A stretch of DNA of 64,000 bases from an uncultured Pelagibacteraceae bacterium (GTDB lineage Bacteria; Pseudomonadota; Alphaproteobacteria; Pelagibacterales; Pelagibacteraceae): positions 16,580 through 80,579 of the forward strand of contig CACIWX010000003.1 of the NCBI GenBank assembly GCA_902590465.1. Reading direction: 5' to 3'. This document shows positions 1 to 64,000 of this stretch, piece by piece. The first letter of the stretch is position 1, and each line of letters opens with the position of its first letter. The notes beneath the pieces were generated by a model. The model ran no database searches. It had not been told where the DNA came from and was given only the letters and a program-made list of their open reading frames with translations. The position numbers were made by a program, and so were the translations under genes.

Positions 1-1
1 T

Positions 2-880
2 GTTGACTTACATGCTATTACTGTTTTTCAAGATCCCAGTCACTTACATGATAACGTTTTAGAAACTACAGCGAGTTTTTTAGCAACCGGTTTAGATTAT
101 AATAAAAGCATAATTTTTAATCAATCTTCAGTTGCCGGTCATGCAGAACTTGCCTGGATCTTAAACTGTGTTTCAAGAATTGGTTGGTTAAATAGAATGA
201 CTCAATTCAAGGATAAAGCTGGAACAGATAAAGAAAAAGCTAGTGTTGGTCTCTATATTTATCCCAATCTTATGGCTGCAGATATTTTACTTTACAAAGC
301 TACTCATGTTCCAGTCGGCGCAGATCAAAAACAGCATTTAGAATTATCACGTGATATAGCTCAAAAATTTAATAAGGATTTTAATTGTAAAGATTTTTTT
401 CCTCTCCCAGAACCATTAATATCTAAAAATATTTCTAGAATTATGAGCTTAAGAGACGGAACTAAAAAAATGAGTAAATCTGAAGAATCTGATTATGCGA
501 GAATAAATTTAAAAGACACTGCAGACGAAATAAATAAAAAAATAAAAAAAGCTAAGTCTGACTCAGAATCAATTCCTGGAGAGATAAAATCATTAGAGAA
601 CAAACCAGAAGCTTTAAATCTTTTAACTATGTATTCTGAATTAACTAAAAGCAATTTAGAAAAAACTATTTCAGAAATGGCTGGAAAAGAGTATTCTCTT
701 TTAAAAACAAAATTAGCAGAAGTTATAATTAATGAAATAACGCCAGTAGGTAAAGAGATTCAAAAATTGCTTAAAGACAAGTCTCATTTAAAAAATATTC
801 TAAAAAAAGGCACTGAAAAAGCTAACATTATTGCTGAGGAAAACCTGAAAAATATACGTGAAAAAGTAGGCTTGATATAA
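2..880 (+). CDS. trpS: Tryptophanyl-tRNA synthetase, 5' end outside window
   Basis: Class I aminoacyl-tRNA synthetase that charges tRNA-Trp. The reading frame is open to the left edge, so the ATG at 197 in the ORF track is internal; residues upstream of it (DPSHLHDN, SSVAGHAELAW) match the TrpS catalytic domain. The GADQKQHLELSRDIA region that lies near the active site and the KMSKS loop (TKKMSKSEES) are both present. The N-terminal HIGH-type motif lies outside the window. The gene ends 12 bases before nfu on the same strand. Identification is firm; only the start is missing. Confidence 0.96.
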   Translation, partial: VDLHAITVFQDPSHLHDNVLETTASFLATGLDYNKSIIFNQSSVAGHAELAWILNCVSRIGWLNRMTQFKDKAGTDKEKASVGLYIYPNLMAADILLYKATHVPVGADQKQHLELSRDIAQKFNKDFNCKDFFPLPEPLISKNISRIMSLRDGTKKMSKSEESDYARINLKDTADEINKKIKKAKSDSESIPGEIKSLENKPEALNLLTMYSELTKSNLEKTISEMAGKEYSLLKTKLAEVIINEITPVGKEIQKLLKDKSHLKNILKKGTEKANIIAEENLKNIREKVGLI

Positions 881-892
881 TATAAAGCCTTA

Positions 893-1444
893 ATGATACA
901 AATAGAAACTACACCAAACCCGGACTCCATTAAGTTTTTGTCAGATAAGACATTATCTTCAATAGGAAGCGAGGAATTTAAAAAAGAGAAAAAGAATGAA
1001 ATTAGCATTCCGTTCGTAAAAGAATTGCTAAATTTTAAAGGCGTGGAATTGATATTATTATCAAAAAATTTTCTTTCAGTAAAAAAAACTAAAGAAGTTT
1101 CATGGAACGAACTTAAACCAATGATAATTTCTCATTTGAATGATTATTTCGAGAAAAATGATGAGCCAATACTCAAAGAAAGTAAAAAAAATAAGGAAAA
1201 TAGCGAAATTGACAATGAAACTGTTAATAAAATTATCGAAGTTTTAGATACCAAAATTAGACCAGCTGTGGCAAGAGATGGTGGAGATATTAAGTTTAAA
1301 TCCTTTGAAAATGGAGTTGTTAAAGTGCAATTACAAGGAAGTTGCTCAGGTTGCCCAAGTTCCTTAATGACACTGAAACAAGGGGTTCAAAATCTTCTAA
1401 AACATTATGTTAAAGAAGTTAATTCAGTAGAGGCCGTACAATGA
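893..1444 (+). CDS. nfu: Nfu-type iron-sulfur cluster scaffold/carrier protein
   Basis: 183 residues. The N-terminal Nfu_N domain begins with the characteristic IETTPNPDSIKF and the C-terminal NifU-like domain carries the cluster-binding CxxC as GSCSGCPSS (Cys about 151 and 154). Family role: carries a [4Fe-4S] cluster to target apoproteins in the cytoplasm. The Nfu_N plus NifU layout and length are typical of alphaproteobacterial Nfu. Its stop overlaps the start of the next gene (ATGA at 1441), suggesting translational coupling. No Shine-Dalgarno sequence is visible. It probably serves Fe-S enzymes such as MiaB nearby, which is inference from location only. Confidence 0.93.
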   Translation: MIQIETTPNPDSIKFLSDKTLSSIGSEEFKKEKKNEISIPFVKELLNFKGVELILLSKNFLSVKKTKEVSWNELKPMIISHLNDYFEKNDEPILKESKKNKENSEIDNETVNKIIEVLDTKIRPAVARDGGDIKFKSFENGVVKVQLQGSCSGCPSSLMTLKQGVQNLLKHYVKEVNSVEAVQ

Positions 1445-2955
1445 AAAAAAAATTAAGTTATAGAGATAAGCTAATAGAATTAGCATATATTTATGATGTT
1501 AAAGAAATTAAAGATTATGAAAAAAGTAGAAAAAATTTAACTTCAGGTCAATTAGAGCTTATTTTAAAAAAAAATAAAATCACAATTCCAAAAGATTTCA
1601 AATCTAATTTTTTAAGGGATAATTTCATAAAACCTGTTGGAAAAATTAAAACTAGTTTAGTAGAATTTAAAGAAAATAAAATAAAAGATAAAAATAGAGC
1701 GTTAAGAAAAATTGAAAACTTCAAACTTGACACAAATAGAAAAATTAGTCGGGCGTTTAAAGATTTATGGACACAACTTGGTAAAATTGGCTTAAACTTT
1801 TTAAATATAATACCAAAGCTAGGAACAGTAATATTCGAATTTTTTGCTAATTTATTTACTGATTTATTCCACGGAATATATAAACAGCAAATAGAGCCGC
1901 AAAAAGCCAAACGAGTAATGATTGCCATTGCTTCCGTAGCAGTTGTAGCAACGATTTCTTTTAGCGGAATTAATTATTTTTCTGATGGGGAAACAGTTAA
2001 AAAACCTGAGATTAAAAAAGAAATTAAAAAAGAAGTAAAAAAACCTGAAATAAAAAAAGAGGTAAAAAAACCTGAAATTAAAAAACCAAAAGTTAAAAAA
2101 GAAACAAATAAATCTAAAGAAAAAAAGCCTAAGCTTGAAGTAAAAAGAAAAAGTGTAGACGAAGTAATTTTGCCTAATTTAAATTTAAAAACGGAGACAG
2201 TTTTAAATCTCTTCAAAGATGTAGAATATGATTTAGGTAAAGTGCGATCACAAAAATTAGTAAAACCTATTTATTTTACTCAGTTTCCAAGAGATCTTGA
2301 TGCTCTTCAAAGTACCAAACTAAAAAAAGAGACTTTTATTAAAATAGTCTTACCTCTGATTGTTGCTGAAAATGAGAGAATATTAGCTGATAGAGAAAAA
2401 TTATTAACATTATCAGACAAAAAATTTACTACAGATTTAGAAAAGCAATGGATAAGACAAAAACTTTTAGAGTACAAAGTCAAAAAAGGTGACTTGAAAG
2501 AACTAGTAGTTCGAATGGACATAATTCCAACATCTATTGCATTAGCTCAAGCAGCAAAAGAAAGTGGATGGGGAACTTCCAGGTTTGCTTTAGAGGGAAA
2601 TGCTATTTTCGGACAATGGACATGGAGTGGACAAGGAATAGCTCCTTTAGATAGAGAAAGTAATAAAAATCATAAAATTTTAAAATTTCCAATTTTAAGA
2701 GCTTCGGTAAAAGCATATCAGAACAATCTTAATACTCATAAAAGTTATAATAAATTTAGACAAAAAAGATTAGCTCTTAGGGATAAAAAAAAAAGAATTA
2801 AAGGTTTAGAATTAACTGAAACTTTAAATAACTATGCACAAACAGGAACTGAATATACAAAAATATTAAATCAGATTATTAAACAAAATAGATTAATGGA
2901 TTTTGAGTCAGTAAGATTAGTTAATTCAGTTAAAAAAATTGAATTATCTTCATAG
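1441..2955 (+). CDS. Membrane-anchored Bax-like glucosaminidase-domain protein
   Basis: 504 residues. A long basic N-terminal region (1-155) is followed by one membrane segment (about 158-180), a lysine/proline-rich repeat linker (about 187-236), and a C-terminal domain of the Bax/FlgJ glucosaminidase family. The family signature is visible as ALAQAAKESGWGTSRFA, with the likely catalytic Glu at about 374, and FGQWTW downstream. The domain probably cleaves peptidoglycan glycan strands in the periplasm. E. coli Bax is much shorter and lacks this large N-terminal region, which would be cytoplasmic by the positive-inside rule. It overlaps nfu by 4 bases and runs to within one base of a convergent deacetylase gene. 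Substrate and in vivo role are unknown. Confidence 0.8.
   Translation: MKKKLSYRDKLIELAYIYDVKEIKDYEKSRKNLTSGQLELILKKNKITIPKDFKSNFLRDNFIKPVGKIKTSLVEFKENKIKDKNRALRKIENFKLDTNRKISRAFKDLWTQLGKIGLNFLNIIPKLGTVIFEFFANLFTDLFHGIYKQQIEPQKAKRVMIAIASVAVVATISFSGINYFSDGETVKKPEIKKEIKKEVKKPEIKKEVKKPEIKKPKVKKETNKSKEKKPKLEVKRKSVDEVILPNLNLKTETVLNLFKDVEYDLGKVRSQKLVKPIYFTQFPRDLDALQSTKLKKETFIKIVLPLIVAENERILADREKLLTLSDKKFTTDLEKQWIRQKLLEYKVKKGDLKELVVRMDIIPTSIALAQAAKESGWGTSRFALEGNAIFGQWTWSGQGIAPLDRESNKNHKILKFPILRASVKAYQNNLNTHKSYNKFRQKRLALRDKKKRIKGLELTETLNNYAQTGTEYTKILNQIIKQNRLMDFESVRLVNSVKKIELSS
1996..2106 (+). repeat. Imperfect in-frame repeat encoding a Lys/Pro-rich linker
   Basis: Within the Bax-like gene the DNA repeats units of the kind aaacctgaaattaaaaaa, encoding iterations of KKPEIKKEV. 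The units differ at synonymous and non-synonymous positions, so this is an ageing coding repeat. It sits directly after the membrane segment and forms a positively charged periplasmic tether that could bind anionic cell wall or envelope polymers. Confidence 0.75.
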
Positions 2956-2956
2956 G

Positions 2957-4018
2957 CTATTTTTCACTTATTACAAATTGAATTCCAAGCCATCTCCATA
3001 AACCACTAGGGTCTCTCAAAGAACAATTAATTCTTCCTCTTTCACCAATAAACTTTTCGTTTATATTAATTAAAATAGTGTTTGAATTTTCAAATTTAAT
3101 ATCAGATTGTCTCCATTTATCACCTTCGTTTGAGTAACAATTCAAGGACTTAAGATTTTTTATGTTATTGTAAAACTCGATTTTTACGTTGGGCGGATTA
3201 TCAGCCTGCAAAAGATATTTTTCTTCAGGATAAATCTTTTTAAACTTCAAAGGCAAAGTTTTAGTTATAGATTTGAATCTTTTAGTTTCCCCATATTTCT
3301 CATTGATAGGATATCTAGGCAATTCATAAAAATCTTTAGTTTCATCCATAACTCCAGAATGTTGTCCAAAAGCATATTTAAAACCAAAATTCTTAATTAT
3401 ATTTTTAAAACTATTACTGTATTCACCAAAAGGATAAGAAAAAAATTCAGAATTTTTACCAAGATTTTTATTAAAAATAGAAATAGATTTAGAAATATCT
3501 TCTATAATTAGTTCATCACTTTCATCGACTAGATATTCATGAGTATGACTATGGTTCCCAATTTCTACAAAATCTTCTTTGCTTATTTCTTTAATCTGAT
3601 CCCAAGACATGTAATTAAATGCCCCAACTTCACGAGTGCTTACAAATAAAATAAAAGGTATTTTTCTTTTCTTTAGTATTGGCCAAGCATTCTGATAAAA
3701 TGATAAAAATCCATCATCGATAGTTAATAGGATTTTTCTTTGTAATTTATTATTTACTAATTCGTTTTTAAAATTTTTTGGGTTAATAAATTTAATATTA
3801 TTTTTTTCAATGATATTTAAATGTTCCTTGAATTTATCTATCTTAACATTTGTAGATGGATACTTATTTTCTTCAAAGCGATGATACATTAATGAAATAA
3901 TACCATAATCATCAATTTCTTGATCGGCTAAACACGAATTGAAATTGTTTTGAAATAGTAAAATAGTTATAACAAGACTAATGATTAAAGATTTTTTAAT
4001 ATTAAATTGCATAGGCAA
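2957..4018 (-). CDS. Exported polysaccharide deacetylase (NodB-fold)
   Basis: 353 residues with an N-terminal signal sequence (KKSLIISLVITILLF, likely cut near CLADQ). NodB-fold motifs are visible: LLTIDDGF, the equivalent of the TFDDG motif with the metal-binding Asp, and GNHSHTHEYL for the HxxxH metal motif. Family function is metal-dependent removal of acetyl groups from amino sugars in polysaccharide or peptidoglycan. The C-terminal ~90 residues form an extra beta-rich region not assigned. Translation may begin at the first Met or at Met3 (end 4012); either way the 5' end overlaps the divergent tsaB start by 32-38 bases. Its 3' end is convergent with the Bax-like wall hydrolase, a plausible functional pairing. 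Confidence 0.86.
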   Translation of the reverse strand: MPMQFNIKKSLIISLVITILLFQNNFNSCLADQEIDDYGIISLMYHRFEENKYPSTNVKIDKFKEHLNIIEKNNIKFINPKNFKNELVNNKLQRKILLTIDDGFLSFYQNAWPILKKRKIPFILFVSTREVGAFNYMSWDQIKEISKEDFVEIGNHSHTHEYLVDESDELIIEDISKSISIFNKNLGKNSEFFSYPFGEYSNSFKNIIKNFGFKYAFGQHSGVMDETKDFYELPRYPINEKYGETKRFKSITKTLPLKFKKIYPEEKYLLQADNPPNVKIEFYNNIKNLKSLNCYSNEGDKWRQSDIKFENSNTILININEKFIGERGRINCSLRDPSGLWRWLGIQFVISEK

Positions 4019-4364
4019 AAACGATAAAATAGGTTTAAAAATTAATACTAAATTTTATACTCATAATTTTGATCATCAATTAAAAAGTAACGATATATTA
4101 GTTTCAAACATATTAAATCTAATAAAAAAACACAAAATAAATATTAATAATAATTTCTCTATTCTTGTAAATATAGGGCCGGGAAGCTTTTCTTCGTTGA
4201 GAGCATCCATTGCTATCGCTAAAGGAATAAAAATATCAAAAAAAATTAATTTGTTTGGATATAAAAATTCTGATTTAGGGCAATTTAACCTTGCAAATAT
4301 TGAATTTTTAATTGATAAAAAATTAATACAAAAAAATTTGATTAAACCTATATATTTGAGTTAA
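3981..4364 (+). CDS. tsaB: Short TsaB-like protein (t6A biosynthesis), C-terminal lobe absent
   Basis: 127 residues. The core motif NIGPGSFSSLRASIAIAKGI matches the TsaB/YeaZ hallmark GPGSFTGLR. Bacterial TsaB proteins usually have about 200-230 residues with two ASKHA lobes; here only the first lobe is present. TsaB scaffolds TsaD and TsaE in making N6-threonylcarbamoyladenosine at tRNA position 37. tsaE is present further along (46.5 kb); tsaD is not in the window. The start overlaps the divergent deacetylase gene, with no Shine-Dalgarno sequence. Nine bases separate it from fur. Possibilities are a minimal functional dimerisation module or a decaying gene. Confidence 0.72.
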   Translation: MIKDFLILNCIGKNDKIGLKINTKFYTHNFDHQLKSNDILVSNILNLIKKHKININNNFSILVNIGPGSFSSLRASIAIAKGIKISKKINLFGYKNSDLGQFNLANIEFLIDKKLIQKNLIKPIYLS

Positions 4365-4373
4365 GTTAATTTT

Positions 4374-4781
4374 ATGAGTTCAATCGAGGAGAAATGTAAA
4401 AATAAAGGTGTAAGACTGACTGACCAAAGAAAAGTTATTGCAAAGATTATGTCAGAGTCCAAAGATCACCCGGATGTAGATGAATTGCACAAAAGAGTAA
4501 GTTACGTGGATAAAAAGATTAGTATAGCGACTGTATATCGTACTGTGAAACTTTTTGAGGAAGCTGGTATTTTAGAGAAGCATGATTTTAAAGGCGGAAA
4601 AGCAAGATATGAACAGTCACCAGATGAACACCATGACCATTTAATTGATATAAATAGCGGTGAAATAATTGAATTTGTAGATAAAGACATTGAGAAACTT
4701 CAAAATGAAGTTGCAAAAAAATTAGGATATAAATTAGTTGATCATAAATTAGAACTTTATGGTTCAAAAATAAAAAAATAA
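4374..4781 (+). CDS. fur: Fur-family metalloregulator (Fur/Mur type)
   Basis: 135 residues with the Fur winged helix (GVRLTDQRKVIAKIM, then ISIATVYRTVKLFEEAG) and the metal-binding EHHDHLI motif in the dimerisation domain. In alphaproteobacteria this orthologue may respond to iron or manganese (Mur), with Irr taking over much of iron control. No CxxC structural zinc motif is seen, as in other alphaproteobacterial members. It lies between tsaB and miaB, an arrangement common in the class. A second, Irr-type member is at 19.4 kb, so the two regulators split the metal regulon here. Confidence 0.9.
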   Translation: MSSIEEKCKNKGVRLTDQRKVIAKIMSESKDHPDVDELHKRVSYVDKKISIATVYRTVKLFEEAGILEKHDFKGGKARYEQSPDEHHDHLIDINSGEIIEFVDKDIEKLQNEVAKKLGYKLVDHKLELYGSKIKK

Positions 4782-4782
4782 T

Positions 4783-6117
4783 TTGCATAAAAAAATTTTC
4801 ATTAAAACTCTTGGTTGTCAGATGAATGAATACGATAGTAATCGTATTAAAGATTTAATAAAAAAAATAAATTATACTCCAACAGAGAGTCTAGATGAGG
4901 CTAACTGTTATATTCTTAACACTTGTCATATTAGAGAAAAAGCTACAGAAAAAGTTTATCATGACATTGGTAGATTAAAAAAAAAATTCAGAAATAAAAT
5001 AAAACCGATTGTAATAGTAGCAGGTTGCGTAGCTCAAGCAGAAGGAGATATTTTATTAAAAAAAGAAAAATATATTGATGCTGTCATTGGTCCACAATCA
5101 TATCATCAAATTAATGATTTAATATTGTCAGCGGAAAAGAATTCAAAACATTTAAATTTTACTGAATTTGATGTTGTAGAAAAATTTGATAGTTTAAATT
5201 TTTTTAAAAATTCAAATAATAAAATTTCGTCATTTCTAACTATTCAAGAAGGTTGCGATAAGTTTTGTAAATTTTGTGTTGTGCCATACACACGCGGTGC
5301 TGAATTTTCTCGTTCTATTAAAGAACTAATTGTAGAAGCAAATCAATTAGTAGAAAATGGAGCAAAAGAAATCACACTTCTAGGACAAAATGTTAATGCT
5401 TATAATTTTAAAAAAAAAAGAATTTCAGATTTAATATATGAAATTTCTAAAATAAAAAAACTACTAAGAATTAGATATACAACTTCTCATCCACTTGATT
5501 TCACAGAAGATTTAGTTGAAGCTCATAAAAATTTTACTAAACTTATGCCTTTAATTCATCTTCCTGTACAAAGCGGATCAAATAAAATTTTAAATGCAAT
5601 GAATAGAAAGCATACTATTGAAGAATATTTAGAAACTATTAAAAAACTTATTAAAGCTAAGCCTAATATAAAATTTTCTAGTGATTTTATAATTGGATAT
5701 CCAGGTGAAACCCAAGATGATTTTGAACAAACTTTGAAACTTATTAAAAAAATTGAATTTATCAATTCATATTCTTATATTTATAGTGCAAGACCAGGAA
5801 CACCTGCATCTTTTTTGCAGGCTATAAAACTTGATGAAGCAAAAAAACGATTAAAACTATTTCAGAATAATGCTGATAAAATAAAATTGAAATATAAAAA
5901 AACTCTTATAAACAAAATATCCAAAGTACTTATTGAGAATAAAGTTAAAAATGAAAACAAATACTTTGGAAGAGATGAATATTTTAATTCAGTAATTGTA
6001 AAAAGTGATAATAATATAGTAGGTCAAATTAAAGATGTTCAAATTTTACAAATTAATACAAATACTATGTTTGGAGAAATTAGCTCAAACATTAATCAAA
6101 AAGATTATGCAGCTTAA
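4783..6117 (+). CDS. miaB: tRNA-2-methylthio-N6-dimethylallyladenosine synthase
   Basis: 444 residues. Radical-SAM methylthiotransferase that adds a methylthio group to isopentenyl-A37 of tRNA. The N-terminal UPF0004 domain has its three cluster cysteines (TLGCQMNEYD, NTCHIREKA, VAGCVAQ), and the radical-SAM motif CxxxCxxC is GCDKFCKFC. The REKA after NTC fits MiaB, and a C-terminal TRAM region follows. Translation seems to begin at TTG 4783, one base after fur; no closer ATG preserves the conserved KIFIKTLGCQMN start. Part of the fur-miaB-phoH-ybeY-lnt run. Confidence 0.95.
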   Translation: MHKKIFIKTLGCQMNEYDSNRIKDLIKKINYTPTESLDEANCYILNTCHIREKATEKVYHDIGRLKKKFRNKIKPIVIVAGCVAQAEGDILLKKEKYIDAVIGPQSYHQINDLILSAEKNSKHLNFTEFDVVEKFDSLNFFKNSNNKISSFLTIQEGCDKFCKFCVVPYTRGAEFSRSIKELIVEANQLVENGAKEITLLGQNVNAYNFKKKRISDLIYEISKIKKLLRIRYTTSHPLDFTEDLVEAHKNFTKLMPLIHLPVQSGSNKILNAMNRKHTIEEYLETIKKLIKAKPNIKFSSDFIIGYPGETQDDFEQTLKLIKKIEFINSYSYIYSARPGTPASFLQAIKLDEAKKRLKLFQNNADKIKLKYKKTLINKISKVLIENKVKNENKYFGRDEYFNSVIVKSDNNIVGQIKDVQILQINTNTMFGEISSNINQKDYAA

Positions 6118-6121
6118 ATAA

Positions 6122-7126
6122 ATGTCAGAAATAAGCAAATTAGAACAGAATATTTTAATTAAAAGAATAGATAGTGAGACTATAAATATTTCAATAAATG
6201 ATAATGAAATGTTAATGGCTATCGTTGGCCAGTTTGATCAGAATTTAAAAAATTTATCAAATCTAACAAAAATTAATGTTTTTTTTAGAGGCAATTCAAT
6301 TACCTGTAAGGGAGAAAAAGAAAAACTGTCTTTATTTTGCGATGCTATTAAATTTTTAATGAACAAGTATTTTTTAACGAATATAATTGAAAAAGAAGAT
6401 ATAATTTTATCTGTGAAAAAAAATTTAGAAATTGAAAAATCTAATATTAAAAGCTTTAAACAGTTAATAAAAACTCCAAAAAAATCAGTTATAGCTAGGT
6501 CTGAAAAGCAATCAGATTACATTAAAGCTTTAAAAGAAAACGATATTGTAATGTCCCTAGGGCCTGCAGGAACTGGTAAAAGCTTCCTAGCTGTCTCAGT
6601 TGCTGTAACTTTATTGATGGAAAAGAAAATTGATAGGGTAATTTTATCAAGGCCAGCAGTTGAGGCTGGAGAAAAATTAGGTTTTTTACCTGGAGATATG
6701 AAAGAAAAAGTTGACCCTTACTTGAGACCACTTTACGACGCATTGTATGAACTTTTTGGCGCAGATAAAATAGATAAAAAAATTGAAACAGGAGAAATCG
6801 AAATTGCACCACTAGCTTTCATGAGAGGTAGAACGCTAAAAAATAGTTTTGCCATTTTAGATGAAGCACAAAACGCAACCGAAACCCAAATTAAAATGTT
6901 TTTAACAAGAATAGGAGAAAATTCCAAATTAGTTGTTAATGGAGATCCTAGTCAAGTAGATTTAATTAACAAAAAAGATTCAGGACTTATTAAATCAAAA
7001 AATATCTTAAAAGAATTAAAGGAAATCAAAATAATAGAATTTGACCACAATGATGTTGTAAGACATCCGTTAGTCTCAAAAATCATTAAAGCTTATCAGA
7101 ACAAAAGCATTGATGATAAAAATTAA
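6122..7126 (+). CDS. phoH: PhoH-like ATPase
   Basis: 334 residues. An N-terminal KH-like region is followed by a P-loop ATPase with Walker A GPAGTGKS (about 148-155) and the family block SRPAVEAGEKLGFLPGDM, then Walker B AILDEAQNA. PhoH/PhoL proteins are RNA-associated ATPases encoded next to ybeY in most proteobacteria, and a role in RNA metabolism or ribosome maturation is inferred from this. The 3' end overlaps ybeY by 14 bases. Confidence 0.93.
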   Translation: MSEISKLEQNILIKRIDSETINISINDNEMLMAIVGQFDQNLKNLSNLTKINVFFRGNSITCKGEKEKLSLFCDAIKFLMNKYFLTNIIEKEDIILSVKKNLEIEKSNIKSFKQLIKTPKKSVIARSEKQSDYIKALKENDIVMSLGPAGTGKSFLAVSVAVTLLMEKKIDRVILSRPAVEAGEKLGFLPGDMKEKVDPYLRPLYDALYELFGADKIDKKIETGEIEIAPLAFMRGRTLKNSFAILDEAQNATETQIKMFLTRIGENSKLVVNGDPSQVDLINKKDSGLIKSKNILKELKEIKIIEFDHNDVVRHPLVSKIIKAYQNKSIDDKN

Positions 7127-7580
7127 TGTAATTACGAAAAATATTAACTGGCTTCATTATATAAAAGACCCAAGTAAGTATCTTGATCGTAATATTAAAA
7201 AGATAAATTTAAAAAATAAATTATATAAAAAAAAATTACTTTCTCTCTCTTTATTATTAGCTGGCAACAAGGAAATTACAAATCTCAATAAAAAATTTAG
7301 AAAAAAAAGAAAATCAACTGATGTTTTATCATTTCCATTTCAAACAAAAAATAATTTAAAAAAAAAGTTAATGACTGAAAAGGAAATTTATCTTGGAGAT
7401 ATAATTGTTAACCTAGATAAAATAAAAAATAAAACTCCTCAAAAGAAATTCAAAAATGAATTTAATTCTCTGTGGATACATGGTTTAGTACATCTATTAG
7501 GATACGATCACAAGACGAATAAAGATTTTGTAAAAATGACCAAAATTGAAAAAAATTATTTTAATATTGTTAATGATTGA
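7113..7580 (+). CDS. ybeY: Endoribonuclease YbeY (16S rRNA 3' maturation)
   Basis: 155 residues. Carries the zinc-binding HGxxHLxGYDH motif as IHGLVHLLGYDH. YbeY is a metal-dependent RNase involved in 16S rRNA 3' end processing and 70S ribosome quality control. The ORF track starts at TTG 7110; the adjacent ATG at 7113 is preferred. It overlaps phoH upstream and lnt downstream by 8 bases. Many proteobacteria have corC between ybeY and lnt; it is absent here. Confidence 0.93.
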   Translation: MIKINVITKNINWLHYIKDPSKYLDRNIKKINLKNKLYKKKLLSLSLLLAGNKEITNLNKKFRKKRKSTDVLSFPFQTKNNLKKKLMTEKEIYLGDIIVNLDKIKNKTPQKKFKNEFNSLWIHGLVHLLGYDHKTNKDFVKMTKIEKNYFNIVND

Positions 7581-9132
7581 AAAGTATTTAACAAATAGAT
7601 TCATAATTTTGTATTTTATACCTTTATTACTTGGTTCGTTTACAATTTTTACCTTTGAACCTTTTAATTTATTTCTACTTAATTTTATCATTTTTCCTTT
7701 ATTCTTTTATTTAGTTGCTTTCATTAATAAAAAATCTAAATCTATTTATAGAAAGAAACCCTTAAAAAAAAATTTATTTATATTTGGATTAACATTTGGT
7801 TTTGGATTTTATGTAAGCGGCATATCTTGGATTACTAATGCCCTAACATTTGACGAAAATTTTAAAGGCTTAATTCCGTTTGTAATGATTTTATTACCTC
7901 TATTTTTAAGTTTATTTACTGCTCTAGTAATAACTGTTGTTGGGCCGTATTTAAAATTTGACTTCCCTTCTCTAATTTTATTTTCTGCAAGTTTGGCTGT
8001 TTCAGATTATATACGCGCAATATTATTATCAGGTTTCCCATGGAACCTTTGGGCTTACAGCACTGTTAAAGCTAATGAGATGTTACAAATAATAAATACT
8101 ATAGGGTTATATTCTTACAATTTAATTGTAATAACTTTTTTTACTTTACCAATTATTTTTTTTTTTAATATAAGTACTGTTAAAAAAATTTTAAGCTTTA
8201 TTACAGTAATTTTTTTAATATTAAGTTTGTATGTTTATGGAAATTTAGAAATCAATAAAAATAAAGCTTTTTTGCAAGAGATAAATGATAAAGAATTTAT
8301 AAAGATTATTTCTCCAAACTTTGATTTAGAATATGGCCTTAGCAATTTTCAAATAGAGGAGAGATTTAAAAAATTAATTAGATATAGTGACCCTGATAAG
8401 GATAAAAAAACACTATTTATATGGCCTGAGGGAATTTTCAGTGGTTATAGTTATAATGATATTTTAGCTTTTAAAAATTTATTATTAAAAAATTTTTCAG
8501 AAAAACATCATATAGCATTTGGTATAAATATATTAGAAACCAAAAGTGGAAATTTCTATAATAGTATGATTATTGTAAATAATCGATTAGAAATAATTCA
8601 AAGATACAACAAAAGAAAACTTGTTCCATTTGGGGAATTTTTACCTTTAGAGAGTTTATTAAGTAAATTAGGCTTCAAAAAAATTACAGAAGGATACGGA
8701 TCTTTCTTAAAAGGTCGTGAAAACAATAATCTTAAGATTGATAAATTTAATATTCTACCTTTGATTTGTTATGAGGTTATATTTACAAATTTAATTCAAA
8801 ATTCTGAAAAAAATACTAATCTAATTATCAATATTTCTGAAGATGGATGGTTTGGCAATACAATAGGACCAGACCAGCATTTTTCTAAATCAATTTTTAG
8901 AGCAATAGAAAATAATACTTTTTTTCTAAGATCGGCGAATAAAGGTGTAAGTGCTATAATTGATAATAAGGGCGATATAATTAAACAATTAAATAGAAAT
9001 GAAGCTGGAAATATAGAATTAGAAGTACCATTAATAAAATCAAAAAAAAATAAAAATGATTTGATATTTTATCTACTTTTAATTACATATTGCGTATTCT
9101 TTTTAATTTACAAAAAAAAATATGGAAAATAA
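7573..9132 (+). CDS. lnt: Apolipoprotein N-acyltransferase
   Basis: 519 residues from ATG 7573; the ORF-track start at 7546 adds nine residues that lie wholly inside ybeY. Inner-membrane enzyme that N-acylates the lipoprotein N-terminal cysteine. Several N-terminal membrane segments precede a nitrilase-fold domain with the Glu (IWPEGIFSG), Lys ([15 protein letters not shown]) and Cys (PLICYEVIF) of the catalytic triad. A final C-terminal helix is present. Lipoproteins it could mature are encoded at 50.3 and 60.0 kb. The 3' end overlaps metK by 11 bases. Confidence 0.95.
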
Positions 9133-10285
9133 CAAACATTTATTTACTAGTGAGTCTGTTTCGGAGGGACATCCAGATAAAGTTTGCGATAGAATTTCAG
9201 ATATGGTTGTAGACTCATATTTGTCAAAAGATCCTGTTTCAAGAGTTGCATGCGAAACACTAACAACAACAAACAAGGTTGTACTTGCTGGAGAAACAAG
9301 AGGTCCCAAAATTGAAAAGGAAGAATTAATTTCTAAAGTGAGAAATTGCATTAAAGATATTGGATATGATCAAGATGGCTTCAGCTGGAAGACAGCTAAT
9401 ATTGAGACATTTCTTCACGAACAATCTTCAGACATAGCCATGGGTGTTGATTCAAGAGACAATAAAGATGAAGGTGCTGGAGATCAAGGAATTATGTTTG
9501 GTTACGCATGCAAAGAAACCGAAGATTTAATGCCAGCTCCAATTCATTATTCACATAAAATTTTAAGATTAATGGCAGAAGATAGAAAAAAAGGAAATCT
9601 TAAGGGGATAGAGCCAGATTCTAAAAGTCAGGTAACAATGTTGTATGAAAACGAAAGACCAGTGAAAGTTACTTCTGTTGTAATTTCAACTCAACATTCT
9701 AAAGATCTTAATCAAGAAAAAGTAAGGGAAACAATCATTCCATATATTAAGAAATCAATTCCAGAAAATTTTCTAACTGATTTAAGCCCAAAAGAAATTT
9801 ATATTAACCCTACCGGACAGTTTATTATTGGTGGCCCAGATGGAGATACTGGATTGACTGGAAGAAAAATTATAGTTGATACCTACGGAGGTGCCGCACC
9901 ACATGGTGGTGGAGCATTTTCTGGAAAAGATCCAACCAAAGTTGACAGATCTGCAGCTTATGCATCTAGATATTTAGCAAAAAATATTGTTGCTGCTGGT
10001 GTTTCTGAAAAATGTTTAATTCAGTTAGCTTACGCAATTGGAGTATCAAAGCCTTTATCTATTTTTATTAAGTTAGCTAATGAAGATCAGAACAAAGTGA
10101 ATAAGATTAAAAAAATTATTGAAGATAATTTCAATTTGTCTCCTAGGGGAATAAGAGAAATGCTAAAACTAAACAACCCTATCTACGAAGTTACCTCCGC
10201 ATATGGTCACTTTGGAAGAAAGCCTAATAATAAGGGTGAATTTACATGGGAAAAGACAGATAAAACAGATTTATTTAAGTTGTAA
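9122..10285 (+). CDS. metK: S-adenosylmethionine synthetase
   Basis: 387 residues, full length for MetK. It makes SAM from methionine and ATP. Signature motifs are present: [10 protein letters not shown] near the N-terminus, [11 protein letters not shown], and [19 protein letters not shown]. The start overlaps lnt, so there is no leader and no room for a SAM riboswitch. A hairpin terminator follows 53 bases after the stop. In other alphaproteobacteria trmB and rimP often come next; they are missing here. With ahcY (45 kb) it covers two steps of the methyl cycle. Confidence 0.97.
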
Positions 10286-10337
10286 TCTTGAAAAAACCAT
10301 ATTTTTCTTCTAAATAAACTATATAGAATTGACTTTC

Positions 10338-10364
10338 AAAATGGGCTCTGGCCCATTTTTTTTT
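10338..10364 (+). terminator. Rho-independent terminator between metK and nusA
   Basis: ATGGGC-TCTG-GCCCAT forms a 6 bp GC-rich stem with a 4-base loop, extended by three A-T pairs, and is followed by an uninterrupted run of nine T. This is the best canonical intrinsic terminator in the window. The T-run ends only 12 bases before the nusA ATG and abuts its AGGAGA ribosome-binding site, so it either ends the metK transcript or acts as a leader attenuator for nusA. Confidence 0.88.
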
Positions 10365-10376
10365 AGGAGAGACAAA

Positions 10377-11927
10377 ATGTTAAATAGAGGATTAGATAAA
10401 CTAGAACTGTTAAGAATAGTCGAGGCAGTAGCAAATGAAAAATCTATAGATAAAGAGCTTGTTTTGGGCTCGATGGAAAGCGCTATACAAAAGGCGGCAC
10501 TCACAAAATTTGGAAATGATAATAATATTGAAGTTATTATCGATAGAGAAACTGGTGATATAAAAATTCAAAAAGTTTTGGATATAGTTGAGAAAGTAGA
10601 AGACTCCGCTAGAGAGATAACTTTAGAAGAAGCTCAAAAAAATGATCCAAAAAACAAAACATTAAAAATTGGAGAAAAAATTTTTGAAGAATTACCTCAG
10701 ATTGATTTTGGACGTATCGCGGCTCAAAGTGCAAAACAAGTAATTAGTAGCAGAGTGAGAGAAGCTGAAAAAAATAGGCAATATGAGGATTTTATAGACA
10801 AGCAAGGCCAGATACTAAGTGGTATTATTAAAAGATTAGAATATGGGAATGTAATAGTTGATTTAGGAAAAGCAGAGGGAGTAATTAAAAAAGATGAATT
10901 AATTCCAAGAGAAATTCTAAAAACTGGGGAACGAGTGAAAGCATATTGTTATGAAGTTAGAAAAGAATTAAAAGGTCATCAAATTTTTTTATCAAGAGCG
11001 CACCCACAGTTTCTTGCAAGACTATTTTTTCAAGAAGTCCCAGAAATTTATGAAGGTACAATAGAAATAAAGTCTGTGGCAAGAGATCCAGGAAGTAGAG
11101 CCAAAATTTGTGTGCATTCACAAGACTCATCCATTGATCCTGTTGGTGCATGTGTTGGTATGAGAGGAAGTAGAGTTCAAACAATTGTGAACGAGCTACA
11201 TGGTGAAAAAATTGATATTATTAAATGGACAGAAGATTTACCTACTTTGATTTCAGAGTCTTTATCTCCTGCGGAAATACAAAAAGTTCTTATTGACCAA
11301 GACAACAAAAGAATTGATATAATATTGACAGAGGAAAATTTAAGTAAAGCAATCGGCAGAAGAGGGCAAAATGTTAGGTTAGCTTCTAAATTAACTAACT
11401 ACGAAATAGACATTCTAACAGATAAAGAGGACTCTGAAAGAAGACAAGCTGAATTTAAAGAAAGAACAGAAACGTTAATTAAAAATTTAGAAGTAGATGA
11501 AACTTTAGGCCAACTTTTAGTTTCAGAGGGATTTATTTCAATAGATGAGATTGCTCAATCTAGCCCGGAAAATATTTCTAAAATAGATGCTATAGATGAA
11601 GAAACAGCTAAAGAATTGATTAATAGATCAAAAGAAACTCTGGTAAAAGAAAAAGAGGCCGTAGCACTTAAACTTAAAGAATTAGGAGTAGAAGAAAAAT
11701 TAATTAATATTAAAGGAATGACCCAAGGCATGTTGGTGATATTAGGCCAAAAAAATATTAAAAAACTGAGTGATTTTGCTGACTTATCATCAGATGAGCT
11801 TATAGGTGGATATGATGAGATAAAAGGAAAAAAAATCAGGATCGATGGTTACCTCGAAGAATTCTCTTTATCTCGCAAAGAAGCTGATGAGTTAATAATG
11901 GCCGCAAGAGAGATAGCTTACAAGTAA
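10377..11927 (+). CDS. nusA: Transcription termination/antitermination factor NusA
   Basis: 516 residues from ATG 10377, preceded by a good ribosome-binding site (AGGAGA, 7 bases upstream). The ORF-track TTG start at 10329 lies before the terminator hairpin and is rejected. Domain order is the N-terminal polymerase-binding domain (LELLRIVEAVANEKSIDKE), S1 domain (GIIKRLEYGNVIVDLG), KH domains (VGACVGMRGSRVQTI; IGRRGQNVRLA), then C-terminal acidic helix-hairpin-helix repeats. It modulates pausing and termination by RNA polymerase. First gene of the nusA-infB-rbfA-rpsO-pnp operon. Confidence 0.96.
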   Translation: MLNRGLDKLELLRIVEAVANEKSIDKELVLGSMESAIQKAALTKFGNDNNIEVIIDRETGDIKIQKVLDIVEKVEDSAREITLEEAQKNDPKNKTLKIGEKIFEELPQIDFGRIAAQSAKQVISSRVREAEKNRQYEDFIDKQGQILSGIIKRLEYGNVIVDLGKAEGVIKKDELIPREILKTGERVKAYCYEVRKELKGHQIFLSRAHPQFLARLFFQEVPEIYEGTIEIKSVARDPGSRAKICVHSQDSSIDPVGACVGMRGSRVQTIVNELHGEKIDIIKWTEDLPTLISESLSPAEIQKVLIDQDNKRIDIILTEENLSKAIGRRGQNVRLASKLTNYEIDILTDKEDSERRQAEFKERTETLIKNLEVDETLGQLLVSEGFISIDEIAQSSPENISKIDAIDEETAKELINRSKETLVKEKEAVALKLKELGVEEKLINIKGMTQGMLVILGQKNIKKLSDFADLSSDELIGGYDEIKGKKIRIDGYLEEFSLSRKEADELIMAAREIAYK

Positions 11928-11931
11928 TGTT

Positions 11932-14109
11932 ATGGTTAAAGATAAAAAAAAAACACTTACAATTTCATCTGATCTAAAAAAGAAAATTGACACAACTTCC
12001 ATCTCCACTTCAGGTAAAAAATCTTTTTCAGTTGAAAAAAAAAGACCGGTAAGATTAGGTAAACCAATAAAAAATACAACATTGGGAAAAGCAAATTTTA
12101 TTCCAGATAATAAGAAAAAAAACTTTACTAGAAAATTTGTAGAACAACAAGCAACTAAAGATTTTATTAAAAAGGAAAATAAACCTGCAGGAAAAAGTAA
12201 GTTAAAGCTTAAGGGACCTGTCGATAAACGCGATTTTAAACTAACAGTATCTAGAGCATTAAACGTTGAAGAAATAGAGATAAAACAGAGAAGTTTAGCG
12301 TCTGTGAAGAGAGCAAGATTAAAAGAGAAAAAAAAGCCAGATGGAGAAGAAAAGAAAGAATTTAAGAAAGTATTTAGAGAGGTGAAAATACCTGAGCAAA
12401 TTACCATTCAAGAACTGTCAAATAGAATGGCAGAAAAATCGAGCGATATAATTAAATTTTTATTTAATATGAAAGTAGTTGCGACTATTAATCATAATAT
12501 CGATAAAGACACCGCAGAATATATAGTTAAGGAATTTGGCCACAAACCAATTGTAGAAGAAGCACCTTCAATAGTTACTGATAAATCGAAAGAAAAATTT
12601 AAAGGGGAAGTTAAAAGTAGACCACCTGTGGTTACAATCATGGGACATGTAGATCATGGAAAAACATCACTATTAGATTCTCTTAGAGATACAAATGTTG
12701 TATCAGGTGAACACGGGGGCATTACACAACATATTGGTGCATATCAAATTAAAACTGAAGATAATAGATTAATCACTTTTATAGATACACCTGGCCACGC
12801 AGCATTCACAGAAATGAGAGCAAGAGGGTCAAAAATAACAGACATTGTAGTTTTAGTTGTTGCGGCAGATGATGGTATAAAACCGCAGACAATCGAAGCT
12901 ATCAAACACGCTAAAGCTGCGAAAGTACCAATAATTGTAGCAATTAACAAATGTGATTTACCAGAAAAAAAAATAAGTAAAATTAAAAACGAGATGATGC
13001 AATACGAGTTAATTTCTGAAGATTTAAGTGGTGATACATTATTTGTAGAAGTTTCAGCTTTAAAAAAATTAAATTTAGATAAATTGAAAGAGAGCATTCT
13101 TCTCCAATCTGAAATTTTAGATTTAAAAGCTTCTTTTACAGATAAAGCAAAAGGAGTTGTTATAGAGTCAAAAATAGACAAAGGTAAAGGTCCTGTTTCA
13201 ACAATACTTATTAGTAATGGAAAATTAAAGCGTGGTGATCATTTTATTTGCGGTGATACTTGGGGAAAAATAAGAGCGATGATTGATTGTGAAGGAAAAA
13301 TTGTTAATGAGGCTTTACCATCTATGCCAGTAGAAATTCTAGGTATGAATAGCTCTGCTTATGCAGGAGCAGAATTTATTGTAACTGAGGATGAAGATGA
13401 AGCTAAAAAACTTGCAGAATTTAAAAAAAATAATTCAACACAAAATAAAATTATAGCAAAAGATAAAACAACTTTATTTGAAAACGGTAAAGATAAAGAT
13501 GAATTAAATATAATAATTAAATCTGATGTTCAAGGCTCAAACGAGGCATTGAAAATGGCTATAAATAAAATTGATCATAATGAAGTGGAGGCTAAAATAA
13601 TTTTATCTGATATAGGTATGATTAATGAGACAGATGTATCATTAGCAAAAGCATCAAATGCTATACTTATTGGTTTTAATGTAAAGCCTAATAGAGAAGC
13701 AAAAAAATTAGCAGATGAGCAAAAAATTGACATCAAATATTTTAATATAATTTACGAAGCTATAGACTATGTAGAAAAATCATTATCCGGTTTATTAGAA
13801 CCTGATATTAAAGAAACACTCCTAGGAAGTGCTGAAATTCAAAAAATTTTTAAAGTTTCTAATGCAGGAAAAATTGCTGGCTCTAAAGTCATTAGCGGTG
13901 AAATAAAAAGTAAATCAAAAGCAAGAATTATAAGAGATGGCGTCGTTGTATACAGTGGAGAAATCTTATCCATCTATAGAGAAAAAAATCAAGTTAAAGA
14001 GGTTGGCACTGGCTTAGAGTGCGGTATAAGCATAAAAGATTTTATCGATTTTAAGGAAAAAGATGTAATCGAATCTTATTTAGCTGAAAAAATTCAACGA
14101 TCAATCTAG
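11932..14109 (+). CDS. infB: Translation initiation factor IF-2
   Basis: 725 residues. A lysine-rich N-terminal region (about 1-150) and IF2_N are followed by the GTPase domain with G1 GHVDHGKTSLLDS, G3 DTPGHAAF and G4 NKCD, then domains II-IV. It delivers fMet-tRNA to the 30S subunit. The N-terminal extension is short compared with typical proteobacterial IF-2 (850-900 residues), consistent with streamlining. ATG 11932 follows nusA by 4 bases; ylxR, normally between them, is absent. Confidence 0.96.
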   Translation: MVKDKKKTLTISSDLKKKIDTTSISTSGKKSFSVEKKRPVRLGKPIKNTTLGKANFIPDNKKKNFTRKFVEQQATKDFIKKENKPAGKSKLKLKGPVDKRDFKLTVSRALNVEEIEIKQRSLASVKRARLKEKKKPDGEEKKEFKKVFREVKIPEQITIQELSNRMAEKSSDIIKFLFNMKVVATINHNIDKDTAEYIVKEFGHKPIVEEAPSIVTDKSKEKFKGEVKSRPPVVTIMGHVDHGKTSLLDSLRDTNVVSGEHGGITQHIGAYQIKTEDNRLITFIDTPGHAAFTEMRARGSKITDIVVLVVAADDGIKPQTIEAIKHAKAAKVPIIVAINKCDLPEKKISKIKNEMMQYELISEDLSGDTLFVEVSALKKLNLDKLKESILLQSEILDLKASFTDKAKGVVIESKIDKGKGPVSTILISNGKLKRGDHFICGDTWGKIRAMIDCEGKIVNEALPSMPVEILGMNSSAYAGAEFIVTEDEDEAKKLAEFKKNNSTQNKIIAKDKTTLFENGKDKDELNIIIKSDVQGSNEALKMAINKIDHNEVEAKIILSDIGMINETDVSLAKASNAILIGFNVKPNREAKKLADEQKIDIKYFNIIYEAIDYVEKSLSGLLEPDIKETLLGSAEIQKIFKVSNAGKIAGSKVISGEIKSKSKARIIRDGVVVYSGEILSIYREKNQVKEVGTGLECGISIKDFIDFKEKDVIESYLAEKIQRSI

Positions 14110-14110
14110 A

Positions 14111-14512
14111 ATGATGTCTAATCAATCAAACCATAAACCATTTAGTCAGAGACAATTGAGAGTTGGAGAGCTTATAAAACAAAATTTAGGAGAGCTTTTT
14201 ATTCGTAACGAGGCTAAAATTCCGTCAATAAACTCAAAATTGATTACTGTAACTGAAGTAAGAATGACACCAGATTTAAAAACAGCTAGAGTTTACGTTA
14301 TTCCTTTAGGGGGGGCAGATACCAAAGAAATAGTTAAAATCTTGACGGAGAACTCACATCTTGTTAGAAGAGCTTTGTCTAAAAGATTAGATATAAAGTT
14401 TCTTCCTAAACTCATATTTGTTGAAGATAATTCATTCGAATATGCTGAAAAGATTGAAAAGATTATAAAAAAGAATAAGGAAAATGATAAGCAAAAAAAA
14501 AGATACAATTAA
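14111..14512 (+). CDS. rbfA: Ribosome-binding factor A
   Basis: 133 residues. Contains the RbfA KH-fold block (QRQLRVGELIKQNL, VTEVRMTPDLKTARVYV, and FLPKLIFVEDNSFEYAEKI). Assists late 16S rRNA processing and cold adaptation. Start at the first or second of two adjacent ATG codons. One base after infB; its 3' end overlaps rpsO by 29 bases, so truB, the usual neighbour, is gone. Confidence 0.93.
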   Translation: MMSNQSNHKPFSQRQLRVGELIKQNLGELFIRNEAKIPSINSKLITVTEVRMTPDLKTARVYVIPLGGADTKEIVKILTENSHLVRRALSKRLDIKFLPKLIFVEDNSFEYAEKIEKIIKKNKENDKQKKRYN

Positions 14513-14744
14513 ATCATTAGCCATTCATAATAAGGATGTTGGCTCTACGGAAATACAAATTGGACTGCTTACTGATAAAATAACTAAATTATCGGAGCAT
14601 TTTAAAAAATTTAAAAAGGATAAACATTCAACTTTAGGTTTGACAAAATCTGTTAATAAAAGAAAAAAACTTCTTACTTACCTTAAAAAGAAAAATGTTG
14701 AGTCCTATCAGAAGGTCATCAAACAATTAAATTTAAGGAAATAA
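14484..14744 (+). CDS. rpsO: 30S ribosomal protein S15
   Basis: 86 residues, close to the usual 88-89. Recognised from the [16 protein letters not shown] block and the C-terminal [22 protein letters not shown]15 binds the 16S central domain and in E. coli represses its own mRNA. The start lies inside rbfA with no Shine-Dalgarno sequence of its own, suggesting coupling. The stop overlaps the pnp start by one base (TAATG). Confidence 0.96.
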
Positions 14745-16816
14745 TGTTCAAAATACATAAAGAAGAATTAGAAGTTAATGGTAAAAAATTAACTTTAGAG
14801 ACCGGCAAAATAGCACGTCAAGCAGATGGAGCGATAATCGCCTCTTTGGGAGAAACTGTAGTGATAGCAACAGCAGTAGGTGCAAAAAAATTAAATGAAG
14901 GACAAGATTACTTTCCATTATCAGTTAATTACCAAGAAAAATATTATGCTGCAGGAAAAATTCCAGGAGGATATTTTAAAAGAGAAGCAAGGCCTACAGA
15001 GGCAGAAACTTTAATATCAAGATTGATAGATAGACCTATCAGACCTCTATTTCCCTCAAGCTTTATGAATGAAGTTCAATTACTACCAACTGTTTTATCA
15101 TATGATGGGGAAAACCAACCTGATATACTTTCTATAATTGCTTCATCAGCGGCACTTGCAATATCCGGATTACCATTTCAAGGACCGATTGCTGCTAGTA
15201 GAGTTGGATATAAAGACGGAAAATATTTATTAAATCCATCAATTGAAGAGTTGAAAGAATCAAAGTTAGATTTAGTAGTTGCTGGTACAAAGGATGCAGT
15301 TTTAATGGTTGAGTCAGAAACATCGGGATTATCTGAAAAAATAATGTTAGATGCAGTAAAATTTGGTCATGAGAAATTTATACCAGTTATTGAAGCCATT
15401 GAAAAATTAGCAAAAAAAGCCGGTAAGTCTAAGTGGGAGGTTGAAGAGATTGATCATTCTGAGATTAAAAAGAAAATATCTAATAAATTTGAAAAAGGTT
15501 TAAGAATTGCTTTTGGGGAAATCGACAAGAAAAAAAGGTCAACAGCTATTTCTGAAATAGAGACTCAATGTAAAGAAATGTTTGCAGAAGACGAAAACGT
15601 AACTGAAAATCAAGCAATGGCTCAATTAAAATCTCTTGAAAAAGATATAGTTAGAACTGCAATTTTAAAAGACAAAAAAAGAATCGATGGTAGAGGTCTT
15701 GCTGATGTAAGACAAATTAAGTGTGAAGTGGGTGTGCTTCCTAGAACTCATGGGTCAGCTCTCTTCACGAGAGGAGAGACGCAAGCTTTAGTGGTCACAA
15801 CTTTAGGAATGTCAGATGATGAGCAAAGATTAGAAAGTCTTGATGGAATGCAAAGGTCAAACTTTATGTTACATTATAATTTTCCGCCATTCTCAGTAGG
15901 AGAATGTGGAAGAATAGGCACTGGAAGAAGAGAGATAGGACACGGTAAATTAGCTTGGAGAGCAATTAACTCTTCATTACCTTTGAAAGAAAATTTTCCT
16001 TATACATTGAGAGTTGTTTCAGAAATAACGGAGTCTAACGGGTCTTCATCTATGGCCACAGTTTGTGGAACCTCACTTTCACTAATGGATGCAGGAGTTC
16101 CAATTAAAGAACCAGTAGCTGGGATAGCAATGGGGTTAATTAAAGAAGGTGATGATTTTTCTGTTCTTTCAGACATTTTAGGGGATGAGGATCATCTAGG
16201 TGATATGGATTTTAAAGTTGCGGGCACTAAAGATGGTATTACCTCTCTTCAGATGGACATAAAGATTACAGGCATTACTTTTGAGATCATGGAAAAAGCT
16301 TTAAATCAAGCTAAAGATGGAAGGGAGCACATCCTTGGTGAGATGAACAAAGCGATCAAAACATCAAGAAAAGAATTTTCAAAGCACACACCTAAAATGG
16401 AAACAATAAAAGTTGATAAGAAAGATATTGCAACAGTAATTGGCAAGGGAGGGGCAACTATAAGAGAAATTGTTGAAACATCCGGAGCAAAAGTCGATGT
16501 CAAAGATACAGGCGAAGTAACAGTTGCTGCACCAGATGAAGCCTCAAGGAACAAAGCTATAGAGTTTATTAAAAATTTGATTGCTAAACCCGAAATGGGA
16601 AAAATTTACAAAGGCAAAGTCGTAAAAATCATGGAGTTCGGAGCATTTGTTAATTTTTTGGGTAAACAAGACGGACTAGTTCATATTTCTGAATTAGCTA
16701 ACAAAAGAGTTGCTAAAGTAGGCGACGTGGTAAAAGAGGGTGACGAAGTTTCTGTTAAAGTTGTTGGATTTGATAGAGGGAAAGTAAAATTATCGATGAA
16801 ACAAGCTTCCGCTTAG
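14744..16816 (+). CDS. pnp: Polyribonucleotide nucleotidyltransferase (PNPase)
   Basis: 690 residues. Two RNase PH domains ([14 protein letters not shown]; second with [17 protein letters not shown]), a KH domain ([15 protein letters not shown]) and a C-terminal S1 domain ([27 protein letters not shown]). It degrades RNA 3' to 5' by phosphorolysis and is a core exoribonuclease. The rpsO-pnp order is widely conserved. The TAG stop is interlocked with the antiparallel TAA of fabI in the four bases TTAG. Confidence 0.97.
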
Positions 16817-17598
16817 GCCATATTTTTAGGATCAGGCATTCCCACTTTATTGTATCCAGCATCGACATAGTGAATTTCACCAGTTACACCAGCAGCAAGA
16901 CTGCTTAGCAAATATAGAGCAGAATTTCCAACATCGTGAATATCTACATTCCTTTTTAAAAATGAGTGATCCTCATTCCATTTATATAAAAATTTTGCAT
17001 CTCCTATTGCTGATGCCGCTAAAGTTTTAATCGGTCCTGCGCTTATAGCATTTACTCTTATTCTTTTCCCCCCAAGATCTCTTGCTAAATATTTGACACT
17101 TGCTTCTAATGCAGATTTACAAACACCCATAACATTGTAATTAGGAATAGCTTTAGTTGACTCGTAAGTAAGTGTTAACAAACTCCCACCTTCTTTCATT
17201 ACTTTAGATGCCTCTTTAGAAACTTCTGTGAATGAAAAACATGATATAAGCATACTTTTAAGAAAATTTTCTCTTGTAGTGTTCAAATATTCTCCAGATA
17301 GTTCAGATTTGTCAGAGAAAGCTACCGCATGAACAACAAAATCAATCTCACCCCAATTAGATTTAATATCCTCAAAAAGTTTTACAATTTCTTCTTTTTT
17401 TTCTACATCACAACTAAAAGTGGTCTTTGAGTTCAGTTTTTCTGCTAAGGGTATTACTCTTTTTTTAAGAGCATCACCAAGGTAGGTAAAAGCTAGATCA
17501 GCACCAGCTTCAGCAAGTTTTTGAGAAATTCCCCAGGCAATTGACCTTTCGTTGGCTACTCCCATAATTAATCCTTTTTTTCCTTTCATTAAACTCAT
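16813..17598 (-). CDS. fabI: Enoyl-[acyl-carrier-protein] reductase (NADH)
   Basis: 261 residues, short-chain dehydrogenase fold. The FabI-type nucleotide motif [12 protein letters not shown] and the catalytic Tyr-x6-Lys (YNVMGVCK) are visible, the latter typical of FabI rather than ordinary SDRs. Catalyses the last step of each fatty acid elongation cycle. Third gene of a fabA-fabB-fabI operon, 2 bases after fabB. The 3' end overlaps pnp by 4 bases. Confidence 0.95.
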
Positions 17599-17600
17599 AA

Positions 17601-18812
17601 TTATACCTTTTCAAAAATTAGTGTAGCATTTGTACCACCAAACCCAAAACTATTAGACATGACTGTATTTAGTGAGGCTCCTTTTTCAGTTTTAGTTACT
17701 ATGGGAAATTTTTTTGCTTCATCATCCATTTCATTAATATTTGCTGAACCAGTAATAAAATTATTTTTCATCATAATTAAACAATAAATAGCTTCATGCA
17801 CTGATGCTGCACCTAAGGGGTGTCCTGATAATGATTTAGTTGAGCTAATTTTAGGTATGTTTTCTCCAAAGGTGTTTTTTACTGCGTTAAGCTCTGTTAT
17901 ATCTCCTACAGGAGTAGAAGTTCCATGGGTATTTATATAATCAATTTTATTTTTTGAAGTTGCCAATGCCATTTTCATACATCTAACAGCTCCTTCGCCT
18001 GAGGGTGCTACCATGTCATAACCATCAGAAGTTGCTCCGTAACCCGTAAGTTCAGCATATATTTTTGCACCTCTTGCTTTAGCGTGCTCATATTCCTCGA
18101 GAACTAGGACACCAGCACCACCAGCTATAACAAATCCATCCCTAGTTTTATCGTAAGCTCTTGATGCAGTCTCTGGCTTATCATTATACTTTGAAGATAA
18201 AGCCGTCATAGCGTCAAACATTGCAGTCATTGCCCAATGAATTTCTTCGCTACCACCGGCAAAAACGATATTTTGTTTACCCATTTGAATTAGCTCCATT
18301 GAATTTCCAATACAGTGTCCACTTGTTGCGCATGCAGAGCTCATTGTGTAATTAGTTCCTTTAATTTTAAAAGGGACAGCAAGTGTTGCTGAAGCTGTAC
18401 TGCCCATTGTTCTTGGTACAATAAAAGGTCCCATAAGTTTTGGTGTTTTAGCCCTAGTTTTGTCAGCTGCAAGAATTACATTTTCAATTGAGGGTCCACC
18501 AGATCCCATGATAATACCAGTTTTAAAGTTACTTACTTCTTTATCTTCTAATCCGGAGTCTTTAATAGCTTCTTTCATTGCAATATAATTGTATGCAGAC
18601 CCAGAACCCATAAATCTTATTGTTTTTCTATCTACGAAATCTGAAAGTTTTATATTTGGTTTTCCATGAACATGACTTTTTAGATTATGCTCTTTATATT
18701 CTCCAGCAAAAGAAATTCCTGATTTTGAATTAAGTAGAGATTGATGAACTTCCTCTTGGTTATTACCAAGACATGATACAATTCCTAAACCTGTTATTAC
18801 AACTCTTCTCAT
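17601..18812 (-). CDS. fabB: 3-oxoacyl-ACP synthase I (FabB)
   Basis: 403 residues, full-length KAS. Active-site Cys is in [12 protein letters not shown], with the two His in [11 protein letters not shown] and SLSGHPLGA. FabB elongates cis-3-decenoyl-ACP, the product of FabA, and is needed for anaerobic-type unsaturated fatty acid synthesis. Placement next to fabA supports FabB over FabF. Start overlaps the fabA stop by one base. Confidence 0.95.
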
Positions 18813-19312
18813 TATTTGAATAATCCTACTTTTAAATTTTCAGCTTTATAAATAATTTTGCCGTCTGCACCTAACACTCCGTTAGCTAATCCAACAGTTG
18901 TTCCCTCTTTTTTAAGAATTCTTTTCATATTTATTTCATAAGTAGCCATTTTAGCATTTTTAAGAACTTCTCCAGTAAATTTTACAGAATTCACTCCTAA
19001 AGCTCTGCCCTTTCCAGGTTCACCAGTCCAACCTAAAAAAAAACCAACTAATTGCCACATTGCATCCAACCCTAGGCAACCAGGCATAACGGGATCACCT
19101 TGAAAGTGACAATCAAAAAACCATAAATTATCCTTAATATCAAGCTCTGCTTTAATAATTCCTTTTTTAAATTCGCCACTTTTATTATCTATTTTAGTAA
19201 TTCTATCAAACATTAACATAGGGGGTAGAGGGAGTTTAGCGTTTCCTTCTCCAAACAAATCGCCTTTACCACACGCAATTAATTCCTCATATGTAAAACT
19301 GTTTTTTTGCAT
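18812..19312 (-). CDS. fabA: 3-hydroxydecanoyl-ACP dehydratase/isomerase
   Basis: 166 residues. Hot-dog fold enzyme with the active-site His in [23 protein letters not shown]; the [10 protein letters not shown] block is diagnostic for FabA. Introduces the cis double bond at C10. The divergent neighbour is irr, a conserved alphaproteobacterial arrangement. A TATAAT-like -10 at 19348-19353 (minus strand) fits, and its -35 position falls within the Irr box at 19363-19379, so iron status may affect fatty acid synthesis (inference). Confidence 0.95.
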
Positions 19313-19362
19313 AATTAAAAATAACTTTTACTTGATTTATGAATTTAATTATATATATATAG

Positions 19363-19379
19363 TTTAGAACGATTATAAA
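19363..19379. promoter_or_regulatory. Iron control element (Irr box) between fabA and irr
   Basis: TTTAGAACGATTATAAA is a near-perfect inverted repeat matching the rhizobial iron control element form TTTAGAA-N3-TTCTAAA with one change in the right arm. It covers the predicted -35 of fabA and the space before a TATATT -10 (19383-19388) of irr. This predicts Irr autoregulation and possibly control of fabABI. The match is direct; Irr binding is inferred. Confidence 0.72.
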
Positions 19380-19402
19380 TTATATATTAAAAATTTGATA
19401 TA

Positions 19403-19831
19403 ATGGATAAAAAGAAAGATTTTGCAGATATATTAAGAAGCTCAGGATTAAGACCAACAAAACAAAGATTAAAGTTGGCGGAATTTTTATTTAACAGAGA
19501 TAAAACTTTCCATTTTTCCGTAGAAAACTTAAACAAGTCAATTAATAAAAAAAATTCAGAAGATAAAATAGCACTAGCTACTATTTATAATACTGTTCAT
19601 GCATTTAAAAAAGCTGGCCATTTAAAAGAAATCTTAATAAAAGATGGTAAAAATTATTTTGATACTAACACATCTTCTCATCACCATTTTTACGACGAAG
19701 CAAACAATGAGCTAATAGATATTGAAAACAATAAAATAGAATTAAAAAAATTTCCGATCCCACCTAGAGGAAAATCTATTAAAGATGTTAATGTAATCAT
19801 TAGCGTTGATAATGATAATCAAAATCACTAG
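19403..19831 (+). CDS. irr: Iron response regulator Irr (Fur superfamily)
   Basis: 142 residues. Winged-helix part: GLRPTKQRLKLAEFLF and IALATIYNTVHAFKKAGHL. The SSHHHFYDEANNELIDI block with three consecutive His is diagnostic for Irr and distinguishes it from Fur. In rhizobia Irr binds heme and reports iron status, repressing heme and iron-protein genes at low iron. It lacks the N-terminal heme regulatory motif of Bradyrhizobium. It sits between fabABI and the rubrerythrin operon, with predicted Irr boxes on both sides. Confidence 0.92.
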   Translation: MDKKKDFADILRSSGLRPTKQRLKLAEFLFNRDKTFHFSVENLNKSINKKNSEDKIALATIYNTVHAFKKAGHLKEILIKDGKNYFDTNTSSHHHFYDEANNELIDIENNKIELKKFPIPPRGKSIKDVNVIISVDNDNQNH

Positions 19832-19882
19832 TTTATAATCATTCTAAAGTACTTGACATGCAGTTTAGAATCATTATATCAT
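19832..19882 (+). promoter_or_regulatory. Rubrerythrin promoter with two Irr boxes
   Basis: A consensus -35 TTGACA (19853-19858) and a -10 TATCAT (19877-19882) are 18 bases apart. One Irr-box match, TTTATAATCATTCTAAA (19832-19848), lies just upstream of -35; a second, TTTAGAATCATTATATC (19864-19880), fills the spacer into the -10. The two are 32 bases apart, about three helical turns. Placement predicts repression by Irr at low iron. Motif positions are read directly; regulation is inferred from the rhizobial Irr paradigm. Confidence 0.8.
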
Positions 19883-19903
19883 ATTAAAAACAAAGGAGAT
19901 AAC

Positions 19904-20320
19904 ATGGCACTTAAAGGTTCAAAAACAGAAGAAAATTTAAAAGCTGCTTTCGCTGGTGAAAGCCAAGCTAACCGAAGATATCTTTACTTCGCCCAAAAAG
20001 CTGACGTAGAAGGTTACAACGATGTTGCATCAGTTTTTAGGTCAACAGCAGAAGGTGAAACTGGTCATGCTCATGGTCACTTAGAATATTTAGAGGAAGT
20101 AGGTGATCCAGCAACTGGTAAACCAATCGGTGAAACAAAAGCAAATTTAGCTTCAGCTGTTGCGGGAGAAACGCATGAATATACAGATATGTATCCCGGT
20201 ATGGCAAAGACAGCTAGAGATGAAGGTTTTGATGAAATAGCAGACTGGTTTGAAACGCTTGCTAAAGCAGAAAAATCACATGCTGGAAAATTTCAAAAAA
20301 CTTTAGAGTCAATTAAGTAA
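19904..20320 (+). CDS. Rubrerythrin lacking the rubredoxin domain
   Basis: 138 residues from ATG 19904, behind a strong AAAGGAG site; the ORF-track TTG at 19853 is actually the -35 box. A ferritin-like four-helix diiron domain is seen with carboxylate ligands in FAGESQANRRY, AEGETGHAHGH, VAGETHEYTDM and AKAEKSHAGKF. There is no Cys at all, so the C-terminal rubredoxin electron-transfer domain of classic rubrerythrins is missing. The family reduces hydrogen peroxide at a diiron site. The next gene encodes an Fe-S protein that could supply electrons. Expression is predicted to be Irr-controlled. Confidence 0.92.
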   Translation: MALKGSKTEENLKAAFAGESQANRRYLYFAQKADVEGYNDVASVFRSTAEGETGHAHGHLEYLEEVGDPATGKPIGETKANLASAVAGETHEYTDMYPGMAKTARDEGFDEIADWFETLAKAEKSHAGKFQKTLESIK

Positions 20321-20327
20321 TCAACAA

Positions 20328-20359
20328 TTTTGCGGTGGAACTTTTGTTCCACCACAAAA
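20328..20359. terminator. Stem-loop after rubrerythrin, no U-tract
   Basis: TTTTG-c-GGTGGAAC-TTTT-GTTCCACC-a-CAAAA: 5 bp, a single C/A mismatch, 8 bp, 4-base loop. It lies 7 bases after the rubrerythrin stop and ends 14 bases before the next start. No T-run follows on either strand, so it is more likely a stabilising or partial-attenuation element that keeps rubrerythrin mRNA in excess of the downstream genes. The same layout recurs at 60304-60333. Confidence 0.7.
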
Positions 20360-20373
20360 ATCAAAGAAATCAA

Positions 20374-21702
20374 ATGTCTAAAGAAGGAAGCACAGAAGCA
20401 CCAATAAGACACCCTGTAGATTTCAATCATCCAGATTTTTTAGATCCAAAAAAACTCGATGATGAAATGAGACGTGTGTTTGATATCTGTCATGGATGTC
20501 GAAGATGTTTTAATCTTTGTGACTCATTTCCTAAGCTATTTGATATGATTGATGAGTCAAAAGACGAAGATGTTGAAAGTCTTAAAAGTGAACAATTTAA
20601 ACCAGTTGTAGACGCTTGTACGCTTTGTGACATGTGTTTTATGACAAAATGTCCTTATGTACCGCCACATGATTTCAATTTAGATTTTCCACATTTGATG
20701 CTTAGGTATAGAACAGCGCAAAGAAAAAATAAAGAACTACCTAGAATGCCATATCAACTCGCTCAATTAGATAGAAATGGTAAAATTGGAGTTTTTTTAT
20801 CCAGCATCATTAATTGGGTAACGAATATTAAAAACAGTTTTTTTAGAAAAATCATAGAAGCACTAACTCAAATCGATAGGAGAGTTAGGTTGCCAAAATA
20901 TAATTCTGAAACATTTACAAATTTTTTTAAAAACAATGCTAAAAAAATTGATCTTGAAAGATCAATTGATAGAAAAGTAGTTATTTATTCAACTTGTTTT
21001 GTAAATTTTAATAAAAAAAATACTGGTGTAGCGGCTCTTAAAGTCCTTAAAAAAAATGGTGTTGAAGTTGAACATGCATACCCAGGATGTTGTGGGATGC
21101 CATTTTTAGAGCAAGCTGATCTACCTAAAGTTGTTAAGCAAGCAAAAGAAGTTTCAAGTGAACTTTTAAAATGGATAGATAAAGGTTATGAGGTAGTTAC
21201 ACTTACGGCAAGCTGCGGATTAATGTTAAAGTTTGAGTGGCCTTTATTATTACCAGATAATGAGAACATAAAAAAACTGTCTAAACATGTTTTTGATATT
21301 GATGAGTATATCGTAGATATTGCAAATAAAGAGGGACTAGCTCCAGGTCTTACAGAAATAGATGGAGGTGTAACAGTACACAATGCATGCCACGCAAGAG
21401 CTCAAAATATGGGTATCAAAGCAAGAGATATGTTGAAGAATATTCCAAATGTAAAAATAGATGTAGTAGAAAGATGCGCAGGACACGGCGGCACCTTCGG
21501 CGTTATGAAAGAAACGCATGATCTTGCAATTAAAGTTGGAAGACCAACTGCTAGACAAATTGATAATAAAAAAAATAAATATATGGCGTCCGATTGTCCT
21601 TTAGCAGGCAAACACTTAAATCAACTCTCAAAAGATACCGAGATCAAACACGATGAGGCATTACATCCTATCGAAATAATGGCAAAGGCATATAAATTAT
21701 AA
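20374..21702 (+). CDS. CCG-domain Fe-S oxidoreductase (GlpC/HdrD-like)
   Basis: 442 residues from ATG 20374; the ORF-track start at 20335 would lie inside the hairpin. Two ferredoxin-type [4Fe-4S] motifs come first (CHGCRRCFNLC and CTLCDMCFMTKCP), then two cysteine-rich CCG-type domains (STCFVNF...PGCCGMPF and NACHARA...RCAGHGG). This layout is shared by GlpC, HdrD and LutA-like electron-transfer proteins. The subfamily beside rubrerythrin and DUF3501 has no assigned reaction that I know of. Likely cytosolic, passing electrons. Its place in the operon suggests the missing reductase for the rubredoxin-less rubrerythrin. Confidence 0.85.
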   Translation: MSKEGSTEAPIRHPVDFNHPDFLDPKKLDDEMRRVFDICHGCRRCFNLCDSFPKLFDMIDESKDEDVESLKSEQFKPVVDACTLCDMCFMTKCPYVPPHDFNLDFPHLMLRYRTAQRKNKELPRMPYQLAQLDRNGKIGVFLSSIINWVTNIKNSFFRKIIEALTQIDRRVRLPKYNSETFTNFFKNNAKKIDLERSIDRKVVIYSTCFVNFNKKNTGVAALKVLKKNGVEVEHAYPGCCGMPFLEQADLPKVVKQAKEVSSELLKWIDKGYEVVTLTASCGLMLKFEWPLLLPDNENIKKLSKHVFDIDEYIVDIANKEGLAPGLTEIDGGVTVHNACHARAQNMGIKARDMLKNIPNVKIDVVERCAGHGGTFGVMKETHDLAIKVGRPTARQIDNKKNKYMASDCPLAGKHLNQLSKDTEIKHDEALHPIEIMAKAYKL

Positions 21703-21704
21703 TC

Positions 21705-22298
21705 ATGAATAAACAAGCTAGAGAAGTTACAAAATCAGATCTTATACCAGCAGATGAATATGCAAAAAACAGAAAAGCTTATAGAAAAGAAATAGTTTCT
21801 TATAAAAAAGACAGAAGAGTTTCATTAGGACCTTACGCAAATTTTTACTTTGAGTCTTATGAAACAATGAAAGCACAAATTCAAGAAATGCTTCATATCG
21901 AAAAGGGTGGAGACGAACAATTGAAAGATGAACTGGCCGCCTACAATCCTTTAATACCAAAAGGTAAAGAACTAGTAGCTACATTGATGTTCGAAATAGA
22001 TAATCCTCTGAGCAGAGCAGAGTTTTTAAATAAAGTTGGGGGAATTGAAGAGAAGATATTTTTAAAGATTGGTAATGAAAAAATTAAATCTATACCAGAA
22101 CAAGATGTCGACCGAACTTCTGCTGAAGGAAAAGCTTCTTCAGTTCAATTTGTACACTTTGAATTTAATGATAGCCAGATAGAGAAATTTAAAGATCCAT
22201 CAAGCGATGTGATCATTGGAATTGATCATATTATGTACGCTCATACCTCAAAGCTTACTGATGCAAATAAAAAAGCATTAGCTTTAGACTTTGATTAA
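21705..22298 (+). CDS. DUF3501 family protein
   Basis: 197 residues, no membrane segment or signal. Recognised by the opening VTKSDLIPADEYAKNRKAYRKEIVSYKKDRRVSLGP-type sequence and the ending IIGIDHIMYAHTSKLT; a family of unknown function seen beside rubrerythrin and CCG Fe-S proteins in alphaproteobacteria. Two bases after the Fe-S gene, so co-translated. No Cys is present, so it cannot itself hold an Fe-S cluster. Its stop interlocks with the convergent SH3 gene. Confidence 0.82.
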   Translation: MNKQAREVTKSDLIPADEYAKNRKAYRKEIVSYKKDRRVSLGPYANFYFESYETMKAQIQEMLHIEKGGDEQLKDELAAYNPLIPKGKELVATLMFEIDNPLSRAEFLNKVGGIEEKIFLKIGNEKIKSIPEQDVDRTSAEGKASSVQFVHFEFNDSQIEKFKDPSSDVIIGIDHIMYAHTSKLTDANKKALALDFD

Positions 22299-22735
22299 AG
22301 CAATCCCCAAAGACTTTTTTTTTGCAACCATCCTTTATATTCTCCAGATTTAATTTTGCACCATTCATTCTTACATTTATTTATTCTCACTAACCTTCCC
22401 TTTTTGAGTATTGCTATTGGATTTGAATAAATTGTGGAATTGCTAAATAAAACCAAATCATCGTCTATGGTAATCGCTGCTTTTTTTTTTGAGAGTTGAG
22501 AGATATGTATCCATCCAGAATTATTTTCATGATCTCTAATTTTCCTAAAATTATCTGATTTATCCTGAATGAGTACAGGTAAAAACTTTTTTTTATAAAA
22601 AATTTTCACAGGATAATCAAAAGAAGGTCCTTGCCGTAAGTTTACTTTGTCATTTCTTAGCGTAAGAAAATATTCGTCCATAGAATGCAAATTTCCATAC
22701 GGTAATAAAAGAAATAAAAATACAATTAAGCGCAT
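22295..22735 (-). CDS. Exported bacterial SH3-domain protein
   Basis: 146 residues with a signal peptide (RLIVFLFLLLPYGNLHS). Two SH3b-like segments can be seen: DKVNLRQGPSFDYPVKIFYKK with GWIHISQLS, and a second ending in the GEYKGWLQKKSLWG form. Such proteins (DUF1058/SH3_4 type) are periplasmic and may bind cell wall or peptides. It overlaps the upstream thiF-like gene by 10 bases and the convergent DUF3501 gene by 4. Specific function unknown. Confidence 0.82.
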   Translation of the reverse strand: MRLIVFLFLLLPYGNLHSMDEYFLTLRNDKVNLRQGPSFDYPVKIFYKKKFLPVLIQDKSDNFRKIRDHENNSGWIHISQLSKKKAAITIDDDLVLFSNSTIYSNPIAILKKGRLVRINKCKNEWCKIKSGEYKGWLQKKSLWGLL

Positions 22736-23472
22736 TTATTTAAACATTTTTTATTTTTGTTAATTCTTATTTTGCGTAGCGACATAGATAAAGAATTGAA
22801 AACTAAAATATTATTATTCAGATCATCTTTTAAATTTAAAACTGTCTTTAAAACTTCATTTGCTTGTAAAGTGCCAATTATACCTGCTACTGGAGAAAAA
22901 ATTCCATCTGTCTCACAATTATTTTCCTCAAGTGGTTGTTCAGGCATAAAACATCTTAAGCAAGGTCCCTTTTTCTTAAAATTATATTTAAATAAATGAC
23001 CATCAAATTTACTAATAGCAGCAGATATAAGAATCTTTTTATTTTTTTTACAATAATCATTTATTAGGTACCTCGTATTAAAGTTATCGGTTCCATCACA
23101 AATAATATCAAAATTTTTAATAATATTTTCAATATTTTTCTTTGAGATCTTTATTTTAAAAGTTTTAATTTTTATTTTTTTATAAATTTTACTAATTTTA
23201 TATTTTGCTTGTACGACTTTAAATTTTCCAATATCAGACGAGTTAAATAAAATTTGCCTATTCAAGTTACTTAATTCAACCTTGTCATGGTCTACTATTC
23301 CTATATTGCATACACCTGATGAGGCAAGATAAGTAAGGAGGGGACAACCTAAACCTCCCATTCCAATAATTAAAACTTTTGCATTATTAATTTTTTTTTG
23401 ACCAGAAAATCCAATTTTTTTTAAAATAATTTGTTTTTCAAATCTTTTATAGTCTTTTACATCAGGTTTCAT
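22726..23472 (-). CDS. ThiF/MoeB/HesA E1-like adenylyltransferase
   Basis: 248 residues. E1-like fold with nucleotide loop IIGMGGLGCPLLTYLASSGV, the DHDKVELSNLNRQ block and DGTDNFNTRYLIND. A CxxC zinc pair appears as CLRCF, with CLNKC at the C-terminus giving the second pair. Such enzymes adenylate the C-terminus of ThiS or MoaD so sulfur can be loaded. No ThiS or MoaD is in the window, so the choice between thiamine and molybdopterin synthesis is open. Confidence 0.9.
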   Translation of the reverse strand: MKPDVKDYKRFEKQIILKKIGFSGQKKINNAKVLIIGMGGLGCPLLTYLASSGVCNIGIVDHDKVELSNLNRQILFNSSDIGKFKVVQAKYKISKIYKKIKIKTFKIKISKKNIENIIKNFDIICDGTDNFNTRYLINDYCKKNKKILISAAISKFDGHLFKYNFKKKGPCLRCFMPEQPLEENNCETDGIFSPVAGIIGTLQANEVLKTVLNLKDDLNNNILVFNSLSMSLRKIRINKNKKCLNKCA

Positions 23473-23475
23473 AAA

Positions 23476-23919
23476 CTACTTCACTCCAGTAGACCCAAAT
23501 CCACCCGATCCTCTCTCGGTATTTTCAAGAGACTCTACCTCTTTAAGCTTAGCTTTTACTACTGGACATAAAACCATTTGAGCTATTCGCAGACCTTTTT
23601 CCACCATAAAACTTTTATCACTGAGATTAATTAAAATTACTTTAAGTTCCCCTCTATAATCTGCATCAATTGTTCCAGGAGTATTTAATACACTAATTTG
23701 ATTTTTAGCAGCTAAACCAGATCTCGGTCTTATTTGAATCTCAAAATTTTTTGGTATTGCAACAGCTAAACCAGTGGGGATTATTTTAGATTTACCTGGT
23801 TTTATCTCAATATTTTTATCTATAAATGCTGCTAAATCTAATCCTGAAGATCCATCAGTTTCGTATTTAGGTAAAGTAACTTCTTTTGATAACCTTTTAA
23901 TTAATATTTCTGTCATCAA
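23476..23919 (-). CDS. dut: dUTP diphosphatase
   Basis: 147 residues, trimeric dUTPase. Visible motifs: GSSGLDLAA (motif 1), RPRSGLAAK (2), NTPGTIDADYRGELKV (3) and the C-terminal RGSGGFGSTG (5). Removes dUTP and supplies dUMP for dTMP. Starts inside the coaBC 3' end (overlap 23 bases); coaBC-dut adjacency is common in proteobacteria. Confidence 0.97.
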   Translation of the reverse strand: MMTEILIKRLSKEVTLPKYETDGSSGLDLAAFIDKNIEIKPGKSKIIPTGLAVAIPKNFEIQIRPRSGLAAKNQISVLNTPGTIDADYRGELKVILINLSDKSFMVEKGLRIAQMVLCPVVKAKLKEVESLENTERGSGGFGSTGVK

Positions 23920-25123
23920 TTAATTTGTCCAATAAAATTTGAGCAATTTTATTAGCAATAAAACTTTTTTTATTTTTTGATATTATTTTTATATTTCCTT
24001 TTTGATCTATTACAGAAACTTTGTTGAAGTCGGAATTAAAACCAATATCTTTTTTAGAAACATCATTAGCAAATATTATATCGCAATTTTTATTTTTCAT
24101 TTTTAATGTAGAATTTTTAATAACATTTTTAGTTTCTGCAGAAAAACCAGCGACTATTTTAGGCCTATTTCTATTATTTTTTGATAAAAAATCTAGAATA
24201 TCATTATTTTTGATGAAATTTATTGTCTTGAAATTCAATTTGTCTTTTTTAATTTTATTTTTACTTTTTTCAGCAGGCTTAAAATCAGCTACTGCTGCTG
24301 TGCACACAGCTAAATCTACAGGCAAAGTTTTTTTAACTTCCCTTAACATTTCATCAGCTGATATTATTTTTTTTACCTTTACACTTTTTGGGAAAGATAT
24401 CTTGGAGGGCCCAGTTATTAATGTTGTTTTTATTCCTAATTTACTAAGTGCTAATGCAATTTCATAACCTTGTTTTCCACTTGACTCATTGGAAATATAT
24501 CTGATTGGATCAATGTACTCCCGTGTAGGCCCTGCAGTCACTAAGGCTTTAAGGTTTTTCCCCTTAACAATATTTTTTTTGTCAAAGTAGTTTTTTAAAT
24601 ATGCAAAAATTTGTCTTGGACTTGACATTTTACCTTCACCAAACTCTCCGCACGCCATTTCACCTTTTTCAGGTCCTATAAATAAATAACCAAAGTCCTG
24701 TAAAATTTTTAGATTTGATTGAGTAGCTTTGTGCAACCACATCCTTACATTCATAGCTGGAACCAAAAGAATATCTTTATCCGCAGCTAACAAAACAGTT
24801 GTAGCTAAGTCTTCAGCTTTTCCTATTGATAGTTTACTCATGAAGTTAGCGGTAGTAGGTATTACTAGAATTATATCAGCCCATCTAGAAAGTGATATAT
24901 GATCTATTTCTGCTTCTGTCTCACTATCAAACATATTCTCATATGTTGTTGAATTAGTTAAAGTTGATAGGGACAATGGAGTAACAAATTCTCTTCCACT
25001 TTTCGTAAGAATAGTTTTTATTTGTACATCATTTTTTCTAAGCAACCTAATTAGATCTAATGATTTATAGGCGGCTATACCACCTCCAATGATTATTAAA
25101 ATTTTTTTATTTTTTAAAGTCAT
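23897..25123 (-). CDS. coaBC: Phosphopantothenoylcysteine decarboxylase/synthetase
   Basis: 408 residues, bifunctional coenzyme A biosynthesis enzyme. The N-terminal flavin decarboxylase half shows VPAMNVRMW and ACGEFGEGKMSSP; the C-terminal synthetase half shows VTAGPTREYIDPIRYISNESSGKQGYEIA and AAVADFKP. Both halves are complete. Sits 9 bases after ubiB. Confidence 0.96.
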   Translation of the reverse strand: MTLKNKKILIIIGGGIAAYKSLDLIRLLRKNDVQIKTILTKSGREFVTPLSLSTLTNSTTYENMFDSETEAEIDHISLSRWADIILVIPTTANFMSKLSIGKAEDLATTVLLAADKDILLVPAMNVRMWLHKATQSNLKILQDFGYLFIGPEKGEMACGEFGEGKMSSPRQIFAYLKNYFDKKNIVKGKNLKALVTAGPTREYIDPIRYISNESSGKQGYEIALALSKLGIKTTLITGPSKISFPKSVKVKKIISADEMLREVKKTLPVDLAVCTAAVADFKPAEKSKNKIKKDKLNFKTINFIKNNDILDFLSKNNRNRPKIVAGFSAETKNVIKNSTLKMKNKNCDIIFANDVSKKDIGFNSDFNKVSVIDQKGNIKIISKNKKSFIANKIAQILLDKLIDDRNIN

Positions 25124-25132
25124 TACCTTAGA

Positions 25133-26692
25133 TTAAAATACTAACAGGAAGACAATTACAATACCAAAAAAACTTATTACGACATTATTCCTAAAATTTT
25201 TTAATTTCATCTGTTCTATTTCTAAGTTTTTGTTGTTTGTACCTAGATTTAATTTACCCTCAGCTACAAGTTTTAATGCATATTCCGCCTTATCCATCAA
25301 GCCAGGAAAATCAGGTATTCGTTTTATTATTTCAGCAGATGTATTTAAAGCTGTATCAATTGTTGATTTGGGACTTTTTAAGTTTTTAAGCCAATCTTCC
25401 AAAACAGGTTTAGATACTTCCCAAATATTTGTTTCCGGGTATAATTTTCTGGCAACTCCCTCCACTACCACCATTGTTTTTTGAAGTAATAGTAATGGAG
25501 GCTGTGTAGCCATATTGAATTTTTCTGTAATCTCAAACAATTGAGCAAGCAAATTTCCACCAGAAATATCCTTTATAGATTGACCAAAAATTGGCTCACC
25601 TACTGAACGTAATGCTTGAGCAAATTCATCTTTTGATGCATTTTGGGGAACCAGTCCAGCTTGAAAGTGAACTTCAGCAACTTTAACATAATCCCGTTGT
25701 ATAAACCCATATAGAATTTCAGCTAAAAATTTTCTATTGTTTTTATCAAGTCTACCCATAATTCCAAAATCAACAGGAACAATATTACCTTTTGGATCTA
25801 CAAAAAGATTACCTTGATGCATGTCGCCATGAAAAAAACCATCCCTAACAGCCTGTTTTAAAAAATGTTGAATTAAATTTTCGGCTAAATATTTTAAATT
25901 TATACCTTGTTCTTCTAATTTTTCTTGTTCTCTAATTGAAACACCATTTACTTTGTCCAAAGTAAGTATTTTTTTTGTAGTATAATTCCAATAAATCTTA
26001 GGAACATTAAACCCTTTATCTAATTTAGTATTTTCATATAATTCGTTTGCAGCTGCAGCCTCAAATCTTAAATCCATTTCGATATTGGTAATTTCTCTTA
26101 AAAGATGAACAACTTCTACCAGCTTCAATCTCTTAGCTTTTGAAATTGTATTTTCAACGATATAAGCAAATAACATTAGAGCATCTAATTCCTCATTAAA
26201 TAGCTGTTCTATATCTGGCCGTAAGATTTTTATTGCCACCTGTTTTTCTTGATTTTCATTTTTAATTTTCGCAAAATGAACTTGAGCAATTGATGCTGCA
26301 GCTATTGGCTCACCTATTTCAATAATATTTTGATATTGTTTTTCACCAATTTCTTTTTTAATGACTTTTTTTGCTTCATAAAGTTCAAAGGCAGGAACTT
26401 TGTCTTGAAGCTTTTCTAAATCTTTTGCCATCTCCTCACCGATTATATCTGGTCGAGTAGCTAAAAATTGTCCAAGTTTTATAAATGTAGTACCCATTCC
26501 TTGAAGCGCTTCACAGAGATTTTGACCTGGATTATTATTTTGCAAACGAGTATTTTTTGAACCAATAGAAATCAAACTAAAAAATAAATTTATTGATATT
26601 GGTATTTGATGAACTTGGTTTATCGTATCAATCGCACCCGAGGTAGACAGTTTCCTAGCGATTTGAAATAACTTAAAAACTCTTTTCAACAT
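25133..26692 (-). CDS. ubiB: UbiB-type ubiquinone biosynthesis ATPase
   Basis: 519 residues. ABC1/ADCK kinase-like fold with the diagnostic KxGQ motif (TTFIKLGQFLATRPDI), an AAAS nucleotide loop (EPIAAASIAQVHFA), and HGDMHQGNLFVDPKGNIVPVDFG for the catalytic and metal-binding parts. One or two hydrophobic C-terminal stretches (NVVISFFGIVIVFLLVF) anchor it in the inner membrane. Needed for ubiquinone synthesis, by ATP-dependent handling of lipid intermediates. Follows ubiE with no gap. Confidence 0.95.
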   Translation of the reverse strand: MLKRVFKLFQIARKLSTSGAIDTINQVHQIPISINLFFSLISIGSKNTRLQNNNPGQNLCEALQGMGTTFIKLGQFLATRPDIIGEEMAKDLEKLQDKVPAFELYEAKKVIKKEIGEKQYQNIIEIGEPIAAASIAQVHFAKIKNENQEKQVAIKILRPDIEQLFNEELDALMLFAYIVENTISKAKRLKLVEVVHLLREITNIEMDLRFEAAAANELYENTKLDKGFNVPKIYWNYTTKKILTLDKVNGVSIREQEKLEEQGINLKYLAENLIQHFLKQAVRDGFFHGDMHQGNLFVDPKGNIVPVDFGIMGRLDKNNRKFLAEILYGFIQRDYVKVAEVHFQAGLVPQNASKDEFAQALRSVGEPIFGQSIKDISGGNLLAQLFEITEKFNMATQPPLLLLQKTMVVVEGVARKLYPETNIWEVSKPVLEDWLKNLKSPKSTIDTALNTSAEIIKRIPDFPGLMDKAEYALKLVAEGKLNLGTNNKNLEIEQMKLKNFRNNVVISFFGIVIVFLLVF

Positions 26693-27397
26693 TTAAATTT
26701 TCCATCCAGAATGTATAGCCGAGATACCATTAGAAAGATTTCTATATTCCACATTGGTAAACCCATTTTTAGTTATGAGTTCTAAAAGTTGTTCTTGATT
26801 ATAAAAAGAATCTATACTGCTAATTAAATACTCGTAAGGCTTTGATGATCCAACAATATATTTTCCTAAAGTAGGGATAGCTTTTGAGTAATTTTTATAT
26901 AAAAAATTAAGTATTTCATTATCTATTTTTGAAAACTCTAAACACATAAAGCGACCACCTGGTTTTAAAACTCTGTAAGCTTCCTTAAGAGTTTTGTTAA
27001 TATCAGAAACATTCCTTATTCCATAGCTAATTGAATAAAAGTCGAACATATTATCTGCAACAGGTAAAATTTCAGCTTTAGATTTGATCCATTTAATATT
27101 CTTGAACTTTATTAAATTGCTTTTCCCTTTCTTAAGCATACCATCATTAGGCTCTACGCAAGTGACATTCGAAAAATTTTTATTTCTTAAAGAAAACAGT
27201 TTTGCTATATCCCCGGTACCTGATGCGACATCAATTAGTGACGAATAACGAGAAGGATTCATCCAGTCTATTAATTTATCTTTCCAAATACGATGTATTC
27301 CTAAGGACATAACATCATTCATTAAGTCGTATTTATTGTAAACCTTCGAAAATACAGAATTGACTAATTTTGCTTTATCTTGAATAGTGTTTTTCAT
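26693..27397 (-). CDS. ubiE: Ubiquinone/menaquinone C-methyltransferase
   Basis: 234 residues, SAM-dependent class I methyltransferase. Motif I is DVASGTGDIAKLF; the family blocks YDLMNDVMSLGIHRIWK and SISYGIRNVSDINKTLKEAYRVLKPGGRF are clear. Methylates the quinone ring in the ubiquinone pathway. Starts only 11 bases from the divergent mutM start, so the two must share or overlap promoters. Confidence 0.96.
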   Translation of the reverse strand: MKNTIQDKAKLVNSVFSKVYNKYDLMNDVMSLGIHRIWKDKLIDWMNPSRYSSLIDVASGTGDIAKLFSLRNKNFSNVTCVEPNDGMLKKGKSNLIKFKNIKWIKSKAEILPVADNMFDFYSISYGIRNVSDINKTLKEAYRVLKPGGRFMCLEFSKIDNEILNFLYKNYSKAIPTLGKYIVGSSKPYEYLISSIDSFYNQEQLLELITKNGFTNVEYRNLSNGISAIHSGWKI

Positions 27398-27408
27398 ACG
27401 CTAATTAT

Positions 27409-28278
27409 ATGCCAGAATTACCAGAAGTTGAAGTTGTTAAAAGGTCTTTAATTAATAAAACGCAAAATTTAATTGTAAAAGCAGTCAAAATAAATGATGG
27501 AAGATTAAGATACAAAATTAATCGAAATAAAGTTAAAAAAATTATTGGGCTTAGGTTTAAAAAAATTTCTAGAAGATCCAAATATTTATTATTCTTTTTT
27601 AGTAGAAATATCGTAATGTTAGTTCATTTAGGCATGACTGGTAAATTTTTTTTTGTTAACCACAAAAGCAAAAAATATAAAACGAGTTTTTATTACGATA
27701 TTAATGAGGAAAAAGACAAAAAACATGATCGTATAATCTTTGATTTATCAAATAATCAAAAATTAATTTATAATGATATAAGAAAATTTGGTTTTATAAA
27801 GTTTATAGAACAAGCCAATCTTAGTCAAAATGTCCATCTTAAACATTTAGGACCAGAACCATTAAGTGTTAAATTTAATATTAAATATTTTAAAAATTAT
27901 ATTTTTGGAAAAAAAAGGACTATAAAAGACTTATTAATGGATCAAAAATTTGTATCTGGTCTTGGTAACATTTATGTTAACGAAATTCTTTTTTTTAGCG
28001 GGGTAAGACCTACAAAAAAAATAAAAAAACTTGAAAATTTTGAGATTCACAAAATTATAAATTTTTCAAAAAAAATAATTTCTAAAGCAATTAAATTCGG
28101 AGGTTCATCTATAAAAGATTTTTCTAGTAGCAGTGGAAAAAAGGGTTCATTTCAGCAATATTTCAGTGTTTATGGAAAAAAAGGTGAAAATTGCTCTAAG
28201 GTCAAATGCATTGGCAAAATTCAAAAAATTATAATAGCTAACCGAGCATCATTTTTTTGTAGAAAATGCCAAAAATAA
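27409..28278 (+). CDS. mutM: Formamidopyrimidine-DNA glycosylase
   Basis: 289 residues. The N-terminal catalytic PELPEVE (Pro1 nucleophile after Met removal) and Glu2 are present, then LVHLGMTGKF, DLLMDQKFVSGLGNIYVNEILF with the helix-two-turn-helix, and a C-terminal zinc finger (CSKVKC...CRKC). Excises 8-oxoguanine and formamidopyrimidines. ATG at 27409 is fixed by the mandatory N-terminal Pro. No Shine-Dalgarno sequence. Confidence 0.97.
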   Translation: MPELPEVEVVKRSLINKTQNLIVKAVKINDGRLRYKINRNKVKKIIGLRFKKISRRSKYLLFFFSRNIVMLVHLGMTGKFFFVNHKSKKYKTSFYYDINEEKDKKHDRIIFDLSNNQKLIYNDIRKFGFIKFIEQANLSQNVHLKHLGPEPLSVKFNIKYFKNYIFGKKRTIKDLLMDQKFVSGLGNIYVNEILFFSGVRPTKKIKKLENFEIHKIINFSKKIISKAIKFGGSSIKDFSSSSGKKGSFQQYFSVYGKKGENCSKVKCIGKIQKIIIANRASFFCRKCQK

Positions 28279-28283
28279 TAAAG

Positions 28284-28314
28284 TTGACCGTATTTAAATG
28301 CACATATATATAAT
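28284..28314 (+). promoter_or_regulatory. Predicted rpsT promoter giving little or no leader
   Basis: TTGACC (28284-28289) is followed by overlapping -10 candidates: TATATA (17-base spacer) and TATAAT (28309-28314, 19-base spacer). The TATAAT ends 8 bases before the rpsT ATG, so transcription would start at or within a few bases of the initiator codon. Confidence 0.55.
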
Positions 28315-28322
28315 CCTAAAAA

Positions 28323-28583
28323 ATGCCAAATACTAAATCAGCAATTAGACGAGTAAGAAGGGTAAAAAAACAAACCCAGGTAAATAGAGTCAGAAAAAGC
28401 AAGTACAAGACTGCTGTAAAACAGATGGAACTTCATTTAAAAGCAAAAGAAAAAGAGAAAGCAAAAAAATATTTTTCGAAGTTTCAATCAATTCTAATGC
28501 AGGTTGCCAAATCTGGCATCATCAGCAAAAATACAGCAGCTAGAAAAATTTCTAGAATTTCAAAAAGAATTTCAGTCAAATAA
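28323..28583 (+). CDS. rpsT: 30S ribosomal protein S20
   Basis: 86 residues, typical length. Basic helical protein with the family opening MPNTKSAIRRVRRVKKQ and the KSGIISKNTAARKISRISKRI end. Binds 16S rRNA early in 30S assembly. Located between mutM and dnaA as in many alphaproteobacteria. No Shine-Dalgarno sequence; see the adjacent promoter. Confidence 0.96.
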   Translation: MPNTKSAIRRVRRVKKQTQVNRVRKSKYKTAVKQMELHLKAKEKEKAKKYFSKFQSILMQVAKSGIISKNTAARKISRISKRISVK

Positions 28584-28617
28584 TCAATTTCAAGTTGATC
28601 ACTTAAAAAAAATTAAA

Positions 28618-28679
28618 CTATATTTAGTGTCGTCTTACCAAATATAGAAACTTAATTCAGTGAGTTGAATTTTTTTTTT
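28618..28679 (+). terminator. Hairpins and T-run after rpsT
   Basis: Two stem-loops follow rpsT: CTATATTT/AAATATAG (28618-28647, 14-base loop with a further GT/AC pair) and AATTCA-gtgagt-TGAATT (28654-28671) running directly into a run of T to 28679. The second has the shape of an intrinsic terminator but an AT-rich, weak stem. Together they plausibly end the rpsT transcript before dnaA. Confidence 0.5.
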
Positions 28680-28697
28680 ATTCTATCTGAACGATAA

Positions 28698-28787
28698 TTG
28701 CACAACCAATTTTTAATTTTATTTTTGATTACAACCTCTACTTGGTTGCAAATAATTTGCAAAAGGCGTTTAAAGGGATCTCTTTAA
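28698..28787 (+). promoter_or_regulatory. Inverted repeats in the dnaA upstream region
   Basis: TTGCACAACCA (28698-28708) and TTGGTTGCAA (28742-28751) form an imperfect inverted pair 33 bases apart, followed by TTTGCAAA. TTAAAG-GGATCT-CTTTAA (28770-28787) ends 9 bases before the dnaA ATG. I see no TTATNCACA DnaA box. These are candidate operators for dnaA; no promoter hexamers stand out. Confidence 0.4.
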
Positions 28788-28796
28788 GAAATCTAC

Positions 28797-30188
28797 ATGG
28801 AAAATAATATTACAAAAAAACCTAACGCTTTTATTTCAGAAGAAGAAAAAATTTTAGATTGGGCAGAAATACAAGATGCGTTTAAAAAAACATTTGGAAG
28901 TGAAGTTTATAATAGCTGGTTACAAAAAATCTCCTTAGAAAAAGAATATAATGATTACCTAATTCTAGGTGTGCCTACTAGATTTTTTAGAGATTGGATA
29001 GTTTCAAGGTATTTAGACAAAATTCTTGAACAAGTAAAAAGTTTTAAACTTAGCTTAAACAGGATCGAGTTTAAAATTATTGAGGAAAATAGGCAAAACA
29101 AAGAATTTATAAAAATAAATGAACTTGAGAAAGTTACAGAAATTAAAGACTCAATTCTCAATTATAATAGATTAAATCATAATCTTAGTTTCAGCACCTT
29201 TATCAAGGGAAAAAGTAATGATATTGCTTTGTCTTACTCAAAAAAAGTTTGCGAGCATATCTCTCGATACAATCCTTTGTATATCTGTGGGGGTGTAGGA
29301 TTAGGAAAAACACATCTTTTAAACGCAATAGGCTTAGAACTTCAAAATAACAATAATGTTATGTTTATCTCCGCAGAGCGATTTATGTACCATTTTATAA
29401 AATCAATAAAAAAAAATGACATGGTCAACTTTAAGGACTTTTTTAGAAAATCTTCTGTTTTTATAATTGATGATATTCAATTTATAAGTGGCAAAGAAAG
29501 CTTGCAGGAAGAGTTTTTTCACACATTTAATAGTTTAATGGATAAAGGATCTCAAATAATAATTTCCTCAGATCGCGCACCTATGAAATTAGATAGAGTT
29601 CAAGATAGATTAAAATCACGTTTATCGGGCGGACTAGTAGTAGATATCGGCTCTCCGGATACAGAATTAAAAATAAAAATAATCAAAAAGAAAATAGAAG
29701 ATATACAAAATCAATTCAAAGAAAATATTTGTTTAAGTGATGAAGTTATCAATTATATAGCAAATGAAAGTAAAACTAATATTAGAGAACTTATAGGAGT
29801 ACTAAATAGAGTAATAGCATTTAGTAGGGTTCACAATAAAAATCTTACAATAAATGATTGTAAAAATATTTTAAAAGATATTTTTAATCAAATTCGTGTA
29901 ATAACAGTTGACAAAATTCAAAATGTCGTTTCAACCTATTTTAATATCGCTTTAAGTGAAATGTTGTCACAAAGGAGATCACGCCCTCTAGCTAGACCTA
30001 GACAAATAGCTATGTATTTAGCAAAAAAAATGACAACAAGATCATTGCCAGAAATTGGTAGAAGGTTTGCAAATCGAGACCACACAACTGTAATTCATGC
30101 TGTTAAAACAATTACCAGGTTATCGGAACAGGACGATGAGATGAAAAAAAATATTAGTCAGATCAAAATCTTATTACTTGAGCAGTAA
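28797..30188 (+). CDS. dnaA: Chromosomal replication initiator DnaA
   Basis: 463 residues. Domain I at the N-terminus (WAEIQDAFKKTFGSEVYNSWL), AAA+ domain with Walker A GGVGLGKTHLLNAIG and Walker B VFIIDDIQF, and DNA-binding domain IV with the signature RPLARPRQIAMYLAKKMT and NRDHTTVIHAVKTI. It melts the replication origin. dnaN follows after 4 bases. Confidence 0.97.
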   Translation: MENNITKKPNAFISEEEKILDWAEIQDAFKKTFGSEVYNSWLQKISLEKEYNDYLILGVPTRFFRDWIVSRYLDKILEQVKSFKLSLNRIEFKIIEENRQNKEFIKINELEKVTEIKDSILNYNRLNHNLSFSTFIKGKSNDIALSYSKKVCEHISRYNPLYICGGVGLGKTHLLNAIGLELQNNNNVMFISAERFMYHFIKSIKKNDMVNFKDFFRKSSVFIIDDIQFISGKESLQEEFFHTFNSLMDKGSQIIISSDRAPMKLDRVQDRLKSRLSGGLVVDIGSPDTELKIKIIKKKIEDIQNQFKENICLSDEVINYIANESKTNIRELIGVLNRVIAFSRVHNKNLTINDCKNILKDIFNQIRVITVDKIQNVVSTYFNIALSEMLSQRRSRPLARPRQIAMYLAKKMTTRSLPEIGRRFANRDHTTVIHAVKTITRLSEQDDEMKKNISQIKILLLEQ

Positions 30189-30192
30189 ATAA

Positions 30193-31308
30193 ATGCAGTT
30201 TGTTATAAAAAGAGATATTTTACTTAAATCATTAAATTTTGTTCAGGGAGTAGTAGAAAAAAAAAATACCTTACCAATATTATCTAATGTTCTATTACAA
30301 TTAAAAGACAAAAAATTATCTATTATAGCAACAGACCTGGATATTATTTTTTATGATGAAGTAAGTGATGTAAAAATAATAAACGAAGGAAGCACAACTA
30401 CATCAGCTGCTATATTATTTGATATTTTAAGAAAAATTTCTTCTGACTCAGAATTAAATTTTGAATTAAAATCTGAGAATAAACTAAGTTTAAAAAGCAA
30501 AAATGCAGATTTCAACCTTCTTTGTCTCCCAACAGATAACTTCCCGACTTTTGCAGATGAGTTTGAAGGACAAGAAGTTAAGTTAAATAATAATAGGTTT
30601 TTAAAACTTTTGAATAAGGCAAAAATTTCCATATCAAACGACGACACAAGACACTATTTGAATGGTATTTTCTTACATCTCACAGAAGCTCATGGAAGGA
30701 ACTTTCTTACTGGTGTGGCCACAGACAGTCATAGATTGTCTTCAAGCAGCTTAGAAATTGATAATATTACTGACTTTAACTCCTTAATTTTGCCAAGAAA
30801 GACAGCCTTTCAACTATGTTCTTTGTTAGCCGAGTCAGCCAGTCAACTTACTATGCAAACTAGTGATAATAAAATCAAATTTACTCTTGGAAGTATAAAA
30901 TTGATATCAAAAGTAATTGATGGAAAATTCCCAGATTATAAAAAAGTTGTTCCCACTGCTAATGATAAAATTTTAACTGTAGCATCAAAAGATTTCATAG
31001 ACTCAATTGAAAGAGTCACTAGTGTTTCCCTTGATAGAAAAGAAGGTGTTAAACTTGCCATAAGTAAAGACAATGTTCAACTTTCCGTAAATAGTGCAAA
31101 TTCTGGTGAAGGAAATGAAAAAATTAATGCTGAATTTAATTCCGAAAACATAAACATAAGTTTTAATTCAAAATATTTAATTGATATAGCCTCAGAAGTA
31201 GAAAATAAAAATCTGAAAATGAATTTAAAAGACTCTGTTTCGCCAGTTTTAATAGAAGATCTGTCTGATAAAAATAGTTATTTTGTAATAATGCCTATGA
31301 AAATCTAA
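30193..31308 (+). CDS. dnaN: DNA polymerase III beta subunit (sliding clamp)
   Basis: 371 residues with the three repeated clamp domains; recognisable blocks are LPILSNVLLQ, DDTRHYLNGIFL, ATDSHRLS and the terminal YFVIMPMKI. It forms the ring clamp that tethers polymerases to DNA. In many bacteria recF follows; here gyrB is next, after 134 noncoding bases. Confidence 0.97.
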   Translation: MQFVIKRDILLKSLNFVQGVVEKKNTLPILSNVLLQLKDKKLSIIATDLDIIFYDEVSDVKIINEGSTTTSAAILFDILRKISSDSELNFELKSENKLSLKSKNADFNLLCLPTDNFPTFADEFEGQEVKLNNNRFLKLLNKAKISISNDDTRHYLNGIFLHLTEAHGRNFLTGVATDSHRLSSSSLEIDNITDFNSLILPRKTAFQLCSLLAESASQLTMQTSDNKIKFTLGSIKLISKVIDGKFPDYKKVVPTANDKILTVASKDFIDSIERVTSVSLDRKEGVKLAISKDNVQLSVNSANSGEGNEKINAEFNSENINISFNSKYLIDIASEVENKNLKMNLKDSVSPVLIEDLSDKNSYFVIMPMKI

Positions 31309-33500
<2,192 letters not shown>

Positions 33501-33503
33501 TTT

Positions 33504-34790
33504 ATGAATTTCTCTACTCTCTTTCGAATAAAAGAGAACCTAAATTTAGACAAAAATACTCTTACAATTTTGAGGTATATAGCCATATTTGGCCAATTTT
33601 TAGCAATAAATATTGTTTATTTCTATTTAGAATTACCTTTTCCACTCGAGCTGAGTTATGCAGTTGTGTTCGTTGGATTGTTAACAAATTTTTATCTTCA
33701 ATTTGGAATTAAAATTAATCAACTAAGAGATTTCTATGCTCTAGTATTTTTAATATATGATCTAATTCAATTAAGTATTTTACTTTATTTAACAGGAGGA
33801 ATTTTTAATCCGTTCTGTTTTCTGCTAATTATACCAGCAATTGTATCCTCTACGTTCTTAAGCATGGGTTCGACTATAATTTTAGGAATTATTACATCAC
33901 TGCTTTTATTGATTATTTCATTTTATCATCTTCCACTGCCAGGTGAGAATATGGCATTATTACATTTTCCAGATTTCTATAAAATAGGAATTATAATTTC
34001 TATCTTAATCGGCTTAATTTTTTTGAGCTACTTTGGTATAAGATTTGCGGGCGAAACAAAAAAAAGATCTGAAGCTCTAAATAAATTACAAGAAGTAATC
34101 TCAAAAGAATATGAATTGGAATCTCTTGGAGGTCAAGCAGCTGCAGCAGCGCACTCCTTGGGAACACCTTTAGCAACTATTAGTGTAGTTGCAAAAGAAT
34201 TAAAAAAAGAAATTGGAAATGACAAAGAATTTTCTAAAGATATAGATCTTTTGATAAGTCAATCTAAAAGGTGTAGTGAGATATTAAAACAGATATCAAA
34301 AAAACAAATTGAAGAAGATATTTTTTTAAGTTTTATTAAATTTGAAGATCTTTTAGAAGAAATTATTAATTCGTTTAAAGAAACATCTTCGAAAAAGATT
34401 GAACTGATAGCTGATAATGATCAAAATAAAATTGCAATACAACGAACACCAGAAATAATTTATGGTTTAAGAAATTTTATAGGTAACGCTGTTAAATTTT
34501 CAAAAAGTAAAGTTGAAATTAATCTCAAAAGTGACCAAAAAGATATTGAAATAAGAATCAGTGATGATGGGCCGGGGATACCTGAAGATATTATTAATAA
34601 AATTGGTGAGCCTTATATTAAATCAAAATCTAGGGAGATAAGTTCTAATTCAGGTCTGGGTTTAGGAACTTTTTTAGGAAAAACTTTACTAGAGAGACAA
34701 AATGCAAAATTATTATTTAGAAGAAATAGTAATCTGGGAGGGGCATTGGTAATTATTTCATGGAGTTCAAAAAATTTTGTTAATTCTTAA
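33504..34790 (+). CDS. regB: RegB/PrrB-type redox sensor histidine kinase
   Basis: 428 residues. Six hydrophobic segments (about 20-180) include the quinone-sensing heptapeptide GGIFNPF. The H-box is AAAAHSLGTPLATI, followed by the conserved redox Cys in KRCSEIL, and an HATPase domain with GLRNFIGNAVKFS and SDDGPGIP. RegB phosphorylates RegA when respiration is limited. The residue after the phospho-accepting His is Ser where RegB homologues usually have Glu. It is 3 bases after gyrB; regA lies 3.3 kb away, across the polyamine operon. Its end overlaps the agmatinase gene by 11 bases. Confidence 0.92.
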   Translation: MNFSTLFRIKENLNLDKNTLTILRYIAIFGQFLAINIVYFYLELPFPLELSYAVVFVGLLTNFYLQFGIKINQLRDFYALVFLIYDLIQLSILLYLTGGIFNPFCFLLIIPAIVSSTFLSMGSTIILGIITSLLLLIISFYHLPLPGENMALLHFPDFYKIGIIISILIGLIFLSYFGIRFAGETKKRSEALNKLQEVISKEYELESLGGQAAAAAHSLGTPLATISVVAKELKKEIGNDKEFSKDIDLLISQSKRCSEILKQISKKQIEEDIFLSFIKFEDLLEEIINSFKETSSKKIELIADNDQNKIAIQRTPEIIYGLRNFIGNAVKFSKSKVEINLKSDQKDIEIRISDDGPGIPEDIINKIGEPYIKSKSREISSNSGLGLGTFLGKTLLERQNAKLLFRRNSNLGGALVIISWSSKNFVNS

Positions 34791-35661
34791 ATTCAAAAGT
34801 ATATGCTAAAATCTTATAAGCGAGTTTAGCAACAAGAAAATTATAAGAGTTAAAATTTTTGATAGGTGCCAACTCATTAATATCTGCGCCTACCACCTTA
34901 GAAATTTGACAAACTTTTTTTATAATTGGCAAAACATCCTCCCACATCAGTCCACCTGGCTCAGGTGTGCCTGTAGCCGGCATTATACTAGAGTCAAAAC
35001 CATCTACATCAAAAGTGATGTAAACAGTTTCATTCTTGAAAGACTCCTCAATTTGAGAAAAATCCCAATTTTTTTTATCTTTACCCCAAAAAATTTTAAT
35101 TCTATCTCTATTATTTTCATAAAAATCCATTTCTGGTTTTGATAGATTTCTTATACCAAATGAAACTACTTTAACATTTTTATAATCTAAACATCTTTTG
35201 ATAGCTGAAGCATGAGAAAATTTTTCTCCTTGATAACTTTCTCTTAAATCAGCGTGAGCATCAAAATGTAAAAGTGTTAAATCACCGTACTTACTTAATA
35301 TTGGCTCTATAGATCCAGGGGTAATAGAATGTTCACCACCTAATACCAACGGAAATTTATTATCAGTTATTATTTTTTTATTGATTTGTGATAGTTGACT
35401 CAAAGCTTTCTTAATATCTTTTTTTATGGAAAATGGTTTTAAAGTTTTAATACCTATCTCTTTGTATGGTTCTTTATTTAATTCCTCATCAAATAATTCT
35501 ACCTGATGAGATGCCTTAATTATTTCTTTAGGCCCATTTTTTGTACCTCCACCGTAACTTACCGTTTTTTCAAGTCCGAAGGGAACAACTATAACCTTAG
35601 GATTCAGATTATGATTTGCGTCATAACCCAAAAAACCTTTTTTTTGACTTAAATATTTCAT
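34780..35661 (-). CDS. speB: Agmatinase-like ureohydrolase
   Basis: 293 residues, arginase/agmatinase fold. Manganese ligands are in GGEHSIT, HFDAHADLR and ITFDVDGFD, with TGTPEPGG near the end. The family splits guanidino compounds to urea plus an amine. Third gene of an operon after the decarboxylase and the DHS-like gene (no gap to the latter), so agmatine or an aminopropyl/aminobutyl-agmatine is a plausible substrate. Exact substrate cannot be told from sequence. Confidence 0.85.
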   Translation of the reverse strand: MKYLSQKKGFLGYDANHNLNPKVIVVPFGLEKTVSYGGGTKNGPKEIIKASHQVELFDEELNKEPYKEIGIKTLKPFSIKKDIKKALSQLSQINKKIITDNKFPLVLGGEHSITPGSIEPILSKYGDLTLLHFDAHADLRESYQGEKFSHASAIKRCLDYKNVKVVSFGIRNLSKPEMDFYENNRDRIKIFWGKDKKNWDFSQIEESFKNETVYITFDVDGFDSSIMPATGTPEPGGLMWEDVLPIIKKVCQISKVVGADINELAPIKNFNSYNFLVAKLAYKILAYTFEFKN

Positions 35662-36711
35662 TTAAGAATTAAAAATTTTAGAAAAATTTTTTTTATCTCT
35701 TTTTTCCCAATTTTTTCGATGGTATGCATCACTAGCTATTAGAGGAAGTACGCTCGTAGCCTCTGCAAAAACCATCTGTTCTTTTGTAACATCAACTTTC
35801 CCCCAAGAACTAGCTTCTTTAAGAGTTGAACTACTGCAAGCTCCATCTCGAGTATCAGCAACAGTTATTTGTATAGCGTATTTGTGCATGTTGACCTTTT
35901 TTCCCAATAATTCAGCACAAACAACGGTATCTTGTATAAAGTTTTTGGGTACTCCGCCACCTATCATAAGCAAACCAGATTGCTTAGATTGTATTTTGAT
36001 TTCCGTAAGTTCTCGAAACTCACGTATTGAGTCTATTGTAATATGACTATTGGGATTCTGTTCTTGATGCATAACTAGACCAAATCCAGCGGAGCTATCA
36101 GTAAATGCAGGGCAAAATATAGGAACATTGTTATCGTAAGCAGTTTCAATTAAAGAATTTTTTTTCTTACTATTTGATTTTAAATATTTACCCAATTCAT
36201 TGATAAATTCTCTTGAGGTGTAAGTTTTTGGTTTTAAGGAATTTGCTATATCGCAAATAGTTTGGTCGCAGGCTTGTAGTTCTTCTTCATCAATATAAGT
36301 GTCATATATTCTATCTATATAGTTTTTACGAAGCTCAGTGTCATCTTGAAACTGAGAACCTTGATAATGTTTAAAACCTAAAGCTTCAAAAAAATCCATA
36401 TCAATTATAGATGCCCCAGTGGCAACAATAGCATCAACCATATTATTTTTAACTAACTCGGTGTAAAGGTTCATACATCCACCCGCTGAGGTTGACCCAG
36501 CTAAAGTTAAGAAAATAGAACAATTTTTATCAGCTAACATTTCATTGTAAATACCAGCTGCCCTCGCCGTATCCCTTGAGGTGAAAGACATTTTGCTCAT
36601 CCCTTCGATGATTTTTCTCGCATCAAAGGATTTTATGTCAATGTGTTCTACAGCATTCTCAAGAAGTGACTTTTTATTGTGTCCAATTTTTGGACCATTA
36701 TCTTTGACCAT
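35662..36711 (-). CDS. Deoxyhypusine synthase-like protein
   Basis: 349 residues. Homologous to eukaryotic and archaeal deoxyhypusine synthase: NAD-site segments LTLAGSTSAGG and ATGASIIDMDFFEALG, GGGVPKNFIQD, and the catalytic-lysine region DTRDGACSSSTLKEASSWGKVDV, where the SWGK lysine matches the human active-site Lys. Bacteria lack eIF5A, so this enzyme should move an aminobutyl group from a polyamine to a small-molecule acceptor, for example making homospermidine. Neighbouring polyamine genes support this. The substrate is undetermined. Confidence 0.88.
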   Translation of the reverse strand: MVKDNGPKIGHNKKSLLENAVEHIDIKSFDARKIIEGMSKMSFTSRDTARAAGIYNEMLADKNCSIFLTLAGSTSAGGCMNLYTELVKNNMVDAIVATGASIIDMDFFEALGFKHYQGSQFQDDTELRKNYIDRIYDTYIDEEELQACDQTICDIANSLKPKTYTSREFINELGKYLKSNSKKKNSLIETAYDNNVPIFCPAFTDSSAGFGLVMHQEQNPNSHITIDSIREFRELTEIKIQSKQSGLLMIGGGVPKNFIQDTVVCAELLGKKVNMHKYAIQITVADTRDGACSSSTLKEASSWGKVDVTKEQMVFAEATSVLPLIASDAYHRKNWEKRDKKNFSKIFNS

Positions 36712-37892
36712 TAAGCTACCAAAGAATCAACTTTATCGTTTGATCCTTCATGAATAGACATAATCGGTTTATCATTTACTTCAAATATTTCATTAGAGTA
36801 GAAGCCATTAAAATTAGTTCTAAAGGTTAAACCGTAAGCTCCAAGTTGACCTAATTCTATATAATCACCCTCTTTGATGTTGTTTGGGAGAAGGAAAGGG
36901 CCTTTCATATAATCTAAACTATCACAAGTTGGACCAAAAAAACTAAATGAGGTTAATTTTTTTGATTGTATTCTTCCGTCAGTTATCATTTTTGTAGGAA
37001 ATATAAAATTCGGAACTCCGGCATCAAATAAAGAACCGTAAGTTCCATCATTAATGTAAAGATTTTGTTTTTTTCGAAGAATTACTTTTACTATTGTAGA
37101 ACCGCTTTCCGCAACTATTGCTCTGCCTGGCTCACATATTATTTCAGGAATTTTATTTAATCTTAAATTTTTCAAAGCTTTCTTAATTTCATCCAAATAG
37201 TTAATAAGCGGCTCAGGTTTTAAATCAGGATAAGCAGAAGGGAATCCTCCACCGACATTAATTATATCTGGAATAATTTTTGTCTTTTTAATTATATTTC
37301 CTATTTCTCTGATACCTTTAGAATAGGAAATTTTTTCCATACACTGAGATCCAACATGAAAACTTATACCTAACTTTTTAGAATGTTCCTTACATAGTCT
37401 TACTAGACCTAAGGCTTCTGATGGTAGCGCTCCAAATTTTCTTGATAAGTCTATTTCAGCATGTTCATTGGAGATGGCTATTCGGACAAATAATTTCAAA
37501 TCCTTTGCTTGATTTGTTGCTTCAAGAATTTTTCTTAACTCATCTTTATTGTCTAATGAGAAACTTTTCACTCCATAATCAAAGTAAGCAGAAGAGATAC
37601 TTTCTTTGCTTTTAACAGTATGCATAAAGTGAAGCTTAGCATCTGAATTAATTTTTTTAATTAGCTTTACCTCATTAAGAGATGCAACGTCAAAATCTTT
37701 TATCCCATTAGCTAAAATTTGTTTAATAATTTTTTCATGGGGATTAGTTTTCACAGCGTAAAGTATTTTTCCTGGAAAGTTGTTCTTAAAAAACTTTATA
37801 GATTTTTTAATCTCTTCAATCCGTATACAATATACGGGATAATCTGGTTTTAGAAAGTTAACTAATTCGTTAACCGATTTAAATTTTCGCAT
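36711..37892 (-). CDS. PLP-dependent ornithine/lysine decarboxylase (alanine-racemase fold)
   Basis: 393 residues. The PLP lysine is in ILYAVKTNPHEKI; other active-site parts are FHVGSQC, NVGGGFPSAY, CEPGRAIVAESG and the second-subunit FFGPTCDSLDYM. Family: group IV decarboxylases acting on ornithine, lysine, arginine or diaminopimelate; the CDSLD form fits ornithine/lysine. Produces putrescine (or cadaverine). First gene of the operon; its stop overlaps the DHS-like start by one base. The leader holds a competing hairpin region. Confidence 0.9.
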   Translation of the reverse strand: MRKFKSVNELVNFLKPDYPVYCIRIEEIKKSIKFFKNNFPGKILYAVKTNPHEKIIKQILANGIKDFDVASLNEVKLIKKINSDAKLHFMHTVKSKESISSAYFDYGVKSFSLDNKDELRKILEATNQAKDLKLFVRIAISNEHAEIDLSRKFGALPSEALGLVRLCKEHSKKLGISFHVGSQCMEKISYSKGIREIGNIIKKTKIIPDIINVGGGFPSAYPDLKPEPLINYLDEIKKALKNLRLNKIPEIICEPGRAIVAESGSTIVKVILRKKQNLYINDGTYGSLFDAGVPNFIFPTKMITDGRIQSKKLTSFSFFGPTCDSLDYMKGPFLLPNNIKEGDYIELGQLGAYGLTFRTNFNGFYSNEIFEVNDKPIMSIHEGSNDKVDSLVA

Positions 37893-37919
37893 TTCATGTG
37901 TCCCCCGTTAGTTTACACA

Positions 37920-37979
37920 AGGGTTTTTTAAAAAATTTAGTAAAAAAAACCCTAATTAATTTGCGTTTAAGGTTTTTTT
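37920..37979 (-). promoter_or_regulatory. Leader of the polyamine operon with three competing pairing arms
   Basis: In transcript order: arm A AAAAAAACC (37979-37971), arm B AGGGUUUUUU-type (37953-37943), arm C AAAAAACCCU (37929-37920). Arm B can pair with A (9 bp, 19-base loop) or with C (10 bp perfect, 14-base loop), but not both. The B/C hairpin ends 27 bases before the decarboxylase ATG and has no U-tract. This is the geometry of a switch or attenuator. A GGGGG lies between it and the start. Pairing is read directly; regulation is inferred. Confidence 0.5.
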
Positions 37980-38015
37980 GACTTTATGTAAAGAAAAAAA
38001 AGACGATTTCATCTG

Positions 38016-38045
38016 TTGAAAATATGTCCAAAACACCCATATATT
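38016..38045 (+). promoter_or_regulatory. Predicted regA promoter, leaderless start
   Basis: TTGAAA (38016-38021), 18 bases, TATATT (38040-38045); the ATG at 38052 is six bases after the -10, where transcription itself would begin. The ORF-track start at 38016 lies on the -35 hexamer and is rejected. Confidence 0.55.
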
Positions 38046-38051
38046 ACCATT

Positions 38052-38624
38052 ATGAGGACACAAAAAAATATACCTGAGCAGCTAAAACTGTCTGATTTTA
38101 CCGATAAATCATTGCTTATTTTAGATGATGATGACCCTCTAAGAAGTAGGTTGGCAAGAGCTATGGAAAAGAAGGGTTTTCAGGTAAAAGAGGCCAAGAC
38201 AGTGGCTGAAGGACTTAATATTGTAAAAACCGCACCTCCTGGCTTTGCCTGTGTAGATCTCAGGCTTGAAGACGGCAATGGATTAGATGTTGTAAAGGAG
38301 CTCTCTAAAGTTAAAAATGATTGCAGAATAGTTATGTTAACGGGATACGGGAATCTACCAACAGCTGTAGCGGCTGTTAAAGCAGGTGCGATTGACTACA
38401 TAGCTAAGCCTGTTGATGCAGATGATGTCGAGTCAGCTTTACTAGCATCCCCTGAGTCAAAAGCAAAGCCTCCTGAAAATCCTATGTCAGCTGATAGAGT
38501 TAAGTGGGAACATATACATCGAGTATTTGAACTTTGTAATAGAAACGTTTCCGAAACAGCAAGAAGACTTAAGATGCACAGAAGAACTCTTCAAAGAATT
38601 CTTTCTAAAAGATCTCCAAGATAA
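38052..38624 (+). CDS. regA: RegA/PrrA/ActR-type response regulator
   Basis: 190 residues from ATG 38052. Receiver domain with acidic pocket LILDDDDPLR, phospho-acceptor Asp in CVDLRLEDGNGLDV and Lys in DYIAKPVD. A proline-containing linker leads to the nearly invariant Fis-type helix-turn-helix MSADRVKWEHIHRVFELCNRNVSETARRLKMHRRTLQRIL, diagnostic of RegA. It controls redox-balancing pathways under RegB. Two bases from the convergent bioY end. Confidence 0.96.
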   Translation: MRTQKNIPEQLKLSDFTDKSLLILDDDDPLRSRLARAMEKKGFQVKEAKTVAEGLNIVKTAPPGFACVDLRLEDGNGLDVVKELSKVKNDCRIVMLTGYGNLPTAVAAVKAGAIDYIAKPVDADDVESALLASPESKAKPPENPMSADRVKWEHIHRVFELCNRNVSETARRLKMHRRTLQRILSKRSPR

Positions 38625-38626
38625 AA

Positions 38627-39178
38627 TTATATAAATTTATTAATTTTTTTGATTTGATTAATTGCAAAGGTAGCAATTAGAATTTTGAAAAGTTCTGCGA
38701 GCAAAAATGGTTGAGCCCCTAATTGAAAAATAGGCTTGTCCCAACCAATTAAACTACCTAGCCAAGACATACCTAAAATATAAATAAAACTTGTGGCTAG
38801 CATAAGTTTTAAAAAGTTTTTAACTAAATTATTGTCGTAATTGAATTTCCCAGATATATAAACAGCAATCAAGAAGCCTAAGAGATAACCCATCGTAGGA
38901 CCAGTAAAGTAAATTAATCCTATACCTTTTTCCGGAGTTCCTGAAAATACAGGTAGTCCAATTATTCCTTCGAATAAATATAAAGAAACAGTTGCTAAAC
39001 CAAGCTTCCATCCAAAACCAATACCTATCACTAAAACTATTAAAGTTTGCATTGTCATTGGAACAGGATAGAAAGGGATTTTAATCTTTGAAGAAACAGC
39101 TAGGATAATACTTCCAATTAAAGCTAAGAAAACATATTTTAGTAATTTGGATTGTCTAAAACTTTTTACTAATTCCAT
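38627..39178 (-). CDS. bioY: Biotin transporter BioY (ECF S-component)
   Basis: 183 residues, about six membrane segments. Family motifs: PVPMTMQTLIVLVIGIGFGWKLG, SLYLFEGIIGLPVFS and GPTMGYLLGFLIAVYI. Binds biotin and carries it in, alone or with BioMN. No bioM, bioN or biotin synthesis gene is nearby. The ABC ATPase upstream is an export-type protein, not BioM-like. Suggests dependence on external biotin, as in many streamlined marine bacteria (inference). Confidence 0.92.
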   Translation of the reverse strand: MELVKSFRQSKLLKYVFLALIGSIILAVSSKIKIPFYPVPMTMQTLIVLVIGIGFGWKLGLATVSLYLFEGIIGLPVFSGTPEKGIGLIYFTGPTMGYLLGFLIAVYISGKFNYDNNLVKNFLKLMLATSFIYILGMSWLGSLIGWDKPIFQLGAQPFLLAELFKILIATFAINQIKKINKFI

Positions 39179-39209
39179 ATGTCTAAATAAACATTTTTTT
39201 CATTAAAAT

Positions 39210-40139
39210 CTAGTGCTTTGTTAATTGGACAAATACATCTTCTAAGTCGCCATCATCTGTAGAAATATCCTCAATTTTAATGTTGTTTTGATTAAAATAA
39301 TTAATTATTTCACCAAAATTTAATGAATTTTTTTCATATATTGCGGAAATTTGATTTTTTGAAATAATTTCAAATTTGATCTCTTTCATAACTAAAGAGA
39401 GATTTAAATCTACATTTTTAACTTTAAAATTAATTTTTTTAAATTTAATTCTCTCTAAAAGTTTTTCCGTTGTATCTAAAGCAACTAAATTACCTTTATC
39501 AATGATAGCTATACGATCACACATTTCTTGTGCCTCCAAAAGATAGTGAGTTGTCAAAATTATTGTTACACCCTCTTTGTTAAGTTTTTTTACATTATTC
39601 CAAAGGTTATTTCTAAGTTCTACATCCACTCCTGCTGTTGGTTCATCCAAAATTAATATTGGAGGCTGGTGAACCATTGCTTTTGCAATTAAAAGTCTTC
39701 TTTTCATACCACCAGACAAACTTCTTGAATACGCATTAGCCTTACCTTCCAAGGAAACCATTTGGAGTATTAAGTCTGTTATTCTATCTCTTTTGGCTAT
39801 TCCATAAAGACCAGCTTGAAGTTCTAGTAATTGTTTTGGACTGAAAAAAGCATCTAAGTTTACTTCCTGCGGTACTATTCCTATAGAAGCTTTAACTTGT
39901 CTTGGGTTTTTGTCTATATCGAAACCCCAAACATTAATATTTCCAGATGTTTTAGTTACTGTTCCTCCTAAAATATTTAAAAAAGTTGTTTTGCCTGCAC
40001 CATTTGGTCCAAGCAGTCCGAACACTTCTCCCTCTTTAACTTCAAAATTTAAATCAGTTATAGCTTTAGTTTCTTTTTCTGTTTTGGAATTCGAATAGAT
40101 TTTATTAAGATTTTCAACAGTTAAAGCATTATTAGACAT
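39210..40139 (-). CDS. ABC transporter ATP-binding protein (multidrug/NatA-type)
   Basis: 309 residues. Walker A GPNGAGKTT, signature SLSGGMKRRL, Walker B ILILDEPTAGVD, and a C-terminal extension as in daunorubicin-resistance/CcmA-like ATPases whose partner is an ABC-2 permease. No permease gene is next to it: bioY lies downstream and polA diverges upstream. The partner must be elsewhere. Substrate unknown. Confidence 0.9.
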   Translation of the reverse strand: MSNNALTVENLNKIYSNSKTEKETKAITDLNFEVKEGEVFGLLGPNGAGKTTFLNILGGTVTKTSGNINVWGFDIDKNPRQVKASIGIVPQEVNLDAFFSPKQLLELQAGLYGIAKRDRITDLILQMVSLEGKANAYSRSLSGGMKRRLLIAKAMVHQPPILILDEPTAGVDVELRNNLWNNVKKLNKEGVTIILTTHYLLEAQEMCDRIAIIDKGNLVALDTTEKLLERIKFKKINFKVKNVDLNLSLVMKEIKFEIISKNQISAIYEKNSLNFGEIINYFNQNNIKIEDISTDDGDLEDVFVQLTKH

Positions 40140-40181
40140 AATTTTTTAATCTAAGTTAAGAATTCAATGTAATATGTATAT

Positions 40182-42947
40182 ATGAGTTCAATAAAAAAAA
40201 CAGATCATTTTTATTTAATAGATGGATCAGGTTATATATTCAGAGCTTATTATGCTCTACCGCCTTTATCTAGAAAAAGTGACGGTTTGCCTACAGGAGC
40301 CGTTAGTGGTTTTTGTTCGATGCTTTTTAAACTTTTAGAGGATGCTAGATCAGATGACTCTAAAAACAAACCTACTCACTTTGCTGTTATATTTGATTCA
40401 GCAAGAAAAAATTTTAGAAATGAAATTTACAGCGATTATAAAGCAAACAGGGCAGAAGCACCAGATGATTTAGCTCCTCAGTTTGAATACATAAGAAAAT
40501 CTGTTGAAGCTTTTAATTTACCATCAATTGAACTTTTAAATTATGAAGCAGATGACCTTATAGCAACTTATGCAAAAAAAATTACAGAAGCAGGTGCAAA
40601 GGTAACCGTAATTTCATCGGATAAAGATTTGATGCAGCTAGTATCAAATAAAGTCAGACTATTTGATCCTATGAAAAGTAAAGTAATAGGTGAAAAAGAA
40701 GTAATCGAAAAATTTGGAGTTAAACCAGACCAGGTAATTGACGTACAATCGCTTGCTGGAGACAGCTCAGATAACGTTCCAGGAGTTCCTGGCATTGGAA
40801 TAAAAACAGCATCAGAACTTATCAATAAATACAAAACTTTAGAAAATTTATTGAAGAAGGCATCAGAAATACCTCAGAATAAAAGAAGAGAAACATTATT
40901 GTCTAACAAAGATAAAGCCATGATTAGCAAGCAATTAGTTACTTTGAAAGATGATGTCCCACTCAAGAATGATGCTGCTGATTTTATCATTAAAGACATA
41001 AATAAAGATAAATTGTATGATTTTCTAAGAGACATGGAGTTTAATAGACTGCTAAGCCAAGCAATTAGTTTTTATGGTGAGCCAACACAAAAAGATTTTA
41101 AAGATAAAACTTTAGTAAAAAAAAATAATAAGATAAATACAAAGACCTACAAAACTATTTCAAAAGAAAAACAACTTGACGAATTAATAAAAAAACTTAA
41201 TGAAAAATCAGTTATAGCGGTTGATACTGAAACTTCTTCTTTAAATCCACAAGACGCCGATCTTGTGGGTATATCAGTATGTTATGAAGCCAATGAGGCT
41301 TTCTATATTCCAGTAGGCCATAAAAAGAGAACAGAATTAAAAAAGGATTTAGTTTTAAAAAAGCTTAAACCAATTTTAGAAGACCCAAGTATAAAAAAAG
41401 TCGGCCAAAATATAAAATACGATTTTATTATATTCAAAAATAACGGCATCGAATTAAGCTCGGTAGAAGACACGATGTTACTTTCATATACATTAGATGC
41501 TGGGAATAATAGACACAATATGGATACTCTATCTGAATTGCATCTTGGCCATAAAACTATTTCGTATAAAGATTTAGTAGGATCTGGAAAAAAACAATTA
41601 AATTTTGCAGACGTAGATATTAAACCTGCTACTGAATATGCTGCAGAAGATGCAGATGTAACTCTAAGATTATATGAAGTTTTATCTGAACGAGTATCTG
41701 AGGAAAAGTTAGAAAGAGTTTATGAGGAATTTGAAAAACCAATGATCAAAATCCTTTCAAGGCTTGAGATGATCGGTATAAAAGTTGATGACGCTTATCT
41801 TAAAAAACTCTCTAAGAAATTTGAGGAAAGATTGATGACTATTGAAAAAGAAATTTACGAAATATCAGGTAAAAAATTCAATATCGGTTCACCAAAACAA
41901 CTAGGAGAAATTATTTATAATGATCTTAAAATAGCTAAGTTAAAAAAAACAAAAAAAGGTAGTTTAGCTACGAGTGCTAAAATCTTAGAAGATTTAGCTT
42001 CAACAGGACATAAATTTCCTAATTTAGTTTTAGAATGGCGGCAGGTTTCAAAACTAAAAAGCACTTACACAGATGCTTTGCAAGAGCATATAAATAAAAA
42101 AACAAAAAGAGTTCACACTTCCTTCTTACTCGCAGCAACTAATACTGGTAGGCTAGCATCGAGTGATCCAAATTTACAAAATATTCCTATAAAAACTTCA
42201 GATGGAAAAGAAATAAGAAAAGCATTTGTAGCTGATAAAGATAATTTACTCATTTCAGCGGACTACAACCAAATAGAAATGAGAATTCTTGCTGATATGG
42301 CTGATGTCAAGGAATTAAAGAAAGCTTTTAAAAACAATCAGGATATCCACTCTTTAACAGCGAGCCAAGTCTTTGATGTTCCAATTGCTAAAGTGACAGA
42401 TGATTTTAGACGAAAAGCAAAGGCCATTAATTTTGGAATTATTTATGGAATAACACAATATGGATTAGCAAAACAAATATCGGTGTCAAACGAAGAAGCT
42501 TTAAGTTTCATTAATTCGTATTTTAAAAAATTTCCTGAGATTAAAGATTATATGAATACAACAATTAAAACTTGTAGGAAGCAGGGTTTTGTAACAAATA
42601 TTTTTGGAAGAAGAATTCATTTAAGAGGAATTAATGATAAAAATTTTAGCGTTCGAGCATTTCAGGAAAGAGCAGCAATTAATGCTCCAATACAAGGATC
42701 GGCTGCAGATATTATTAGGTTGGCAATGATTAAAATTGATAAGGTTCTTGAAGAAAAAAATAAAGCAAAAATGCTTTTACAAATACATGATGAACTTATT
42801 TTTGAGTGTTTAAAAAAAAATGAGAATGAAGTAAAAAAAATTGTTAAAGAAGCAATGACGTCAGTTTCAAGTTCGGATCATCATATGTTTTCTATACCTT
42901 TAGAAGTCAGTATTAACTCTGGAAACAATTGGGGAGAGGCCCATTAA
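40182..42947 (+). CDS. polA: DNA polymerase I
   Basis: 921 residues, three domains. 5'-3' exonuclease (LIDGSGYIFRAYYALP, ADDLIATYA, SSDKDLMQLV, GDSSDNVPGVPGIG), 3'-5' proofreading exonuclease with its DxE intact (VAVDTETSSL), and family A polymerase: motif A DYNQIEMRIL, motif B RRKAKAINFGIIYG, motif C LLQIHDELIFE. Replaces Okazaki primers and fills repair gaps. A TAATAT hexamer ends six bases before ATG. Divergent from the ABC ATPase gene with a 42-base gap. Confidence 0.97.
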   Translation: MSSIKKTDHFYLIDGSGYIFRAYYALPPLSRKSDGLPTGAVSGFCSMLFKLLEDARSDDSKNKPTHFAVIFDSARKNFRNEIYSDYKANRAEAPDDLAPQFEYIRKSVEAFNLPSIELLNYEADDLIATYAKKITEAGAKVTVISSDKDLMQLVSNKVRLFDPMKSKVIGEKEVIEKFGVKPDQVIDVQSLAGDSSDNVPGVPGIGIKTASELINKYKTLENLLKKASEIPQNKRRETLLSNKDKAMISKQLVTLKDDVPLKNDAADFIIKDINKDKLYDFLRDMEFNRLLSQAISFYGEPTQKDFKDKTLVKKNNKINTKTYKTISKEKQLDELIKKLNEKSVIAVDTETSSLNPQDADLVGISVCYEANEAFYIPVGHKKRTELKKDLVLKKLKPILEDPSIKKVGQNIKYDFIIFKNNGIELSSVEDTMLLSYTLDAGNNRHNMDTLSELHLGHKTISYKDLVGSGKKQLNFADVDIKPATEYAAEDADVTLRLYEVLSERVSEEKLERVYEEFEKPMIKILSRLEMIGIKVDDAYLKKLSKKFEERLMTIEKEIYEISGKKFNIGSPKQLGEIIYNDLKIAKLKKTKKGSLATSAKILEDLASTGHKFPNLVLEWRQVSKLKSTYTDALQEHINKKTKRVHTSFLLAATNTGRLASSDPNLQNIPIKTSDGKEIRKAFVADKDNLLISADYNQIEMRILADMADVKELKKAFKNNQDIHSLTASQVFDVPIAKVTDDFRRKAKAINFGIIYGITQYGLAKQISVSNEEALSFINSYFKKFPEIKDYMNTTIKTCRKQGFVTNIFGRRIHLRGINDKNFSVRAFQERAAINAPIQGSAADIIRLAMIKIDKVLEEKNKAKMLLQIHDELIFECLKKNENEVKKIVKEAMTSVSSSDHHMFSIPLEVSINSGNNWGEAH

Positions 42948-42986
42948 TCGCCTAAATTTTGACAACATAATTAAGAGAATAAAAAT

Positions 42987-43685
42987 ATGGCTCAAACAAT
43001 TGCTTTAGTAGATGATGATAGAAATATACTAACAAGTATAAGCATGGCTTTGGAAAGGGAAGGTTTCAAAGTTCAAACTTATATCGATGGAGAGTCTGCT
43101 TTAATTGGATTAACTAGAAATCCACCTGATCTAGCAATATTAGATATCAAAATGCCCAGGATGGATGGAGAAGAGCTACTTAAAAAACTTAAAAAAAAAA
43201 TGTCTATTCCAATAATTTTTTTAACATCAAAAGATGATGAAGTCGATGAACTGCTTGGTTTGAAATTAGGTGCTGATGACTTTGTTAAAAAATCTGGAGG
43301 CTTTTCTACTAAAGTTTTAATAGAAAGAATAAGAGTTCAATTAAGAAAAAAAACCAATACTATTGATGATACAAAAAATATAATTAGTCATGGTAAATTA
43401 AAATTAGATCCTGCCCAGTTAGAATGCGAATGGAATGGGAAAGCTCTGCCAGATAAGTTGACAACTACAGAATTTTTAATTGTCAAAGAATTAGCTAAAA
43501 GACCAGGGGTTATAAAGGAAAGAGCTCACTTAATGGATATAGCTTATAAGGAAAATACAGAAATTGAAGACAGAACAATTGATAGCCATGTAAAAAGAAT
43601 AAGAAAAAAGTTTAAAAAGGTAGATGAAAAATTTTCTGCAATTGAAACTAGATATGGAAGTGGGTATAGATGGAATGTTAGCTAA
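42987..43685 (+). CDS. chvI: ChvI-type OmpR-family response regulator
   Basis: 232 residues. Receiver with IALVDDDRNIL, phospho-acceptor in LAILDIKMPRMDGEEL, then a winged helix (TTTEFLIVKELAKRPGVIKERAHLMD, IDSHVKRIRKKF). The opening ALEREGFKVQTYIDGESAL is typical of ChvI. Controls envelope or acid-stress responses with ChvG, whose gene overlaps it by one base (TAATG). Confidence 0.91.
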   Translation: MAQTIALVDDDRNILTSISMALEREGFKVQTYIDGESALIGLTRNPPDLAILDIKMPRMDGEELLKKLKKKMSIPIIFLTSKDDEVDELLGLKLGADDFVKKSGGFSTKVLIERIRVQLRKKTNTIDDTKNIISHGKLKLDPAQLECEWNGKALPDKLTTTEFLIVKELAKRPGVIKERAHLMDIAYKENTEIEDRTIDSHVKRIRKKFKKVDEKFSAIETRYGSGYRWNVS

Positions 43686-45205
43686 TGAAACAAAAAAAAT
43701 CAGCTTCTATTCTAAAGAAGTTTTTAATAATCAACCTTACAGTTTTTTCTGTTTTAGGACTTTTTACAATTATATACCTTGAAGCAATCCAACCAACCTT
43801 AGTAAAAGAAAGATCAGATAATCATAAAATAGTTATTAATAATACTAAGGATAATCTCGAACGACTTAATATAGAATATACTAAAGAAGGAATTAGAGAT
43901 TTCTTGCTTTCCACAAGATTTTTATTTCAAAGTTTAGACCGTGTTCAATTTTATGATTTATCTGGAAATCTCATTGGAGACACAAATATTCTAGATTTAG
44001 ATCAAAGTGTTTTTACAGGCTCAGATATAATTTTTGAGGAAGCTTTGGGTGGTGAAACAATAACACCAGAAATTGAAGAGAGACTTGAAGAAGAGGAGAT
44101 AGATGAAATTAAAGATATCATTACTAACAAATATAATGATGAAGTAATGACATTAACTAACGATGAAAAAAATAATTTTTTTGTAAGCACATTAAGTAAA
44201 ATTAAATTTAAAAATAACGATATTGGATATGTTGTAGTATCAGAGCAAGCGAATGACATCACTACTGCCGTAAGAGAGAGAAAAGCATTTATAATAAGAA
44301 CTATGATCGCTGTTGTAATTGTGATTTTAATTTTTTCTTTATTTTTAAATAAATATATTCTTAAACCAATTGGGCTTCTTGTAAAGTTTAGCGATGGAAT
44401 TAAAAAAAAATCTAATCAAACAATTGATATTAATAAAGTTTTTGTAAGAGATGATGAGATTGGAAAATTAACACAATCAATTGATGAAATGACTAAAGAG
44501 TTACAACAACGAACTAATAGAGCAGAAACATTCTCAAATGATTTAGCTCACGAGATAAGAAATCCACTCGCGTCTTTAAAAAGTGCTTCAGAACTTTTAG
44601 ACAAAACTACTGAAAAGAATGAAGGTGATAAACTGTTAAAAATAATAAATCATGATGCTGAACGGATAGAAAGATTAATAACGGATTACACTCAAATGTT
44701 AAAAGACGAGGCATCTTTATCTCGTGAGAAAATGAGTAAAATAAACTTAATTGAAATTATTAATGATGTAGTGGAGGATTTTAACCAAGATCTAATTAAC
44801 CAAAATAAAAAAATCGAGATAATAGTTATAAATAAAATTAAAAGTAAAAATGGATATTTTATATTTGGTATTAGTAATAGAATAGAACAGGTTATCGCGA
44901 ATCTTTTAGATAACTCTATTTCCTTCAGTAAAGATAATCAAAAAATTGAAATTGGTCTTGAAGAAACCACAAGAAATCTATTACTATCCGTTAAAGATGA
45001 GGGCCCCGGTTTTGCTGAAACATCACCTCAGAAAATCTTTAAACGTTTTTACAGTAACAGGCCCACGAGATTTGGAAAACATTCTGGTCTAGGCTTGAAT
45101 ATTGTAAAAAATATTGTCCAATTACACAAAGGCACAATAGCAGCTTCAAATAGGCTGAATGCAAAAGGAGCACAGGTTGAGGTTTTACTCCCTAAATTGT
45201 CCTAA
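43685..45205 (+). CDS. chvG: ChvG-type sensor histidine kinase
   Basis: 506 residues. Membrane helix 1 (about 10-32), periplasmic sensor of about 170 residues, membrane helix 2 (MIAVVIVILIFSLFL), HAMP, HisKA with SNDLAHEIRNPLASLKSA and HATPase with NLLDNSISFS and GPGFAE. Forms an operon with chvI. In many alphaproteobacteria hprK and PTS genes separate it from ahcY; here ahcY follows directly. Confidence 0.91.
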   Translation: MKQKKSASILKKFLIINLTVFSVLGLFTIIYLEAIQPTLVKERSDNHKIVINNTKDNLERLNIEYTKEGIRDFLLSTRFLFQSLDRVQFYDLSGNLIGDTNILDLDQSVFTGSDIIFEEALGGETITPEIEERLEEEEIDEIKDIITNKYNDEVMTLTNDEKNNFFVSTLSKIKFKNNDIGYVVVSEQANDITTAVRERKAFIIRTMIAVVIVILIFSLFLNKYILKPIGLLVKFSDGIKKKSNQTIDINKVFVRDDEIGKLTQSIDEMTKELQQRTNRAETFSNDLAHEIRNPLASLKSASELLDKTTEKNEGDKLLKIINHDAERIERLITDYTQMLKDEASLSREKMSKINLIEIINDVVEDFNQDLINQNKKIEIIVINKIKSKNGYFIFGISNRIEQVIANLLDNSISFSKDNQKIEIGLEETTRNLLLSVKDEGPGFAETSPQKIFKRFYSNRPTRFGKHSGLGLNIVKNIVQLHKGTIAASNRLNAKGAQVEVLLPKLS

Positions 45206-45253
45206 CATTATTTCTTGCTATGGTTTATTTATGTTGATAATAACTCCTTCATT

Positions 45254-46543
45254 ATGGCTCAAGATTATAAAGTAAAAGACATCAGTCAGGCAAATTTCGG
45301 TAGAAAAGAAATTTCTCTGGCAGAAACTGAAATGCCAGGACTTATGGCTTTGAGGAAAGAATATAAAGGTAAAAAACCTTTAAAGGGTGCAAGAATTCTA
45401 GGTTGTCTTCACATGACAATACAAACCGCAGTTTTAATTGAAACTTTAGTTGAACTAGGAGCAGAGGTTAGGTGGTCTTCATGCAATATTTTTTCAACGC
45501 AAGATCACGCTGCAGCAGCAATAGCGAAAGCCGGTATTCCGGTATTTGCTTGGAAAGGTGAGACCGAAGAAGAGTACTGGTGGTGTGTTAAACAAACCAT
45601 TGAAGGAAAGAAAGATTGGAAACCAAATATGATTTTAGATGATGGTGGCGATCTTACTGCCTTAATGCACAAAGAATATAAAAATTTATTAAAAGATGTA
45701 AAGGGAGTTTCAGAAGAAACTACAACTGGAGTTTTAGCACTTAAAAAAATGGAGTCAGATAAAGAATTATTAGTACCTGCTATAAATGTAAATGACTCAG
45801 TTACAAAATCTAAATTTGACAACCTCTATGGTTGTAGAGAAAGTTTAGTAGACGGTATAAAAAGAGCTACTGATGTTATGATGTCAGGTAAAGTAGCCAT
45901 TGTAGCTGGATTTGGGGATGTTGGTAAAGGAAGTGCAGCTTCATTACGTCAAGCAGGTGCAAGAGTTATGGTTACCGAGACAGACCCTATATGTGCGTTA
46001 CAAGCTGCTATGGAAGGTTACGAAGTTGTTGTTATGGATGAAGCTATTAAAGACGCTGATATAGTTGTAACCGCTACAGGAAATAAAGATATAGTCACAG
46101 CAGATCACATGAGAAATATGAAAGACAGAGCAATACTTTGTAACATTGGTCACTTTGACAACGAAATTCAAGTTGAAGCATTGAAAAATTATAAGTGGGA
46201 CGAAATAAAACCTCAAGTTCATGAAATTGAGTTGCCTAGTAAAAAAAGGATTATACTTCTAGCTGAAGGAAGATTAGTAAATTTAGGATGTGCTACAGGG
46301 CATCCTAGTTTTGTGATGAGCGCATCATTCACAAATCAAGTTATTGCTCAAATTGAATTATGGAATAATTCAAATAAATATGAGAAAAAAGTTTATGTAC
46401 TTCCCAAACATCTTGATGAAAAAGTTGCAATGCTTCATTTAGAAAAAGTAGGAGCTAAACTAACAAAAATGTCAAAAGAGCAAGCCGATTATATTAGCGT
46501 TAAACCATCAGGACCATTTAAACCAGATACTTATCGCTACTAA
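45254..46543 (+). CDS. ahcY: Adenosylhomocysteinase
   Basis: 429 residues from ATG 45254; the ORF-track start at 45215 adds 13 non-family residues. It splits S-adenosylhomocysteine to homocysteine and adenosine. Visible: [37 protein letters not shown] loop [18 protein letters not shown], and the terminal FKPDTYRY. The 48-base leader is too short and AT-rich for an SAH riboswitch. Confidence 0.97.
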
Positions 46544-46552
46544 CAGTAGCTA

Positions 46553-47005
46553 ATGATTGTTAAATCTTTAGACCATTTAAATCTAATATCTAAATCAATT
46601 TCAAAAAGGTTAGAAAATGGAGATTGTATTTTCTTAATTGGAGAAATCGGTGTAGGGAAGACTACATTCACAAGATTTTTAATTAATAACTTACAAAATC
46701 AAAAAGGACTTAAAGAAACAGAAGTGTTGAGTCCTACATTTAACTTACTTTATGAATATGAAATTAAAGATCTTAAGATTATGCATTATGATCTTTACCG
46801 AATTAATAAAGCCAATGAATTAGATCATCTTGGTATTTTTTTAGAAAATAAAAAAACAATTAAAATTATAGAGTGGCCAGACTTAATTAAAACACCATTA
46901 ATTAATAAATTAGAAATTCATTTAGAGTACGGAGAAAATGATAAGGAAAGAAAAATGATGATAAATGGGGTAAACAAATGGGAAGATCTTGAAAATGAAA
47001 TATAA
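46553..47005 (+). CDS. tsaE: t6A biosynthesis ATPase TsaE
   Basis: 150 residues. Walker A GEIGVGKTTFTRFL, the SPTFNLLYEYE segment and HYDLYRI, IEWPDLI blocks of TsaE. It binds the TsaB-TsaD complex and uses ATP in tRNA A37 threonylcarbamoylation. The partner tsaB at 4.0 kb is unusually short. Overlaps amgK by 11 bases. Confidence 0.93.
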   Translation: MIVKSLDHLNLISKSISKRLENGDCIFLIGEIGVGKTTFTRFLINNLQNQKGLKETEVLSPTFNLLYEYEIKDLKIMHYDLYRINKANELDHLGIFLENKKTIKIIEWPDLIKTPLINKLEIHLEYGENDKERKMMINGVNKWEDLENEI

Positions 47006-47957
47006 ATTGAAAAAAATTTCAGGAGATGCCTCATTTAGAGAATTTTATAGATTAAAAAAAAACAACAAAACCTCAATCATTGTCTTTGCTAAAAAAGAAA
47101 AATTTAAAAATCTTGCAGTATATATGGTGATAAATAATATTCTTAACCATAACAGGATAAATGCTCCAAAATTATTGAGCAATCATTATAAAAACGATAT
47201 GATCGAAATATCTGATTTAGGCGAAAAATCCTTCTACGATCACGTAATTTTAAAAAAAAATAAACTTAATAGTTATAAATCATTAATAAAATTATTAATT
47301 AAGATACAAAAAATAAAAGTAAAAAAACTTTATAAATTTGAAAAACTAAAAATTAAAATACCAAATTATACATTATCCAATCTTCACAAAGAATCTGATT
47401 TGTTTTTTGATTGGTACTTAAACTATGCTCTCAAAAACAAAAAAATTAGCAAGATTAAGAAAATTCTTAGATCAGAATTAAATAAAATATATAAAAAATT
47501 AAATTTCAAAAATAATACATTCGTACATAGAGATTTTCATATTTCAAATGTAATGATTAATAAAAACAAATTAGGAATAATTGATAGCCAGGATGCAATT
47601 ATTGGAAATCCTTTGTATGACATAGCATCCTTAATTGACGACGTAAGAATAAAATTACCAAGTCAATTACAAAATAAACTATTAGATTTTTATCATAAGA
47701 ACTCAAAACTTAAAAACGATCATATACAAAAATTAAAAAACGACTTTGATATTTTATCAGTGCAAAGAAATTTAAAAATATTGGGAATATTCGTGCGTTT
47801 ATACAAAAGAGATAACAAAAATCATTATCTTAAATTTTTACCCTACATATGGACGCTAATAGAAAAAAGATTACAAAACCCAGCACTCAAAAATTTAAAA
47901 TTATTATTTTATAAACACTTGTCTATTAGAAAACTTAAAAAATTAAATAAAATATGA
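46995..47957 (+). CDS. amgK: AmgK-type amino sugar kinase
   Basis: 320 residues from ATG 46995 (the TTG at 46989 is also possible). Aminoglycoside-phosphotransferase fold with catalytic HRDFHISNVMI and metal-binding IIDSQDAIIG. Next to murU it matches the cell-wall recycling kinase that makes MurNAc-1-phosphate. It is very lysine- and asparagine-rich. The tsaE-amgK-murU order is conserved in alphaproteobacteria. Confidence 0.86.
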   Translation: MKYKLKKISGDASFREFYRLKKNNKTSIIVFAKKEKFKNLAVYMVINNILNHNRINAPKLLSNHYKNDMIEISDLGEKSFYDHVILKKNKLNSYKSLIKLLIKIQKIKVKKLYKFEKLKIKIPNYTLSNLHKESDLFFDWYLNYALKNKKISKIKKILRSELNKIYKKLNFKNNTFVHRDFHISNVMINKNKLGIIDSQDAIIGNPLYDIASLIDDVRIKLPSQLQNKLLDFYHKNSKLKNDHIQKLKNDFDILSVQRNLKILGIFVRLYKRDNKNHYLKFLPYIWTLIEKRLQNPALKNLKLLFYKHLSIRKLKKLNKI

Positions 47958-48652
47958 ATATAAAATATGGAATGATTTTAGCTGCAGGGTTAGGAAAAAG
48001 AATGCAGCCTCTGACACTAAAAACTCCTAAACCATTATTAGAAATAAATAATTATACATTATTAGAAAGAGCGATAAATTTATTGATTAGTCACGGTGTG
48101 CAAGAAATAAGTATTAATGTTCATTATCTTCCTGATCAGATTAAATCATTTATTAATAGAAAAAAATTTAAAGTTAAGATTACAATTTCTAATGAAGAAA
48201 ATTTATTATTAGACACAGGCGGAGGTGTATTTAAAGGTACACAAAATTTTGGTGACAATCCTTTTTTTGTAATTAATCCAGATACTGTTTGGCGTAAGCA
48301 TTATCTAGCAGAATTGAAAAGTCTAGAGGCTATTTATTTTAAGAATAATAAACCGATATTACTTTTAGTGAATAAGAAATTATCCATTGATCCTTCCTTT
48401 AAAGGAGATTTTAATTTAAATAATGAAAAAATTTCTAAGGATAATGAAAATCAATTTATTTTTACTGGATTGCAAATTATTAACAGAAGTGTTTTCACGA
48501 ATGAAAAATCAGAAGTTTTTTCACTGAATAAAGTATGGAATAAATTAATAAAAGATAAAAACTTAATGGGCTTAGAAAGTAATCAAAAATTTTACCACTT
48601 AAACACTTCTGATATGTATAGGAAAATTCAAAATCTGAATATTATTGATTAA
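47954..48652 (+). CDS. murU: MurU-type N-acetylmuramate-1-phosphate uridylyltransferase
   Basis: 232 residues. Nucleotidyltransferase loop AAGLGKRMQPLTLKTPKPLLEI, NVHYLPDQI, and INPDTVW for the metal-binding Asp. With AmgK it returns recovered MurNAc to UDP-MurNAc. Start overlaps amgK by 4 bases (ATGA). The end overlaps the convergent gpmA by 11 bases. Confidence 0.88.
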   Translation: MNIKYGMILAAGLGKRMQPLTLKTPKPLLEINNYTLLERAINLLISHGVQEISINVHYLPDQIKSFINRKKFKVKITISNEENLLLDTGGGVFKGTQNFGDNPFFVINPDTVWRKHYLAELKSLEAIYFKNNKPILLLVNKKLSIDPSFKGDFNLNNEKISKDNENQFIFTGLQIINRSVFTNEKSEVFSLNKVWNKLIKDKNLMGLESNQKFYHLNTSDMYRKIQNLNIID

Positions 48653-49361
48653 AAATTATATCTCTAGCTCTGGACTTGTCTAAATAATAATATTTTTCAA
48701 TTTTTAAATTATCACCAAATTCAATTAATAGCGGATTACCTGTTGGTATTTCCAATTCATTTATTTTTGTATCCGAAATATTAAATAAATATTTACATAA
48801 AGCTCTAAGAGAATTTCCATGAGCTGAAATTAAAATATTCTTATTTTCTAAAAGATTTTTCTTAATTTCATTTTCATAAAAAGGTACCACCCTGTCATAT
48901 GTACTTTTTAAGGACTCAGTAAATGGGATCATTCCCACAGGTATATTAGCATTCAGTGGACTGAATAAATTTAGGTATTCACTTTTTTCCTCCATGGGAG
49001 GAGGAGCTATATTCCAGGATCTCCTGTACTTTTTGAATTGTTCTTCACCAATTTTATTCTTTGTTTCTTCTTTGTTTAAACCCGTTAAATATCCATAGTG
49101 CCTTTCATTAAGTTGCCAAGCAGTATTGAATTTAAGTTCTAGGCTATTTTTTTTAAGAAGAGTTGTAAGAGTTTTAATGGCTCTCTTTAAATACGATGTA
49201 TAAGAGATATCTATTTTAATATTTAAACCTTTAATAATTTGACCTGATTTTTCTGCTTCCTGGACTCCTTTATCAGAAAGATCTACATCTACCCAACCAG
49301 TAAATCTATTTTCTGCATTCCAAACACTTTGGCCATGTCTTATGAGAATTAGTTTAGTCAT
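48642..49361 (-). CDS. gpmA: 2,3-bisphosphoglycerate-dependent phosphoglycerate mutase
   Basis: 239 residues. The phospho-His motif LIRHGQSVWNAENRFTGW, ERHYGYLTGLNKEE and ISAHGNSLRAL are intact. Interconverts 3- and 2-phosphoglycerate in lower glycolysis/gluconeogenesis. The length and ERHYG block distinguish it from cobalamin-type phosphatases. Confidence 0.95.
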   Translation of the reverse strand: MTKLILIRHGQSVWNAENRFTGWVDVDLSDKGVQEAEKSGQIIKGLNIKIDISYTSYLKRAIKTLTTLLKKNSLELKFNTAWQLNERHYGYLTGLNKEETKNKIGEEQFKKYRRSWNIAPPPMEEKSEYLNLFSPLNANIPVGMIPFTESLKSTYDRVVPFYENEIKKNLLENKNILISAHGNSLRALCKYLFNISDTKINELEIPTGNPLLIEFGDNLKIEKYYYLDKSRARDIIFNQ

Positions 49362-49401
49362 AATAGTTAAATTAGCTATTATGTACTATATTAAATTGAT
49401 A

Positions 49402-49797
49402 ATGAAAAATACTATATTTAAATTAACAGAGCATGTTTACTATTTTTCATTATTAGTTTTACTCATTCTTTATTTATTTCCTGGAAGTTTAATAGGTTAT
49501 CTCTTATATGGAAATTTGGGCCAACAACCAAATTTAATATCTAATCCAATCGGTACATCAATTAACCATTTAATTTTTTTTTCTTATCTTACTATATTAG
49601 CTATGACAGTAAGATTAAGAGCTAAAAATATTTTAACTAATTATCGATTTATTTTATTTATTTCCTGCGTATTAGAAATTTCCCACTTAATAATTCCTAA
49701 TAGGGCTTTTGAATTTTATGATTTAATAGCTAATTTTACTGGTGTAGTTATAATTTTATTAATTAATAGTTTTATAAAATGGCGAAAACATTTTTAA
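49402..49797 (+). CDS. VanZ-like small membrane protein
   Basis: 131 residues from ATG 49402 (ATG 49381 possible; the track start at 49342 overlaps gpmA). Three to four membrane helices, ending in LEISHLIIPNRAFEFYDLIANFTGVVIILL, the VanZ-like E-x-H/Q...R-x-F-x-x-x-D-x-x-x-N pattern. Function unknown for most of the family. Overlaps the nuclease gene by 19 bases. Confidence 0.7.
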   Translation: MKNTIFKLTEHVYYFSLLVLLILYLFPGSLIGYLLYGNLGQQPNLISNPIGTSINHLIFFSYLTILAMTVRLRAKNILTNYRFILFISCVLEISHLIIPNRAFEFYDLIANFTGVVIILLINSFIKWRKHF

Positions 49798-50282
49798 TAT
49801 TAATCGTAACGTTTTTCTTAGCCCAAACGTTAAACAGCACAGAAATTTATGGAGTGCCAAAAATAATTGATGGCGATACTGTGCATATTAACAATAAAAA
49901 AATAAGACTAGAAGGAATTGATGCTCCAGAAATTAAACAACAATGCAAAAAACCATTTTTAAAAATTTCTGTAATAAGCGGTTTTGAATTTAATAAAAAT
50001 TATTCATGTGGCGTCATAGCGAAAAAAAGATTAATAGATAAAATTGATAATTCAAAAATAAAATGCATCTCGTCATCAAAAGATAGGTACAAAAGATTTC
50101 TAGCTACTTGTTTTAAGGATAAAATTAATCTTAATAAATGGATGGTAAGGAACGGTAATGCGGTAGCGTACAAAAGATATTCAAAAGATTATGTGAGAGA
50201 TGAAGCTTATGCAAAAGAAAATAAGCTCGGCATATGGGAAGGATCTTTTATGATGCCAGAAAAGTGGAGAAAGCTTAATTAA
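49779..50282 (+). CDS. Exported thermonuclease-family (SNase-like) protein
   Basis: 167 residues with a signal peptide (FLILIVTFFLAQTLNS). Staphylococcal-nuclease fold: VPKIIDGDTVHI for calcium-binding Asp, RLEGIDAPEIKQ with the catalytic Arg/Glu region, and DRYKRFLATCF with the second Arg. Likely a periplasmic or secreted nuclease for scavenging nucleic acid phosphate and bases. Confidence 0.88.
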   Translation: MAKTFLILIVTFFLAQTLNSTEIYGVPKIIDGDTVHINNKKIRLEGIDAPEIKQQCKKPFLKISVISGFEFNKNYSCGVIAKKRLIDKIDNSKIKCISSSKDRYKRFLATCFKDKINLNKWMVRNGNAVAYKRYSKDYVRDEAYAKENKLGIWEGSFMMPEKWRKLN

Positions 50283-50302
50283 TTTCTAGTATAAATTAGT
50301 AA

Positions 50303-50902
50303 GTGATTCATTTCAAAAAAATTATATTAATTTTAATTTTATTTATTCTTAGCGCATGCTCTTCGATTCCAAAAAATACGCAAAATAGTTGTGCAATTTT
50401 TGAGGAAAAATATCTTTGGTATAAACATACAAAAGCTTCGTATGAAAGATGGGGAGCGCCTATTCATTTACAATTAGCTTTTGTCAAAAAAGAAAGTGAT
50501 TTCAATTGGTTAGCTAAGCCGCCACGAAAAAAATTATTTAAAGTTATTCCTTTCAAAAGACCTTCAAGTTCATTTGGTTATTCACAAGCAGTAAAAGGAA
50601 CATGGGAACAATATAAACGAGAAACAAATAGCCCACTAGCAACAAGAGCAAGATTTAAAGACTCCGTTGATTTTATTGGTTGGTATATTTATAAAACTAA
50701 TAAGATTTTAAAAATTTCTAAGAGGGATCCATATAAGCAGTATTTAGCTTATTATAAAGGCTGGGGTGATTATAAAAATTATCCAAAAGACAAGAAAGCT
50801 ATTATCTATGCAAAATCAGTTAAGGATATGGCAACCAAATATAAAAAACAATTAACACTTTGCAAGAAAAATTTAGATAAAAATAAGTATATTATTTTTT
50901 AA
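50303..50902 (+). CDS. Lipoprotein with lysozyme-like (transglycosylase) domain
   Basis: 199 residues from GTG 50303. Lipobox ILSACSS gives a lipidated Cys19. The body resembles SLT-type transglycosylases: AFVKKESDFNW for the catalytic Glu region, SSFGYSQAVKGTWEQY, and YLAYYKGWGDYKN. Probably cuts or remodels peptidoglycan from the outer membrane. Depends on Lnt-type maturation. The end overlaps the convergent RND gene by 11 bases. Confidence 0.78.
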   Translation: MIHFKKIILILILFILSACSSIPKNTQNSCAIFEEKYLWYKHTKASYERWGAPIHLQLAFVKKESDFNWLAKPPRKKLFKVIPFKRPSSSFGYSQAVKGTWEQYKRETNSPLATRARFKDSVDFIGWYIYKTNKILKISKRDPYKQYLAYYKGWGDYKNYPKDKKAIIYAKSVKDMATKYKKQLTLCKKNLDKNKYIIF

Positions 50903-53900
50903 GTTGCTTATTTAAATCAATTTCTACTGCATCAATTCTTTTTGTATTTTTTCCCACAATTGTATAAATCGTTGGAATTACATAAAGTGTAAAGAAGGTA
51001 GAAAAAAGCATTCCACCAAAAATAGTTATCCCTACCGTAAGTCTACTTGCTGCACCCGGGCCTGTTCCAAGGATTAAAGGTAAGACCCCTATGATTGTAG
51101 ATAAACTTGTCATAAGTATAGGCCTTAATCTTATTGCTGCTGCTTCAAATACAGCAACTTCGATATTTTTACCTTCTTTTCTTAATTGATTTGCAAATTC
51201 GACAATTAGAATTCCATTTTTTGCGGACAATCCTATGAGAATTATAAGAGCTATTTGACTATAAACGTTTAGAGATGAACCGACCACTAGTAAACCCAGT
51301 AAACCACCAAGTATGGCCATTGGCACAGTTAACATGATTGTAAATGGATGTTTCCAACTTTCAAACTGTGCGCTCATTGCGAGATAAGCGGTTATCAAAG
51401 CAAGTGCAAAAATTACATACAATTCAGTGTTAGTCTTTTTATATTCCTCGCTTTCACCCTTGTAAGCTATTTTGGCTTGAGGAGTATTTTGTTCAACTAC
51501 TCCGACTAAAAATTTAAGCGCTTCATCCAGTGAATAGTCACCAACTAACCTTGCTGAAATAGTTACAGCCTTTTGCCTATTATATCTTGCAAGGAAAGGT
51601 GACTGACCTTCCTCATCATATGCAACTAGATTAGAGATCGATACAAGTTTATTATTGTTCTTTGATCTAACAAAAACTTTACTTATGCTATCAGGCTCCT
51701 GTCTATCTTTAATATCTCCTTGTAGAATAATAGAATATTCTTTACCGTCTCTTGTAAAATTTGTAACTCTTCTTGATCCGAAAATTGTTTCAATGGTTTT
51801 GCCTATATCCTCCGTTGAAACTCCAAGGTCAGCAGCTTTTTTTTGATCTATTTTTACATTTAATTGAGGTTTATTTAGATCGAAATCATCTTCTATAGAG
51901 GTAAGTCCTGGATTTTTTCTTGCTTCCCTTTTAATAATTTCTTTCCATTCAATAAGTTGATCATAAGTATTTCCTAAAATAACAAATTGTACAGGGCTCT
52001 CAATTCCACCTGTTCTTATTCCTTGAGGCATAATTGGAAAAGCTAACACACCGGGTACTCTTGAAATTTTTCCAAAAGATTCTCTCATTATTTGAACACC
52101 GTGACGATCTCTTTTTTTCCAAGGTTCAAGCAGTACAATAATAAAACCACTATTTACTTGTTTTGCAGATTTACCAAATCCTGGTACTCTCATAATCAAT
52201 TTTCTGTATTCACCTTTACCTACATTAGGTAATAAAAGATTTTCAATCTCTTCAGCTCTATCTTTTGTAAAATTAAAGCCAGAACCTTGTGGTGCTTTTA
52301 CGATTACAAAGAAAGCACCTCTATCCTCAGGAGCTATTAATTCTTTTTTGGTAAAATTGAAAAAAAATAAAGTTAAAGCTAATGTGGCTAATAAAAAAAT
52401 TATAATTGTTGTTCTTTTTTTAATCCATCCTAGTAGAGATACTTTATATAAATATGTTAAATTTTTTAAAAATTTCTCAAATTTTAAAACTATTTTTGAC
52501 TTATTCATATTTTGCTTTAGAAATTTACTCGCCAACATTGGACTCAAAGATAAAGCAACGAAACTTGATATAATAACAGCAGCTGCGAGTGTGATTGCTG
52601 TTTGGGTGAATAACACACCTGTAATTCCTTTAATAAAGATTAAAGGGACAAAAACGGCAACCAAAACAACTGTTGTAGCGATAATTGCGAACGAAACTTG
52701 CTTAGCTCCTTTAAATGCTGCAACAAGAGGGGTATCACCTAACTCTATTCTTCTTACGATATTTTCTAACATTACAATGGCATCATCTACAACAATTCCA
52801 ATTGCTAATACTAAGGCCATAAGAGTAAAGAGATTGATTGAAAAATCAAAAATATAAATAGCTAAAAAAGTTGAAATTAATGAGACAGGTAAAGCTACCA
52901 ACGGAACTACTAAAGCTCTTATATTCCCTAAAAACAAGTAAATAATTATAGTAACTAAGATCAAAGCAATAAATAAAGTTTTATAAACTTCTTTAACTGC
53001 AGCTTTAATATAATTACTTCTATCAAATGAAACTTCTAAAGTTGTATTCTGGGGTAAGCTAGGTTCGAGCTCTTTAATTTTCTTTTTAATTCCATCAGCA
53101 ACAGCAATAGTGTTAGCATCTGATTGCTGGTAAATTCCTATTCCTACTACTTGTTTTCCGTTTCCTTTAAATAAAGTACGTGTGGACTCTGCACCAAGCT
53201 CTACTCTTGCTACATCAGAAAGTGTAATAATTGATCCGTCGGTTGCTCTTTTAAGGGGTAAATTTTTATAATTTTCTAAATTACTGTAGGCTTTATTTAA
53301 CTTAATAGTAAGATCAACATCTTTTGACTCGATTCTCCCTGCTGGAAATTCTACATTTTCTTTTCTTAGTACATTTTCAACTTCTTCAGTGGTTAAATCT
53401 CTTGCAGCAAGCGCAATAGGGTCCAACCAAATCCTTAGTGATAATTCTCTTTGACCACCAAGTCTAACTCGACCTACTCCATCAACTGTAGAAAATGTAT
53501 CTGTTAAATACCTATCTGCGTAGTCAGTTAACTCCAAGTCAGACATAGTTTCAGAATTAAAAGATAACCACATTGTTGTACGCATACCTGCACTTTGCTT
53601 AAATATTTCTGGTTGTTCAGCTCCTTCTGGTAAGTTATCTAAAACTCTAGACACAGAACTTCTAACATCATTAGTCACATCATCTAAATCTAAATCAGTT
53701 TCAAAAGTTAGAGTAATTCTTGAACTTTCATCTTCGCTGAAAGAGTCAATAGTCTCTAATCCTGGAGTTCCTCCAACAAAATCTTCAATTTTTTGTGTAA
53801 TTTGTGTATCAACTATTTCAGCCGAAGCTCCTCTATATTCAGTTTGAATTGTAACGACTGGTGGCTGCACATCAGGCAATTCATCTGTTGGTATTTCTTG

Positions 53901-53987
53901 AAAAGTAACTAAACCAAATATAACTAAAACTAAACTCATTACTGAGGCTACAACAGGTCTTTTGATTGAAAGGTCAGTTAAAAACAT
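50892..53987 (-). CDS. RND efflux pump inner-membrane subunit
   Basis: 1031 residues, 12 membrane segments with two large periplasmic loops. HAE1-type: N-terminal SIKRPVVASVMSLVLVIFGLVTF, proton-relay DD in GIVVDDAIVMLENI, and GLSAKNGILIVEFANQLR. Exports drugs or hydrophobic compounds by proton antiport. Paired with the adaptor gene directly upstream; no outer-membrane TolC-like gene is adjacent. Confidence 0.95.
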   Translation of the reverse strand: MFLTDLSIKRPVVASVMSLVLVIFGLVTFQEIPTDELPDVQPPVVTIQTEYRGASAEIVDTQITQKIEDFVGGTPGLETIDSFSEDESSRITLTFETDLDLDDVTNDVRSSVSRVLDNLPEGAEQPEIFKQSAGMRTTMWLSFNSETMSDLELTDYADRYLTDTFSTVDGVGRVRLGGQRELSLRIWLDPIALAARDLTTEEVENVLRKENVEFPAGRIESKDVDLTIKLNKAYSNLENYKNLPLKRATDGSIITLSDVARVELGAESTRTLFKGNGKQVVGIGIYQQSDANTIAVADGIKKKIKELEPSLPQNTTLEVSFDRSNYIKAAVKEVYKTLFIALILVTIIIYLFLGNIRALVVPLVALPVSLISTFLAIYIFDFSINLFTLMALVLAIGIVVDDAIVMLENIVRRIELGDTPLVAAFKGAKQVSFAIIATTVVLVAVFVPLIFIKGITGVLFTQTAITLAAAVIISSFVALSLSPMLASKFLKQNMNKSKIVLKFEKFLKNLTYLYKVSLLGWIKKRTTIIIFLLATLALTLFFFNFTKKELIAPEDRGAFFVIVKAPQGSGFNFTKDRAEEIENLLLPNVGKGEYRKLIMRVPGFGKSAKQVNSGFIIVLLEPWKKRDRHGVQIMRESFGKISRVPGVLAFPIMPQGIRTGGIESPVQFVILGNTYDQLIEWKEIIKREARKNPGLTSIEDDFDLNKPQLNVKIDQKKAADLGVSTEDIGKTIETIFGSRRVTNFTRDGKEYSIILQGDIKDRQEPDSISKVFVRSKNNNKLVSISNLVAYDEEGQSPFLARYNRQKAVTISARLVGDYSLDEALKFLVGVVEQNTPQAKIAYKGESEEYKKTNTELYVIFALALITAYLAMSAQFESWKHPFTIMLTVPMAILGGLLGLLVVGSSLNVYSQIALIILIGLSAKNGILIVEFANQLRKEGKNIEVAVFEAAAIRLRPILMTSLSTIIGVLPLILGTGPGAASRLTVGITIFGGMLFSTFFTLYVIPTIYTIVGKNTKRIDAVEIDLNKQLKK

Positions 53988-54860
53988 TTATTTTGTAGAA
54001 GTAATAATTTTTATTTTACCTTTGTCTCTTACTTTAGAAACACCTTCACTGATCACAAGATCACCTTCATTTAATCCAGATATAACAGAAACTTTACCAA
54101 AATTTCTTTTACCAATTTCAATATTCTTTTTTTCAGCGGTGTCTTCATTTACAGTATAAACGAATGCTGTATTTCCTTGAATTGTTACAGCGCTTTCCGG
54201 TACACCAATTTGATTTTTTTCATCATAAATAATCTTTACGGTCATTAGTTGACCTGGAATAATTTCAAAATTCGAATTATCGACTATTATTCTTGAAAGA
54301 ATCGATCTAGTAGAAGGGTCAATACGAGAACTAATTGTTTCTATTTTACCCTTAAAAATTTTTTTGTAAGCAGAACTAGTAACCTCAGCTTTAAGCCCCG
54401 TTTTAAGAACACCTACATAATTTTCAGGAACTTTAATATCAATTACAATTTTTTTAAGATCATCAAGTGTAATAATTAAACTTTCTGAACCTAAGACACC
54501 TTGAGCTATTTCCCTTTTCCCTACCTTGCCGGCAAAATCTGCTATTAAACTTTCCCCATCTTTTAATGTAAGTATTTTTTCTCCTTTTTTTACGAATCTA
54601 TTTTCTAGATTAAGTTTTCCATTAATGTTACTTGCTTGAACTCTATAGGCTTTTGAGTTCTGAGCAATTGCAGTACCAAAAGTTTCAATACTTTTATAAA
54701 AAAGCGATTTTTCAACTGTAGAAACGATTACGCCTGGAGCTGGTCTGACGCTAAATTTTTTTTTAAAATGAAGACCTATAAAGTGCCTCGCTGCTATGAT
54801 TGCAAAAATAGCTATAAAAAAAATTATAAGAAAAGTTTTAATTTTTGATGAAGTTTTCAT
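53988..54860 (-). CDS. RND periplasmic adaptor (membrane fusion protein)
   Basis: 290 residues. One N-terminal membrane anchor (TFLIIFFIAIFAIIAARHFIG), then barrel-sandwich/lipoyl halves, beta-barrel (VPENYVGVLKTGLKAEVTS) and membrane-proximal parts (GNTAFVYTVNEDTAEKKNIEIG). It is short and has almost no coiled-coil hairpin between the lipoyl halves, so contact with an outer-membrane channel would differ from AcrA. Abuts the RND pump gene. Confidence 0.92.
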   Translation of the reverse strand: MKTSSKIKTFLIIFFIAIFAIIAARHFIGLHFKKKFSVRPAPGVIVSTVEKSLFYKSIETFGTAIAQNSKAYRVQASNINGKLNLENRFVKKGEKILTLKDGESLIADFAGKVGKREIAQGVLGSESLIITLDDLKKIVIDIKVPENYVGVLKTGLKAEVTSSAYKKIFKGKIETISSRIDPSTRSILSRIIVDNSNFEIIPGQLMTVKIIYDEKNQIGVPESAVTIQGNTAFVYTVNEDTAEKKNIEIGKRNFGKVSVISGLNEGDLVISEGVSKVRDKGKIKIITSTK

Positions 54861-54866
54861 AATTAT

Positions 54867-55679
54867 TTAATCTAATCCGTACTCTGCCCATGAACCGTCG
54901 TAGATAACAGGTTTTTTACCACTTATAATAGAATTAGCTAGACCTAAAATGCATGCTGTAACTCCAGAACCACATGTAAAAGCCATTTCTTTTTCAATTG
55001 ATACTTTTTTTGATTTAAAAATCTCAATTAAGTCCTCTTTTTTTTTAAAAGTTCTATCTTCTCTTAAAAGTTTTTGAAAAGGCAGGTTAATTGACCCTTT
55101 AATGTTTCCGCTTTTAAGTTCTTTTCGAGGTTCAGGTTGTAAGCCTAAAAATCTTTGCTCTCCTCTGGCGTCTAGTAATTGAAATTTATTATTAGTAATA
55201 TTTTTGTTTACTTCATCTTTATTTATTACAAGAGATGTATTTTCAACTGCAATGTATTTAGATCTGTCAAAGCTAACTATTTCTTTAGTAGTTGGACGTT
55301 TTTCATTTGTCCATTTTTTAAAACCTCCATCTAATACTGAGATAAGTTTTGGGTCATGGCCAAAATACAAAAAAGAGTACCAAACCCTACAAGAGCTAAA
55401 AACATCTGAGTTGTCATAGACGATTATGTGATCTGAATTAGATATTCCTAAACTAGATACAATCATTTCCCAATCTTCTTTAGACGGAAGCATATGTGGA
55501 AGAGTAGTTTTTTGATTTGAATTTTTATCTATATCAAAGAATATAGAGTTAATGATATGTTCTGTTTTGTACTCTTCAAATGAATTTCTATTAGCATTCG
55601 GAAGATGCCAGCTAGCATCTAAAATTTTTGCTTTTTCAATATTCTTATCTAACCAGTCTGTAGTTACTAATTGATTCAT
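54867..55679 (-). CDS. sseA: 3-mercaptopyruvate/thiosulfate sulfurtransferase
   Basis: 270 residues, two rhodanese domains. The active loop is FTCGSGVTAC; CGSGVTA is typical of mercaptopyruvate sulfurtransferases. The N-terminal domain shows ILDASWHLPN. Moves sulfur to thiol or cyanide acceptors. Followed by the efflux operon after 6 bases and preceded by msrA. Confidence 0.92.
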   Translation of the reverse strand: MNQLVTTDWLDKNIEKAKILDASWHLPNANRNSFEEYKTEHIINSIFFDIDKNSNQKTTLPHMLPSKEDWEMIVSSLGISNSDHIIVYDNSDVFSSCRVWYSFLYFGHDPKLISVLDGGFKKWTNEKRPTTKEIVSFDRSKYIAVENTSLVINKDEVNKNITNNKFQLLDARGEQRFLGLQPEPRKELKSGNIKGSINLPFQKLLREDRTFKKKEDLIEIFKSKKVSIEKEMAFTCGSGVTACILGLANSIISGKKPVIYDGSWAEYGLD

Positions 55680-55688
55680 TTTGACTCA

Positions 55689-56135
55689 TTACCTGTTTTT
55701 TTCAATATATTTTTGATGATATTCTTCAGCTTTATTGTAGTTTTTAATTTTTGAGATATTTGTCTGAATTTTACCATCTAATTTTTCGTTAAATTCTTTT
55801 AAAACTTCCAAAGCGTCTTGTTTCTGCTTTTCATCTTCATAAAAAATCTCACTTCTATATTGAGTTCCAACATCTGGAAATTGCATATCTTTTTGTGTTG
55901 GATCATGCATTTTGAAAAATAAATCTAATATCTTTTTAAATGAAATTTTATTTTCATCAAAGGTAAGCCTTACAACTTCAGCATGCCCAGTGTTTCCTGT
56001 GCATACTTCTTCGTAGGTTGTTTTAGCACTATTTCCTCCTGCGTAACCTACTTCGGTTTTTAATATGCCTGGTTTACTTTTAAAGTTTTCCTCAGGTTTC
56101 CAAAAACATCCAAGTGCGAGTGTACATTTCTGCAT
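55689..56135 (-). CDS. msrA: Peptide methionine-S-sulfoxide reductase MsrA
   Basis: 148 residues. Active site is ALGCFWKPEENF with the nucleophilic Cys; most MsrA have GCFWG. GYAGG, HAEVVRLTFDE and YRSEIFY are also conserved. There is no Cys near the C-terminus, so the usual resolving cysteines are missing; regeneration may use another Cys (N-terminal Cys4) or a direct reductant. Repairs oxidised methionine. Confidence 0.93.
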   Translation of the reverse strand: MQKCTLALGCFWKPEENFKSKPGILKTEVGYAGGNSAKTTYEEVCTGNTGHAEVVRLTFDENKISFKKILDLFFKMHDPTQKDMQFPDVGTQYRSEIFYEDEKQKQDALEVLKEFNEKLDGKIQTNISKIKNYNKAEEYHQKYIEKNR

Positions 56136-56174
56136 AAGTTATTTAATATATTTTGAGGGTGAAAGGATAGTAAA

Positions 56175-57056
56175 TTGTTAACACAAAATCAAATAGGCGT
56201 ATTGTACATGGTAGGAAGTGTAATCTGCTTCTCCATTATGGATATCTGTGTAAAATGGTTGGACTATTATCCAGTAGGCCAAGTTCTTTTTTTAAGATTT
56301 TTTATAGGATTTATTCCAATATTTTTTATCATACCAAAAGATAAAATATTTTCTTTTTACAAAACTTCACGCCCTGGTCTTCATGCTTTTAGAGCCATAA
56401 GCGGGGCCCTCGCAATAATTGCATTATTTTTAGGACTAAGAGAATTGCCATTAGCTGATGTAGTTTCATTAACATTCGGTGGACCAATATTCGTTACAAT
56501 CGCATCAATCTTTTTTTTATCTGAAAAAGTTGGAATAAAAAGATGGTCAGCTGTATTTATAGGTTTCCTAGGAATGCTATTAATTGTTCAGCCAGCATTT
56601 ATAGACGTTAATTATTATTACATTACACCAATTGTATTTTGTATATTTTTTGCCTGTGTAGCTATTAGCGTTAGATCTTTATCTAAAACAGAAGCCAATT
56701 ATACAATCGCATTTTATTTTACATTACTTTGCACTCTTTTGGGTTTAGGAACAATTTTCTTTACTGATTGGATAATGCCAACTTTCATAGATTTTGTTTT
56801 ATTTTTTGTCCTTGGTTTATGTGGAAGTGTAGCCAATTTATTACTGACTCAAAGCTACAGATTAGCAGAAGCATCACTTGTAACCCCGATTAAATATTTA
56901 AGTTTAGTTTTTGCAATTATTTTTGGATATTTTATCTGGAGTGAAGTACCAAAAATTTTAACATTGCTTGGGGCATCTTTAGTCATCGCTAGTTCTTTAA
57001 TAATTTTTATGAGAGAGAATAAATTAAAGAAACAAATCGTTACACCCAGAACATGA
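56175..57056 (+). CDS. DMT-superfamily (EamA) transporter
   Basis: 293 residues, ten predicted membrane helices in two EamA repeats. The first opens GVLYMVGSVICFSIMDICVKWL, the second ends at TPIKYLSLVFAIIFGYFIWSEVP. Begins at TTG 56175 with AAAGGA about 8 bases upstream. Exporter or permease of unknown metabolite. Overlaps the glycosylase gene by 4 bases (ATGA). Confidence 0.88.
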   Translation: MLTQNQIGVLYMVGSVICFSIMDICVKWLDYYPVGQVLFLRFFIGFIPIFFIIPKDKIFSFYKTSRPGLHAFRAISGALAIIALFLGLRELPLADVVSLTFGGPIFVTIASIFFLSEKVGIKRWSAVFIGFLGMLLIVQPAFIDVNYYYITPIVFCIFFACVAISVRSLSKTEANYTIAFYFTLLCTLLGLGTIFFTDWIMPTFIDFVLFFVLGLCGSVANLLLTQSYRLAEASLVTPIKYLSLVFAIIFGYFIWSEVPKILTLLGASLVIASSLIIFMRENKLKKQIVTPRT

Positions 57057-57679
57057 GCAAGCCACCTAAATATTGGTCAAGAGCCAAAAAAATTTTGTCA
57101 AAGAAAGATAAAGTGATGAAAAAGCTAATTAATGATTATAAAGATGGAAGTCTCGTAACACGCAATGATGTTTTTTTCTCATTATGTAAAAGTATTATTG
57201 GCCAACAAATTAGTGTTGCGGCTGCAAACTCAGTTTTTTTAAGATTTAAAAAGAAATGTAAAAACAAAATAAATGCAAGAACTGTGAGCAAATTATCATT
57301 TAGTAATTTAAAAAGTTGTGGCCTTAGTAAACAAAAGGTTAAAGGTATAAAAGATTTAGCTAAAAGAACTTTAAATAAAACTTTTAAGCCCAGCTTAATA
57401 AAAAAAATGACTGATGAAGAGGCTATAGAATATTTATCTGATCTAAGACAAATAGGAAGGTGGTCAGCAGAAATGATATTACTTTTTACATTTAATCGAT
57501 CAAATATTTGGCCTCTACAAGATATAGGATTACTAAGAGCTATTTCAAATAATTATAATAAGAAATACTTTCCTCCAAAGATATTTCTTAATAAGCTTTA
57601 TAAAAAATTTACACCCTATTGTTCAGTAGCAACTTGGTATCTATGGAGATCAATTGATGATGAACCGATACAATACTAA
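57053..57679 (+). CDS. HhH-GPD DNA glycosylase (3-methyladenine glycosylase II-like)
   Basis: 208 residues. FFSLCKSIIGQQISVAAANSVFLRF, the helix-hairpin-helix LRQIGRWSAEMILLF, and catalytic Asp in WPLQDIGLLRAI. Equivalent to the C-terminal part of AlkA without its N-terminal domain. Removes alkylated bases. The stop interlocks with the convergent DUF1330 gene in CTAA. Confidence 0.88.
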   Translation: MSKPPKYWSRAKKILSKKDKVMKKLINDYKDGSLVTRNDVFFSLCKSIIGQQISVAAANSVFLRFKKKCKNKINARTVSKLSFSNLKSCGLSKQKVKGIKDLAKRTLNKTFKPSLIKKMTDEEAIEYLSDLRQIGRWSAEMILLFTFNRSNIWPLQDIGLLRAISNNYNKKYFPPKIFLNKLYKKFTPYCSVATWYLWRSIDDEPIQY

Positions 57680-57963
57680 GCACCTTCAACTATTTGGAAT
57701 TGTCGTTCAGCGTGATCTTTAAGTATCAAATGAGCATCTTGATATTCTTTTGATTGATAAAATGCAATTGCTTCATTATAAGATGGAAATTCAATAACAA
57801 CTGTTCTTGGTGACTTTTCACCTTCTTTGGATGATGCTTTTCCCCCTCTAATTAAAAATTTTCCTTTAAAATTTTCAACTGCTGCTCTAGCTTTTACAGC
57901 GTATTCTTTAAGCTTTTCATCATCAGATATCTTTTTATAAACACAAACAACATAACCTTTCAT
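57676..57963 (-). CDS. DUF1330 family protein
   Basis: 95 residues, ferredoxin-like fold of the dimeric alpha/beta barrel class. Pattern: YAVKARAAVENFKGKFLIRGG, then TVVIEFPSYNEAIAFYQSKEYQ. Function unknown. AAAGGAG precedes the start. Divergent from the phosphoribosyltransferase with a 33-base gap. Confidence 0.87.
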   Translation of the reverse strand: MKGYVVCVYKKISDDEKLKEYAVKARAAVENFKGKFLIRGGKASSKEGEKSPRTVVIEFPSYNEAIAFYQSKEYQDAHLILKDHAERQFQIVEGA

Positions 57964-57996
57964 TTACAACTCCTTTAAAATAAACTAATTTTTTTC

Positions 57997-58524
57997 ATGG
58001 CAGATAAACTTATCATTAATTGGAAAGAGTATAATCTAATTGTAGAAAAACTCGCAATACAAATTCATCAAAGTGGATTTAAACCTGACATGTTAATCGG
58101 TATTATGAGAGGGGGAGCTCCTATAATAGATGTGCTAAGCAGAGTATTTAAACTTAAATGTGCTTATTTAGCTGTAGAATCTTATTCGGGAGAAGGAATC
58201 GAAGATCAACAAGGTGAGTTAGTTTTCTCTAGAGAAATGAGTTCGACAGTCCAAGAAATGAAAGGAAATATTCTATTGTGTGATGATTTATCTGACACAG
58301 GAGTTACTTTAAATAAAAGTATTGATTGGCTTAAAAAATACCCACCCTTACAAGGAAAAATAAAATCAATAAAGACTGCTGTTCTTTGGAAAAAGAAAGA
58401 CTCAACATTTGAGCCTGATTATTGTGCTCAGAAATTAAATAGTAATCCCTGGATTGTTCAACCTTTTGAACATTATGAGGAAGTAAGAGTAGAGGATTTA
58501 ATTAAAAAACATCAAGGAAGTTAA
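57997..58524 (+). CDS. Purine phosphoribosyltransferase (Gpt/Hpt-like)
   Basis: 175 residues. PRPP-binding motif ILLCDDLSDTGVTL and the loop IGIMRGGAPIIDVL, with WIVQPFEHYEEVR at the end as in xanthine/hypoxanthine phosphoribosyltransferases. Salvages a free purine base into a nucleotide. It faces a purine permease gene of the AzgA type, which supports purine salvage. Which base is preferred is unclear. Confidence 0.87.
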   Translation: MADKLIINWKEYNLIVEKLAIQIHQSGFKPDMLIGIMRGGAPIIDVLSRVFKLKCAYLAVESYSGEGIEDQQGELVFSREMSSTVQEMKGNILLCDDLSDTGVTLNKSIDWLKKYPPLQGKIKSIKTAVLWKKKDSTFEPDYCAQKLNSNPWIVQPFEHYEEVRVEDLIKKHQGS

Positions 58525-58546
58525 AGGGCCAGCGTAAACCGGCCCT
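58525..58546. terminator. Bidirectional hairpin between convergent purine genes
   Basis: AGGGCC-agcgtaaacc-GGCCCT: 6 bp GC-rich stem, 10-base loop, directly after the phosphoribosyltransferase stop and 7 bases from the permease stop. No T-run follows on either strand; it may end both transcripts or stabilise their 3' ends. Confidence 0.6.
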
Positions 58547-58553
58547 AAAATTT

Positions 58554-59864
58554 CTAAGCTACGTAAAAACTTAATACACTAGCTGCTGCAATTACCCAAA
58601 TTGCAGGTGAAGTCTTACCAAATTTACCAGTAAAAATTCTTATTAGTGCGTAAGCAATGAATGCTAAAGCGATACCGTTACTAATACTATAAGTAAGCGG
58701 CATAACTATCATAGCAAGCACAGCTGGACCAGACTCAGCTATATCGTTCCAATCTATATCGGTAATATTTCTTACGAATAAAATTGCAACATAAAGTAAA
58801 GCTGCTCCATCTATTTCTTTCGGCAAGCTAGTTGCTAAAGGCGCAAAGAATAAACAAGCTAAGAATAAAACACCAATGACTAAAGAAGTCATTCCAGTTC
58901 TTCCGCCTGCTTTTACTCCAGAGCCAGACTCTACATAACTTGTAACAGTCGTTGTACCCATCATAGACCCAGCAACTGTTCCAACGCTGTCAGCTAACAT
59001 CGCTTTATCAATATCCTGGACTTTACCTTTTCTATCTACTTTTCCTGCAACATTAGCCACTGAAGTTAATGTTCCTGCTGTATCAAAAAAGTCGATGAAT
59101 AATAAAGTAAAAATAATTGAAGCCATACCTGCAGAGAATGCAGCTCTAAGATCAAACTCAAATAGATATGTCATTGGAGGAATTGATCCCACAACTCCAT
59201 TAAATTTAGCTAATCCAGATACCCACGCAATGATACTGAAGAGTAAAATACCAATGATGATATTACCTCTAACTTTCATTTTTTCTAAAACAATCATGAA
59301 CACGAAAGTTGCACATGCTAGAAGCACTAAAGGATTTTTAATATCACCCAAAGTAACCAACGTTACAGGATGATCACCAACTACTCCCATTATCTCCAAA
59401 CCGATAATTGCTAAGAATAATCCGATACCAGCACCAATACCAAGCTTTAAACTTTTTGGAATCGAGTTAATTAACCACGCTCTTAATGGTGTTAAAGAAA
59501 TTGCTAAGAAGATTACACCAGCCACAAGAACAGCACCTAATGCAGCTTGAGGCGTATAACCTTGTCCAGCAACAACACCATAAGCAACAAATGCGTTGAT
59601 ACCCATTCCTGGTGCTAATCCTACCGGCCAAGTTTTTCCATGAAATGCCATGATAAAACAAGCTACGGCGGTCGCTAAAATTGTTGCAGTGAATACCGCT
59701 CCAAAGTCAAAAAAACCTTTTTCTGTTCCAGCGAATTCACCAGAGAGAATAAAAGGATTTAAGAACATTATGTATGCCATTGTAAGAAAAGTTGTTACAC
59801 CGGCTATTACTTCAGTTCTAAAATTTGTTTTGTGTTTTCTATATTCAAAATATTTATTCAACAT
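58554..59864 (-). CDS. AzgA/PbuG-type purine permease (NCS2-like)
   Basis: 436 residues, 12-14 membrane segments. Opening TEVIAGVTTFLTMAYIMFLNP and the internal TVTSYVESGSGVKAGGRTGMTSL and LFIDFFDTAGTL are diagnostic of the AzgA branch (adenine, guanine, hypoxanthine). It has an ideal AGGAGG site 9 bases before ATG, rare in this window, implying high expression. Its 129-base upstream region shows no purine riboswitch; TATAAT at about 59938-59943 is a possible -10. Confidence 0.93.
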   Translation of the reverse strand: MLNKYFEYRKHKTNFRTEVIAGVTTFLTMAYIMFLNPFILSGEFAGTEKGFFDFGAVFTATILATAVACFIMAFHGKTWPVGLAPGMGINAFVAYGVVAGQGYTPQAALGAVLVAGVIFLAISLTPLRAWLINSIPKSLKLGIGAGIGLFLAIIGLEIMGVVGDHPVTLVTLGDIKNPLVLLACATFVFMIVLEKMKVRGNIIIGILLFSIIAWVSGLAKFNGVVGSIPPMTYLFEFDLRAAFSAGMASIIFTLLFIDFFDTAGTLTSVANVAGKVDRKGKVQDIDKAMLADSVGTVAGSMMGTTTVTSYVESGSGVKAGGRTGMTSLVIGVLFLACLFFAPLATSLPKEIDGAALLYVAILFVRNITDIDWNDIAESGPAVLAMIVMPLTYSISNGIALAFIAYALIRIFTGKFGKTSPAIWVIAAASVLSFYVA

Positions 59865-59993
59865 CTAAAAACCTCCTGTTGATGTTAAATACTCTATATC
59901 TATTTCAAAATCTTGATTAATTTGGGTCATTTAACAATTATACAACCTACACTCAATATTTCTGTTTATAAGTTTTAGGTATAGAATCTTCTA

Positions 59994-60302
59994 ATGTTAA
60001 AAAAAGTTAAAATTTATATTTTATCACTAATTATTTTAATTACTCTTGCAGCTTGTCAAACAGTTACTGACAAAATCGATCAAACAACGGAGTTAGAAAA
60101 AAAGGAATTAAGTAAATGGTTAAATAAAACTGAAGAGGATCTTAAAAGTTTTTATGGTCAGCCTGACAAAGTGGAATTTTTAAAAACCAGAAATAGAAAT
60201 TACGTTTATTTTACTGAAAAATATAAAATTAAGTGTGAACGTAAATTTGAGGTAAATCCTAAAAATATTGTAGTTGGTTTTAGCAGTAAAAACTGTTTTT
60301 AA
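59994..60302 (+). CDS. Small lipoprotein of unknown function
   Basis: 102 residues. Signal peptide with lipobox ITLAACQT (lipidated Cys about 21). The mature part KTEEDLKSFYGQPDKVEF resembles the loop of BamE/OmlA-type lipoproteins, where a conserved G-x-P-D turn occurs, but the similarity is weak. Two further Cys near the end may form a disulfide. No assigned role. Confidence 0.75.
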   Translation: MLKKVKIYILSLIILITLAACQTVTDKIDQTTELEKKELSKWLNKTEEDLKSFYGQPDKVEFLKTRNRNYVYFTEKYKIKCERKFEVNPKNIVVGFSSKNCF

Positions 60303-60303
60303 G

Positions 60304-60333
60304 TTACTCGCGGAGTATAAACTCCGCAAGTAA
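60304..60333. terminator. Stem-loop between lipoprotein and hsp20 genes, no U-tract
   Basis: TTACT-c-GCGGAGT-ATAA-ACTCCGC-a-AGTAA: 5 bp, C/A mismatch, 7 bp, 4-base loop, just after the lipoprotein stop and 7 bases from the convergent hsp20 stop. It copies the layout of the hairpin at 20328-20359. It probably serves as a transcript 3' end for both genes. Confidence 0.7.
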
Positions 60334-60340
60334 GGCAAGC

Positions 60341-60784
60341 TTATTTTATTTCAATAAGTCTTTTTTTCTTTATTTCAGGTATGATTTTTTCACAAGAAAT
60401 AGTAAGCAAACCATCTTTTAATTCAGCACCATTTACTTTTACATCATCTGCAATTGTAAATGATCTTGCAAAAGATCTCTGCGAAATTCCTCGATGAATA
60501 ACTTCATCACCATCTTTTTCTTCTGATCTTTTAACTTCTTTTGTTTTCACCGTTAAAAGATTATCTTCATATTCAACTTCAACATCGTCTTTATTAAAGC
60601 CAGCAACTGCTACTTCAATAGCATACTTATCTTTGCCTGCTTTTCGGATGTTGTATGGCGGATAGTTGCTTTGAACAGCAAGACTGCCATTACCAAGCAT
60701 TGATTCAAATTGATCAAACATATCATCGAAACCAATACTTAAAGGTCTAAGTGAATTAAAGATCGATAGATCCTTACTCGTCAT
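60341..60784 (-). CDS. hsp20: Small heat shock protein (Hsp20/IbpA)
   Basis: 147 residues. Alpha-crystallin domain from YNIRKAGKDKYAIEVAVAGF to DGLLTISCEKIIPE, with NDLL-like EDNLLTVK; C-terminal IPEIKK has an IxI-like motif. ATP-independent holdase for unfolded proteins. Has an AGGAGG site 4 bases from ATG that is predicted to be hidden in a thermometer hairpin, and a sigma-32-like promoter upstream. Confidence 0.95.
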   Translation of the reverse strand: MTSKDLSIFNSLRPLSIGFDDMFDQFESMLGNGSLAVQSNYPPYNIRKAGKDKYAIEVAVAGFNKDDVEVEYEDNLLTVKTKEVKRSEEKDGDEVIHRGISQRSFARSFTIADDVKVNGAELKDGLLTISCEKIIPEIKKKRLIEIK

Positions 60785-60839
60785 ATATCCTCCTTTGTTA
60801 GCAAGGTTAATTATTGGTCCCAGTTGGCAACCAATAATT
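60785..60839 (-). promoter_or_regulatory. ROSE-like RNA thermometer in the hsp20 leader
   Basis: Two hairpins in the transcript. Hairpin I: AATTATTGGT / ACCAATAATT (60839-60830 with 60818-60809), 10 perfect pairs. Hairpin II: CUUGCU-aacaa-AGGAGG (60805-60789), pairing the Shine-Dalgarno sequence with U-A, C-G, G/G, U-A, U-G and C-G, the arrangement of the conserved U(U/C)GCU of ROSE elements. An alternative CCUU/AAGG pairing also covers the site. Pairing is visible; thermal opening is inferred from the family. Confidence 0.65.
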
Positions 60840-60842
60840 TAG

Positions 60843-60870
60843 ATATGGTAATTTATTTTAAATTTTCAAG
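60843..60870 (-). promoter_or_regulatory. Sigma-32 (RpoH)-like heat-shock promoter for hsp20
   Basis: On the minus strand: CTTGAAA (60870-60864), 13 bases, then TACCATAT (60850-60843). This compares with the RpoH consensus CTTGAAA-N11-16-CCCCATNT: full -35, 6 of 8 at -10. It begins right after the end of the upstream oligopeptidase gene, so hsp20 has its own promoter. Confidence 0.7.
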
Positions 60871-60874
60871 GTCT

Positions 60875-62959
60875 TTATTTTAAAATTTTTGCAGATTTTA
60901 AAATAAAAGAATACTCTTCGGCTAATTCTGTGATTGCATTATCTCTTCCACTCATGCCACCATGACCTGCAGCTTCCATTTTACATTTTAGTAACTGAGT
61001 ATTATTATCAGTTTTAACATCTCTAAGTTTTGCAATATATTTTACAGGCTCAGAATAAAGAACACGGTTATCGAATAAAGATGTTGTAATTAACATTGAA
61101 GGATAATCTTTTTTTTCAAGATTATTGTAGGGAGCATAAGAAAGAATATATTCAAAATATTCTTTGCTCTTAATGGGATTTCCCCACAGCTCCCATTCAG
61201 CTGGTGTTAAGGGTAATTTATCATTTAACATTGTTGTCATAGTATCAACGAAAGGCACAAGAAGAAGCATTGAAAAAAATAAATCAGGTGCCATGTTGGC
61301 TACTGCACCGCCTGTGAGTCCTCCAGCACTTCCACCATAAAAACAAAGTCCACCTTTATATGTATAACGTTGTTCTATTAAATGATTTGCACAAGCGATG
61401 TAGTCTAAAAAAGTATTTTTTTTTAATTTCTTTTTTCCTTCTTCATGCCAAACATCACCAAGATCTCCGCCACCTCTTATATGCGCTATGGCAAAAGTAA
61501 TTCCTCTATCAACAAGACAAAATCTTGAAGCACTAAAAGATGGAGAGATGCTATGTTTGTAGGCGCCATATGCATAAAGCAGTACTCTTGACTTTCCGTC
61601 CTGCTTAGCATTTTTTAACCTGACCAAACTTATAGGAATCATTCGTCCGTCATGAGACTTTGCTTTAATTCTTTCAACAACATATTTTTTAGGATCATGT
61701 CCTGAAGGGATTTCAGTCTCTTTTACTAATTTTTTTTCTTTTGAAACAATATCGTATTCATAAATCTTACCAGGCGTAGCCATACTTTCCCAACTAACTC
61801 TAATTTTTGTAGTATTGGTATCTTTTTGCATCAAAGAAGCTCCGGGAACACCAATCGCTTCGTCGGAGATTTTTATTTCTTCTTCCTTATTAGTTTTTAT
61901 GTTTCTTACATATAATTTAGAGATAGCATCAGATTTCTCAGCTCGTAAAATGTAATCGTCTAGAAAATCTAAACCTCCGATCACTGTTTCTTTTTTGGCA
62001 GGTATAAAAGTCTCAAGTTTATCAATTTGGTCAGTTTTGCATCTCAGTATTTTGTAATCCCTAGCATCTTCATTTGTATGTACATAAAAATGCCCTTTCC
62101 AAGAGTCGAGTGAATATCTAACGTCTTTTTTTCTCTTTTTAAATAAGGTTGGTTTTATATTTATAGCGTTAGATGAAAAGTAGTATTCTTCAGTTGTAAT
62201 ATGGTCTGAAGTTGAGATTATAAAAAACTTTTCATCGGATGAGAGACTTATTCCACAAGTAAAGGTCTCATCTTTTTCTTCAAATATAAGTTTATCTTCT
62301 TTTATTTGTGTGCCAAGAATATGTTTAAAAATTTGTCTTGGCCTATGAAATTTATCTAATTTTGAATAAAAAAAACTTTTGCTATCTAAAGACCAAGTTA
62401 TTCCTCCACTTGTATTTTCGATAATATCATTTTCGTTTTTTCCAGTTCTTAAATCTCGTAAATAAATCGTATAGTATTCTGATCCTTTTAAGTCTAAAGA
62501 ATAGGCCATGTAATTATCACAATGTGAGGTGCTTACTGAACCAATGCCAAAATATTCAGATCCATAATTTTTCTTTTCAAGGTCACCATCAAAATAAATT
62601 TCTTCAGGTTTTGAATTGTCAATTAATTGTCTAATTCTTTTTCCGTAATTTCCTTTAGCTTCTGTCTTGGCCCAATAATAATATTTTTTATCTTTAAATT
62701 TTAAAGAAGTGTCATTTAGTTTAATTTTAGACTTAATCTCTTGGAATAAGTTTTTTTGTAAATCTTCAACATCTTTAAAGTAGTCTTCAGTAATTTTATT
62801 ATTAGCACTAATGTAGTTTTTAACTTCCGGGTCAAGCTTGTTAGCATCTTTCAAGACCTCTAGGATATTAGGCTGATCAACCCAAGCATATTCATCAGAT
62901 AAGGTTAGGTCGTGATACTTTTTCTCACTCTCAATTTTTTTAAGTTTTGGTATACTCAT
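60875..62959 (-). CDS. ptrB: Oligopeptidase B (prolyl oligopeptidase family, S9A)
   Basis: 694 residues. Beta-propeller N-terminal half, then alpha/beta hydrolase with catalytic Ser in YGGSAGGLTGG, LLYAYGAYKHSISPSF, AHIRGGGDLGDVWHEEGK, and His in EAAGHGGMSGR. Cleaves short peptides, generally after basic residues for PtrB. No signal peptide, so cytoplasmic. Divergent from the J-domain gene with a 13-base gap. Confidence 0.93.
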   Translation of the reverse strand: MSIPKLKKIESEKKYHDLTLSDEYAWVDQPNILEVLKDANKLDPEVKNYISANNKITEDYFKDVEDLQKNLFQEIKSKIKLNDTSLKFKDKKYYYWAKTEAKGNYGKRIRQLIDNSKPEEIYFDGDLEKKNYGSEYFGIGSVSTSHCDNYMAYSLDLKGSEYYTIYLRDLRTGKNENDIIENTSGGITWSLDSKSFFYSKLDKFHRPRQIFKHILGTQIKEDKLIFEEKDETFTCGISLSSDEKFFIISTSDHITTEEYYFSSNAINIKPTLFKKRKKDVRYSLDSWKGHFYVHTNEDARDYKILRCKTDQIDKLETFIPAKKETVIGGLDFLDDYILRAEKSDAISKLYVRNIKTNKEEEIKISDEAIGVPGASLMQKDTNTTKIRVSWESMATPGKIYEYDIVSKEKKLVKETEIPSGHDPKKYVVERIKAKSHDGRMIPISLVRLKNAKQDGKSRVLLYAYGAYKHSISPSFSASRFCLVDRGITFAIAHIRGGGDLGDVWHEEGKKKLKKNTFLDYIACANHLIEQRYTYKGGLCFYGGSAGGLTGGAVANMAPDLFFSMLLLVPFVDTMTTMLNDKLPLTPAEWELWGNPIKSKEYFEYILSYAPYNNLEKKDYPSMLITTSLFDNRVLYSEPVKYIAKLRDVKTDNNTQLLKCKMEAAGHGGMSGRDNAITELAEEYSFILKSAKILK

Positions 62960-62972
62960 ATTTGAAAATTAT

Positions 62973-63482
62973 ATGAATTTGTTTCTAATAGGAATTATCA
63001 TCTTTGTCATTGTTTATTTATTTTTGAATTGGTTTGCTAGAACTAGTTCAAAAAAGATAGCTACCACGATTAAAAAAATTGCAGTTTATTTTTCACTAAT
63101 CTTAGCTATGCTTTTAGCTATTGGGGGAAAATATATCTTTTCACTTCCATTTCTATTTGTAATTTTAAGTGGATTAAAAATAAAAGGTTTTACAGCTTTA
63201 CAAATGTTTCAACTTTGGAGATTAATTCAATTTTTGAAAAATTCTGGTAGATTTTCTCAGGGACAATTCGGTCAAACTCAAGGATCATCAAGCGTAACAA
63301 ACGATGAAGCTTATAAGTTGCTTGGTTTAAAAAGAGGCTGTACCAAAGAAGACGTGCTAAAAGCTGCAAACCAGCTCCAAAAAAAAATTCACCCAGATAT
63401 GAATAGAGACGTCAAAACTGAGAGACTAAGTCAACTTGTTAATGAGGCGAAAGAGAAAATAATCAAAACTGATTTTAGTTAA
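62973..63482 (+). CDS. Membrane-anchored J-domain protein
   Basis: 169 residues. Two to three N-terminal membrane helices (FLIGIIIFVIVYLFLNWF; IAVYFSLILAMLLAIGG), a loop, then a C-terminal J-domain (DEAYKLLGLKRGCTKEDVLKAANQLQKKIHPDMN) with the HPD motif intact. Layout resembles mitochondrial Tim14/Pam18 and related alphaproteobacterial proteins. Expected to bring DnaK to the membrane. The end interlocks with the convergent glycosyltransferase stop. Confidence 0.86.
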   Translation: MNLFLIGIIIFVIVYLFLNWFARTSSKKIATTIKKIAVYFSLILAMLLAIGGKYIFSLPFLFVILSGLKIKGFTALQMFQLWRLIQFLKNSGRFSQGQFGQTQGSSSVTNDEAYKLLGLKRGCTKEDVLKAANQLQKKIHPDMNRDVKTERLSQLVNEAKEKIIKTDFS

Positions 63483-64000
63483 TTTAAAAGTTTAATCGAG
63501 TTATTAAAAACTTTTTCAAAAGAAATTTTATCTGCTCCTAACGTATCGTGAGTTGTGGTTTCCTCTGTCTCACCTTCTGGCACAATTACTTCAATATTTT
63601 TTGAGTATTTGCCATAAGCTTGAACTGGGCTATCCATAAATAGAGCTAAACATCTTATACCTAAGGCTGATGATATATGTAACCAACCAGTATCATTACC
63701 AATATAAAGGTTACAATTTTTAATAATTGGCAATGTTTCATTTATTTTTAAGTCTTTAAATGAAGTACAGTTATTTGATAGCTCTGAGTTAAGGAATTGA
63801 TCAATTAAGTCCTTATCATTATTGCCTGCTGCTAAATAAAATTTTGAAGGTGTTCTCGCGTTAATATTAATACAAAGCTTTATAAAGTTTTTGATGTCCC
63901 ATCTTTTAGTAGGGCCACTAGCAGATATACCTAAACAAATGTGTTTGAACTCGTTAGAAAATTTTTGTTTTGCTTTATTTACTTTATCATCACTAATTAT
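63479..64000 (-). CDS. Glycosyltransferase family 9 (heptosyltransferase-like), 5' end outside window
   Basis: The frame is open to position 64000, so the TTG used by the ORF track at 63733 is internal. Upstream residues include the nucleotide-sugar segment GISASGPTKRW, and the part in the track has YIGNDTGWLHISSALG, where GT9 enzymes have the N-D-T/S-G-x-x-H motif. The family adds heptose or similar sugars to lipopolysaccharide core. About the last 174 residues are visible. Confidence 0.9.
   Translation of the reverse strand: MISDDKVNKAKQKFSNEFKHICLGISASGPTKRWDIKNFIKLCININARTPSKFYLAAGNNDKDLIDQFLNSELSNNCTSFKDLKINETLPIIKNCNLYIGNDTGWLHISSALGIRCLALFMDSPVQAYGKYSKNIEVIVPEGETEETTTHDTLGADKISFEKVFNNSIKLLN

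Follow-up and report, generated by a model that had tools for sequence, protein, structure and literature searches.

A candidate minimal ROSE-like RNA thermometer under a sigma-32-type promoter in the hsp20 leader of SAR11 bacteria

Introduction

ROSE elements are RNA thermometers in which a G/G pair is known to occur. The published ROSE motif is U(U/C)GCU, and the described elements closest to the one reported here are the short, two-hairpin ROSE-like elements of Pseudomonas ibpA genes, whose function has been proven experimentally (PMC3669281).

SAR11 bacteria are among the most abundant bacterial groups of the ocean and have few regulators. Among open PubMed Central papers we found no report of ROSE elements at hsp20 in SAR11 or in phages, and heat-shock genes go unmentioned in a 2009 survey of structured RNAs in Pelagibacter. 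Here we describe the leader of an hsp20 gene in a 64,000-nucleotide stretch of DNA (the window) that comes from a Pelagibacteraceae (SAR11) assembly; among named organisms, its closest relatives are SAR11 single cells and HIMB058. We consider it probable that the leader is a minimal two-hairpin ROSE-like RNA thermometer under a sigma-32-type promoter, which would place a known kind of element in a new lineage. If true, a conserved thermometer at SAR11 hsp20 would be one of few candidate direct temperature sensors, and would offer a testable link to ocean warming.

Results

Layout of the leader

The arrangement runs along the minus strand from 60870 to 60782 (Table 1), and every element that a first-pass annotation had named base by base proved to be in its place. 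All parts of the leader are found again in related loci, and the arrangement as a whole recurs, with small changes only, in 80 named SAR11 hsp20 loci. The set of parsed leaders used below numbers 140 and is made up of named SAR11 loci together with more divergent genera. Within the window, the exact string CTTGCT-N5-AGGAGG occurs a single time. The predicted fold of the leader has a z score of -2.8, and an equally good fold arose in 2 of 200 shuffled sequences.

Table 1. Features of the hsp20 locus, in window coordinates
Feature	Position	Strand	Basis or remark
-35 element CTTGAAA	60864..60870	-	motif and spacing common to SAR11 hsp20 leaders
-10 element TACCATAT, 13 nt after CTTGAAA	60843..60850	-	motif also before groES and lon
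Transcription start zone (putative), foot of hairpin I	60834..60838	-	distance from -10 element to stem
Hairpin I, stem ATTATTGGTT / GACCAATAAT	60810..60838	-	fold prediction and covariation
Anti-SD strand CCUUGCU, including ROSE motif U(U/C)GCU	60800..60806	-	CTTGCT at 60805-60800; kept in leaders
Hairpin II, proposed thermosensor, CUUGCU-AACAA-AGGAGG with G/G mismatch	60789..60805	-	sequence and register table; not the minimum-energy fold
AACAA between anti-SD strand and Shine-Dalgarno sequence	60795..60799	-	sequence
Shine-Dalgarno sequence (SD) AGGAGG	60789..60794	-	followed by 4 nt (ATAT) and ATG at 60784-60782
AGUAAGG, codons 3-5, 7-bp perfect complement to CCUUGCU	60772..60778	-	fold; invariant codons
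hsp20, 147 aa, regulated gene	60341..60784	-	ORF; Pfam HSP20 PF00011, 71.4 bits

The promoter

Sigma-32-like boxes are present in 122 of 137 unique SAR11 hsp20 leaders; shuffled leaders give 5.6 and reversed ones 8. Of the 122, 118 share one spacing, of the type CTTGAA-N15-NCCATAT. In 117 of 124 leaders, 6-7 nt separate the end of the -10 box from the 8-bp stem of hairpin I, and it is from this distance that we infer a transcription start at the foot of the hairpin.

When genomes were scanned with a spacer of N14-17, the motif CTTGAA-N16-CCATAT was found before groES in the source genome and in two relatives; lon is preceded by it in two relatives, and hslV of a third has a near match, one base off. 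These groES, lon and hslV sites (L524, at G000 C1:141793, and L525, L533, L526, L532 and L523) together with that of hsp20 may outline a small SAR11 heat-shock regulon. The source assembly, which is 66% complete, has no RpoH; of 12 other genomes belonging to the genus, 9 have an RpoH that scores above the cut-off. With its fixed spacing in hsp20 leaders and its recurrence before other heat-shock genes, the sigma-32-like promoter put forward in the first-pass annotation is well supported at the level of sequence, and so is this half of our finding. The groES and lon genes carry the promoter motif without a strong match to the RNA model described below, and the RNA element is therefore separable from the promoter.

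Hairpin I

The upstream hairpin had been described as a perfect 10-bp hairpin. Its stem does contain 10 bp, one of them U-G, but the tip is not a plain loop: a bulged G (60828) is followed by two more pairs, CC/GG (60826-60827 with 60820-60821), which close the loop AACT, giving G-CC-AACT-GG. All seven scored stem pairs are intact in 132 of the 140 leaders. The tip with the bulged G reads CC..GG in 129 of them and CU..AG in 11. A fixed tip, YGCC-loop-GG, stands above a freely changing stem.

In 40 diverse leaders, 52 cells of hairpin I had changes on both sides, compared with 15.6 after shuffling, a count that none of 500 shuffles matched; 92.7% of cells were paired, compared with at most 53.5% when the partners were slid. 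In some rows of the two MAFFT alignments (A1 and A2) the SD is misplaced, and A2 was used for these hairpin I counts only. Covariation of this strength marks hairpin I as a real RNA structure, and as more than a DNA palindrome. Both layers of heat control that had been proposed for this gene, a sigma-32 site and a ROSE plan, are thus upheld as sequence features, the promoter by its recurrence and the RNA by the covariation of hairpin I.

Hairpin II

The motif U(U/C)GCU faces AGGAG in 138 of the 140 SAR11 leaders; 134 of these read CTTGCT and 4 CTCGCT. Across the parsed leaders the SD core is almost invariant, and the sole change of the motif within SAR11 is from UUGCU to UCGCU, as the ROSE consensus allows. 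Because the core of hairpin II hardly varies, covariation provides no test of it. The arms were set in register by a script rather than taken from the MAFFT alignments; in that register, the G of the outermost C-G pair is changed in 14 of 138 leaders, with no compensation at the C, and when arms were swapped between lineages the native partners were not clearly preferred. Support for hairpin II comes instead from the conservation of UUGCU, for which no function in ribosome binding is known and which changes, within SAR11, only in the way that a ROSE element would permit.

Energy models give a different picture. The best ViennaRNA folds of the CCUUGCU strand pair it as CCUU/AAGG, or pair the whole of CCUUGCU with AGUAAGG of codons 3-5, and the SD is predicted to open only slowly between 0 and 50 C. 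ViennaRNA does not include a stacked G/G pair, and its other folds therefore count only moderately against hairpin II. The hairpin with a G/G pair that was originally proposed is present in its sequence elements; the models favour other pairings of CTTGCT.

Specificity and comparison with Rfam

A covariance model, R1, was built from SAR11 leaders only, with no phage sequence. In the source genome it scored 55.4 bits at the hsp20 leader, and its next best match scored 16.5. Over 144 SAR11 genomes it gave 94 matches at E <= 1e-7, which lie directly upstream of hsp20 wherever coordinates were compared, one (in G055) being at a contig edge. No gene except hsp20 has a strong match, each SAR11 genome with a match has one strong copy, and the next match below the strong set (27.5 bits) precedes a second hsp20.

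A search with the Rfam ROSE covariance models had been suggested as a check on the first-pass annotation; at a threshold as loose as E <= 10, none of the ROSE models gives a match in the window. The other Rfam matches in the window at that level (preQ1-II at 17.7 bits, Qrr at 25.7 bits, and others) are due to chance. The segment with the Qrr score (60300-60368, plus strand; cut-off 50) lies downstream of hsp20, consists of two stacked hairpins and a T run, and is probably a terminator.

The gathering score of Rfam ROSE_3 (RF02523), which is 43, was not reached by the best-scoring relatives, a Methylophilales phage leader (34.1 bits) and the SAR11 leader L208 (23.0 bits). Over 142 alphaproteobacterial genomes the model gave one match, which is sub-threshold, and it is therefore too narrow for mapping ROSE elements across Alphaproteobacteria. 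Many other alphaproteobacterial hsp20 leaders have U(U/C)GCU before the SD, often with one or two YGCC..GGG hairpins, and none of 20 that were scanned reached the Rfam threshold. Leaders with the ROSE plan thus fall below the thresholds, which implies that the Rfam models span only part of the natural range. The SAR11 element is ROSE-like and is not an Rfam ROSE member. In a sister family of the same order (L310-L329), the hsp20 leaders apparently represent a longer ROSE-like form: the upstream hairpins are two and of a different kind, and the SD hairpin, TTTAATCGCTTAAGGAGGATTAAA, is nearly palindromic.

Phage hsp20 leaders

The same RNA plan precedes hsp20 in the pelagiphages HTVC008M, Mosig and HTVC115P, in the Methylophilales phage Melnitz-3, and in the cyanophages P-SSM4, P-RSM4, S-ShM2 and S-SSM4. 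R1 scores phage leaders at up to 57.3 bits (E = 2.8e-12); the Melnitz leader reaches 31.4 bits and that of P-SSM4 28.1. Under a strict rule, the bulged-G hairpin is found in 102 of 141 unique phage leaders and in 1 reversed control, some of these hairpins being hairpin II itself, whose form also includes a bulged G; with hairpins outside the SD region only, the numbers are 86 and 1. TTGCT, TCGCT or TGTCT precedes the SD in 136 of the 141. In cyanophages the hairpin loop is UUCG, and in some phages hairpin II is predicted to extend to 10-11 pairs, burying the whole SD. In many phages the RNA element begins 3-4 nt after TAAATA, at the place where SAR11 has its sigma-32 site; we take this sequence to resemble the T4 late promoter, TATAAATA.

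Phage and viral loci with the bulged-G hairpin and a U(U/C)GCU..AGGAG leader are L301-L309, L082-L154 and L359-L518. Some IMG/VR contigs are short and possibly mislabelled, a doubt that does not extend to the named phage genomes. A group of viral contigs (L134-L136 and L140-L142) has GACGCTTACGGAGGTC in place of U(U/C)GCU before hsp20, after a bulged-G hairpin, and this group is perhaps another anti-SD solution. On two viral contigs that have the hsp20 leader, a glnA-type glutamine riboswitch (64-67 bits) lies about 500 nt beyond the hsp20 leader (L106:1197-1247 and L121:3509-3559).

In a tree of Hsp20 proteins (60 rows, midpoint root only), those of SAR11 and of these phages form a group apart from every other alphaproteobacterial protein except one. 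The Hsp20 of SAR11 genus g9 (L247) falls inside a phage clade with support of 98/92. The data fit an exchange of hsp20 and its leader between hosts and phages.

Discussion

Our reading of the SAR11 leader as a thermometer rests on the conservation of the promoter, the structure of hairpin I, a ROSE motif that stays almost unchanged opposite the SD, and the confinement of the element to hsp20. We infer the start site, the folding of hairpin II in vivo, temperature-dependent translation, and any role that the element may have in seawater of 0-30 C. In the proposed mechanism, transcription from the sigma-32-type promoter would start approximately at the foot of hairpin I and give a leader of only about 54 nt. 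Hairpin I would be the stable structural part and would remain folded. In hairpin II, U(U/C)GCU would be paired to the SD through weak pairs and a G/G mismatch; in the cold this hairpin would block ribosome binding, and on warming it would open. Production of Hsp20 would then require both active sigma-32 and a melted RNA.

There are several alternative scenarios. One is that the leader serves autoregulation: Hsp20 would bind it, probably at the bulged-G tip, and repress its own translation until titrated by unfolded proteins, so that temperature would act through the protein. There is a precedent in E. coli, where IbpA acts by way of the 5' UTR of ibpA to repress its own translation (PMC10474464). 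The constancy of the tip above a stem that changes freely looks like a recognition feature, and the element accompanies hsp20 and no other gene. On the other hand, the same type of tip occurs in Rfam ROSE_3 and may therefore be a feature of folding, and the cyanophage loop UUCG is known for its stability. We regard autoregulation as rather unlikely; it and a thermometer are not mutually exclusive.

A second scenario concerns codons 3-5, whose AGUAAGG may be a second partner of the anti-SD strand. Of the 114 leaders of the SAR11 clade whose Hsp20 proteins start with MTSKD, 111 have AGT as codon 3 and 112 have AAG as codon 4, the exceptions being amino-acid changes. These choices run against codon usage in the same genes, where AAG accounts for 19% of Lys and AGT for 12% of Ser, and where AAA is preferred at 9 of 10 other invariant Lys sites. 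In this clade of SAR11, CCUUGCU could alternate between the SD and AGUAAGG, the helix with the coding region holding the SD and AUG in its loop, either as the main cold state or as a switch. That helix is the minimum-energy fold of the leader with 15 nt of coding sequence, and a Lys-to-Arg change in L198 (AGTAGGGAT) keeps the pairing by means of U-G. With 45 nt of coding sequence, however, the helix is outcompeted in the window fold; it is missing from phage leaders and from several SAR11 genera; L201 loses one pair; and Lys 139 also prefers AAG without having such a partner. A lock with two partners is rather doubtful, and the coding-region pairing would be at most a local addition, given its absence from phages and other genera.

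Finally, it is improbable that there is no thermometer at all, with hairpin I shielding the 5' end of the sigma-32 transcript and CUUGCU..AGGAGG being a conserved ribosome-binding context without regulation: the Pseudomonas hairpin I is stable and may protect its mRNA (PMC3669281), and hairpin II does not covary, but UUGCU has no role in SD pairing to 16S rRNA and varies only within the ROSE consensus, and some phages lengthen the same hairpin until the whole SD is buried.

If the thermometer reading is extended to the phages, marine phages (cyanophages and pelagiphages among them) would carry working ROSE-type thermometers on hsp20, and gene and RNA would move between SAR11-type hosts and phages as a cassette, the promoter being swapped for a late-type one and the chaperone being made according to temperature during infection. 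We put this forward tentatively, as a conjecture with a little less than even prospects. If true, a swapped promoter with a retained RNA would be a clean natural test of whether selection keeps the RNA itself.

The known thermometers differ in how closely they resemble the SAR11 element. The Synechocystis hsp17 thermometer resembles it in being an RNA thermometer on a small heat-shock gene, sensing in SAR11 being presumed; it is a single short hairpin (PMC3669281), whereas cyanophage hsp20 leaders have the ROSE plan instead. Classical ROSE elements (Bradyrhizobium ROSE1, E. coli ibpA) share with SAR11 the U(U/C)GCU strand opposite the SD and the association with small heat-shock genes, in alpha- and gammaproteobacteria. 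They have three to four hairpins and the SAR11 leader two, in agreement with the first-pass description of the leader as much shorter than classical ROSE; such shortness is not new, being known from Pseudomonas ibpA (PMC3669281) and Rfam ROSE_3. The latter likewise has two hairpins, the first consisting of a stem, a bulged G and a CC..GG tip (CCG..CGG in ROSE_3), and the second having cGCu facing AGgAG, on the same plan as in SAR11. The Pseudomonas ibpA element has a leader of about 60 nt, a sigma-32 promoter, hairpin I followed by hairpin II, and U(U/C)GCU facing the SD of a small heat-shock gene, as does SAR11. The SAR11 stems differ in being A+T-rich and freely covarying, and function has been proven in Pseudomonas only. 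By analogy, the SAR11 element most likely works as the short Pseudomonas thermometers do, with the second hairpin melting and the first remaining folded.
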